IMG/VR virus record: IMGVR_UViG_3300048063_000336
Span: 1 to 38,448 of that record
Source: a virus
Length of the DNA stretch: 38,448 nt
Strand: one strand, 5' to 3'
In this document: one piece after another, positions 1 through 38,448 of the stretch
How the letters are laid out: every line of letters starts with the position of its first letter
How positions within the stretch are numbered: the first letter of the stretch is position 1
Notes under the pieces: model-generated
The model's input: only the letters and a program-made list of their open reading frames with translations
Database searches by the model: none
Told to the model about the DNA's origin: nothing
Translations under genes and position numbers: made by a program

Positions 1-1
1 G

Positions 2-1429
2 GAGAATGCAGGTCAAGGTGAAATGCGAATGACCCAATTCGAAGTAGAAAATGTTATTGGTCTTTCTCATTCAATGTTCAAACATATTGTTGCCCTTAAT
101 ACTTACACTGAGCCATTCTTATCTCTAAGAGCAAGTGACCAAAGAGAGTTAATTGAAGAACTGTTGGGAATCACAGAACTGTCTCGTAAAGCAGATACGC
201 TCAAAGAAATTTCAAAGAATACTAAAGAGCAAATAAGAGAAGAAGAATATACATTAAAGGCCGCTGAAGATACGAATGCTCGTATTCTAAAGAGTATCAA
301 AGATATTGAACGCAGACAGAAAGTTTGGACTAACAAACAACAGACAGACTTAGAAGCATTAGAAACAGAGTTATCGTCATTGTCACACTTAGATATCGAA
401 TCTGAGTTAAAGAACCACGAGTTACTAGTAACATACAATGAAAATTTGGCTGCCAAAGACCAAGCATCTTCTTGGATTAATAGCATTAAAGCAGACAATA
501 CGAAACAGACTAAACTAATAGAACGTTTAGACAAAGAAATAAAACTAATTGAAGAACATAAGTGCCACGCTTGTGGACAAGAAATACACGATGACAAACA
601 AGAAGAAATATTAGCAAACAAGAACAAACAGAAAGACGAAGCAGTAGAACATCTAACTGGCAACGAAACTTCATTAGAAGAATATGTTGCTGTAATAGAA
701 GAGATTGGTGATATCGGTGATAAACCTAAAACATTTTACGATACACTATCAGATGCTTATCAACATCAAAATTCTGTGGAAAAATTGGCAGAAGCAATTG
801 AGAGTAATAAAAACACAGAAGACCCGTATGCTGACCAGATTGCTGATATGCGTGATAGTGCGTTAGAAGATGTAGACTATGGTCATATGAATACACTAAA
901 CTCGTTATTAGAACACCAAGACTTCTTATTAAAACTACTAACGAACAAAGATAGTTTCATTCGTAAAAAGATTATAGACCAGAACTTAAGTTATCTAAAT
1001 TCTAGGTTAGCACACTACTTAGATAAACTAGGATTACCACACGATGTTGTATTCCAGAGCGACTTGTCAGTAGAGATTACAGAGTTAGGTCGTGACTTAG
1101 ACTTTGACAATCTAAGTAGAGGTGAAAGAAATCGACTTATATTAGGTTTAAGTTGGAGTTTCCGTGATATATTCGAGTCATTATACAGCACAATTAACGT
1201 GTTATTTGTTGATGAATTGATAGATAGCGGAATGGACACGAACGGTGTCGAATCATCACTTGCGATTCTTAAGAAGATGGCAAGAGATGGAAACAGAAGT
1301 GTGTATTTGATTTCACACAAAGACGAATTACAAGGGCGTGTAGAAAGTGTCCTTAATGTAATAAAAGAAAATGGCTTCACAAGTTTTTCCCACGAAGAGG
1401 AAAGCGCCATGTACAAAACACAGGAGTAA
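2..1429 (+). CDS. 46: Recombination endonuclease subunit gp46 (SbcC/Rad50-like ATPase), 5' end outside window
   Basis: Large subunit of the phage gp46/gp47 complex, a Rad50/SbcC-type ATPase that helps resect DNA ends for recombination-dependent replication. The frame is open to the first bases, so the N-terminus with the Walker A loop (roughly 100 residues by comparison with T4 gp46) lies upstream; the ATG at 23 is internal. About 475 residues are visible: a coiled-coil arm, a zinc-hook CHAC (C-x-x-C) near visible residue 188, a second coiled coil, the ABC signature LSRGERNRL near 370, Walker B NVLFVDEL near 400 and an H-loop ISHKD near 437. This order is diagnostic of the family. The next gene starts 4 nt after the stop. 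Confidence 0.93.
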   Translation, partial: ENAGQGEMRMTQFEVENVIGLSHSMFKHIVALNTYTEPFLSLRASDQRELIEELLGITELSRKADTLKEISKNTKEQIREEEYTLKAAEDTNARILKSIKDIERRQKVWTNKQQTDLEALETELSSLSHLDIESELKNHELLVTYNENLAAKDQASSWINSIKADNTKQTKLIERLDKEIKLIEEHKCHACGQEIHDDKQEEILANKNKQKDEAVEHLTGNETSLEEYVAVIEEIGDIGDKPKTFYDTLSDAYQHQNSVEKLAEAIESNKNTEDPYADQIADMRDSALEDVDYGHMNTLNSLLEHQDFLLKLLTNKDSFIRKKIIDQNLSYLNSRLAHYLDKLGLPHDVVFQSDLSVEITELGRDLDFDNLSRGERNRLILGLSWSFRDIFESLYSTINVLFVDELIDSGMDTNGVESSLAILKKMARDGNRSVYLISHKDELQGRVESVLNVIKENGFTSFSHEEESAMYKTQE

Positions 1430-1432
1430 CAT

Positions 1433-1609
1433 ATGAACACAGATTCACAAATCGCAGAAGCAATGGAAACATACTTAGCAGAGAATGCCAAGTTTGAAGA
1501 AAAAGGCGTGAAAGCGTCTGCGGCTCGTGCCAGAAAAGCACTAGGTGATATTGGCAAACTTACGAAAGTTCGTAGAGCAGAAATCCAAGACAAAAAGAAC
1601 AGTATGTAA
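1433..1609 (+). CDS. Small basic histone-H1-like protein (58 aa)
   Basis: A 58-residue lysine/arginine-rich protein that starts 4 nt after the gp46 stop, probably in the same transcript. The N-terminal half is acidic and helical. The C-terminal half carries a basic run, SAARARKALGDIGKLTK then VRRAEIQDKKN. This resembles short phage and bacterial proteins annotated as histone H1/Hc1-like, so DNA or RNA binding is plausible, but that is inference from composition and motif only. The gene is intact, with an ATG start and TAA stop. No strong Shine-Dalgarno is visible apart from CAGGAG overlapping the end of gp46, which suggests translational coupling. Confidence 0.75.
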   Translation: MNTDSQIAEAMETYLAENAKFEEKGVKASAARARKALGDIGKLTKVRRAEIQDKKNSM

Positions 1610-1617
1610 TTGGTTGT

Positions 1618-2202
1618 ATGGAAGAATATATACCAAAATTCTTAGATATGATGTACGACAGCGAGATTGCTAAACATCTCACTATCGAAGAAGTTCGGGA
1701 TGCATTTCATACAAATCAAATTGAAAGTAAAAAACAAGCAAGTCTAGCCTTCGAAGCCGTTAGCAGTAATGCAAATAAAGTTTTGTATATCGGCTCTTGG
1801 CTAGGCTTTCTTACTCGTGTACTGGTTGAGAAATATCCATCTGTGAACTTCTATGAAGTTGATAGGGACACACGATGTAAAGAAGTGAGTGGTAGATTCA
1901 ATTATACATTTAAGAATTATCTTGGGCATCAAAGTGCGAACATCGATGATTTTGAAAGTATTAATGATTTCGATACTATTATTAATCTTAGTTGTGAACA
2001 TATGACTACAGATTGGTATAATAGAATCAAGTCAGGAACACAACTTATCATACAAAGCAACAATTTAGTAATTGATGACCACATTAATAATTGTAAATCA
2101 TTACAGGATTTTAAAAAGAAGTATCCGCTTAAAGAAATAAAGTACAGTAATACACTAAAACTCAATGTTTTCAACAGATTTACATTATCTGGCATAAAAT
2201 AA
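1618..2202 (+). CDS. SAM-dependent methyltransferase-like protein
   Basis: A 194-residue protein with a Rossmann-type SAM-binding start: VLYIGSWLGFLTRVL at about residues 55-69, followed by an acidic strand end (YEVDRDTR) that would hold the SAM ribose. A later strand, INLSCEHM at about 122-129, could be the motif IV region. The substrate cannot be read from the sequence. It follows the histone-like gene by 8 nt, so gp46, the small protein and this gene look like one transcription unit. Similar short methyltransferases are common in marine T4-like phages, where their role is unknown. No Shine-Dalgarno is obvious before the ATG. Confidence 0.6.
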   Translation: MEEYIPKFLDMMYDSEIAKHLTIEEVRDAFHTNQIESKKQASLAFEAVSSNANKVLYIGSWLGFLTRVLVEKYPSVNFYEVDRDTRCKEVSGRFNYTFKNYLGHQSANIDDFESINDFDTIINLSCEHMTTDWYNRIKSGTQLIIQSNNLVIDDHINNCKSLQDFKKKYPLKEIKYSNTLKLNVFNRFTLSGIK

Positions 2203-2231
2203 AAAAATATTAAAAAAACATCAAAAAACGC

Positions 2232-2260
2232 TTGACTTTGGGTTTACAGTATGTTACTAT
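2232..2260 (+). promoter_or_regulatory. sigma70-type promoter for candidate small RNA
   Basis: -35 TTGACT at 2232-2237 and -10 TACTAT at 2255-2260 with 17 nt between; an overlapping TATAAT at 2258-2263 would give 20 nt. No coding gene starts within the next 170 nt, but a folded segment and a terminator follow. Confidence 0.6.
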
Positions 2261-2266
2261 AATAAA

Positions 2267-2439
2267 TATCAGCAGGTTCCTTTGTCTCCTCTAAACCTCT
2301 CTCATCGACATTGGTACTTGTTGCTTCAACCCAAAAAGGGGTTGGGTGGGTTAGACCTTAACGTACCACTCTAAAAAGCACAAAAAGGAAATGTAAGGCG
2401 GGAAACCCAGTAGTAGAAATATTACTGGGTTTTTCTTTT
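2267..2439 (+). ncRNA. Candidate structured small RNA, about 170 nt
   Basis: The segment lies between a sigma70-type promoter and an intrinsic terminator and has no usable reading frame. By eye it folds into a 5' hairpin (AGGTT 2274-2278 with AACCT 2294-2298), a closing stem TGGTAC 2312-2317 with GTACCA 2363-2368, inside which CAACCC 2327-2332 pairs with GGGTTG 2339-2344 around a five-A loop, and then the terminator stem. Transcript ends are inferred from the promoter and terminator. I do not recognise the family. It might instead be a folded 5' leader for the membrane-protein gene at 2471, but the terminator argues for a stand-alone RNA or an attenuator. Confidence 0.55.
2403..2439 (+). terminator. 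Intrinsic terminator of candidate small RNA
   Basis: AAACCCAGTA (2403-2412) pairs perfectly with TACTGGGTTT (2423-2432), a 10 bp stem with a 10-nt loop, followed by a T-rich tail. Confidence 0.8.
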
Positions 2440-2442
2440 GCC

Positions 2443-2449
2443 TAAATAC
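2443..2449 (+). promoter_or_regulatory. Late-type promoter motif (TAAATAC)
   Basis: CTAAATAC directly after the terminator and 22 nt before the next start codon; a variant of the GATAAATAC motif found upstream of the late genes in this window. Confidence 0.45.
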
Positions 2450-2470
2450 TTATATCTTAGGGAGAGTTAA

Positions 2471-2725
2471 ATGATGTCACCAAAAACAATCGAAAGAGTA
2501 AAATGGCTTGCTACATTTATGTTTGTATGTGCGGGAACATTGATATCTATTAATATTCCTGAATCAAAATACGCATTTCCGTTATTTGCAACAGGACATA
2601 TCATAGCAATCTATGTGTTTGTGACATTGAGAGATAAACCACTAATTGTACAAAATATATTTTTCTTATGTATTGATGTGATAGGAATATATCAGTGGTT
2701 AATAGCGCCTACACTTTCTTCTTAA
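2471..2725 (+). CDS. Small three-helix membrane protein
   Basis: 84 residues with three predicted membrane helices (about 11-28, 35-52 and 58-79) and a short cytoplasmic N-terminus KTIERVK, so an inner-membrane protein. The last helix contains QNIFFLCIDVIGIYQW, a pattern like the Q-N-x-x-F...N-x-x-G-I-Y-x-W motif seen in short bacterial membrane proteins; a function cannot be assigned. Start choice is supported by GGAGAG 7 nt before the ATG. Its 3' end overlaps the tail of the convergent GIY-YIG gene by 17 bp. Late-type promoter motif 22 nt upstream. Confidence 0.6.
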   Translation: MMSPKTIERVKWLATFMFVCAGTLISINIPESKYAFPLFATGHIIAIYVFVTLRDKPLIVQNIFFLCIDVIGIYQWLIAPTLSS

Positions 2726-3146
2726 CGCTTTTTAGATATTCAGTAAGAATCTTCGAACTTCCTACTCGGACATTGATAATGCCATTATAGTACTCATCTG
2801 TTTCAAGTACTCTGCGGTCAAACTGTTCTTTGGCTTCTACATAACTTAACGCACCACGACTCGGACAATAATGTAAGATTTCACGTGAAAACTTATCGGG
2901 GCCTAATTTTTTTACATCGGCATTCAAGTGGTCAGAAGAACCCCAATATGTTCTCCAATCGCTTTCTTTATAACCACGTCTTTTGTTCTTTCTTCCTTTA
3001 AGTGGTGGTTTAGTGGTTTTAAATCTTGCTAACTTCTTACCCACGTACTTTTTGTTATTCGTAAGATTCGTAATAAGATACACAAATCCCTCAACATCTT
3101 CAGGTAATTCATTTACGACTTTATTATTATATGTCCATTCACTCAT
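2709..3146 (-). CDS. GIY-YIG family endonuclease-like protein
   Basis: 145 residues. The N-terminal part carries the GIY-YIG signature in the form FVYLI at 21-25 and KYVGKK at 33-38, followed by a basic stretch rich in K/R (39-58) and, near the C-terminus, ALSYVEAKEQFD, which could supply the catalytic glutamate. GIY-YIG enzymes are single-domain nucleases; phage versions include homing enzymes of the Seg type. No separate DNA-binding domain is visible, so it may be a conserved phage nuclease and not a homing enzyme. It is convergent with the membrane-protein gene, and lies downstream of the large minus-strand RNA, so read-through expression is possible. A perfect palindrome sits 25-45 nt before its start. 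Confidence 0.7.
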   Translation of the reverse strand: MSEWTYNNKVVNELPEDVEGFVYLITNLTNNKKYVGKKLARFKTTKPPLKGRKNKRRGYKESDWRTYWGSSDHLNADVKKLGPDKFSREILHYCPSRGALSYVEAKEQFDRRVLETDEYYNGIINVRVGSSKILTEYLKSVKKKV

Positions 3147-3170
3147 TATTGTCTCATTGTTTATATCTTA

Positions 3171-3190
3171 ATTAGGTCTAAAGACCTAAT
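3171..3190. other. Palindrome upstream of GIY-YIG gene
   Basis: ATTAGGTCT and AGACCTAAT are exact inverted copies separated by 2 nt. In RNA this would be a compact hairpin without a U-tract; in DNA it could be an operator. It ends 25 nt before the start codon of the minus-strand gene. Confidence 0.45.
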
Positions 3191-3299
3191 ATCATCAGAA
3201 ATTTCTTTTCGTTCCACTCAAAGAAGATTTCCTCGATATTTATTTCTTCCATATAATTATATATCTATATTATAAAACCATTATTTTATTACTTGTTCA

Positions 3300-3784
3300 G
3301 TTTGGAAGACACAATTGCCCATCCCTGGACAATTGCGAATGAAACTTGTTCTTGTTCATCAGATTCTATGTCTAAGTTAGCCGCTAGTTACGGCGAGGTC
3401 GGTTGGCGATTCCCTCTTAACTTAGTATTGCGTCTTTCGACCCAACGGCACTTTGAATAATCCACATAGAATAAAATATCATCAAAGTTGGTAGTGCTTT
3501 AAAACCTACCCGCGGTTTGTACATTTCTGTACGGTAAATACTAGTCATTCAATTACCTTTAGAGTAACGAATGTTTTGATACAAACAGTTCTTGTGGTTA
3601 ACGAGAAGCAGTGACGGAGTTCATCCCATCTTATCCGAACGTATGTATAATATACGCCCTCAATCCCGAGTCGGCAACCCGACTAACAGTTCCACTATGT
3701 ATTGGTTTATTGTAATCATTATTAGCCTTTGGGGATTTATATTAGAATTAAAAATTGTTTTTGAATCGATTTGTATTAGTTATG
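3300..3784 (-). ncRNA. Large structured non-coding RNA
   Basis: About 500 nt on the minus strand with no reading frame, starting just after a strong sigma70-type promoter. Stems found by eye (5' to 3', plus coordinates): 3684-3679/3674-3669 with GTTG loop; 3656-3652/3644-3640, 7-nt loop; 3573-3564/3556-3546; 3532-3528/3523-3519 closed by a GAAA tetraloop; 3510-3506/3494-3490; a 9-bp long-range stem 3472-3464/3371-3363; inside it 3445-3439/3434-3428 with a second GAAA tetraloop; and an 8-bp stem 3425-3418/3379-3372 that closes a compact three-way junction of hairpins 3416-3395 and 3394-3380. A final hairpin 3337-3327/3320-3310 has two G.U pairs that would be A.C on the other strand, which fixes the orientation. 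The 3' end is not defined. Size and phage context recall the large phage RNAs GOLLD and ROOL, but no homology could be tested. Confidence 0.7.
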
Positions 3785-3790
3785 TTGAAC

Positions 3791-3819
3791 ATACTAACAC
3801 AACGAAAAGGGGATGTCAA
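3791..3819 (-). promoter_or_regulatory. Strong sigma70-type promoter, minus strand
   Basis: Consensus TTGACA (3819-3814) and TAGTAT (3796-3791) with exactly 17 nt between. It lies 29 nt past the end of the gp51-like frame, and the only thing downstream for 500 nt is the structured RNA. Confidence 0.75.
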
Positions 3820-3847
3820 CCCTTTTTGCAACTTTTTTTATATTTTT

Positions 3848-4081
3848 TTATAAAATAGGTGTTCCAGCGTTTTTACTGAGTTCAAAGTTGTCTTGTACTA
3901 TCTCATTTAGGTATTCTATGTGATTAGCCGGCATCTCGTGGAGTTCTGATATACTTACGCCCCCTCTCATATACCAAGATAGTTTATATAGAGTTTTGTG
4001 TAGATTATCAAGTTTTTTTAGATAAGACTCTTGCTTTTCTACTATTTCTTCGCCGCTGGCAGTCTTTAACCAGCCGAGGAA
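3848..4081 (-). CDS. 51: gp51-like baseplate hub assembly segment, read by -1 frameshift from gp26
   Basis: A 77-residue frame that begins inside the end of gp26, in the -1 frame, and has no start codon at a plausible place: the frame opens only at 4099 and its first ATG (3970) would give 40 residues and remove half of the conserved part. Its C-terminal part, WYMRGGVSISELHEM...HIEYLNEIVQDNFELSKNAGTPIL, resembles the short gp51 hub-assembly proteins of T4-like cyanophages as I remember them. With the A AAU UUU slip site at 4087-4081 the product is a gp26-gp51 fusion of about 354 residues (277 + 77). Its likely role is as an assembly chaperone for the baseplate hub or tape measure, made in small amount relative to gp26. 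Confidence 0.7.
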   Translation of the reverse strand, partial: FLGWLKTASGEEIVEKQESYLKKLDNLHKTLYKLSWYMRGGVSISELHEMPANHIEYLNEIVQDNFELSKNAGTPIL

Positions 4082-4087
4082 AAATTT
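4055..4087 (-). promoter_or_regulatory. Programmed -1 ribosomal frameshift signal
   Basis: In the gp26 frame the codons read gtA AAT TTT: a canonical X XXY YYZ heptamer A AAU UUU at 4087-4081. After a 6-nt spacer, GCTGG (4074-4070) pairs with CCAGC (4059-4055) around a 10-nt loop that contains the gp26 stop codon. Slippage by -1 enters the gp51-like frame exactly. Confidence 0.75.
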
Positions 4088-4911
4088 ACAGGGTTCATCT
4101 CAAACTTTATCTTATCTTTGTGATTACACGATTCACAGGCAAACTCAAAGGTTGTCAAGTCTTCGGGTCTTTTAGTTACAAGTTCTACCTTATCATTGAC
4201 TTCTTTTATAACTGTTGCTGGTACATTGTTCATAAACTCCATAATCATTTCTTTATCTTTGACAACTTCATCTGGTGTTTCAATTTTGTCAATGGCATTT
4301 ATTAACAGGTCCACGTTTTGTTTTGAAACCTTTCTAAAACTAATCGCAAACTGCTTTGCTAGTTCCATTTCAGTTATTTCGTTGTCGCCTACTGCTTGAA
4401 TACTTTGTAAAATACGTTGTTGTTCAACATCAATCAATGCTAGTCTTGTCATACTTTCTATTTTCGGAGGAGTAATATGAATTTTTAAGTCTCCGTGTTC
4501 AATAGGGTCAACTTTGTCTATTTCTGGAAACTTTTCAAGGACATTGTTTATGTCTATGTTATATTCTGCTTGTTCTTCACATTCAGAACAAGTATGTAAA
4601 TGTGTAATAGTTTTTCCATATGTTGCATATTTTATCGCTAAGAATAGTAAGTCAGCATCTATGTTACATAATTCTCTAGGGTCTGGAATTGACGGAACAC
4701 AACTTTTTATAACATTCATCAAGGCTTCACCATTAAGAAGAGCATCTGGATTTTGCATTGATATCTCATCAATAGCAGTCATAGGCATGATAGGAATTTC
4801 ATCTAATATTGTTTTAGGAATTTCCGGATTAAATCTGCCGCCAGTAGGAATTTGTACATAAATCGTTGGTTTACGAAAGTACTTAGATAATGGATTTAGT
4901 TTTTCGCTCAT
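4066..4911 (-). CDS. 26: Baseplate hub subunit gp26
   Basis: 281 residues, a member of the T4 gp26 baseplate-hub family as judged by its N-terminal half (PTIYVQIPTGG, then the SxPDPRELC-like region near 74-82). Two cysteine pairs, C108-x-x-C111 and C259-x-x-C262, could form a split zinc ribbon; T4 gp26 is shorter. A purine-rich AAAGGAAAT precedes the ATG. The final codons hold the -1 slip site, so most ribosomes would stop at 4066 and a minority continue into the gp51-like frame. The gene is divergent from the tape-measure-like gene at 5033, with a late-type promoter motif on its own strand at 4986-4993. Confidence 0.75.
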   Translation of the reverse strand: MSEKLNPLSKYFRKPTIYVQIPTGGRFNPEIPKTILDEIPIMPMTAIDEISMQNPDALLNGEALMNVIKSCVPSIPDPRELCNIDADLLFLAIKYATYGKTITHLHTCSECEEQAEYNIDINNVLEKFPEIDKVDPIEHGDLKIHITPPKIESMTRLALIDVEQQRILQSIQAVGDNEITEMELAKQFAISFRKVSKQNVDLLINAIDKIETPDEVVKDKEMIMEFMNNVPATVIKEVNDKVELVTKRPEDLTTFEFACESCNHKDKIKFEMNPVNFSSAG

Positions 4912-4923
4912 TTTATTTCCTTT

Positions 4924-4932
4924 GATAAATAC
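4924..4932 (+). promoter_or_regulatory. Late-type promoter motif GATAAATAC
   Basis: Exact GATAAATAC on the plus strand, 100 nt before the tape-measure-like gene. It points toward the minus-strand motif at 4986-4993, so the two leaders would overlap. Confidence 0.5.
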
Positions 4933-4985
4933 AGTATAAGTTAATTAATTGGATAATTAAGTATGAATATAATTATCTTCATTAA

Positions 4986-4993
4986 TATTTATC
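4986..4993 (-). promoter_or_regulatory. Late-type promoter motif GATAAATA
   Basis: GATAAATA read on the minus strand, about 75 nt before gp26. Confidence 0.45.
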
Positions 4994-5032
4994 TTTAATA
5001 ATAACTACGAAGTTTTAGAATAGAGAGTACTA

Positions 5033-7093
5033 ATGGCAACAGACGAACAAAATGTTTATATAACGGGCTCCAGTCTAGCAGATTGGAGTACAGAAGCAAC
5101 TCAGGCACAAATTGCGGGTAGTTTAAAGCAGATTCAAGCAGATGGTAATGCCATGATTAGAATGCTAACTCATATTGCTAACGGAACAAAGATATCAGCA
5201 AAAGAACTCAAACAAGCCAAAGATTCAGTTAGAACAGGTAATAGAAATGAAGCAGTTAATAACAAAAAAGAACAAGCACGAGATAACCGAGTTATTAACA
5301 GTCAACAAAAAATAGCAAGTTCTGGTCTTGCTACTCTGTCCGCTATATCAGGATTAAGGTCAGACACACTTGATGTTGAGAGAAGACAGAAAAAGAGAGA
5401 TGAGTACTTTCAAGCATTACAAAAACAAGGTTTTACCGATGATGCCGCTGGAAAGGCAGCCGACAGAAAAATACAGATGGACCTTTATAGTAGAATAGGC
5501 GGGGTTCTGGCAGGGTTCACTGCTAGTGTTACAGGACTTGTCGAGGCAGGTTTCGCTGGAGTAGAAAAGGGATATGCAGAGAGATTTGCAATGGTTGCCG
5601 AAATGAGACAAGCGGGATTACTGGGAAAAATGGACGACACTGAAGCGGGTTTTATATCGTTATCAAAAACTATATCAGCAACGAATTTCACTTTTGGCGA
5701 AGCATCAGAATTCACTAAAGAATTTGCTAGAGCAGTTGGTGTAATCGGCGTTAAGTCAGCATTACAATTTTCTGAATCAGTTGCCTCTACTACTGGCATG
5801 GATTTTATGAGAAAATATGCATTAGAATTTGGTCAAGTTGCCAACATCGCTGGAGAATATATCGACTCACTAAGAATAGGTGGACAACTTAGTACTATGA
5901 GTGATAAAGATATGAGGTCTGGAATGAATGATTTTATGTCTAATGTAGAAATGACTTCAAATGTATTAAAAATCTCAATGGAAGAAGCGGCGGCATTAAT
6001 GAAAAAAGCAATCGGTCCAACTGATGTAGCATTGATGGCAATGTTACCTGAAGAACAAAGAAAAGCGATTGAGGCTGGATTCCAATCAGTAAATGCACAA
6101 GGTAATCCTATGTCAGAAACACTCGCAAAAAGATTAGCGGCGGGTAGCAGAGGCGCATTCTTACAGACAGCAGAATACCAAGAGATGGCACAAACTGCAC
6201 CAGGACGAGAAGTTCTTAATTTCGTTGAACAAATGGCAAATACATTAGAAACAGGGTCAAACGAAGATTTTCAGTCAGCACTAGCACAGGGATTTCCAGA
6301 ACTTGCAACCAGTCTTATTGAAATGACAAGAGGAACGGGCGTAGGAGTTCAATTACTTAACGACCCACAATTAGCAGGGATGGTTGGTTCGATTATCGAA
6401 GCATCACAGAACTACGGTGGCGACAGAGGAGCCGATGCTGGCACTACTGCGGGTGCAAGACAAGATGCAGAAGGAACACTTATACAACAGCAAATACAAA
6501 TAAGAGAAGCACTTGTGTTAAGTGAAGCGGCAATGAATACGCATATGGAAAACTTTATTGATGACATGATGGACATAAATGTGGCTCAGTTACAATTAGC
6601 AAGAGAAGTAGCAATAACATTAGAGACAATGTCCGGAATTACTGGGATAACAAATGAAGTTAGAACTTTTCTAACAACACTCAAAGATAAATCATTATCT
6701 GCTATTCTTTCAACACTTCCGGGTGAGGCTAGTCCTGAGTTACAAGCGTTATTAGATGCACAAAGTGGATATACTAGTCAAATTCTGAGCGATAGTGGGT
6801 CCAGAGAACTAGACAGTGACTTCGACAAAAAAATGATAGGATTTACCGAGAGGCTTGAGAGTATAAAAGAAGATTATGGTAACGAGACTATCGGAAAAAA
6901 TGAGAGAGACGAACAAATCAAAGAATTACTTATCAGTTTTCAGATGCAGTCTAAACTTACAGAAGCGATGTTGATAGCAAATAAAGAAGCAATCACGGCA
7001 GGCTCCGAAAAAGAATCAACTTGGGAACAAAATGTTCAGGATATTGCCAAATTCGCAGGTGAGTTGAATAAGTTCACAAAGAAAATGGATTAA
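5033..7093 (+). CDS. Probable tail tape-measure / baseplate hub protein (gp29-like)
   Basis: 686 residues, mostly helical, with a polar N-terminus, a basic coiled-coil-like region (about 60-145) and one glycine/alanine-rich hydrophobic stretch (about 155-177, IGGVLAGFTASVTGLVEAGF) like the membrane-active segment of tape-measure proteins. No enzymatic motif is seen. The identification rests on this architecture, its size and its position beside gp26/gp51, whose T4 counterparts are needed for hub assembly around the gp29 tape measure. GAGAG lies 7-11 nt before the ATG. It could alternatively be another large hub or internal head protein, since no direct sequence match to gp29 could be made. 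Confidence 0.5.
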   Translation: MATDEQNVYITGSSLADWSTEATQAQIAGSLKQIQADGNAMIRMLTHIANGTKISAKELKQAKDSVRTGNRNEAVNNKKEQARDNRVINSQQKIASSGLATLSAISGLRSDTLDVERRQKKRDEYFQALQKQGFTDDAAGKAADRKIQMDLYSRIGGVLAGFTASVTGLVEAGFAGVEKGYAERFAMVAEMRQAGLLGKMDDTEAGFISLSKTISATNFTFGEASEFTKEFARAVGVIGVKSALQFSESVASTTGMDFMRKYALEFGQVANIAGEYIDSLRIGGQLSTMSDKDMRSGMNDFMSNVEMTSNVLKISMEEAAALMKKAIGPTDVALMAMLPEEQRKAIEAGFQSVNAQGNPMSETLAKRLAAGSRGAFLQTAEYQEMAQTAPGREVLNFVEQMANTLETGSNEDFQSALAQGFPELATSLIEMTRGTGVGVQLLNDPQLAGMVGSIIEASQNYGGDRGADAGTTAGARQDAEGTLIQQQIQIREALVLSEAAMNTHMENFIDDMMDINVAQLQLAREVAITLETMSGITGITNEVRTFLTTLKDKSLSAILSTLPGEASPELQALLDAQSGYTSQILSDSGSRELDSDFDKKMIGFTERLESIKEDYGNETIGKNERDEQIKELLISFQMQSKLTEAMLIANKEAITAGSEKESTWEQNVQDIAKFAGELNKFTKKMD

Positions 7094-7115
7094 GAAAAGA
7101 AATAGGAATATAGGG

Positions 7116-7144
7116 TTGACAATAAATATAAAATATGTTAAGAT
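7116..7144 (+). promoter_or_regulatory. sigma70-type promoter upstream of gp20
   Basis: TTGACA (7116-7121), 17 nt, TAAGAT (7139-7144), 21 nt before the portal start. The spacer itself contains ATAAATATAA, so a late-type motif may overlap. Confidence 0.65.
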
Positions 7145-7164
7145 AGATAAATTAGGATTAAATT

Positions 7165-8883
7165 ATGACTTGGAAAAAGTACTTTAAAACATACGATGGC
7201 ATGCCTCGTAGAACACAGGAATTTGGAACTGCTCCGAATAATGCCTCTAGTTCAAAATACAGCAGTTGGCTACCAGAGGTTTATTTGGGACAACCCAATA
7301 GAGCCCAGAGATATGGACAGTACGACCAAATGGATATGGATTCTGAAGTCAATGCCGCATTAGACACGATTGCAGAGTTCTCTACATTGTTTAGTGAAAC
7401 TACTAAACTACCATTTAACATTCAATACAATGATGACCCATCGTTTACTGAAAACGAAGTTCTTCAAAAATCACTACGTCAGTGGTGTTCAATGAATAAA
7501 ATGAACAAACGTATTTTTAGAATTTTTAGAAATACAGTGAAATACGGTGACCAATTATTCGTAAGAGACCCAGAAACATACAAACTATATTGGGTAAATC
7601 CAGCAAAAGTTGAAAAAGTTGTAGTAAACGAAGGCAAGGGTAAAAAGATTGAAGCATATTATATTAAAGATTTAGACATCAATATGCAAAGTCTTAACAT
7701 TACAGCAGACAGTGTTAAACTATCACAAACCGGAAGCCAACATATGGGCATTCCAACACAAACATCTGGTTTACAACAAGGATATACTTCTTCTTCGCCA
7801 CAGGCTGGAAGATTCACTCAAGACCAAACATCAACAGCAATTGATGCCAAGCATGTCATTCATGTGTCTTTGAGTGAGGGTATCGACCAATACTGGCCAT
7901 TCGGCACAAGTATGCTTGAGCCTGTATTTAAAGTATATAAACAAAAAGAACTACTAGAAGACTCTATCATTATCTATCGTGTTCAAAGAGCGCCAGAACG
8001 TAGAGTATTCTATATCGATGTTGGTGATATGCCAACTCACAAAGCACGACAACACTTAGAGCGTATTAAGAATGAAATCCATCAACGTAGAATCCCATCT
8101 AAAACTGGTGGTGGTGCTAACGTTGTTGATAGTGCATACAATCCACTATCTATTATGGAAGATTACTTCTTTGCTCAAACAGCCGAAGGCCGTGGTTCTA
8201 AAGTTGAAACATTGCCAGGTGGTGAGAACTTAGGAGAAATTGATGACTTGAAATTCTTCAATGACAAACTTCTAAGAGGATTGCGTGTCCCACCAAGTTA
8301 CTTAGGCGGCATGGATGCAAATGGTTCTGCGTTTAATGATGGTAGAACTGGCACAGCAATGATACAAGAGTTTAGATTTACAAAATACTGTGAAAGACTA
8401 CAACAACTTATTGTTGAAGAACTAGATAAAGAATTTAAGATGTTCTTAAAGCATCGAGGTGTTCAAATTGAAAGTAGTTCTTTTGACCTATCATTCAATG
8501 TTGTACAGAACTTTGGTAAATATCGTCAAGCAGAAGTAGACCAAGTAGCAATGAATGTGTTTACGAGTGTTGAAGGTGCAGATTACATCAGTAAGCGTTT
8601 TGCGATGAAGCGTTTCTTAGGATTATCTGAAGAAGAAATCTTAGAAAATGAAATGTTGTGGAAAGAAGAACGTGACCTTTCAGACCCTCTTGCACAAAGC
8701 GAAGACGGACTTAAGGGCGTAGGTGCTTCTCCGGGACCAGTGGGTGGCGATTTTGATGCTGGAGACTTTGATGCAGATGACTTAGACGACTTAGGCGATG
8801 AAGATAATGTAACAGGCGCAGAATCTCCTATTTCTGGAGCAGAAAATACTGATACCGACGCTGATTCTAGCGATAATGTATAA
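7165..8883 (+). CDS. 20: Portal vertex protein gp20
   Basis: 572 residues, the dodecameric portal through which DNA is packaged and to which the neck attaches. Recognised by characteristic T4-like portal stretches: DMDSEVNAALDTIAEF near 56-71, the clip/stem region EDSIIIYRVQRAPERRVFYIDVG near 271-293 and LRGLRVPPSYLGG near 368-380. The C-terminal 60 residues are acidic and low complexity (GDFDAGDFDADDLDDLGDED), a tail seen in marine gp20 proteins. First gene of the head module; its stop codon lies inside the next late-type promoter motif. Confidence 0.95.
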   Translation: MTWKKYFKTYDGMPRRTQEFGTAPNNASSSKYSSWLPEVYLGQPNRAQRYGQYDQMDMDSEVNAALDTIAEFSTLFSETTKLPFNIQYNDDPSFTENEVLQKSLRQWCSMNKMNKRIFRIFRNTVKYGDQLFVRDPETYKLYWVNPAKVEKVVVNEGKGKKIEAYYIKDLDINMQSLNITADSVKLSQTGSQHMGIPTQTSGLQQGYTSSSPQAGRFTQDQTSTAIDAKHVIHVSLSEGIDQYWPFGTSMLEPVFKVYKQKELLEDSIIIYRVQRAPERRVFYIDVGDMPTHKARQHLERIKNEIHQRRIPSKTGGGANVVDSAYNPLSIMEDYFFAQTAEGRGSKVETLPGGENLGEIDDLKFFNDKLLRGLRVPPSYLGGMDANGSAFNDGRTGTAMIQEFRFTKYCERLQQLIVEELDKEFKMFLKHRGVQIESSSFDLSFNVVQNFGKYRQAEVDQVAMNVFTSVEGADYISKRFAMKRFLGLSEEEILENEMLWKEERDLSDPLAQSEDGLKGVGASPGPVGGDFDAGDFDADDLDDLGDEDNVTGAESPISGAENTDTDADSSDNV

Positions 8884-8887
8884 ATAC
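8879..8887 (+). promoter_or_regulatory. Late-type promoter motif TATAAATAC
   Basis: Exact match to the T4 late promoter TATAAATA, overlapping the gp20 stop codon and 61 nt before the next start. Confidence 0.6.
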
Positions 8888-8947
8888 ATAGAGCGAGGAG
8901 CGTAATAATCGCTTCTTTAATAATTGTTTATTCAAGGAGAATATAAA

Positions 8948-9238
8948 ATGGCAGTAGTACAAACAATGACAATCACAGATGATAGTGGAAAAGCACACGC
9001 ATCAAGCGAAGCATTAATGGATGCCTTTCATGCTGATTGCACTAATGACGAAGAAGTGGTTGCTAAAATTGAAGCGGCAACAGAGGCTGGTACAGCCGTT
9101 GCTGAAGTAGAACTTTCAGAAGCAGGTGATATGGTTACTATTAATAGAACTTGGGCAGATGCCGCTTGGGCAGAAGTCAAAGATATGGAACATGCAGTAT
9201 ATACTGGATGGACCGTAACTCACCAAACTGACGAGTAA
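8948..9238 (+). CDS. Conserved-looking small phage protein, function unknown (96 aa)
   Basis: 96-residue acidic protein rich in alanine and glutamate, MAVVQTMTITDDSGKAH at the N-terminus and ending in WTVTHQTDE, with several tryptophans (W138-type spacing: TWADAAWAEV then TGW). No family is recognised. The ATG at 8948 is chosen over an upstream TTG because AAGGAG lies 8 nt before it. Position between gp20 and the core-protein genes and the late promoter suggest a virion or head-assembly component, which is inference. Confidence 0.6.
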   Translation: MAVVQTMTITDDSGKAHASSEALMDAFHADCTNDEEVVAKIEAATEAGTAVAEVELSEAGDMVTINRTWADAAWAEVKDMEHAVYTGWTVTHQTDE

Positions 9239-9266
9239 TTAAAATTTAAGAAGACGGGCAAGTTTA

Positions 9267-9485
9267 ATGAAGTATATTGAGATAAACGAAAATTATTCTC
9301 CAGAAGATGACGAGTTCAATAGCATTGACCTTGAGGACACTCGTAAGGTTCGACTAACTCTTGCCCATCTTTCTAAACTAAGAAAAATTAGAGAGTATAG
9401 AAAATATCAAAAAGGTGCTAAACAGGCACAGGTAAAACAACAGTATGGCGCTTCAAAAGAAGCCTCTGGACCTCCTGATTTTTAA
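9267..9485 (+). CDS. Small basic protein in the prohead-core gene position (gp67-like?)
   Basis: 72 residues: an acidic N-terminal third (YSPEDDEFNSIDLED), then a basic helix RKVRLTLAHLSKLRKIREYRKYQK, and a C-terminal QQYGASKEASGPPDF. The basic helix plus QQYG pattern resembles a short protein found beside gp20 in marine T4-like phages. T4 has the small core proteins gp67 and gp68 here, so a prohead-core role is likely by position, not shown by sequence. AAGAAG upstream is a weak ribosome site. Confidence 0.55.
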   Translation: MKYIEINENYSPEDDEFNSIDLEDTRKVRLTLAHLSKLRKIREYRKYQKGAKQAQVKQQYGASKEASGPPDF

Positions 9486-9587
9486 ATACTAGCAAGATAA
9501 TTAAAGAATTAAGTATCACTTTTTAAAAAGTAATATTTCACTAAATATCTTAACATCAGCGAAAAAACCGTAAAAACCGCTCATTTT

Positions 9588-9610
9588 GTCGTATATTTCC
9601 TGTATACGAC
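9588..9610 (+). other. Hairpin in the gap before the acidic core gene
   Basis: GTCGTATA (9588-9595) and TATACGAC (9603-9610), 8 bp with a 7-nt loop and no U-tract. It lies just upstream of the late-type promoter at 9620. The rest of 9486-9740 is AT-rich, with a short palindrome ACTTTTTAAAAAGT near 9519-9532 and no gene. Confidence 0.4.
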
Positions 9611-9619
9611 CATAATCCC

Positions 9620-9628
9620 TATAAATAC
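9620..9628 (+). promoter_or_regulatory. Late-type promoter motif TATAAATAC
   Basis: Exact TATAAATAC, 112 nt before the acidic core-protein gene, giving a leader of about 105 nt. Confidence 0.6.
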
Positions 9629-9695
9629 TTGTGTATGAAACAAAACATGTCATTTACTTTGTAAAAGATATGCAATATGTTCGTTTCTATAACCT

Positions 9696-9710
9696 GCCGC
9701 ACCTTGTGGC
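9696..9710 (+). promoter_or_regulatory. Leader hairpin before acidic core gene
   Basis: GCCGCA and TGTGGC pair (one G.U) around a 3-nt CCT loop, 20 nt before the AAGGAG ribosome site. The G.U pair fits the plus strand. Confidence 0.45.
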
Positions 9711-9740
9711 TAATGAATAAGATTAATAAGGAGACTTATA

Positions 9741-10523
9741 ATGTCCAGAAGTACACTAGAACAAGTGCTAGAATTGTTAATCAACGAAGAGACTGATAAA
9801 GCAGAATCGCTTTTACACGACTTTGTTGTTGAACAAGCACGACAAATCCATGAGGATTCTCTTAACGAAAGCGACACCGTTGTAGAAGAAGAACTTGAGG
9901 AAATTGAAGAATCAGAAGAAATCGAATCTTTGAACGATGATATCGAAGAAGATTCTGATGAAATTGAAACAGAAGAAATGTTTGATGATGAAGATATGTC
10001 TGACGATGAGGCTGAAGAGGACCTAGAAATGGGTGATGAAGAGCCATCTGAAGAAATTGAAGACAGAGTTGAAGATTTAGAATCAGCATTATCTGACCTA
10101 GAAGCAGAATTTGAAAAAATTATGTCTGGCGAAGACGATGCAGAAGATGAAGGCGAAGAAATGGATATGGATGATATCGATTTAGATATCGAAGAGCCTG
10201 AAATGGAAGAATCAGTAGAAGAAGTTGTTGAAGAAGCAGACGAAACTGAAGAAGCCGTTGAAGAAGCCGCATCTGAAGATTTAGACGAAAACGAAGAAGA
10301 AAAGTTGGAAGAATATACAATTCCAGCATCTGCTAACGAAGGTGACAATGGCGAAGGTTCTTCACCAGTTGCTAAAGATGGCGGCGCAGACGAAAGTGAC
10401 GCGGCACCAGTTGGACAAAACGATGGTAATACATCTGGCGGTTCAGCATCAGCAGAAGATATGAAAACAGGTAATGTAAACACAGTTGGCAACAAGAAAG
10501 CGCCAGCGCCGAAAAAAGCCTAA
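9741..10523 (+). CDS. Highly acidic prohead core protein (gp68-like)
   Basis: 260 residues. The first 40 (STLEQVLELLINEETDKAESLLHDFVVEQARQIHE) form a helical domain like the N-terminus of the gp68-type core proteins of marine T4-like phages; residues 45-205 are almost entirely Glu/Asp with Met and Ser, and the C-terminus is Gly/Ser/Ala-rich, ending in basic KKAPAPKKA. Such acidic proteins fill the scaffold core and are degraded by gp21 at maturation. The gene sits directly before gp21, with AAGGAG 9 nt before the ATG. The strong charge bias also creates a long serine-rich shadow frame on the other strand, which is not a gene. Confidence 0.65.
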   Translation: MSRSTLEQVLELLINEETDKAESLLHDFVVEQARQIHEDSLNESDTVVEEELEEIEESEEIESLNDDIEEDSDEIETEEMFDDEDMSDDEAEEDLEMGDEEPSEEIEDRVEDLESALSDLEAEFEKIMSGEDDAEDEGEEMDMDDIDLDIEEPEMEESVEEVVEEADETEEAVEEAASEDLDENEEEKLEEYTIPASANEGDNGEGSSPVAKDGGADESDAAPVGQNDGNTSGGSASAEDMKTGNVNTVGNKKAPAPKKA

Positions 10524-10551
10524 GTAATATAATTCTTTTTAGGAGAAACCA

Positions 10552-11181
10552 ATGACAGTTCTTATTGAAAAATATACACATAATCAAGCAAACGTTAAGT
10601 CACGTATTGTTGAGAACGAGTCAGGTGAAAAGAATATGTTTATGGAAGGTATTTTTGTACAAGGTAATGTCAAAAATGCTAATCAAAGAATGTATCCTGT
10701 GAGCGAAATATCTAAAGCAGTGGAATCAGTCCAACAAAGAATTAAGGAAGGATTTCCAGTTTTAGGCGAATGCGACCATCCACCTGAATTAACAGTCAAC
10801 GTTGACCGTGTTTCACATATTATTGAAAATATGTGGATGGACGGTGCAGACGGATTTGGAAAACTAAAGATTGTTCCTACGCCAATGGGTAACATTATCA
10901 GAACATTAATCGAATCAGGTGCCACTTTAGGTGTCTCGTCTCGTGGTTCTGGTGAAGTTGACAGCAGTGGCAAAGTGAGTAATTATGAAATTATCACGGT
11001 TGATATTGTGGCACAGCCAAGTGCCCCGGATGCATATCCAAAAGCAATATACGAAGGATTAATGAACATGCGTGGCGGTTACCAAACTTGGCAACTAGCA
11101 CAAGGTGTTCAAAACGACAAGACAGCACAGAAGTACTTGTCAAAAGAAATAGTTAAGTTCATAAGAGAACTTAAACTTTAA
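10552..11181 (+). CDS. 21: Prohead core scaffold protein and protease gp21
   Basis: 209 residues. Serine protease of the herpesvirus-protease-like fold that matures the prohead. The likely catalytic His76 lies in GECDHPPE and the catalytic Ser (129/130) in LGVSSRGSG, matching the spacing of the T4 enzyme. AGGAGAAACC precedes the ATG. It follows the acidic core protein by 28 nt and precedes gp22 by 20 nt: the usual core-protease-scaffold-capsid order of T4-like phages. Confidence 0.95.
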   Translation: MTVLIEKYTHNQANVKSRIVENESGEKNMFMEGIFVQGNVKNANQRMYPVSEISKAVESVQQRIKEGFPVLGECDHPPELTVNVDRVSHIIENMWMDGADGFGKLKIVPTPMGNIIRTLIESGATLGVSSRGSGEVDSSGKVSNYEIITVDIVAQPSAPDAYPKAIYEGLMNMRGGYQTWQLAQGVQNDKTAQKYLSKEIVKFIRELKL

Positions 11182-11201
11182 TAGAAGAAGGAGAACCAAC
11201 A

Positions 11202-12320
11202 ATGGCACAAAATGAAATCCTTGCTGGCCTTCTTGAGTCTGATGTTTTGAGTGAAGAAGTTTCTACTCAAATTTCAGAGGCTTGGGAAGCACAAATAAAT
11301 GAAGCAAGAGAGGAGATAACAGCCGAGTTGCGTGAAGAGTTTGCACAGAAGTTTGAACACGACAAATCAGTGATTGTTGAAGCAATGGATAACATGCTTT
11401 CAACTGCAATCAAAACTGAAATGGATGAGTTTAAAACAGACCGTGAGGCACTAATCGCAGAGCGTGTTGCGTATAAGAAAGCAATTTCTGAACATGCATC
11501 ACTCCTTGAAAAATTCATTACTTCTCAATTAGCAAATGAAGTTAAAGAACTTAGAGCCGACCGCACGAAAGTTAACGAACATTTAGATAGAACTAAAGAA
11601 TTCGTTGTTAAACAACTTTCACGTGAATTGGCAGAGTTCCACGATGATAAGCGTGATTTAGTGGAAACTAAAGTACGCATGGTAGCAGAAGGTAAAGAGA
11701 TTCTTAATAAGACTAAGGATTCATTTATCAAGCGTTCAGCAGAATTAGTCGAAAAGACAATTAATAATGCTTTGCGTTCTGAATTGGCTGTTCTTAAAGA
11801 GGACATCCAAGCGGCTAAAGAAAACGAGTTTGGCCGTAAGATTTTTGACACATTCGCAGGCGAATTTATGACCTCACAATTAAGTGAAGGTACTGAAGTT
11901 GCTAAGATTACTAAAAAATTAGAAGAATCTGCATCCGAGATTGCTAAATTGGAAGCAACAATTACTGAAAAAGAAGAAGCCATTTCAAGCGCCGAAACTG
12001 CAAAGAAAGTTTTAGAAGACAGAATGGACCGACAAAAGGTCATGGAAAGTCTTTTATCGCCTCTAGGCAAAGAAAAGCGTACAGTTATGGTTGATTTACT
12101 TGAAACAGTAAAAACAACTAATTTAAAATCTGCATTTAAGAAATACTTACCTGCAGTTTTGAATGAGACCGTCTCAACAGAGGCAAAACAATCGTTAAAT
12201 GAAGGCAAAGTAACAGAACACACTGGCGATAGAGTTGAAGAAGTAGTAACTTCAGAAGCACCATCACAGGGTAGCGATGCCAATATAATCCAGTTAAAGA
12301 AATTGGCTGGACTTAAATAA
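11202..12320 (+). CDS. 22: Prohead core scaffold protein gp22
   Basis: 372 residues, nearly all alpha-helical and highly charged with long coiled-coil stretches (about 25-200 and 225-275), and no enzyme motif. This and the position between gp21 and gp23 identify the major scaffold on which gp23 assembles and which gp21 later cleaves. Several (L/I)-x-E sites suit gp21. The C-terminus, SDANIIQLKKLAGL, matches the terminal LxRLAGL-type ending usual for gp22. GAAGGAG lies upstream of the ATG. Confidence 0.9.
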   Translation: MAQNEILAGLLESDVLSEEVSTQISEAWEAQINEAREEITAELREEFAQKFEHDKSVIVEAMDNMLSTAIKTEMDEFKTDREALIAERVAYKKAISEHASLLEKFITSQLANEVKELRADRTKVNEHLDRTKEFVVKQLSRELAEFHDDKRDLVETKVRMVAEGKEILNKTKDSFIKRSAELVEKTINNALRSELAVLKEDIQAAKENEFGRKIFDTFAGEFMTSQLSEGTEVAKITKKLEESASEIAKLEATITEKEEAISSAETAKKVLEDRMDRQKVMESLLSPLGKEKRTVMVDLLETVKTTNLKSAFKKYLPAVLNETVSTEAKQSLNEGKVTEHTGDRVEEVVTSEAPSQGSDANIIQLKKLAGLK

Positions 12321-12342
12321 TAACCAGAAACAGGAGAGAAAG

Positions 12343-13503
12343 ATGGAAAATCTTTTCGAAGGAAATAATTGGGACACTACACGTGAAACACTTTTAGATG
12401 GTCTAGAAGGTAACAAGCGTGATGTAATGTCTTCAGTTTTAGAAAACACAAAACAAGCACTTACAGAAAGTGCGGCAGCGGGTGCAACACAGGCTGGTAA
12501 TATTGCTACTTTAAACAAAGTTATTTTACCAATCATTAGACGTGTTATGCCAACTGTTATTGCAAACGAAATCATCGGCGTACAGCCAATGACTGGTCCA
12601 GTTGGACAAATTCACTCACTAAGAGTACGTTATGCAGAAGCAGCCGGTGGCGCTACAGCAGGTGCTGAAGCACTTTCACCGTTTGATATTGCTAACAACT
12701 ACTCAGGCGACGGTTCTGCGGCTCCAGCCCCAACTTCGTCATTAGAAGGTGAAGCAGGCCACAAAATGTCAATTCAAGTTCTTAAGCAAACAGTTGAAGC
12801 GAAAACTCGTAAACTATCTGCTCGTTGGACATTTGAAGCGGCACAAGATGCCAATTCAATGCACGGCTTAGATGTTGAAGCAGAAATCATGGCAGCACTT
12901 GCTATGGAAATCACTGCTGAAATCGACCAAGAAATTTTAGGTTCACTAAAATCATTGGCTACATCAGCGGCTACAGATTTCGACCAAACTGCTATTGGCG
13001 CCCGTCACACTACAACTTTTGTTGGTGACGAGCATGCGGCACTTGCAACATTAATGAACAGAGAAGCAAACCTAATTGCACAGCGTACTCGTAGAGGCGC
13101 GGCAAACTGGGCAGTAGTTTCTCCAACAGCATTAACATTGCTACAGTCTGCAACTACATCAGCATTTGCTAGAACTACTGAAGGTACTTTTGAAGCACCA
13201 ACAAACACTAAGTTTGTAGGTACTTTGAACGGCTCAATGCGTATCTATGTAAACACATACGCTACAGACGACACAGTTCTTTTAGGTTATAAAGGTCAAG
13301 GCGAAATTGACGCGGCTGCGTTCTATTGCCCATATGTTCCATTAATGTCATCAGGCGTTGTGGTTGACCCAAGTTCATTCGAACCAGTAGTATCATTCAT
13401 GACTCGTTACGGGTATGTTGAATTGAACAACACTGCATCATCACTTGGTAATGCGGCTGACTACGTTTCAAAAATTGCAATGAACAACGTTTCATTCACA
13501 TAA
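12343..13503 (+). CDS. 23: Major capsid protein gp23
   Basis: 386 residues, HK97-fold shell protein. Family hallmarks: IATLNKVILPIIRRVMPTVIANEIIGVQPMTGPVGQIHSLRVRY near 53-96, and the C-terminal VVDPSSFEPVVSFMTRYGYVELN. A gp21-type site L-T-E falls at 40-42, so a short propeptide of about 42 residues may be removed, against 65 in T4. The protein is also clearly shorter than T4 gp23 (521 residues), so peripheral insertions are missing. Followed by a strong terminator, so gp20 to gp23 forms the head block. Confidence 0.96.
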   Translation: MENLFEGNNWDTTRETLLDGLEGNKRDVMSSVLENTKQALTESAAAGATQAGNIATLNKVILPIIRRVMPTVIANEIIGVQPMTGPVGQIHSLRVRYAEAAGGATAGAEALSPFDIANNYSGDGSAAPAPTSSLEGEAGHKMSIQVLKQTVEAKTRKLSARWTFEAAQDANSMHGLDVEAEIMAALAMEITAEIDQEILGSLKSLATSAATDFDQTAIGARHTTTFVGDEHAALATLMNREANLIAQRTRRGAANWAVVSPTALTLLQSATTSAFARTTEGTFEAPTNTKFVGTLNGSMRIYVNTYATDDTVLLGYKGQGEIDAAAFYCPYVPLMSSGVVVDPSSFEPVVSFMTRYGYVELNNTASSLGNAADYVSKIAMNNVSFT

Positions 13504-13530
13504 TATTTTATTATATTAATAATGAATATA

Positions 13531-13556
13531 AAAAGCCACCTTCGGGTGGCTTTTTT
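13531..13556 (+). terminator. Intrinsic terminator after gp23
   Basis: AAAAGCCACC, TTCG tetraloop, GGTGGC and six T: a very stable C(UUCG)G hairpin. Confidence 0.92.
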
Positions 13557-13579
13557 ATTGCCCGTTTCCAAGATATAAA

Positions 13580-13588
13580 GATAAATAC
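13580..13588 (+). promoter_or_regulatory. Late-type promoter motif GATAAATAC
   Basis: Exact motif 38 nt before the first fibre-type gene. Confidence 0.6.
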
Positions 13589-13626
13589 AACTAACATTAT
13601 AAAGTTTATTTTTTTGGAAGAATACG

Positions 13627-16600
13627 ATGGCAGAACAGATTAAATTTGGTGATAAATTATTTCTCAAAGGCGAAACATTAATTTTAGATAACGGCGCAAG
13701 TGATGCCGTAATCAAACCTAATAATGGTACACTAAAAATTGATGGCAATCTGACTGTTTCAGGAACTCAAACTGTAGTAGAATCTGAAACTGTAACAATC
13801 GCTGATAACATACTTCTCGTTAATTCAAATGTAACTGGCGCACCATCTGAAAATGGTGGTATTGAAGTTGAAAGAGGAACAAGCGACAATGCATCTATTC
13901 TTTGGAATGAAACTTCTGACAAATTCGAATTAAAAGTTGGCTCTGCAAGTGCAGACCTTGTAGCAAATATAGTTACTACAACTAGTGTTACTGGTGCATT
14001 TTCTGGTGACTTATCTGGTAATGTTACATCTACTGGACTATCTACCTTTACCGATGTAGATATAAACGGCGGAAATATAGACGGAACAGTCATAGGAGCA
14101 TCAGTTCCACAGGCAGGAACTTTTACAACTCTAAATGCTACTACTATAGACGGAACAGTAATAGGCGCAACTACACCCGCCGCAGGTACTTTCACAACTC
14201 TAAATGCTACTACTATAAATGGAGCAGTAACAGGAACAGTTTCTAATATTGCTAACCATGATACAGATGATTTAGCAGAGGGAACAAATAATCTTTATTA
14301 TACTCAAGCGAGAGTTGATGCAAGATATGCCCAATTACAAGCAGACTCTAATTTTATAGAAACATTAGATGGCCAAACAGGGTCATATTATTTAGATTAT
14401 TCTAATTTTACTGGCACCCCTACTACTACGAGCAGTCTTGCTAATCATAGCATAGACGCATTAAATGATGTTGACACAACTACAGCGGCACCTACAACAG
14501 GACAAACTATCATATGGAATGGTACTAACTTTGTTCCAGGAGAAAGTTTCAGTCAAGCAGATTTCAATACAGCATTCACAGCCAAAGATACTGATGATTT
14601 ATCAGAAGGTACAACAAACTTATATTATACTGATGCTAGGGCACAAGCAGTTTCGATAAACAATCTCGTAGAAGATACATCGCCACAGTTAGGTGGAACT
14701 TTAGATTTAAATACATTTGACCTTACTACAACTGACCCTACTGTTTCATTAACAACAACATTAACACCAGTGACAGCACAAGGTACAGTCGGTTCATCAA
14801 CTGAGACAAATTTATCTAATGCTACGGTTACAGTTAATACACAGGCAGATGTCGCAAATGCAGTAAGCAGTTATATAACACTTTCAAGTACGGAAATAAC
14901 TAACCTAGGATTTAAAGGCGAAATATCTTTAACATATTTTGGTTCGGCAGCCACATCAAGTAATTTTGTTTGGAGAGATGTATCTGATAGTGCAGAACAA
15001 AACAATATGGTTATTGTTTATTCTCCGCCAACAGACGAATATACATTTACATTACCAACAGACGCAACATTTCCAATAAACTCACTTGACGCTGATATTT
15101 ACTTTAAGCAATACGCCTATGGCGAAATGACAGTTACGAGTGCTACAGCACTTAGTAGTTCTACTATTCAACTTAGAGATGCTAACGGTTTTTATATCGA
15201 TAAAGACCACGTGACAGTTACTAGTTTAGGTGGCACAAGTTATAAAATTGTTTACTGGACACATGATGTGAGCGTGGGAGATGTCATTGATGTCATAGCC
15301 GCATCGGCACAAACAGCAATTTTTGAATGGGGTACAGAATCTTTTTCTGAACCTGGATTTGTATTAACATCAGAAGGCTTCTCAGTAACATCATCTACAA
15401 ATGATATTTTCGCATTAGGTGATTTAGAAATTACAACAGGCAGTGTAACTGGTGAAGTTGTGGGTTGGTCAGTTTATGATTCTCCAACCAATAACACTAT
15501 TATTTCTGGTCTAACAACAGTAACAATTGACGGAACAGGATATCAGTCTGCAATAACTGTGAGTGAAGTTCCAATTATAATGACTGGTAATGCAGATACT
15601 GGAAACGAACTTTCTTTAGCAGTCGGCTCAGGAACAGATGCAAGACTTTGGTTGCTTAATAATTCCGGAAATCTAATATATAAATTCCCAGCGGCAGACG
15701 GAACAGCAAATCAAGTAATGAAGACTGATGGTTCTGGTGACTTAGTTTGGGCTAATGATAACGATACAACCTATGTGAGTTCAGACTTCACACACGATGA
15801 CTTAACTGGTTTCGTTGCAGACGAACATATTGATTGGACACAAGCAAGTGCGGGAACTATTCACGCAAGTAATTATACAGACACCGATACAGTTTATACG
15901 ACATTCAACTCAGATTTTGATACTAGACTAGCAACAAAATCAACAACTAACTTAAGTGAAGGAACAAACTTATACTACACTGATGCAAGAGCAGATGCAA
16001 GAGCAGACATTAGGGCACAATTAAAAATTGATGCATTAGTTGGTGGCGCTTCATCAGCCTTTGATACATTGTTAGAAATTGAAAATGCAATGGCTACTGA
16101 TACTGAATTGACTAACGCAATTTCGGCACTAAACCATGACAGTTTATCGGGATTTGTAGCAAATGAACATATTGACTGGACACAATCAGGTGCCGGAACT
16201 ATTCATGCTAGTAACTATTCTCCAGACCAAACAGTAACATTGACTGGTGCAGGCGCTACGAGCATTTCAGGAACATATCCTAACTTTACTATCACAAGTA
16301 CTGATACGAATACATCAACTGATATTACAGGTGATATAATCCCGGCAACAGACGACACTTATGACCTAGGTAGTACTAGTAAGAAATATTCTAACATATA
16401 CGGACACAATATAACAGCAACATATGCCGACTTGGCAGAAAGATATGCGGCTGATGGAATATATGAAGCAGGAACAGTTGTAGTGTTTGGCGGTGAAGCA
16501 GAAGTTACTACAACAACAGAAGCACAAGATGTTTCAGTTGCTGGTGTAATCTCAACTAATCCGGCACTTAAATTAAATGCAGATGCTGGAAATTCACAGA

Positions 16601-16806
16601 CACATCCTTATGTAGCATTAAGAGGAAGAGTTCCGTGCCAGATAATTGGTCCAGTATCTAAGGGTGACTTAATCGTAACAGCAGACAATGAGCCAGGCTT
16701 TGCACAAAGTGTTGGCAAAAATGACACAGGTCGTTCAGTGTTTGCCAAATCAATTGAAACAGACTTAACAGAAGGTAAAAAACTGATTGAAGTAGTTATT
16801 TTATAA
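13627..16806 (+). CDS. Fibre-type structural protein with C-terminal Peptidase_G2-like domain
   Basis: 1059 residues. The N-terminus (about 25-115) is a module that recurs in the other fibres: LTVSGTQTVVES...DNILLVNSNVTGAP...GIEVERGTSDN...LWNETSDKFEL. Then come repeats of the form DGTVIGA..AAGTFTTLNATT (about 145-205), Thr/Ser/Asn-rich beta segments with NLYYTDARA repeats, and a C-terminal domain from about 933 (DLAERYAADGIYEAGTVVVFGGEAEV) with GRVPCQIIGPVSKGDL. That end resembles Peptidase_G2 intramolecular-chaperone domains, which cleave themselves after fibre trimerisation. Likely a tail or baseplate fibre. The N-terminus lacks an adsorption-enzyme motif. Confidence 0.75.
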   Translation: MAEQIKFGDKLFLKGETLILDNGASDAVIKPNNGTLKIDGNLTVSGTQTVVESETVTIADNILLVNSNVTGAPSENGGIEVERGTSDNASILWNETSDKFELKVGSASADLVANIVTTTSVTGAFSGDLSGNVTSTGLSTFTDVDINGGNIDGTVIGASVPQAGTFTTLNATTIDGTVIGATTPAAGTFTTLNATTINGAVTGTVSNIANHDTDDLAEGTNNLYYTQARVDARYAQLQADSNFIETLDGQTGSYYLDYSNFTGTPTTTSSLANHSIDALNDVDTTTAAPTTGQTIIWNGTNFVPGESFSQADFNTAFTAKDTDDLSEGTTNLYYTDARAQAVSINNLVEDTSPQLGGTLDLNTFDLTTTDPTVSLTTTLTPVTAQGTVGSSTETNLSNATVTVNTQADVANAVSSYITLSSTEITNLGFKGEISLTYFGSAATSSNFVWRDVSDSAEQNNMVIVYSPPTDEYTFTLPTDATFPINSLDADIYFKQYAYGEMTVTSATALSSSTIQLRDANGFYIDKDHVTVTSLGGTSYKIVYWTHDVSVGDVIDVIAASAQTAIFEWGTESFSEPGFVLTSEGFSVTSSTNDIFALGDLEITTGSVTGEVVGWSVYDSPTNNTIISGLTTVTIDGTGYQSAITVSEVPIIMTGNADTGNELSLAVGSGTDARLWLLNNSGNLIYKFPAADGTANQVMKTDGSGDLVWANDNDTTYVSSDFTHDDLTGFVADEHIDWTQASAGTIHASNYTDTDTVYTTFNSDFDTRLATKSTTNLSEGTNLYYTDARADARADIRAQLKIDALVGGASSAFDTLLEIENAMATDTELTNAISALNHDSLSGFVANEHIDWTQSGAGTIHASNYSPDQTVTLTGAGATSISGTYPNFTITSTDTNTSTDITGDIIPATDDTYDLGSTSKKYSNIYGHNITATYADLAERYAADGIYEAGTVVVFGGEAEVTTTTEAQDVSVAGVISTNPALKLNADAGNSQTHPYVALRGRVPCQIIGPVSKGDLIVTADNEPGFAQSVGKNDTGRSVFAKSIETDLTEGKKLIEVVIL

Positions 16807-16859
16807 TTAACTCAGTTCTTAATATTATTAACTGTAAGTATTGCTTTTTCAACTAATCC

Positions 16860-16868
16860 GATAAATAC
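16860..16868 (+). promoter_or_regulatory. Late-type promoter motif GATAAATAC
   Basis: Exact motif 54 nt after the previous gene and 274 nt before the next, giving an unusually long leader. Confidence 0.55.
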
Positions 16869-17142
16869 TATTGTAACAGTTGTGCTGACACCACATTCTT
16901 AACTGTTGCAAACCAATGTTAGAGAGAATAAAGGACTCTTTAACATCTTATGTGAAGGAGAGTAACTTGCTTTTATATCAGAAGTTGGAATTAATTACAT
17001 GAAATATTTGTCGTCAGCAAAGAGGTTTATGTATGCAATCAATGGAGATATTGAATCTTTCACTAGGCTAGCCTTTAACACTAGCCGAGGAATGGAAACA
17101 TTCTTATAATGGTATTATATAATATATAACGGGAGAAAATAC
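16869..17142 (+). promoter_or_regulatory. Long folded 5' leader of fibre gene
   Basis: The gene-free stretch between the two fibre genes holds three stems on the plus strand: AACAGT (16875-16880) with ACTGTT (16902-16907) enclosing TGTG/CACA; a 10-bp stem TGTTAGAGAG (16917-16926) with CTCTTTAACA (16936-16945) containing one G.U and presenting AAGGA in its loop; and GGCTAG (17066-17071) with CTAGCC (17081-17086). A possible 36-codon frame lies between. Predicted transcription begins close to the first stem. Confidence 0.5.
16999..17109 (+). CDS. Possible 36-residue leader peptide
   Basis: ATG to TAA frame inside the leader of the 17143 fibre gene, MKYLSSAKRFMYAINGDIES..., basic N-terminus. 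Its final third runs through the GGCTAG hairpin and it ends 34 nt before the fibre start. The ribosome site is weak (GTTGGAATT). It may be chance; the possibility of translation-dependent control of the hairpin is inference. Confidence 0.25.
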   Translation: MKYLSSAKRFMYAINGDIESFTRLAFNTSRGMETFL

Positions 17143-19596
17143 ATGGCAGCATATGCAATTCAATTCCGTCGCGGTACAACAACAGAACATTCTTCATTCA
17201 CGGGTTTAGCGGGTGAAGTTACTGTTGATACAACTAAGAATACAGTTGTAGTCCACGATGGTTCAACACAAGGTGGACACGCCCTAGCCCTAGAAGGCGC
17301 GGCTCTTTCATCTACAACTGGTTCATTCTCAAGTAATGTAACAGTTGGTGGAACATTAGCCGTTACCTCTACCACAACTATGGGTGGAAACCTAACAATG
17401 ACTGGTCACATTTTGCCAAGTGCAAACGTGACTTACGATTTAGGTTCAACTTCAAAGATGTGGAGAGATGTTTATATTGGCCCAGGTTCATTATACATTA
17501 ACGGTAAAAAAGTTATTGAAGATGACTCAGGTTCAATTAACGTAACAACGGACGCAAACGAAGACCTTAAATTCACTACTAGTGGAACAGGTACTTTAAA
17601 ACTAATTTCTGGTAATGGTATTTCAATTACTGGCGAGATTAACGCAACATCAGGTGATATTCAAATCGGTGACCACATCGATATGAACTCATCATTAATT
17701 AAAGAACTAGCAACTCCGGTTTCTAGTACTGATGCGGCAAACAAAGCCTATGTCGATTCAACATCGGCTTCAGCAGTAACCGGCGGTTCAAACGCAGGTT
17801 CATTTACAACTTTAACAACTTCAGGTAACACTACTATCGGTGGTAACTTGACAGTTTCAGGTACAACAACAACTGTAAACTCAACACAAATCGAACTTGG
17901 TGACAATATTATTGCACTTAACGCCGATGCTACTGGCTCTCCTACACAGAATGCTGGTATTGATGTTGAGCGTGGTGATTCATTAAATGTTCAGTTACTA
18001 TGGGACGAAACAAATGACAAGTGGACAGTAGGTTCAGAAACATTTGTTGCGGCAACATTCGAAGGTGACTTAACTGGTGATGTAACTGGTGCAGTTGATG
18101 GTGTTGTAGGTGGTAACACACCCGCAGCCGTAACTGGTACAGTTATTACTGCAAACACAAACTTTGCTGGTAATTTAACTGGTAATGTAACTGGTACAGT
18201 TTCAAGTCTTTCTAATCATATAATTGATGAAGATGGTATGGGCTCAGACAGTGCTACTCAAGTTCCTACACAACAATCAGTTAAGGCTTATGTTGACGCA
18301 CAAGTGGCAACTAAAGACAACACTGATGAAATTACTGAAGGTTCAACTAATCAGTATTTCACAAATGCAAGAGCAAGAGCGGCAATTTCTGCTACTGGTT
18401 CTTTAGCATATGATAGCGGAACAGGTGTTATGTCATTCACTATGAATGATGAAACAGTCCAAGATATCGTTGGTGCAATGATTACTGGTAATACTGAAAC
18501 AGGTATTGCAGTAACTTATGATGACGCTGATGGTACTTTAGACTTTGTTGTAGCAAGTCAAACTGACGAAAACTTCACAACAGCAGACCACTCTAAACTA
18601 GATGGTATCGAAGCAAATGCGACAGCAGACCAATCTGATGCAGAAATCAGAGCGGCAGTTGAAGCGGCAACGGACTCAAATGTATTCACTGATGCAGACC
18701 ATAGCAAATTAGACGCTATCGAGGCTACAGCGGATGTAACTGATGCTACTAATGTAGCGGCAGCCGGTGCAGTTATGGAATCAGATTCAACTACAGCGGC
18801 AATGTCGTTTGTTATTGATGAAGATAACATGGCTTCAGACAGTGCTACTAAAGTTCCAACTCAACAATCTGTTAAAGCATACACAGATGCACGTGAAACG
18901 GCAATTACAACTGCATATCAATCATATGCAGACCAAGCCGAAGTAGATGCAAAAGCATATGCAGATACAGAAATTGCGGCATTAGTTGACAGTTCGCCAG
19001 CGGCAATGGACACGCTGAACGAATTAGCGGCAGCCTTAGGTGACGATGCTAACTTTAGCACAACAGTTACTAACTCTATTGCTACTAAACTAGCACTAGC
19101 AGGTGGTACAATGTCAGGTGACATCGCAATGGGTGGTAATGATATCACTGGTGGCGGTGACGCAACATTTACTAACTTCAACGGTACGGCGACATATGCA
19201 AAATATGCCGACCTTGCTGAAAGATATGCGGCTGACGCAACATATGAAGAAGGTACAGTAATGGCATTTGGTGGTGAAGCAGAAGTAACTTCAGCACAAG
19301 GTTATGGTTCAACTAAGATTGCAGGTGTAGTTTCTACTAAGCCAGCATTCGCAATGAACGATGCGGCTGGTAACTCAGAAACTCATCCTTTCATCGCTCT
19401 ACAAGGTCGTGTACCATGTAAAGTTGTTGGAACAGTTTCTAAAGGCGACATCCTAGTAGCATCTGATATTTCAGGTACTGCTACAGTATGGACAGAATCA
19501 ACAGTAGACCCACGTATGACAGCATATGTTGGTATTGCTATTGAAGACAAGACTACTGATGGCGAAGGTTATGTTGAAGTGAAAGTAGGTAAGTAA
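17143..19596 (+). CDS. Fibre/tropism-type protein: Mtd-like N-terminus and Peptidase_G2-like C-terminus
   Basis: 817 residues. The N-terminal 50 (AIQFRRGTTTEHSSFTG..GEVTVDTTKNTVVVHDGST) match the N-terminal beta-prism domain pattern of the Bordetella phage tropism determinant Mtd, a common virion-anchoring fold. Repeats follow, including the module GGNLTVSGTTTTVNST..DNIIALNADATG...GIDVERG near 235-290, and paired SATQVPTQQSVKAYVDA segments. The C-terminal domain from about 687, DLAERYAADATYEEGTVMAFGGEAEV, is close to that of the preceding fibre and is Peptidase_G2-like. Likely a trimeric tail or head fibre. GGGAGAA precedes the ATG, and a terminator follows. Confidence 0.75.
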   Translation: MAAYAIQFRRGTTTEHSSFTGLAGEVTVDTTKNTVVVHDGSTQGGHALALEGAALSSTTGSFSSNVTVGGTLAVTSTTTMGGNLTMTGHILPSANVTYDLGSTSKMWRDVYIGPGSLYINGKKVIEDDSGSINVTTDANEDLKFTTSGTGTLKLISGNGISITGEINATSGDIQIGDHIDMNSSLIKELATPVSSTDAANKAYVDSTSASAVTGGSNAGSFTTLTTSGNTTIGGNLTVSGTTTTVNSTQIELGDNIIALNADATGSPTQNAGIDVERGDSLNVQLLWDETNDKWTVGSETFVAATFEGDLTGDVTGAVDGVVGGNTPAAVTGTVITANTNFAGNLTGNVTGTVSSLSNHIIDEDGMGSDSATQVPTQQSVKAYVDAQVATKDNTDEITEGSTNQYFTNARARAAISATGSLAYDSGTGVMSFTMNDETVQDIVGAMITGNTETGIAVTYDDADGTLDFVVASQTDENFTTADHSKLDGIEANATADQSDAEIRAAVEAATDSNVFTDADHSKLDAIEATADVTDATNVAAAGAVMESDSTTAAMSFVIDEDNMASDSATKVPTQQSVKAYTDARETAITTAYQSYADQAEVDAKAYADTEIAALVDSSPAAMDTLNELAAALGDDANFSTTVTNSIATKLALAGGTMSGDIAMGGNDITGGGDATFTNFNGTATYAKYADLAERYAADATYEEGTVMAFGGEAEVTSAQGYGSTKIAGVVSTKPAFAMNDAAGNSETHPFIALQGRVPCKVVGTVSKGDILVASDISGTATVWTESTVDPRMTAYVGIAIEDKTTDGEGYVEVKVGK

Positions 19597-19624
19597 TTAT
19601 CTAGTTTACTGAAAATAAACAACG

Positions 19625-19651
19625 AAAAGGGAACCTTAGGGTTCCCTTTTT
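19625..19651 (+). terminator. Intrinsic terminator
   Basis: AAAAGGGAACC pairs with GGTTCCCTTTT around TTAG, followed by T. Confidence 0.9.
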
Positions 19652-19693
19652 ATTTGGATTAGTTAACAAACATCATAACTATCTATGATATTT

Positions 19694-19701
19694 GATAAAT
19701 A
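19694..19701 (+). promoter_or_regulatory. Late-type promoter motif GATAAATA
   Basis: GATAAATAA, 87 nt before the 98-residue protein gene. Confidence 0.5.
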
Positions 19702-19707
19702 AGTGTG

Positions 19708-19725
19708 TAGGGTTATGAAACTCTA
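19708..19725 (+). promoter_or_regulatory. Predicted 5'-terminal hairpin of late transcript
   Basis: TAGGGTT, ATGA loop, AACTCTA: 7 bp with one G.U, beginning about where a transcript from the 19694 motif should start. A second small hairpin GAGAT/ATCTC lies near 19740-19752. Confidence 0.45.
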
Positions 19726-19787
19726 ACAGAAAAGACTAAGAGATATTATCTCAAAGTTTAAATTAACACTCTTAAAGGAGAAATACA

Positions 19788-20084
19788 ATGGCAGATTCAA
19801 ATACACTAGGTACTCAAGGTAACGGTCTAGGTTCAAAAACTACAATCGTTAAACTAGCACTTACAAACATGACAGCGGCTAACTTAGGCACTATCTATGC
19901 GGCAATGGGCGCATTAGGTCACACAGTTGCTGGTTCAGGTACAGCAGACGGTTCAGCATTCGTGGCTGGTACAACTGACGTATTGTTCATCGCAGTACAA
20001 GGTGGTCCAGATTACACAGCAGACGCTTCAGACGCCCACGGCGTAACTGGTGCGGTTACTACTGTTGAAGCAGTAATTGGCTAA
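19788..20084 (+). CDS. Small probable virion protein, unknown (98 aa)
   Basis: 98 residues rich in Gly, Ala and Thr, MADSNTLGTQGNGLGSKTTIVKLALTN...VLFIAVQGGPDYTADAS...VEAVIG, with a beta-rich hydrophobic pattern and no enzyme motif. It has its own late-type promoter, a strong AAAGGAG ribosome site and a strong terminator, so it is a single-gene unit probably made in large amounts; a decoration or fibre-associated protein is a reasonable guess, but no family is recognised. Confidence 0.65.
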   Translation: MADSNTLGTQGNGLGSKTTIVKLALTNMTAANLGTIYAAMGALGHTVAGSGTADGSAFVAGTTDVLFIAVQGGPDYTADASDAHGVTGAVTTVEAVIG

Positions 20085-20106
20085 TACCTAAACTTTTAAT
20101 TAAGTG

Positions 20107-20135
20107 AAAAAGCCCTCTTTATGAGGGCTTTTTTT
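20107..20135 (+). terminator. Intrinsic terminator
   Basis: AAAAAGCCCTC pairs with GAGGGCTTTTT around a 5-nt loop, then a run of T. Confidence 0.92.
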
Positions 20136-20165
20136 ATGTATAAAGATATCTTTTTTTATATTTTG

Positions 20166-20173
20166 TATAAATA
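20166..20173 (+). promoter_or_regulatory. Late-type promoter motif TATAAATA
   Basis: Exact TATAAATA, 203 nt before the 1551-residue gene. Confidence 0.6.
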
Positions 20174-20178
20174 GATAT

Positions 20179-20203
20179 GTAAGTGATAAAGAAAAACACT
20201 TAC
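20179..20203 (+). promoter_or_regulatory. Predicted 5'-terminal hairpin of fibre mRNA
   Basis: GTAAGTG (20179-20185) and CACTTAC (20197-20203), 7 bp with an A-rich 11-nt loop, starting 6 nt after the late promoter motif and so at or next to the expected mRNA 5' end. Confidence 0.55.
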
Positions 20204-20205
20204 GA

Positions 20206-20279
20206 TGGTTGAGATATCTTCCGACCAATCAGATGCATGAGACTTTTCCGTGCAGTCCATTGAGAATCCTTCCGATGGA
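20206..20279 (+). repeat. Three tandem bulged-A hairpins in fibre-gene leader
   Basis: Three hairpins share the design stem-TGAGA-N(3-4)-TTCCG-stem but have different 4-bp outer stems: TGGT/ACCA (20206-20227), TGCA/TGCA (20234-20254) and CCAT/ATGG (20257-20278, extendable by one pair). In each, TG pairs with CG (U.G and G-C), one A is bulged, and GA pairs with TC. A related fourth hairpin without the bulge, TTCATGGA/TCCGTGGA with loop ATGG, lies at 20321-20340. Confidence 0.65.
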
Positions 20280-20320
20280 TAAAAAATAAAAATAAGTAAA
20301 ATAAACGTTATGTATATTAT

Positions 20321-20340
20321 TTCATGGAATGGTCCGTGGA
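20321..20340 (+). promoter_or_regulatory. Fourth related leader hairpin
   Basis: TTCATGGA pairs with TCCGTGGA over 8 bp (two G.U) around ATGG. It resembles the three upstream hairpins but lacks the bulged A, and sits 36 nt before the fibre start. Confidence 0.5.
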
Positions 20341-20376
20341 GTAATCAATAACAATGGCTAATTATAGGAGATAATA

Positions 20377-23300
20377 ATGGCTGATATTAAAAACTTTGGT
20401 ATCCGTGGTATAGGTGCTGATGTTCAGTTCGGTAAGTCGGGCGGTCGTGTTGTATATGATTCAGGTAATTCCCTGTTCAAAGTAACAACTGATGGTTCTA
20501 CTCTAGGTAACATGAATGTCGCAACTCCAACTGCGAATGACCATGCGGCAAACAAGAGTTATGTTGACTCAGTTGCTTCTGGACTTGATGTTAAACAATC
20601 AGTTCGTGCGGCTTCAACAGCAGACGTAACTCTAAGTGGACCGGGTGCAACAATTGATGGCGTAACTATGTCATCAGGTGACCGTGTTCTACTAAAAAAC
20701 CAGTCCTCAGCGGCTGAAAACGGTATCTATCTATGGAATGGCGCGGCGGCAGCAATGACTCGTGCGACTGATATGGACGGTGCCGCTGAATTTGTTGGCG
20801 CTTTTTTCTTTGTTGAAGAAGGTACAGTAAACTCAGACCAAGGCTTTGTATGTTCTACTGACGGTACAATTACTGTTGATACAACTTCAATCGCCTTTAC
20901 ACAATTCACAGGTACTGGTCAGTTAACAGCAGGCGCAGGCTTATCTAAATCAGGTAACGCAATGTCTGTTAATGTTGACGATACATATGTGAAAATTGAC
21001 GGTAATGACGCTCTAACTGTTAAAGGTACTACGACTACTGGTCAAGTACTTCGTTCAGACGGTTCAGGTGGTGTTGCCTACGGTGCGGTTGACTTAACAT
21101 CCGCAGACGCAGTTACTGGTGCATTAGGACTAGCAAACGGTGGTTTAGGTGTTGACGCATCTGATTCATCTGGTAAAACAACTGCACGTTCAAACTTAGG
21201 TTTGGGCTCAATGGCTACACAGAACTCTGGTTCTGTTGCTATTACAGGTGGTTCAGTAGACCTTTCAGGTGGTACTTTAACTCTAGCAAACGACCAAATC
21301 TCTGGTGACAAAATCTCTGGTGGTACAATTGACTCAGCAAACCTTTCAGGTGGTGCAGGCAAGACTATCTCTGGTTTCGATGTTACTGTTGCATCTGGTA
21401 AAACACTAGACGTTGATGGAACATTTGATGTAGATGGTGCTAACGGTTCAGCAATGGACAACGTAGCAGTTGGTGGCACAACAAGTGCGGCTGGTACATT
21501 TACAACTATGGCTTCTGACTCAGTTGATATTAATGGTGGTGCTATTGATGGCTCGACTATTGGTGCGAATGTGGCAGCGGCAGGTACATTTACTAATGTA
21601 GATGCTACTGGTACAATCAAAACAGATACACTAGATAACTATTCTGGTACAAACATTGCGGTTAATGCTCCAATGGATGTTACTGGTGATGTTGGTGTAA
21701 CTGGTTCAGTTACGGCTACTGTTGCTATGGTTTCAGATACTATTTCTGAAAGAACTGGCGCGGCTGGTGTTACTGTAGACGGCGTTGTATTGAAAGATTC
21801 TGGTGTAACAGCAACTGGAAGTTCAAACTTGACAACTGCAACAATTGGTACTGCTGATATTAATGGCGGTGCAGTAGATGGAACAATCATTGGTGCTAAC
21901 ACATCAGCGGCTGGTACTTTCTCAACAATGACAACAGCGAGTGCGGCAATCACTGGTGGTGCAATTTCAGGTACTTCAATCGACTTGACAGGTCAAACTT
22001 TGACTTTGACAGCGGATTCAGTATCTGGTGATGCAGTACATGGCGGAACAATTTCTAACTTCGCTTCAACTGGTATCGATGATAACGCAACATCAACAGC
22101 ATTGACAATCGATTCAAGTCAAAATGCTACATTTGGTTCAGACCTAACAGTTACTGGTGACTTAACAGTTAACGGTTCTGTAACATCAATCTCTTCAACT
22201 AACACTACTATCGAAGACAACACAATTGTTTTAAACAATGGTGAGTCTGGTGCTGGTGTAACTGAAGGTTCAGCAGGTATTTCTATCGACCGTGGTACAG
22301 CGGATGATGCACTTATCAACTGGAATGAGACAACAGATGAGTTCGAACTAAAAGTTGGTGCTTCATATGGTGACTTAAAAGTTTCAACACTTACAGGTGA
22401 CCTAACTGGTGATTCAACTGGCGCACATAATGGTACAGTTGGTGCAACAACACCGGCAACTGGTGCATTTACAACAATGAGTGCTTCTGGTACTATTACT
22501 GCAAACGGTGGTGTAACTGGTGATGTAACAGGTAATGTTTCTGGTAATGCTGGAACAGTAACTAACGGTGTTTATACAACTGACACTGGAACAGTAACTA
22601 ACACAATGTTAGCAGGTTCAATTGCAAATGGCAAACTATCAAATAGTGCTGTAACAATTGGTTCAACTTCACTTTCACTTGGCGCAACAGCGACAACTCT
22701 TGCTGGATTAACTTCAGTAACGTCTACTGATTTCGTTGGTGATTTGGCTGGTGATGTAACTTCTACAGGTACATCAACATTCGCAACAGTTGATATTAAT
22801 GGTGGTGCTATTGACGGTTCAGTCATTGGTGCAACGACTTCAGCGGCTGGTACTTTCTCAGCGTTGAATTCAGCAAATGCTACTATCACAGGCGGTTCGA
22901 TTTCAGGTGCAAGTCTGACTTCATCAAGCGTTGATATTGATGGTGGTGCGATTGATGCCACAACTATTGGTGGTAACACATCAGCGGCTGGTACATTCAG
23001 TACTTTAAGTACTGCAAGTGCTTCAATCACTGGTGGTACAGCGTCATTGACAACAGCAACAGCGACAAACCTAAACTCAGGCAACGCAACTATTACTGGT
23101 GGTTCAATCACTGGTACTGATGTTGACTTGTCAGGTCAGACCCTAACACTAGGTAATGACTCAGTTTCAGGTAATGCTATCCACGGTGGTACTATTTCTA
23201 GTGCTTCATTGGCTGGTGCCGCTGGTACAACTATATCTGCATATGACATTACTGTCGGTGCGGGTAAAACATTAGACGTTTCTTCAGCAGACGCTCTAAC

Positions 23301-25032
23301 TTTGGCTGATAACCAGATTTCTGGTGATAAAGTCCATAGTGGAACTATCTCTGACTTTGCGTCAACTGGTATTGATGATAATGCAACTTCTACGAAGTTA
23401 ACATTGTCAGACACTACTGCAACATTTGGTGTAAATGGTGACTTCGGTTCTAATACACTAACTGCAGGTGCTTCTACTTTAGCATCATTATCTGTTACAG
23501 GTAATGCTTCAGTAAGTGGTAACCTAACAGTTTCAGGTTCAGTTACAACTACTCTATCTGAAACAGTGAACATTGAAGATAACGAAATCGTTCTTAACTC
23601 AAACGAAACTGGTGCTCCTTCACAGGACGGCGGTGTTGTTATAGAACGTGGTACATCTGACAATGCGGCACTAAAATGGAACGAAACTTCAGACTCTTGG
23701 GAACTTAATGTAGGCGCGGCTAAGGCTGACTTACATGTTAACGACCTAACTGTTTCTGAAATCGCTCTAACAAACGAACTTCCATTATCAATGGGTGGTA
23801 CACATACTGATACTTCAGGTTATGCGGCTGACTCAATTATGACAATGAGTGGTTCTGCAGGAGTTTCTGAACTTGCTAAAGGTTCAAATTCAACTGTACT
23901 TAAAGTTGCGGCAAACGGTACTCTTGGTTACGGTAAAGCAGATTTAACTGCTGACGTAACTGGCACTCTTCCTATAGCGAATGGTGGTACAGGTATCACA
24001 TCAGCAGGTTCTGATAATAAAGTTATGATGTCAGACGGTTCTGCATTAGGTATGGAATATGTACAGCATGTACGTAATTCATCTGGTGTAGTTGCGTTAG
24101 ACGGTTCAGGCGTTACTTCAGGTTCTGGTGAATATGTTGCAATTACTAATGCTACTGGTAAAGTAACATTAACAGCCAAAAATGCGGCTAACTCTGGTGC
24201 TGTAGATATGTATCTACAAGGCCAAGGTGGCGGTGACGTATTTATTGTTGGTCAATCTGGCGAAGCCTTAATTCAAGGTGAAGACGATACAGACCTAACA
24301 GTTGCTGGTGGTGATGCTTCTGGTGGTAATGCTGGTGACCTAATCATCAAAGGTGGTAACGGAACAGGCGGTAACGCTTCAGGTTCAGTTGTCATCAAAG
24401 GTGGTAACGGTGGTTCAGCAGACGGAAATGTTCAGATTTTAGGTGCAGATGACACAGCAATCGCTACTTTTGTAGAGACTGCAAGTGCAACTGACTCTTT
24501 AACTGTAACTAACGGAACTGGCGGTGTAGAACTAGCAATGGCTGGTGGCACAAACGTCAATATGAACCTTGCTCCTAAGGGTTCTGGTCTTGTACTAGCA
24601 CCTTCAGGTTATGATATGTCAGGTGGCGTAGACCATGCTCTAGCGTCTAAAGGATATGTTGATAGTAAGGCAGCAAATGCAGGTGCGGCTGGTACAAGAC
24701 GTGTATCATTCTCTGCTAATGGTTCATCATCATTTACAATCGGCACAATGGCTAACATTTCAGGCAAGACTTACTATGTAAGCCGTGTTACTGCTAAAGT
24801 TACTCAAGCGTTTGTTGGCTGTGATGAGTTAGTCGTTTCTGATGGTACAAATACTCTAATGACTACAACTGACGCTGACCTTTCTGAGGGCGGTTTATAT
24901 ATTGTAGACTTAGGATTTGAAACTGCAACAACAGGTGGTGCAACTATTACTGGTACTTTACAGAATGGCGGCGCATCTGCTTCACCTACAACTGGTGTTG
25001 TGATTGTTACTGTAGAATACAAGCAAATCTAA
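20377..25032 (+). CDS. Giant repetitive fibre-type structural protein (1551 aa)
   Basis: 1551 residues. The N-terminus (IKNFGIRGIGADVQFGKSGG...) may be a virion anchor. Residues about 55-210 form a domain common in phage tail proteins (GLDVKQSVRAAS..VTLSGPG..IDGV...GDRVLLKNQ...NGIYLWNG, then FVEEGTVNSDQGFVC and GAGLSKSGNAMSV). A long array follows, of units like VDINGGAIDGSTIGA..AAGTFT and NLTVSGSVTT, including two copies of the DNxIVLN...IDRGT/IERGT..WNETxDxWEL module shared with the neighbouring fibres. The last 110 residues (RRVSFSANGSSSFTIG...) are a different, non-repetitive tip, without Peptidase_G2. AGGAG precedes the ATG. Long near-identical DNA repeats make internal recombination likely. 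Confidence 0.75.
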   Translation: MADIKNFGIRGIGADVQFGKSGGRVVYDSGNSLFKVTTDGSTLGNMNVATPTANDHAANKSYVDSVASGLDVKQSVRAASTADVTLSGPGATIDGVTMSSGDRVLLKNQSSAAENGIYLWNGAAAAMTRATDMDGAAEFVGAFFFVEEGTVNSDQGFVCSTDGTITVDTTSIAFTQFTGTGQLTAGAGLSKSGNAMSVNVDDTYVKIDGNDALTVKGTTTTGQVLRSDGSGGVAYGAVDLTSADAVTGALGLANGGLGVDASDSSGKTTARSNLGLGSMATQNSGSVAITGGSVDLSGGTLTLANDQISGDKISGGTIDSANLSGGAGKTISGFDVTVASGKTLDVDGTFDVDGANGSAMDNVAVGGTTSAAGTFTTMASDSVDINGGAIDGSTIGANVAAAGTFTNVDATGTIKTDTLDNYSGTNIAVNAPMDVTGDVGVTGSVTATVAMVSDTISERTGAAGVTVDGVVLKDSGVTATGSSNLTTATIGTADINGGAVDGTIIGANTSAAGTFSTMTTASAAITGGAISGTSIDLTGQTLTLTADSVSGDAVHGGTISNFASTGIDDNATSTALTIDSSQNATFGSDLTVTGDLTVNGSVTSISSTNTTIEDNTIVLNNGESGAGVTEGSAGISIDRGTADDALINWNETTDEFELKVGASYGDLKVSTLTGDLTGDSTGAHNGTVGATTPATGAFTTMSASGTITANGGVTGDVTGNVSGNAGTVTNGVYTTDTGTVTNTMLAGSIANGKLSNSAVTIGSTSLSLGATATTLAGLTSVTSTDFVGDLAGDVTSTGTSTFATVDINGGAIDGSVIGATTSAAGTFSALNSANATITGGSISGASLTSSSVDIDGGAIDATTIGGNTSAAGTFSTLSTASASITGGTASLTTATATNLNSGNATITGGSITGTDVDLSGQTLTLGNDSVSGNAIHGGTISSASLAGAAGTTISAYDITVGAGKTLDVSSADALTLADNQISGDKVHSGTISDFASTGIDDNATSTKLTLSDTTATFGVNGDFGSNTLTAGASTLASLSVTGNASVSGNLTVSGSVTTTLSETVNIEDNEIVLNSNETGAPSQDGGVVIERGTSDNAALKWNETSDSWELNVGAAKADLHVNDLTVSEIALTNELPLSMGGTHTDTSGYAADSIMTMSGSAGVSELAKGSNSTVLKVAANGTLGYGKADLTADVTGTLPIANGGTGITSAGSDNKVMMSDGSALGMEYVQHVRNSSGVVALDGSGVTSGSGEYVAITNATGKVTLTAKNAANSGAVDMYLQGQGGGDVFIVGQSGEALIQGEDDTDLTVAGGDASGGNAGDLIIKGGNGTGGNASGSVVIKGGNGGSADGNVQILGADDTAIATFVETASATDSLTVTNGTGGVELAMAGGTNVNMNLAPKGSGLVLAPSGYDMSGGVDHALASKGYVDSKAANAGAAGTRRVSFSANGSSSFTIGTMANISGKTYYVSRVTAKVTQAFVGCDELVVSDGTNTLMTTTDADLSEGGLYIVDLGFETATTGGATITGTLQNGGASASPTTGVVIVTVEYKQI

Positions 25033-25077
25033 TTTGTGAGTAATCTAAGGTAATTATTACCATCATGGTGATAATAG

Positions 25078-25105
25078 AAAGGGGGACTTCGTGTTCCCCT
25101 TTTTT
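25078..25105 (+). terminator. Intrinsic terminator
   Basis: AAAGGGGGAC pairs with GTTCCCCTTT (one G.U) around TTCGT, followed by T. Confidence 0.88.
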
Positions 25106-25148
25106 ACGTCTATAGCCAAAGTGTTAACCGAGTAATATTAGCATATTA

Positions 25149-25157
25149 GATAAATAC
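25149..25157 (+). promoter_or_regulatory. Late-type promoter motif GATAAATAC
   Basis: Exact motif 75 nt before the 283-residue fibre-type gene. Confidence 0.6.
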
Positions 25158-25232
25158 TTACAGAACTAAAATCTTTAACGACAGACTTAATTTATTAGGA
25201 CTGACTTTATAAACGGACGTTGAGGAACGATA

Positions 25233-26084
25233 ATGGCTGTAACACTTAATGCAAGAGGGACTAGTGTCCCTTACTTTAAAATTGGAAAATCTGGAACCAC
25301 CTTTTATCAAGGAGATGCAGACCCGAGTAGTACACATACTGTAAATACAAACGATGTTTGGTTTGACACTTCAAACAACACGATAAAGTTTCGGGTATCA
25401 AACGCTTGGTCTGGAATTACAACTGCTTCCGATTTAACTGTAACTGGTGACTTAACAGTTCAAGGCACAACTACAACAGTAAACTCAACAGAGATACAAG
25501 TTCAAAATACTTTAAAGTTTGAAGGTTCTACTTCAAATGATTACGAAACAACTTTAACAGTTGTTGACCCAACACAAGATAATGTAATCACTATACCAAA
25601 TACAACTGATACTTTAGTTGCTAAAAATACAACAGATACATTAACTAATAAATCAATTGATTTAGATTCTAATACACTTTCAGGCACACTAGCAGAATTT
25701 AATACTGCTATGCAAGGTGATAGTTTTGTTTCTTTAACAGGAACCGAAACACTTACAAATAAAACTCTAACTAGTCCTGTATTAAACGGAACACAGATGA
25801 CACCAACTGGTGCTATCGTTATGCCAGTTGGCACAACAGCACAAAGACCAGGAACAGCAGTTGTTGGCATGATGCGTTTTAATTCTGACATAGATGCTTT
25901 TGAAGGTTACAATGGCGCATCTTGGGTTAAACTTGGTGGTATGACTCCATCAAATGATTCCAGAGATAATGGTTTAATTACTGATACTGAAGTCTTTAAT
26001 GCGAACTATGGTTCTATTACTGACACTGATACAGCATCATATACATTAGATAGAGGTCTTGTAAGTAGTAGTGATACAGTTTAA
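25233..26084 (+). CDS. Short fibre-type structural protein (283 aa)
   Basis: 283 residues. An N-terminal domain (VPYFKIGKSGTTFYQGDADP..VNTNDVWFDTSNNTIKFRVSNAWSG) is followed by the shared module LTVTGDLTVQGTTTTVNSTEIQVQNTL at about 69-95, then TLTNKSIDLDSNTLSG and ETLTNKTLTSPVLNG repeats typical of phage fibre shafts, and a segment GTTAQRPGTAVVGMMRFNSDIDAFEGYNGASWV usual at fibre tips of marine phages. No Peptidase_G2 domain. Probably a tail or whisker-like fibre; the next gene lies 51 nt downstream behind its own late motif. Confidence 0.7.
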   Translation: MAVTLNARGTSVPYFKIGKSGTTFYQGDADPSSTHTVNTNDVWFDTSNNTIKFRVSNAWSGITTASDLTVTGDLTVQGTTTTVNSTEIQVQNTLKFEGSTSNDYETTLTVVDPTQDNVITIPNTTDTLVAKNTTDTLTNKSIDLDSNTLSGTLAEFNTAMQGDSFVSLTGTETLTNKTLTSPVLNGTQMTPTGAIVMPVGTTAQRPGTAVVGMMRFNSDIDAFEGYNGASWVKLGGMTPSNDSRDNGLITDTEVFNANYGSITDTDTASYTLDRGLVSSSDTV

Positions 26085-26100
26085 TTATACTGTAAATTTA

Positions 26101-26109
26101 GATAAATAC
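26101..26109 (+). promoter_or_regulatory. Late-type promoter motif GATAAATAC
   Basis: Exact motif 26 nt before the next start codon. Confidence 0.55.
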
Positions 26110-26135
26110 TATTAACAAGAGTTCGGAGAAATAAA

Positions 26136-26525
26136 ATGGTAAGAACAAACGGAGCCGCATCGGCAAGTGAAGTAGTATCAGGTAACATTAATTTCTATAC
26201 AATGTATGTATCAGGATTAGATATTACACATACTGGTGATATATTAGACCAGTCACAACAAAATTTAGATGATATAGTTAATATCGTATCATTGGTAGCA
26301 CAGCCTGTTATTATGAATAATCCATTAGCAGTCACATTAAACGGATTAGCACCAACACTAACAGGTGCAGGATTTGTTTTTAAATTTGCAGTAGAACACG
26401 CAGATGTTTTTAAACGCAATGGAGATGACATTTTTATTTTAAAAGAATTAATTCACGGCATAACAATTGATGGTGTTGCATTATCACCAGCAAATATAGA
26501 ATTTGTGATGTCAGATATACTTTAA
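26136..26525 (+). CDS. Small phage protein, unknown (129 aa)
   Basis: 129 residues with an N-terminal beta-type stretch (SEVVSGNINFYTMYVSGLDITHTG), a central DQSQQNLDDIVNIVSLVAQPVIMNNP and a C-terminal helical segment. No family is recognised. It ends the rightward fibre block, and its late-type promoter suggests a virion component, perhaps a fibre accessory protein. CGGAGAAATAAA is a good ribosome site. A terminator shared with the opposing RNA lies 24 nt downstream. Confidence 0.6.
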   Translation: MVRTNGAASASEVVSGNINFYTMYVSGLDITHTGDILDQSQQNLDDIVNIVSLVAQPVIMNNPLAVTLNGLAPTLTGAGFVFKFAVEHADVFKRNGDDIFILKELIHGITIDGVALSPANIEFVMSDIL

Positions 26526-26548
26526 TTATTTTATTAAGATTTTAAATG

Positions 26549-26578
26549 AAAAAGGGAACCGAAAGGCTCCCTTTTTTT
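26549..26578. terminator. Bidirectional intrinsic terminator
   Basis: AAAAAGGGA-A-CC, GAAA loop, GG-C-TCCCTTTTTTT with one mismatch. T-runs on both strands (7 on plus, 5 on minus) serve the plus-strand 129-residue gene and the minus-strand RNA. Confidence 0.85.
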
Positions 26579-26799
26579 ATGAATAAGTAAAATAGGTAGG
26601 ACTCGGTTATACCTACAACCCCATAACACAGATACCATCTGAAATAAGGGAGCCAAGTTCCGCTTAGTATTGCGATGTGACACAACGCATTTCTGCAACC
26701 ATGCCTGGGTACCACCCCTAACTTGCCAAGTTCGACCCTCTGGTAAAGGCCTCTTCCTTGCACTATAAACAAAAGTTAATTAGACTTATTGTTACTTAT
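26549..26799 (-). ncRNA. Second structured small RNA, about 250 nt
   Basis: A minus-strand unit bounded by a sigma70-type promoter and the shared terminator, without a credible reading frame. Stems seen (5' to 3', plus coordinates): TACCA 26745-26741 with TGGTA 26714-26710, enclosing AACTT 26732-26728 / AAGTT 26724-26720; a 7-bp hairpin with one T.T mismatch at 26688-26672; CAGAT 26641-26637 with ATCTG 26633-26629 around GGT; TAGGTA 26615-26610 with TACCTA 26598-26593; and the terminator. It contains the 12-mer CGCAATACTAAG (26674-26663) that also occurs in the larger RNA at 3432-3421. Family unknown. Confidence 0.65.
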
Positions 26800-26805
26800 G
26801 ATACC

Positions 26806-26834
26806 AATATATCACAAGTGATTCGCTTTGTCAA
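26806..26834 (-). promoter_or_regulatory. Strong sigma70-type promoter, minus strand
   Basis: TTGACA (26834-26829), exactly 17 nt, TATATT (26811-26806). It begins 14 nt past the end of the minus-strand gene at 26848 and leads only into the small RNA. Confidence 0.75.
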
Positions 26835-26847
26835 CCACTTTTTTTAA

Positions 26848-27549
26848 TTATTTGAATATTTTTTTGATAGTTGAGCATATGTTGTTCCCTTTAGGCTCTG
26901 TAGGTAATGAATTCTCTTCTATCCATTCAGGAAACTTTTCGAACAGTGTTTTCCACTGAATCATTTCATTATATAAATCTACTATTCTTTTTAGATGCTC
27001 AGTAGTATTTGGATAATTATGTTCAGTTTTCAATTTATTGACTCTTTGTTTACATTCATTCAAGTCTGCTAAATCTCTGTCAACTGCTACAATTATCTTT
27101 TCAAAAGATTCGATATCTTTGAATTTGTTGATTAAGAATAGATGGTGTTTATTCTTAGGTTTGCCATCGTATAGAAACATAATCTCTTGTAAATCATAAT
27201 ATAATGCTTTGACTGGATTAATACTTTCTCTGTATCTTTTCATTATTTCTTCTATAGCAAATTCTGAACCTTCGGTTGCCAGATTTTCTAACACACTTAT
27301 CGCCAATATATTGATACGCTGACTACTTGCTGATAATGCCTTCTTCGATTCTTCTTTGACTTTTGCTATTACGATATCTACCAGACGAGACTCAGTATTA
27401 TTCAACCCTCTTTTCAGATATTCTATCTGACCAGGACTTGAATGTATTATAGTTCTTCTTAGGCTATCAGTTACCCTTTCACCTTTAAGAACTCCCTTAC
27501 AGTCTCTTATAAATCTCTGTTTTTCTAAGTTTATGATATGTTCGTTCAC
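26848..27549 (-). CDS. Unknown helical protein (233 aa)
   Basis: 233 residues, almost entirely helical and charged (LEKQRFIRDCKGVLKGER..., AKVKEESKKALSASSQRINILAISVLENLATEG, then a coiled-coil-like RDLADLNECKQRVNKLK). No catalytic motif, signal peptide or membrane helix is seen, and I do not recognise the family. A late-type CTAAATAC lies about 30 nt upstream on the minus strand, with GGAGG in between (27554-27558 region, minus strand), so it is probably expressed late, separately from the gp14-gp15-Nudix group behind it. Confidence 0.6.
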   Translation of the reverse strand: MNEHIINLEKQRFIRDCKGVLKGERVTDSLRRTIIHSSPGQIEYLKRGLNNTESRLVDIVIAKVKEESKKALSASSQRINILAISVLENLATEGSEFAIEEIMKRYRESINPVKALYYDLQEIMFLYDGKPKNKHHLFLINKFKDIESFEKIIVAVDRDLADLNECKQRVNKLKTEHNYPNTTEHLKRIVDLYNEMIQWKTLFEKFPEWIEENSLPTEPKGNNICSTIKKIFK

Positions 27550-27579
27550 TATATCTCCTCCAAACTTTTCTCTACACTA

Positions 27580-27587
27580 GTATTTAG
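27580..27587 (-). promoter_or_regulatory. Late-type promoter motif CTAAATAC
   Basis: Minus-strand CTAAATAC about 30 nt before the 233-residue gene. Confidence 0.45.
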
Positions 27588-27603
27588 GATGATATTGACG
27601 ATA

Positions 27604-28041
27604 TCAAAGTGACGATATAATTTCTTTTATAATTTTTAGTTTCTTTTTTCGAAAGAGAGTGCGTCTAGTTCCAGGATGCAATGGTTTTGGAATATAGTTC
27701 GTTTCTACCCAGGCGTATCCACCTGTTTCGTGGTTTGTTTTTGGTATGAATTCTTTTTCAACTAATATAGCAAAAGAGTAGTAACTGAATTCTCCATTTC
27801 TTGTATGATATTGGTCTAAGGGATATATCTTAATGACATCATCTTTGATATCTAAATTAATTTCTTCAGAGAGTTCTCTCAATAGTGCTTGAGAAATATT
27901 TTCGTTTTCTTCAACTTTACCGCCAAAGAAACCCCAATTCCTAGAGAATGAACCGTTTAATGCTCGTTGTTGAAGGAGTATACGACCTGTGTCTTTTGCT
28001 ATTATGCATCCGCCAGATGCTTTTATCTTGCTTTCTTTCAT
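27604..28041 (-). CDS. Nudix hydrolase
   Basis: 145 residues. It hydrolyses a nucleoside diphosphate linked to another group; the substrate is not predictable. The Nudix box is clear: G41-x5-E47-x7-R55-E56-L-x-E59-E60, with Asn in place of the last conserved Gly. Before it, GRILLQQRALNGSFSRNWGFFGGK is the usual strand and loop. The ATG at 28041 is chosen over an upstream TTG at 28071 because the gp15 stop and this start overlap as TAATG, typical of translational coupling. Hence it is probably expressed with the neck genes, an unusual partner for an enzyme that could clean nucleotide pools or remove mRNA or NAD caps. Confidence 0.85.
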   Translation of the reverse strand: MKESKIKASGGCIIAKDTGRILLQQRALNGSFSRNWGFFGGKVEENENISQALLRELSEEINLDIKDDVIKIYPLDQYHTRNGEFSYYSFAILVEKEFIPKTNHETGGYAWVETNYIPKPLHPGTRRTLFRKKKLKIIKEIISSL

Positions 28042-29417
28042 TACGGAGTAGTTACTAGTTCTAGCCTCCAATATCCACCTTCATATATCCCTTGATATGT
28101 ATCAGTCCATTCTCCCTTTTCGAACTTAAACTGTTGAGATGTAGTTGTGTTTGTTACATATTCACGGGTGCTATTTGCACTAGCATCAAAACTTTTTACC
28201 CATGCTGTTCCGTTATATTCTAAAATATCATTGGCATCAATTGCTATCCCCCAAACACTGCTACTATCAGCAGAGTCTAAGGTTAAATATCTTTGACCAT
28301 TTGCGACACTTGGAATACCATTAAATCCTGGTTTTGCTGTAGAGGCATTAATAATTCTGTCTACAGAAGTTACAGTATTCGTTGGCAAAGTATCAGTATC
28401 TATCGTAAATGCTAATGCTGTCGCATCTGAAGTTGTTGATAGTGTTCCAATCACATCAGCATTCAAGTCGTCTATCTCGCCATGATATTTTAATCGAAGT
28501 CTGGAAACTCCACTGTCTAATGTTCCATAATCTTTAAGTACTGATGCCCAAGGAATGCTATCATCGTAGTTGCCATTTGCATATGGAGATGCTATAACTG
28601 AACCGCCACTTTCATAAACTCTTAACGCATAATTTCCTGGTGTAACAATAACACTAGACTGTGCATTTAAATCTCTGAAGAATTCAAATGCATCCGGGTC
28701 GTAATCAAGTGTATCTAGGTCGTTGTATGTGTATATATTATTGATAATATTTCTAACTACATTTTGTCTTGTCACTTGTGCAGGTGGATTAATCCAAATA
28801 GGAATTTGAAATATCATCGTTGCGATATCAATTTGGTCTTCAATTCCAGCAGGTATACCTCTGCTTGTCCATTGTAAGTCAGTCATTTCTACAACTGTGA
28901 TAGTTGTCCAGTCTACTGGATTATCATTGTGTTGTATTTCTAATGCTGGATTAAATAATACTAATATTTGTTCAAGTAGTTGCAATTTTTGGTCTGTATT
29001 AGAAGTCCAAATATCAACTTGCATATTCAGTAAGTAAGGAACGGGCATTAATCTTTTTACACTATACTTTTGTCCAGGTTCACTAGTATAAGAATTTGAA
29101 TTAGAATCAAATTTTCTTTCGTTAACACTTACAGCATCATTGAAAAATGGCTCTTGTAGTCTTTGTCTATCTGGTTGTAGACTTTGCACATGAGCCGCAA
29201 TAAATGGCGCAGATTGTACTACGTTCTCAGAGTTTCCTTTGAGAATAGTTGCCGCCATACGAGATACATCTCCGTATCTGGATGGTACTCTGATATAATA
29301 ATCAGTTGTCCCATCATTCATTTTCTTTCCAGTTTTAACTGTAAAGCCACTAAACATTCTAATAAATTGTAGAATGTATCTTCGAACTTGATTGTCATAG
29401 AAATGATTTTGTGCCAT
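28041..29417 (-). CDS. 15: Proximal tail sheath stabiliser gp15
   Basis: 458 residues. The N-terminal 230 match the gp15 family: FYDNQVRRYILQFIRMFSGFTVKTG, IRVPSRYGDVSRMAATILKGNSEN and LLNMQVDIWTSNTDQKLQLLEQILVLFNPALEI parallel the corresponding T4 gp15 segments. gp15 caps the tail tube and sheath and joins tail to neck. T4 gp15 is 272 residues, so about 190 extra residues (from about 260; GYWRLELVTTP at the very end) form an additional beta-rich C-terminal part of unknown role. It follows gp14 by 1 nt and overlaps the Nudix start by 1 nt. Confidence 0.8.
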   Translation of the reverse strand: MAQNHFYDNQVRRYILQFIRMFSGFTVKTGKKMNDGTTDYYIRVPSRYGDVSRMAATILKGNSENVVQSAPFIAAHVQSLQPDRQRLQEPFFNDAVSVNERKFDSNSNSYTSEPGQKYSVKRLMPVPYLLNMQVDIWTSNTDQKLQLLEQILVLFNPALEIQHNDNPVDWTTITVVEMTDLQWTSRGIPAGIEDQIDIATMIFQIPIWINPPAQVTRQNVVRNIINNIYTYNDLDTLDYDPDAFEFFRDLNAQSSVIVTPGNYALRVYESGGSVIASPYANGNYDDSIPWASVLKDYGTLDSGVSRLRLKYHGEIDDLNADVIGTLSTTSDATALAFTIDTDTLPTNTVTSVDRIINASTAKPGFNGIPSVANGQRYLTLDSADSSSVWGIAIDANDILEYNGTAWVKSFDASANSTREYVTNTTTSQQFKFEKGEWTDTYQGIYEGGYWRLELVTTP

Positions 29418-29418
29418 A

Positions 29419-30426
29419 TTAGTCTACCTTTGGTCTCACTGCTTTTGACAGATTGACTTTTGATGTAATAGTAGTTCCGTCATCTAATTTAACTGTTCCA
29501 CTATTGTTAATAAATTGATTATGTAATGCGTGACCTACTTCCCACGCTCCGTCGTCATCGTTGATTCTGAACCACTTACTATCTCTATATTGAAATAACC
29601 TTGATGGTGTATAATCTGTTCTTAAGAAGTACGAGTCAGTTGCTGGAGAATCTGGAAATTCTTTTCCATATGCCACTGTGGCATAATCCACATCATCTGG
29701 ATGATTGGCTTGAGTTGCATACTGTAAATTGTTTGTTCTGTAGTCCCAGTATTTTCCAGGAACATTATCGGCTGCTTCTTGTACAACAGCATCAGTGATT
29801 TGAAGTTCTTTGTTGTATGTTGACAAAATGTTTTTCAAGTCATCTGCTTCTTCGCCAGTTCCAAGAATATCTGAATACTCTTGTGTATCTTGTAGTTGTT
29901 TACAACGAACACGCCAAATATGTGGCCACCAACCAGCATCAAAACCACCTGCGTCTTTTGTTGCTTCTTGTACAACCCAATATTGATTGACTGCATCTGG
30001 GTCTTCGCCATCGTTTCCTTCTAGCATCATATCTTCACGCATATGAGGTAATTCGATTACATCACCAGTCATAATTTTACGACCTAGTTGATTAACCATC
30101 TCATTCAAATGAAGAGTAAACACTTGTTGGTCATTACCTAGGAACATACCGAACTGTGATAATTCAAAGTCTTGGTCAGATACAGTATATACACCTCTAA
30201 GGTCATACACGTCTGGGTCATACTTTCTATCACGGTTTTCTAAGAATAACAAATCTTGTATCGCCGGATTTGCAGGGTCATAGTCTGCGGCAGTCTTATC
30301 TTGTGAGCCAACATACTTATGAATTAGAAGAGATGTTCCACCGTGGTCAAAGTGTGCTTTGACTGTTTTGTCAACAAATTTATAATCGTTACCCTTTTTA
30401 GGATTCCATAGGCTAAGTCTTGCCAT
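29419..30426 (-). CDS. 14: Neck protein gp14
   Basis: 335 residues, component of the head-completion neck. The features used are the N-terminal RLSLWNPKKGNDYKFVDKTVKAHFDHGGTS, FELSQFGMFLGNDQQVFTLHLNEMVNQLGRKIMTGDVIELPHMRED near 127-172, and WWPHIWRVRCKQLQDTQEYSDIL near 206-228, which I associate with gp14 of marine T4-like phages; similarity to T4 gp14 itself is remote. It is followed 1 nt later by gp15, as in T4 gene order, but the pair is on the strand opposite to gp13 and gp18. Confidence 0.75.
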   Translation of the reverse strand: MARLSLWNPKKGNDYKFVDKTVKAHFDHGGTSLLIHKYVGSQDKTAADYDPANPAIQDLLFLENRDRKYDPDVYDLRGVYTVSDQDFELSQFGMFLGNDQQVFTLHLNEMVNQLGRKIMTGDVIELPHMREDMMLEGNDGEDPDAVNQYWVVQEATKDAGGFDAGWWPHIWRVRCKQLQDTQEYSDILGTGEEADDLKNILSTYNKELQITDAVVQEAADNVPGKYWDYRTNNLQYATQANHPDDVDYATVAYGKEFPDSPATDSYFLRTDYTPSRLFQYRDSKWFRINDDDGAWEVGHALHNQFINNSGTVKLDDGTTITSKVNLSKAVRPKVD

Positions 30427-30458
30427 AACTATTTTTCTCCATAATTTGACTTCTTACT

Positions 30459-30467
30459 GTATTTATC
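30459..30467 (-). promoter_or_regulatory. Late-type promoter motif GATAAATAC
   Basis: Exact motif on the minus strand, 32 nt before gp14. Confidence 0.6.
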
Positions 30468-30495
30468 ATATAATATAGTAATATAATTTTAAAAT

Positions 30496-30503
30496 TATAA
30501 ATA
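30496..30503 (+). promoter_or_regulatory. Late-type promoter motif TATAAATA
   Basis: Exact TATAAATA on the plus strand, 21 nt before the dioxygenase; back to back with the gp14 motif. Confidence 0.55.
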
Positions 30504-30524
30504 AAGTTTTAGGAAGGTACATAA

Positions 30525-31226
30525 ATGCAAAATCAAGGATACTTATCAGTAAAAGAGTTAATTTCTCCTTTTACTGTTAAACAGTTTAAAATGTGGGCAA
30601 TGAACCCAGACAATATACATCGTGGAAACGCTGTAAATGGGGAATACTACGGGAAACATCGCAAAGGTAGAGAATACAATGTCTGGTGGACTAGAGTGCC
30701 ACCAAGAGAGATGTGGCAGCCTATCGTAGATAACTTAAGTAGATACATTGATACTTTCTTTCAAGGAAAAGAATGGGATATTCATGTAGTAGATTGTATT
30801 ACAACAAGACCAGCGAGTTCAAAGATTAGGGCACATATTGACACACCTTATAGATTTGAAGAGTATGCTCGTATATCAAATGATGAAGTGTTTGGCGTAC
30901 AATGTATAATACCATTAGATAAGTTTACACTTGAAAACGGAGCAACTTGTGTTCTTCCCGGTTCACACCATGAAATGTATTATTATAAAGATATTGAAGA
31001 GAACCAAAGTGACTATGATGAGATGTTAGTTAATGATGGCTTTCAATTTGTTTCAAACCCCGGCGATGCACTGATGTATAATGCAAGAACTTTACACAGT
31101 ACGATGCCAAATAAGAGTGAGAATTTTAGAAGTGCTTTACTGATAAATGCACTTGATGTCAATATCTTAAAAAGAATTAGAGAACTCGACCAGAACACTA
31201 AAACAGCCCGTAAATTAAAAAAATGA
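30525..31226 (+). CDS. Fe(II)/2-oxoglutarate dioxygenase, phytanoyl-CoA hydroxylase (PhyH)-like
   Basis: 233 residues with the jelly-roll dioxygenase facial triad: H104-x-D106 in AHIDTPY and H191 in ARTLHSTMPN, with R202 (FRSALLIN) to bind 2-oxoglutarate. The strand ENGATCVLPGSHHE is typical of the PhyH family. Such enzymes hydroxylate a substrate using O2 and 2-oxoglutarate; the phage substrate is unknown (a structural protein, a sugar or a nucleotide are all possible). It stands alone between the oppositely oriented gp14 and the 426-residue gene, behind a late-type promoter and AGGAAGG. Confidence 0.8.
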   Translation: MQNQGYLSVKELISPFTVKQFKMWAMNPDNIHRGNAVNGEYYGKHRKGREYNVWWTRVPPREMWQPIVDNLSRYIDTFFQGKEWDIHVVDCITTRPASSKIRAHIDTPYRFEEYARISNDEVFGVQCIIPLDKFTLENGATCVLPGSHHEMYYYKDIEENQSDYDEMLVNDGFQFVSNPGDALMYNARTLHSTMPNKSENFRSALLINALDVNILKRIRELDQNTKTARKLKK

Positions 31227-31234
31227 CGGAAAAC

Positions 31235-31263
31235 TTGACAAAACTAAGCATCTGCTGTATAGT
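31235..31263 (+). promoter_or_regulatory. sigma70-type promoter
   Basis: TTGACA (31235-31240), 17 nt, TATAGT (31258-31263), 42 nt before the GTG start of the 426-residue gene. Confidence 0.75.
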
Positions 31264-31305
31264 ATTCTTAAATGTTGATATATAAAAGTAAAAGATGAGG
31301 GCAAT

Positions 31306-32586
31306 GTGGCTATAAAAACAATGAGAAAAAAGAAGAATAAAAAAGCGAATATGTATTCTGACGAATCGTTTATTGGTTTAGAGCCTGATTGGAAAGGTTC
31401 AGAAAAATGGACTGCTGAACAATACTACCGAGAACGTGCTAGAACACCATATTGGTATAGTTACTACTTCAAATCAAAAGATTTTATTCCTTGGGTAGTT
31501 GATTGGATGAAAGCCAACGATTACACTAAAGAAGATATCAAGTCATATAAGGCTGCCGAAGACTGGAGAACTAAAAGTACTCTTGCAGGATATGTAAGAG
31601 CATTGTCAAAGGGTATGCCAGAAAACCACGAAGGTATCTCAGAGTATTTTGAAACTATGCCAGGTATCTCAGCGACAACTATGCAAGATGCTTCTGTTTC
31701 TGTTAGAAAAGAACTAGAGGTTATTATATCAGAGGGTAGCAAAATTAAGGCGGAGAAAAAAGAAGAGCAAGAAATTGTTTCTACTAAGTATAAGCCTACA
31801 ATTCAACAACTTTTATTCAATAAATCTTTAGAGATGTCTTATGAAATAGATGATTTTGTTGAACAGTTTGACGGTTCAGCATCAATGTTAACAGAATTCG
31901 ACCCACAGAGAATGCTATTGATTGTTGGTGCAAAACCAAATCACGCTAAGATGATTTCATCTTTATACAAACCTCAGTTTGATGATTTTTCAGAACTAGT
32001 AAATCCGCCTAATACTAAAAAAATGGATGAACGTGAAAAAGATTTACACGAACAACTTAAAGAAGGATATTCTCATCTATCTAAAGATGCTATAAAGAAC
32101 CAATTTAAGATGTACAAGACTATTATGGATGCTTGTGACAACATTGTATTAAAAGGTAAAGTGACAAGAAAGCCTCGTAAGAAAAAGATAGTAAGTGCTG
32201 AAAAACAAGTGAAGAACTTCAAGTATCTTGACCATCATCCAGAGACAAAATCAATTAGTGTCAATCCAGCAGACTTAGTAGGGGCAAACGCCGCTATCGT
32301 GTATAACTCTAAGACACGAAAACTAGGAATTTACCACGCTCAGAATATCGACCCTATGGGACTAAAGAGAGATGGTTCAGGATTAAGTGTCAAAGGTACT
32401 ACTATTCAAGGATTTGATGAGAAAACAAGCGTATGTAAGACACTTAGAAAGCCAATTGAACAGTTAGCCAAGTTTAAGAAGATAGCAAAGCGTTCATTAA
32501 ATAAAGAATTTACTGCTATTAACAGTGTCGAAGTTAAAATGAACGGCAGATTCAATGACCATAGTTTGATTATCAAAGTTTTTTGA
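31306..32586 (+). CDS. Conserved marine T4-like phage protein, unknown (426 aa)
   Basis: 426 residues, basic overall. N-terminal KKKNKK, then an aromatic segment WKGSEKWTAEQYYRERARTPYWYSYYFKSKDFIPWVVDWMKANDY (about 24-70), a helical region, a very basic RKPRKKK (about 285-292) and a beta-rich C-terminal domain (ISVNPADLVGANAAIVYNSKTRKLGIYHA..GSGLSVKGTTIQGFDEKTSVCKTLRKP) that might bind nucleic acid. I recall similar proteins in marine T4-like phages without assigned function. The GTG at 31306 is chosen because GATGAGG lies 5-11 nt upstream; an ATG at 31321 is the alternative. Expressed from a sigma70-type promoter, so possibly early or middle. Confidence 0.7.
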   Translation: MAIKTMRKKKNKKANMYSDESFIGLEPDWKGSEKWTAEQYYRERARTPYWYSYYFKSKDFIPWVVDWMKANDYTKEDIKSYKAAEDWRTKSTLAGYVRALSKGMPENHEGISEYFETMPGISATTMQDASVSVRKELEVIISEGSKIKAEKKEEQEIVSTKYKPTIQQLLFNKSLEMSYEIDDFVEQFDGSASMLTEFDPQRMLLIVGAKPNHAKMISSLYKPQFDDFSELVNPPNTKKMDEREKDLHEQLKEGYSHLSKDAIKNQFKMYKTIMDACDNIVLKGKVTRKPRKKKIVSAEKQVKNFKYLDHHPETKSISVNPADLVGANAAIVYNSKTRKLGIYHAQNIDPMGLKRDGSGLSVKGTTIQGFDEKTSVCKTLRKPIEQLAKFKKIAKRSLNKEFTAINSVEVKMNGRFNDHSLIIKVF

Positions 32587-32593
32587 TAAATAC
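32585..32593 (+). promoter_or_regulatory. Late-type promoter motif GATAAATAC
   Basis: Exact motif overlapping the stop codon of the preceding gene, 40 nt before gp13. Confidence 0.6.
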
Positions 32594-32633
32594 TGTTATA
32601 AGTGTTTCACTATAACATATTTGAGGGTCAACA

Positions 32634-33386
32634 ATGGCAAAACAACGCAATAAAATAAAAAACGATGTAATTAAACAGATTAGACTATTGCTTGGCGACG
32701 GAATGGTCGACATTGAATTGGACCCAGAACACTATGACCTTGCAATTGATATTGCTTTAGATAAGATAAGACAGCGTTCAGAGAATGCAGTAGAAGAAGA
32801 CTTCTATACTATTGAACTTAAGAAAGATGTAGACGAATATTCTCTACCTGCAGAAATAACAGAAGTAAAGAAAATTCATCATCGTTCATTCGGACACGGT
32901 TTATCTGCTGGTGTTGATATGGACCCATTTGAATTGGCATATGCAAACTCATACTTCTTTATGAACAATCATGTTGGTGGTATTTCAACATATGAATTAT
33001 TCTCTCAGTACCGTGAAACTCTGAACAGGGTTGCGGCAACTGATATACAGTTTATTTGGAATCCAAATACTCATAAGATTAAACTTTTAAGAAAACTGAG
33101 AGCCGATGAAATAGTTCTTCTTCACGTTTACTTAGAAAGACCGGATGACCAATTACTAGTAGACCCTTATTTGAAATCTTGGATGAGAGATTACTCATTA
33201 GCATACTGTAAGAAGATGATTGGCGAGGCTCGTTCTAAATTCTCTTCACTTCCCGGCGCACAAGGTGGAGTTACTTTAAATGGTGAAACTTTAAAGGCAG
33301 ACGCCGCGGCAGATATAGAAAAGTTAGAAACTGAATTGAAACTATATATCGATGGTTCAGCACCGCTAGGTGTTATGATTGGCTAA
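32634..33386 (+). CDS. 13: Neck protein gp13
   Basis: 250 residues. Family traits are the N-terminal IKNDVIKQIRLLLGDGMVDIELDPEHYDLAIDIALDKIRQRSENAVEEDFYTIEL, the central DPFELAYANSYFF, and the region DPYLKSWMRDYSLAYCKKMIGEARSKFSSLPGAQGGVTLNGE, typical of gp13 in marine T4-like phages. With gp14 it forms the collar that seals the packaged head. Late-type promoter upstream, with GAGGG as ribosome site. The DUF1289 gene starts 2 nt after its stop. Confidence 0.85.
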   Translation: MAKQRNKIKNDVIKQIRLLLGDGMVDIELDPEHYDLAIDIALDKIRQRSENAVEEDFYTIELKKDVDEYSLPAEITEVKKIHHRSFGHGLSAGVDMDPFELAYANSYFFMNNHVGGISTYELFSQYRETLNRVAATDIQFIWNPNTHKIKLLRKLRADEIVLLHVYLERPDDQLLVDPYLKSWMRDYSLAYCKKMIGEARSKFSSLPGAQGGVTLNGETLKADAAADIEKLETELKLYIDGSAPLGVMIG

Positions 33387-33388
33387 GA

Positions 33389-33577
33389 GTGGCTTTTCAT
33401 CCACTCAACACTAAAAGTCCTTGTGTAAGCATATGCAAGTATAACGAGAAAAACTTCTGTATCGGATGCAAACGTCATATGAATGAAATATTCGATTGGC
33501 TCGATTATACTGACGATATGAAAGACGCTATTCTAAAAGATTTAAAAACCCGAGACATAACCTCAGAAAACGGTTGA
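33389..33577 (+). CDS. DUF1289-type small cysteine protein
   Basis: 62 residues with the DUF1289 signature: SPC12-V-S-I-C16-x7-C24-I-G-C27-K-R, followed by EIFDWLDYTDD, equivalent to the conserved E-I-x-x-W region. The four cysteines probably bind zinc or an iron-sulfur cluster; the family's function is not known, and it is common in bacteria but small in phages. GTG start, 2 nt after gp13, so probably coupled. Its TGA stop is part of the -35 box of the next promoter. Confidence 0.8.
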   Translation: MAFHPLNTKSPCVSICKYNEKNFCIGCKRHMNEIFDWLDYTDDMKDAILKDLKTRDITSENG

Positions 33578-33603
33578 CAACCAGACATTTTTTGTGATAT
33601 AAT
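33574..33603 (+). promoter_or_regulatory. sigma70-type promoter before dNMP kinase
   Basis: TTGACA (33574-33579), 18 nt, TATAAT (33598-33603): both boxes are consensus. The -35 box contains the stop codon of the DUF1289 gene. Confidence 0.85.
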
Positions 33604-33616
33604 AAAGTATTACAAA

Positions 33617-34258
33617 ATGACAATGAGAAACAATCAAATGATAATCGGTATCACAGGACTAATCAGTTCAGGTAAAGGCACAGTCGCCGATGTTCTAGTT
33701 GAAGAACATAATTACATTAAATTAAGTTTTGCAGATAAACTCAAAGATGGCGTTGCAACTGTGTTCGGTTGGGACCGTGCTATGCTAGAAGGCGACACTG
33801 TAGAGAGTAGAGAGTGGCGTGAAACTGTTGATGAATTTTGGACTAACGAAACTGGCAGAGAAATAACACCTAGACTTGTTCTACAAGAGTTCGGTACTGA
33901 CTGTATGCGTAATGGATTCTATAACGGTATTTGGGTTAGTCTAGTCAAACAAGAGATTATCAATAATCCTCAAAACAACTACATAGTTCCTGATGTAAGA
34001 TTTGCAAATGAGATAGAAATTATAAAATCTCTAAACGGTGAAGTTTGGAATGTCAGACGAGGCGAACTACCAGAATGGTGGGGAGTTGCAATACTAGATA
34101 ATACTACTGGTTCAGACTTGATGAGAAGCAATTATCCTGATGTTCATCAAAGTGAATGGAGATGGATAGGAACTAATGATGAGTTCAATTTTATACTATA
34201 CAACAACGATACTATAGAGTCCTTATATAGTAAAGTTTCGGATAGGTTGTCTGCGTAG
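33617..34258 (+). CDS. 1: Deoxynucleoside monophosphate kinase (T4 gene 1 type)
   Basis: 213 residues. It phosphorylates dNMPs to dNDPs for phage DNA synthesis. P-loop G-L-I-S-S-G-K-G-T at 14-22, then KLSFADKLKDGVATVFGWDRAMLEG and TPRLVLQEFGTDCMRNGFYNGIWV, and a lid-type VPDVRFANEIEII, all usual for phage dNMP kinases. Two starts are possible: ATG 33617, or ATG 33638 (MIIGITG), which is preceded by GAGA and matches the family N-terminus better, because the promoter at 33574-33603 would leave only a few bases before 33617. The sigma70 promoter fits early or middle expression amid late genes. Confidence 0.85.
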   Translation: MTMRNNQMIIGITGLISSGKGTVADVLVEEHNYIKLSFADKLKDGVATVFGWDRAMLEGDTVESREWRETVDEFWTNETGREITPRLVLQEFGTDCMRNGFYNGIWVSLVKQEIINNPQNNYIVPDVRFANEIEIIKSLNGEVWNVRRGELPEWWGVAILDNTTGSDLMRSNYPDVHQSEWRWIGTNDEFNFILYNNDTIESLYSKVSDRLSA

Positions 34259-34292
34259 TTAACTCTTAAAACAGTGTTTTTTCGTGTTTTTG

Positions 34293-34301
34293 ACTAAATA
34301 C
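34293..34301 (+). promoter_or_regulatory. Late-type promoter motif CTAAATAC
   Basis: ACTAAATAC, 44 nt before the sheath gene, with AAGGAG just upstream of the ATG. Confidence 0.5.
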
Positions 34302-34345
34302 AAGTAACATAACTTAGTAATTAAATCAACCAAGGAGAAAATACT

Positions 34346-37033
34346 ATGGCTACATTAGTATCACCAGGTGTATCAGTAACAGTTAGTGACGAGTCGCAAT
34401 ATGCGGCAGCCACTCAAGGTACCCTACCATTATTAGTTATTGCGACAGCAAGTAACAAAGCAGATGCATCAGGAAGTGCAACGGCCCCTGGAACAGTTCC
34501 AGCAAATGCCGGTGTTGCCTACTTAGTATCATCTCAAAGAGAGTTAGTCGAAACATTCGGCGAACCAAAATTTTATGAAGTTGGCGGTTCAGTTGTTCAA
34601 GGCGCTGAAACAAGCGAATACGGTCTATTAGCGGCATACCAATATCTAGGCGTTTCAAACAATGCTTATGTTATTCGTGCAGATGTTGATTTGTCTCAAC
34701 TAGAAGCATCCTCGACAGCACCAGCAGGTGTTATCACTAATGGAACACACTGGCATGATACTTCGAAAACAGATTTCGGATTGTTCAAGTGGTCAGGTAC
34801 TGCTTGGGCAGCCCAAACAGTTTCAGTTTTAACTGACACACCGGGAACAGGCTTAGTAGAAACAATAAACGCATCAGGCTTTGCAGACCCAGTTGCAACA
34901 CACGGTTCTGTTGGAGATTTTGCAGTTGTTACATCTACTGCTAAAGTTACATATTATGAAAAAACAGTTTCAACCGGTTGGGTTGTATGTGGTGACACAG
35001 GCTCAGCAGACTTCCAATTCTCTATGTTTGCTCCAACAACACAATCAGACGGCACAGCACAAGTAGCCGGCGATATGTATGTTCGTTTAGCAACAGCAGG
35101 CGGAGGATTAGATGTTGACTTATCATCTTATAATTCTACTTCTGGCTTGTTTACATCAATACAAGCACCAATTCATACATCAGACGATACAGCCCAAGCA
35201 TTGAATAATGACTTAGGTGATGTTTATGTTAAATATAACACAGCGGCTGACGGATTAGGTTTCTGGGAATTAAGAAGACACACAGGTGCAACATCAACAG
35301 TTATCACTTCGGGTGCAGTTCCAAGTACATCAAGTATTACAGCGGCATTCACAGTAGAAGGCACAGCATTTTCACCTAGTGCAGTTACATTAGATGCGTT
35401 AATCACATCTCTACAAGCAAGTGCTCCATTGAATACAGCAAATGTTAGTATTGAGAAAGTTGGAACAGATAAAATTCGTTTCACTAAGACAGACGGTAAA
35501 GAATTAAACATCGTTTTCACTTCAGGTAAAGCGGCAGTTGGTTTCACAGCAGACGATAATTCTAAATCAGTTTATGAAGCATTATCTTATCAAGCAAGTA
35601 ATACACAAATCACAGGCACAATTGCAGAAGGTACACTATGGTTTAGTTCATCACTTAACATTGAAATAATGAAAAATGTTAACAACGGTGGTACTATGGA
35701 ATGGCAGAAATATGCGTGGTCAGAAGACACAAACAGTCTTGCACCAAGTGAATGTCAACTAGTTTCAGGTGCTCCTACAAAACGAAAAGATGGTACATCT
35801 TCTCTAGTTGCAGGTGACATTTGGGTAGACGGTGATGCAGTCCCTTATGCAACAGTATATCGTTGGTCAGGTTCAGCATGGGTCAAGTTAGACAATGCAG
35901 ACCAGTCATCTACAGCAGGACTAGTATTCAGTCATTACTCACACGATGCACCATATGATGCAAACGGTGTAGCAACAAGCAGAACAGCACACGCCTCAAC
36001 AGCGAATCCAGACTTACATCCAGAAAATATTCTGATGATTAACATGGATTACTCTACTTACAATGTTAAGAAATATACAAGCGGTAAGTGGGAATGGGCT
36101 TCTGGTGTTAACACAGATGGTTCAGGTAAGTTTGGACCAGACGCACAGAGACATATGGTAGTTGAAGCAATGCAATCAGCAATTTCTTCAAACGATGGAA
36201 TCCGTTCAGAAGCAGTTTATTTCAATCTAATTGGTGCTCCAGGATACTTTGAGTTGATGGATGAAATGATTACATTGAACAAAGACAAGAAAGAAATCGC
36301 ATTTGTAATCGGTGATACGCCTATGACATTGAAGTCAGATTCGACTTCATTGAAAAACTGGGCTTCAGCAAATGTTCCAGCAGAAACATACGCGGCAATG
36401 TATTATCCACACGGTTTATCAAGTGACTTATCTGGCAATGATGTAGTTATTCCTTCATCAGCAGTTGCACTTAGAACAATTGCGTTCTCAGACCAAGTTT
36501 CATATCCGTGGTTTGCTCCAGCGGGTCTTACTCGTGGTGTAGTTTCAAACGCAACACAAGTTGGTTATATCAACTCAGAAGATGAGTTTGTTAAAGTTCA
36601 ACTTAGCGAAGGTCAGCGTGATGTTCTTTATGGACAGCGTATTAACCCAATCGCAGATTTCCCATCAACAGGAATGGCAGTATATGGTCAGAAGACTACA
36701 CAAGCGACTGCTAGTGCTTTAGATAGAGTTAATGTTGCTCGTTTGACAAACTATATGCGTCACAACTTAGACCAATTATCTCGTGCATTCTTATTTGAAC
36801 AAAACGATAAGATTACAAGAGATAATATGAGAGATGCAGTAGAAAGATTCTGTGGCAACCTTGTTACTCAAAGAGGTTTATATGACTTCTTAGTAGTGTG
36901 TGATGACTCAAATAACACACCAGCAAGAATTGACAGAAACGAACTATGGGTAGATGTCGCAATTCAACCAGCAAAAGCAGTTGAGTTCATTTACATCCCA
37001 CTTCGTATCAGAAATACTGGCGAAACATTATAA
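34346..37033 (+). CDS. 18: Tail sheath protein gp18 with large central insertion
   Basis: 895 residues, the contractile sheath subunit. Conserved ends: LVSPGVSVTVSDESQY...LPLLVIATASNK at 4-37, ETSEYGLLAAYQYLGVSNNAYVIRADVDL near 92-120, and the C-terminal third from about 600 (RHMVVEAMQSAISSN..RSEAVYFNLIGAPGY, AARYYPHG-like AAMYYPHGLSSDL, GMAVYGQKTTQATASALDRVNVARL). T4 gp18 is 659 residues; the extra length lies at about 125-590, where GDxYV/W segments recur (VAGDMYVRLA, LGDVYVKYN, VAGDIWVDGD) each near GFWELRRH/WVKLD-type tryptophan strands. These probably decorate the outside of the sheath. A strong terminator follows, so gp19 is not directly downstream. Confidence 0.95.
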   Translation: MATLVSPGVSVTVSDESQYAAATQGTLPLLVIATASNKADASGSATAPGTVPANAGVAYLVSSQRELVETFGEPKFYEVGGSVVQGAETSEYGLLAAYQYLGVSNNAYVIRADVDLSQLEASSTAPAGVITNGTHWHDTSKTDFGLFKWSGTAWAAQTVSVLTDTPGTGLVETINASGFADPVATHGSVGDFAVVTSTAKVTYYEKTVSTGWVVCGDTGSADFQFSMFAPTTQSDGTAQVAGDMYVRLATAGGGLDVDLSSYNSTSGLFTSIQAPIHTSDDTAQALNNDLGDVYVKYNTAADGLGFWELRRHTGATSTVITSGAVPSTSSITAAFTVEGTAFSPSAVTLDALITSLQASAPLNTANVSIEKVGTDKIRFTKTDGKELNIVFTSGKAAVGFTADDNSKSVYEALSYQASNTQITGTIAEGTLWFSSSLNIEIMKNVNNGGTMEWQKYAWSEDTNSLAPSECQLVSGAPTKRKDGTSSLVAGDIWVDGDAVPYATVYRWSGSAWVKLDNADQSSTAGLVFSHYSHDAPYDANGVATSRTAHASTANPDLHPENILMINMDYSTYNVKKYTSGKWEWASGVNTDGSGKFGPDAQRHMVVEAMQSAISSNDGIRSEAVYFNLIGAPGYFELMDEMITLNKDKKEIAFVIGDTPMTLKSDSTSLKNWASANVPAETYAAMYYPHGLSSDLSGNDVVIPSSAVALRTIAFSDQVSYPWFAPAGLTRGVVSNATQVGYINSEDEFVKVQLSEGQRDVLYGQRINPIADFPSTGMAVYGQKTTQATASALDRVNVARLTNYMRHNLDQLSRAFLFEQNDKITRDNMRDAVERFCGNLVTQRGLYDFLVVCDDSNNTPARIDRNELWVDVAIQPAKAVEFIYIPLRIRNTGETL

Positions 37034-37055
37034 TATAAACTAGAGAGTTTAGTTT

Positions 37056-37084
37056 AAAACCCCTCCATCAGTGAGGGGTTTTTT
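37056..37084 (+). terminator. Intrinsic terminator after gp18
   Basis: AAAACCCCTC and GAGGGGTTTT around a 7-nt loop, then T-run. Confidence 0.92.
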
Positions 37085-37105
37085 ATGGTCACCATTAACA
37101 TAACT

Positions 37106-37114
37106 GATAAATAC
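37106..37114 (+). promoter_or_regulatory. Late-type promoter motif GATAAATAC
   Basis: Exact motif only 4 nt before the ATG at 37119, implying a leaderless or nearly leaderless mRNA if used. Confidence 0.45.
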
Positions 37115-37118
37115 AGAT

Positions 37119-38448
37119 ATGAGAATTAATGAAGTCATATTACACGAAGAATTACTAGACGTAAAGTCTGTAATAACTTCGCCTATTAAAAAACTAGATA
37201 AAGTTTTTAAGAGTAACAACTATGAATTAAGAGTAGTTGGCGGAGCAGTTCGTGACCTTGCTTTAGATAAAACACCAAAAGATATTGACTTGGCAACTAA
37301 TGCTACACCAGATGAAATGATGGCTATACTTGATAAAGCAGATATCAGACATATACCTTCTGGATTAGAACACGGCACTATTACTGCAATCTTAGACAAC
37401 GAACCATACGAAATCACAACACTAAGAGCAGACAAAGAAACTGATGGCAGACACGCTGAAGTTGAGTTTGTTAAGAGTTGGGAAGAAGATGCTAAACGCA
37501 GAGACCTAACATACAATGCTATGAGCATGGATATGGAAGGTAATGTATTTGACTATTTCGGTGGTATGGATGATTTACAAGATAAAGTCAGTAAGTTTGT
37601 TGGTGACCCAGAAGAAAGAATCACAGAAGACTATTTAAGAATATTAAGATACTTTAGATTTCAAGGTAGATTATCAACACCTACTTGGGACAAAGATACT
37701 CTAAAAGCAATCAGTTCAAATGTAAAAGGTTTACAACAGATAAGTGCTGAAAGAGTATGGCAAGAAATGGGAAAAGTTCTTGCAGGCAATAATGTCGCAA
37801 ATATATTAGATTATATGACTAAGACTGGTGTTAGTAAAGTTATAGGATTGTCAACTAATGACTTGAATAAAGTAAAAGATAACGGAAACCCTATCGTTGC
37901 ATTAGCACAGACAGGCAACACAATAGATATAGCAAAGCGTTGGAAACTAAGTAAAGTTCAAGCAACTATGTTAGACTTTCTAGTTAAGAATAAAAACAAT
38001 TCTCTTGACCAAAAGAAAGTAGAAGATATGATTGCTGATGGTGTCGATAAGGCTTTAATTACAGCATTAGCGTCTCTACAAGGTAAAGATGTAAATATAG
38101 ACGCAGAAGTTCCAAACTTTCCGGTAACAGGTGCTGACTTGATTGCTAAAGGTATGAAACCAGGTCCAGAGATTGGCGCTAAACTTGGACAACTCAAACA
38201 GAAGTGGAAAGATAGTAACTTTAAATCAACTAAAGATGAATTGTTAAAAGAAAATTCAGACTTAGGTACTCAAAGAGGTAGATTAGAATACTATCTAAAG
38301 AAACCAGTTGAAGATGGAATGTTAGTTCATTTATCGGGTTTAGGAAAGTTTCATAAAGGTAATGACGAATTAGCAGACATAGTACCAGAAAGAAATGGTA
38401 TGTATGCTTTACATCCTGATAAATGGGAAAGTACATTTTACAGTTTAA
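37119..38448 (+). CDS. tRNA nucleotidyltransferase / poly(A) polymerase family enzyme, 3' end outside window
   Basis: 443 residues visible, open to the window end. Class II nucleotidyltransferase motifs in order: ELRVVGGAVRDLALDKTPKDIDLAT at 36-60 with the GG pair and metal ligands D55 and D57; the RRDLTYNAM motif at 127-135; and ERITEDYLRILRYFRFQGRL at 166-185 with the base-selecting region. This family adds CCA to tRNA ends or polyadenylates RNA. The start MRINEVILHE has no Shine-Dalgarno. Residues after about 400 (MLVHLSGLGKFHKGNDELADIVPERNGMYAL) look like an added C-terminal domain not usual for CCA enzymes. No tRNA gene was found in the window. Confidence 0.85.
   Translation, partial: MRINEVILHEELLDVKSVITSPIKKLDKVFKSNNYELRVVGGAVRDLALDKTPKDIDLATNATPDEMMAILDKADIRHIPSGLEHGTITAILDNEPYEITTLRADKETDGRHAEVEFVKSWEEDAKRRDLTYNAMSMDMEGNVFDYFGGMDDLQDKVSKFVGDPEERITEDYLRILRYFRFQGRLSTPTWDKDTLKAISSNVKGLQQISAERVWQEMGKVLAGNNVANILDYMTKTGVSKVIGLSTNDLNKVKDNGNPIVALAQTGNTIDIAKRWKLSKVQATMLDFLVKNKNNSLDQKKVEDMIADGVDKALITALASLQGKDVNIDAEVPNFPVTGADLIAKGMKPGPEIGAKLGQLKQKWKDSNFKSTKDELLKENSDLGTQRGRLEYYLKKPVEDGMLVHLSGLGKFHKGNDELADIVPERNGMYALHPDKWESTFYSL

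What the first reader, a model, noticed from the sequence alone, without database searches (positions are those of the whole stretch)
3300..3819. Large ornate non-coding RNA with its own consensus promoter
A consensus sigma70 promoter on the minus strand opens into about 500 nt without a gene. That stretch holds at least ten stems, two GAAA-capped hairpins, a 9-bp long-range helix and a compact three-way junction with one unpaired base. G.U pairs that only work on the minus strand support the orientation. Phage-encoded RNAs of this size (GOLLD, ROOL) are rare; I cannot match this one to any known family, so it may be new.
Basis: partly seen in the sequence, partly recalled or inferred. Interest (0 to 1): 0.88.

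Follow-up and report, generated by a model that had tools for sequence, protein, structure and literature searches.

The report
New large RNA of marine jumbo phages
A virus fragment from the sea carries the gene for an intricately folded RNA of about 500-600 letters that belongs to no catalogued RNA family and has been kept, fold intact, at the same genome position in dozens of related giant marine phages; what it does is still unknown.

Summary
A consensus sigma70-type promoter (3819-3791, minus strand) leads into about 610 gene-poor bases. The minus strand folds better than shuffles (z -3.1); the plus strand does not (z -0.1). Homologues lie in about 90 IMG/VR stretches (45 distinct 3'-domain sequences). 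On 29 full-length sequences, a 104-pair, 16-helix structure is 96.5% paired, with 48 pairs changed on both sides (0/500 shuffles; slid controls 35-46%). A pseudoknot pair switches G-C/A-U with no exception. No Rfam family matches.

Position is fixed: baseplate hub gene -> RNA -> nuclease gene (PD-(D/E)XK resolvase-like or SegE-like GIY-YIG), in marine relatives of giant 'Rak2-like' phages. It is single copy in the large records searched and absent from 12 cultured jumbo phages. Extras: promoters in 45 of 47 members, a short translated-looking ORF in 36 of 43, and a conserved 3' hairpin module before the next gene.

Verdict: a new family of large structured phage RNA. Most likely a stand-alone early RNA acting in trans; a giant leader of the nuclease gene is the main rival. 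Transcription is unproven.

In passing: cultured jumbo phages carry an unrelated, multi-copy large RNA in the same gap.

The parts
3791..3819 (-). sigma70-type promoter TTGACA-17-TAGTAT with extended -10 TG; inferred RNA start about 3784
   Evidence: equivalent promoter in 45 of 47 distinct members, placed intergenically (near group) or inside the hub 3' coding region (others)
3696..3784 (-). A/U-rich leader with CUAAUA motifs (3779-3774, 3745-3740, 3725-3720); the motif is repeated more often in many relatives
3660..3719 (-). short ORF, ATG...TGA, peptide MITINQYIVELLVGLPTRD, AAAGG at 3730-3726 as Shine-Dalgarno-like site; overlaps hairpin H2 and ends at invariant CGGGATTGA
   Evidence: in-frame ATG giving a full-length ORF in 36 of 43 distinct members
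3594..3695 (-). 5' domain: H1 GUGG/CCAC closes a junction with H2 (AGUCGG/CCGACU), H3 (CGGGA..UCUCG) and H4
   Evidence: H2 100% paired, 4 of 6 pairs changed on both sides
3487..3573 (-). middle hairpins H5 (3573-3546), the variable GUACAGAAAUGUAC hairpin and H6 (3513-3487)
3363..3472 (-). 3' domain: long-range helix H7, GAAA-type hairpin H9, three-way junction H10/H11/H12, pseudoknot GUUGG/CCAAC (3446-3442 with 3406-3402)
   Evidence: 97.8% of cells paired, 19 of 32 pairs with double changes, 0/500 shuffles; pseudoknot pair G-C 20, A-U 14, broken 0
3312..3335 (-). hairpin H13 CAAUUGUC...GGGCAAUUG, 3' end of the core RNA
3237..3243 (-). ATAAATA, like the late promoter of T4-like jumbo phages, in front of the nuclease gene
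   Evidence: ATAAATA late motif reported for CBB/GAP32 in PMC5259590
3174..3240 (-). gene-proximal module H14-H16, ending in the conserved hairpin AGGUC-UUUA-GACCU
   Evidence: H15 8 of 9 pairs changed on both sides
2709..3146 (-). downstream gene: SegE-like GIY-YIG endonuclease, 145 aa (replaced by a PD-(D/E)XK resolvase-like gene in other clades)
4066..4911 (-). upstream gene: T4-like baseplate hub protein (PF12322), continuing in the -1 frame to 3848

Best explanation
This is a new family of large structured RNA encoded by marine jumbo myophages. SHOWN by comparison: a conserved fold of 16 helices, one of them a pseudoknot, on the minus strand, a conserved promoter upstream, fixed position between the baseplate hub gene and a nuclease gene, single copy. 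INFERRED: the host RNA polymerase (sigma70) transcribes it early from 3784 to about 3300-3170; the first part is translated into a ~19-aa leader peptide that ends inside the first domain; the rest folds into a compact RNA that acts in trans, as a structural or protein-binding RNA in the infected cell, in the manner proposed for GOLLD, ROOL and the ICP1 large RNA. It is not tied to the function of the next gene, because that gene is exchanged between unrelated nucleases while the RNA stays.
For: Covariation. Strand: U-G pairs, consensus energies -163 vs -123 kcal/mol for the two strands. Promoters at different places in different clades. No conserved ORF in the core. Same site in all clades, with GIY-YIG or PD-(D/E)XK downstream, or two other genes first (L190). 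The downstream gene often has its own promoter: TTGACA-17-TATAAT in L069 and L106 and close variants in the rest of that clade, ATAAATA in the window's clade. Length and lack of a gene resemble ICP1's most abundant transcript (PMC7567579).
Against: No transcript has been seen. No strong terminator separates RNA and nuclease gene; H14, which pairs sequence upstream of the putative late start, covaries, so some transcripts from the upstream promoter probably run on towards the nuclease gene. Always same strand and adjacent to a nuclease-type gene, or (L190) two genes before one. The short ORF is missing or out of frame in 4 members and only MPTRD in 3 others, and its conserved codons coincide with conserved RNA, so peptide-level selection is not proven.
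Confidence: 0.55

Rival explanations
1. A giant cis-acting leader: the ~610 nt are the 5' UTR of the downstream nuclease gene and control its translation or timing, with the short ORF as a ribosome sensor and H14-H16 as the switch near the start codon.
For: Same strand and directly upstream of the nuclease gene in nearly all members; short in-frame ORF with Shine-Dalgarno-like site in 36 of 43; conserved H14-H16 just before the start codon and no strong terminator.
Against: The gene behind the RNA is exchanged (PD-(D/E)XK, GIY-YIG; another gene first in L190) without loss of the RNA; the gene often has its own promoter after the core RNA; about 500 nt of fold with a pseudoknot is more than known leaders need (general knowledge); the gap holds a different large RNA on the opposite strand in cultured relatives.
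Confidence: 0.25
2. A self-splicing or mobile ribozyme with a homing endonuclease (group I intron-like or a derived element); RNA and GIY-YIG gene move together.
For: SegE-like GIY-YIG gene next to the RNA; weak match of its protein to group I intron endonucleases below cut-off.
Against: No Rfam intron match even at E<=10; no interrupted gene, the hub reading frame ends before the RNA; many divergent members have a resolvase-like gene, not the GIY-YIG gene; single copy at one site.
Confidence: 0.05
3. A DNA-level element (replication origin or recombination/packaging site) whose repeats and hairpins are used in the DNA; the RNA is incidental.
For: Sits beside recombination/packaging-type nuclease genes and CUAAUA repeats resemble iterons.
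Against: Strand-specific G.U pairs, large energy difference between strands and conserved promoters argue for RNA.
Confidence: 0.07

Closest known systems
GOLLD RNA
   Same: Large (over 500 nt) elaborate RNA of phages, well conserved 3' region and more variable 5' region, no protein gene; the GOLLD env-38 example came from a marine sample (PMC12286853).
   Different: No match to the Rfam models; no tRNA genes nearby; strictly linked to hub and nuclease genes.
ROOL RNA
   Same: Similar length (659 nt for env-120), phage-encoded, multiple helices and pseudoknots (PMC12286853).
   Different: No Rfam match; no tRNA genes nearby; multimer formation untested.
ICP1 large noncoding RNA (between gp139 and gp140)
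   Same: About 800-nt transcript in an ORF-less ~1-kb gap of a lytic phage without tRNAs (PMC7567579).
   Different: No similarity by the 3'-domain model or blastn; other neighbours.
E-type large RNA of cultured Rak2-like jumbo phages (121Q, CBB, GAP32, Munch, Hallingskeid, XaC1), found here
   Same: Occupies the hub-resolvase gap of related phages; large, covarying, own promoter, not in Rfam.
   Different: Opposite strand, 4-5 copies per genome in the five genomes searched whole, no detectable homology by blastn or model R1.

Membership tests
GOLLD RNA | match to the curated covariance model | tested here: not met
   cmscan of window at gathering, of the region at E<=10 and of six diverse members at E<=1: no GOLLD
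GOLLD RNA | usually near tRNA genes | tested here: not met
   0 tRNA genes in the window and in 13 related loci
GOLLD RNA | homo-oligomeric 14-mer cage | not testable with these tools
   needs cryo-EM
ROOL RNA | match to the curated covariance model | tested here: not met
ROOL RNA | homo-octamer cage | not testable with these tools
   needs cryo-EM
Group I intron | match to intron covariance models / catalytic core | tested here: not met
   no intron family among matches up to E=10
Group I intron | interrupts a gene | tested here: not met
   hub frame (with -1 extension) ends at 3848, before the RNA; next gene starts after it
tmRNA / tRNA-like | tRNA-like domain and tag ORF | tested here: not met
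   ARAGORN finds no tRNA or tmRNA
ICP1 large noncoding RNA | sequence or structural similarity | tested here: not met
   model R1 no match; blastn none for this family
Large structured phage RNA (the kind, not a family) | long gene-free RNA with extensive covarying structure in phage genomes | tested here: met
Large structured phage RNA (the kind, not a family) | abundant transcript during infection | not testable with these tools
   no RNA-seq available

The most novel reading that the evidence does not exclude
A previously undescribed class of large RNA, kept through deep divergence of marine jumbo phages, that works as a stand-alone RNA or ribonucleoprotein machine (for example an RNA-only assembly like ROOL/GOLLD, or a ribozyme) during infection, and carries its own leader peptide.
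Probability: 0.4. Interest if true: 0.85.

Novelty: new member of a known kind. Interest (0 to 1): 0.72.

Why it matters
Few RNA families over 500 nt are known from phages, and those described (GOLLD, ROOL, the ICP1 RNA) have no established function. This adds a well-supported family in marine jumbo phages, with a ready secondary structure, a strict genomic address and a covariance model, so transcripts can be looked for in existing marine metatranscriptomes and the RNA can be made for cryo-EM. The parallel finding of an unrelated multi-copy large RNA at the same locus in cultured E. coli, Pectobacterium and Cronobacter phages gives a system that can be tested in the laboratory now.

Tried and rejected
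Rfam at gathering and permissive thresholds: nothing. blastn of the region and of a distant member (L048) against 50,697 phage records: no homologue. Pattern scan of 84,980 bacterial/archaeal genomes: five hits, best model E-values only 0.006-0.25 for loci preselected by the pattern, taken as chance; no host clue. Homology to the large RNA in the same gap of cultured jumbo phages: not found by blastn or model R1; a shared GUGCCG..UUG motif looked tempting, but the cultured-phage RNA is read from the other strand, so it was dropped. Pairing of ACUAGU with ACAAGU suggested by the first consensus fold breaks in several clades; dropped. Helix 132-136/394-398 (84% paired) and the badly aligned hairpin at columns 47-73 were left out of the counts. 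Protein-coding rival: no shared ORF in the core. Searches failed on bad input; the first two were repeated, the third was dropped.

Full report
WHAT WAS CHECKED. The window is a 38,448-bp virus record. On the minus strand the order is: T4-like baseplate hub gene (4911-4066, PF12322), promoter, gene-poor stretch, SegE-like GIY-YIG gene (3146-2709). The promoter TTGACA-17-TAGTAT with TG before the -10 is at 3819-3791. By itself it is not unusual (17 promoter-like sites found in 5 kb, 18.2 expected). The minus strand of 3800-3280 folds at -130.1 kcal/mol, z -3.13, none of 100 shuffles as good; the plus strand gives z -0.06. Rfam has no match there at gathering score, and only chance matches far below it up to E=10.

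HOMOLOGUES. Scans of IMG/VR with the hub protein and with DNA patterns gave a large set of loci. Most carry the RNA; a few pattern hits in GC-rich coding sequence (L185, L196, L204) are chance. The RNA region is 67-100% identical to the window in the first set; later members are more divergent, down to L190 and L198/L199/L206, which share mainly the 3' domain with it. There are 45 distinct 3'-domain sequences. None was found in cultured phages or convincingly in 84,980 cellular genomes.

STRUCTURE. On 34 sequences of the 3' domain (alignment A1) the named structure has 97.8% of cells paired, 19 of 32 pairs with changes on both sides and 150 such cells; none of 500 shuffles reaches these values, and sliding the partners by 1-3 columns drops pairing to 28-40%. 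The pseudoknot GUUGG/CCAAC has one varying pair, G-C in 20 and A-U in 14 sequences, never broken; the switch occurs within several clades, so it happened more than once. RNAalifold, which cannot draw pseudoknots, pairs GUUG locally with CAAU instead; that pairing is practically invariant and therefore neither supported nor excluded, and the two are mutually exclusive. On 29 full-length sequences (A2) a 104-pair, 16-helix structure has 96.5% of cells paired, 48 pairs with double changes and 336 such cells, 0/500 shuffles, slid controls 35-46%. Shuffling ignores relatedness, so the slid controls and the repeated switches carry the weight. The opposite strand folds worse as an alignment (-123 against -163 kcal/mol), and several U-G pairs are fixed on this strand.

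ANATOMY. From the promoter: a leader of about 90 nt with CUAAUA motifs (more copies in many relatives); a short ORF with an upstream AGG/AAGG, present as a 15-24 codon frame in 36 of 43 distinct members, only MPTRD in 3 and absent in 4, against 3 and 0 members with an open ATG in the other two frames; its coding sequence overlaps hairpin H2 and ends at the conserved CGGGAUUGA. In L186/L197 small length differences cancel so that the frame is kept (by inspection). Because the conserved codons coincide with conserved RNA, translation is likely but not proven. Then the 5' domain (H1-H4), middle hairpins (H5, a variable GAAA hairpin, H6), 3' domain (H7-H12 with pseudoknot), H13, and a gene-proximal module H14-H16 ending in AGGUC-UUUA-GACCU. 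There is no conserved ORF in the core.

TRANSCRIPTION SIGNALS. A sigma70-type site scoring 10 or more lies upstream in 45 of 47 distinct members (12% of shuffles), but at different places: intergenic in the window's clade, inside the hub 3' coding region in others. Between core and downstream gene there is TTGACA-17-TATAAT or a close variant in one clade, and ATAAATA, the late motif reported for CBB and GAP32 (PMC5259590), in the window's clade. So the next gene probably has its own promoter in those clades, although H14 covaries and must be transcribed from further upstream in at least some members.

CONTEXT. The hub protein's nearest relatives among cultured phages are those of giant phages (Sinorhizobium Phosso, Agrobacterium Atu_ph07, Vibrio 2.275, PA5oct, 121Q, CBB), and some of the RNA-bearing records reach 342 kb. 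The order hub -> RNA -> nuclease gene holds in all clades examined: GIY-YIG in the window's clade, L186/L197 and L187/L191; PDDEXK_15, called RusA-like Holliday junction resolvase in PHROGs, in the others; in L190 two other genes come first. Model R1 finds one confident copy per marine record and none in 12 cultured jumbo phages; blastn with a far-group member also shows no second full copy.

HOW IT MOST LIKELY WORKS. Shown: a conserved RNA fold on one strand, conserved promoters, fixed address. Inferred: early transcription by host polymerase, translation of a leader peptide, and action in trans of the folded RNA. The exchange of the downstream gene while the RNA stays, and separate promoters for that gene, favour a stand-alone RNA; adjacency, same strand, the short ORF and the lack of a strong terminator favour a leader. 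I put the first at 0.55 and the second at 0.25.

COMPARISON. GOLLD and ROOL are large phage/prophage RNAs often near tRNA islands and form RNA cages (PMC12286853); neither model matches, and no tRNA is near. ICP1's most abundant transcript is an ~800-nt RNA of similar setting (PMC7567579) without detectable similarity. Papers in the held library gave no description of this RNA; subscription journals are largely outside that library, so the claim of novelty is limited to Rfam and what could be searched.

A SECOND LARGE RNA. In the same hub-to-endonuclease gap, eight cultured jumbo phages share a different conserved ~650-790-nt stretch, not in Rfam. It is read from the opposite strand: TGAAAC/TGGAAC..TATAAT promoter, resembling the TGAAACG/TATA promoter class reported for CBB and GAP32; 35 of 68 predicted pairs have double changes. 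It occurs in 4-5 copies per genome in 121Q, CBB, GAP32, XaC1 and Hallingskeid, always in one orientation within a genome; in CBB that holds although the hub-locus genes run the other way from the genes at the other four copies. The copies are rather evenly spaced in three of the five genomes.

Noticed in passing
L121, L124, L125, L127, L128, L129, L131, L132 (gap between hub and endonuclease genes) and other copies in the same genomes: A second, unrelated large structured RNA in cultured jumbo phages (121Q, CBB, GAP32, XaC1, Hallingskeid and others): 4-5 copies per genome in the five searched whole, all in one orientation within a genome, rather evenly spaced (Hallingskeid gaps 65-80 kb, chance about 0.0001; CBB and GAP32 about 0.005; XaC1 0.07, 121Q 0.05), conserved TATAAT promoter, 35 of 68 pairs with double changes, not in Rfam.
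   Followed up: partly
window 4087-4078 (-): The baseplate hub gene appears to end by -1 frameshifting at A-AAU-UUU (AAATTTTTCC), giving a C-terminal extension to 3848; the site and the -1 frame extension are conserved in marine relatives, and 121Q, CBB, Phosso and Atu_ph07 show a similar -1 arrangement at an ATTTTTTC site.
   Followed up: partly
window 26586-26789 (-): A manA RNA (RF01745, 56.1 bits, just above the gathering score), a known riboswitch candidate of marine phages (PMC2864571).
   Followed up: no
window core 3' end and relatives (about columns 394-400 and 470-478): A short motif is repeated on both sides of H13 and changes in step between clades (ACAAG/ACAAG, GGACAG/GGACAG, GGCAAG/GGCAAG); it may be two protein sites or alternative pairing partners.
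   Followed up: no
L120:5526-7039 (PA5oct): A 1.5-kb gap with almost no annotated genes before the resolvase; parts of it recur at about 13 kb and 246 kb in the PA5oct genome.
   Followed up: no
L190:1-4113: Most divergent RNA member; two genes (one sulfotransferase-like, one short-chain-reductase-like, by eye only) sit between the RNA and the resolvase gene.
   Followed up: no
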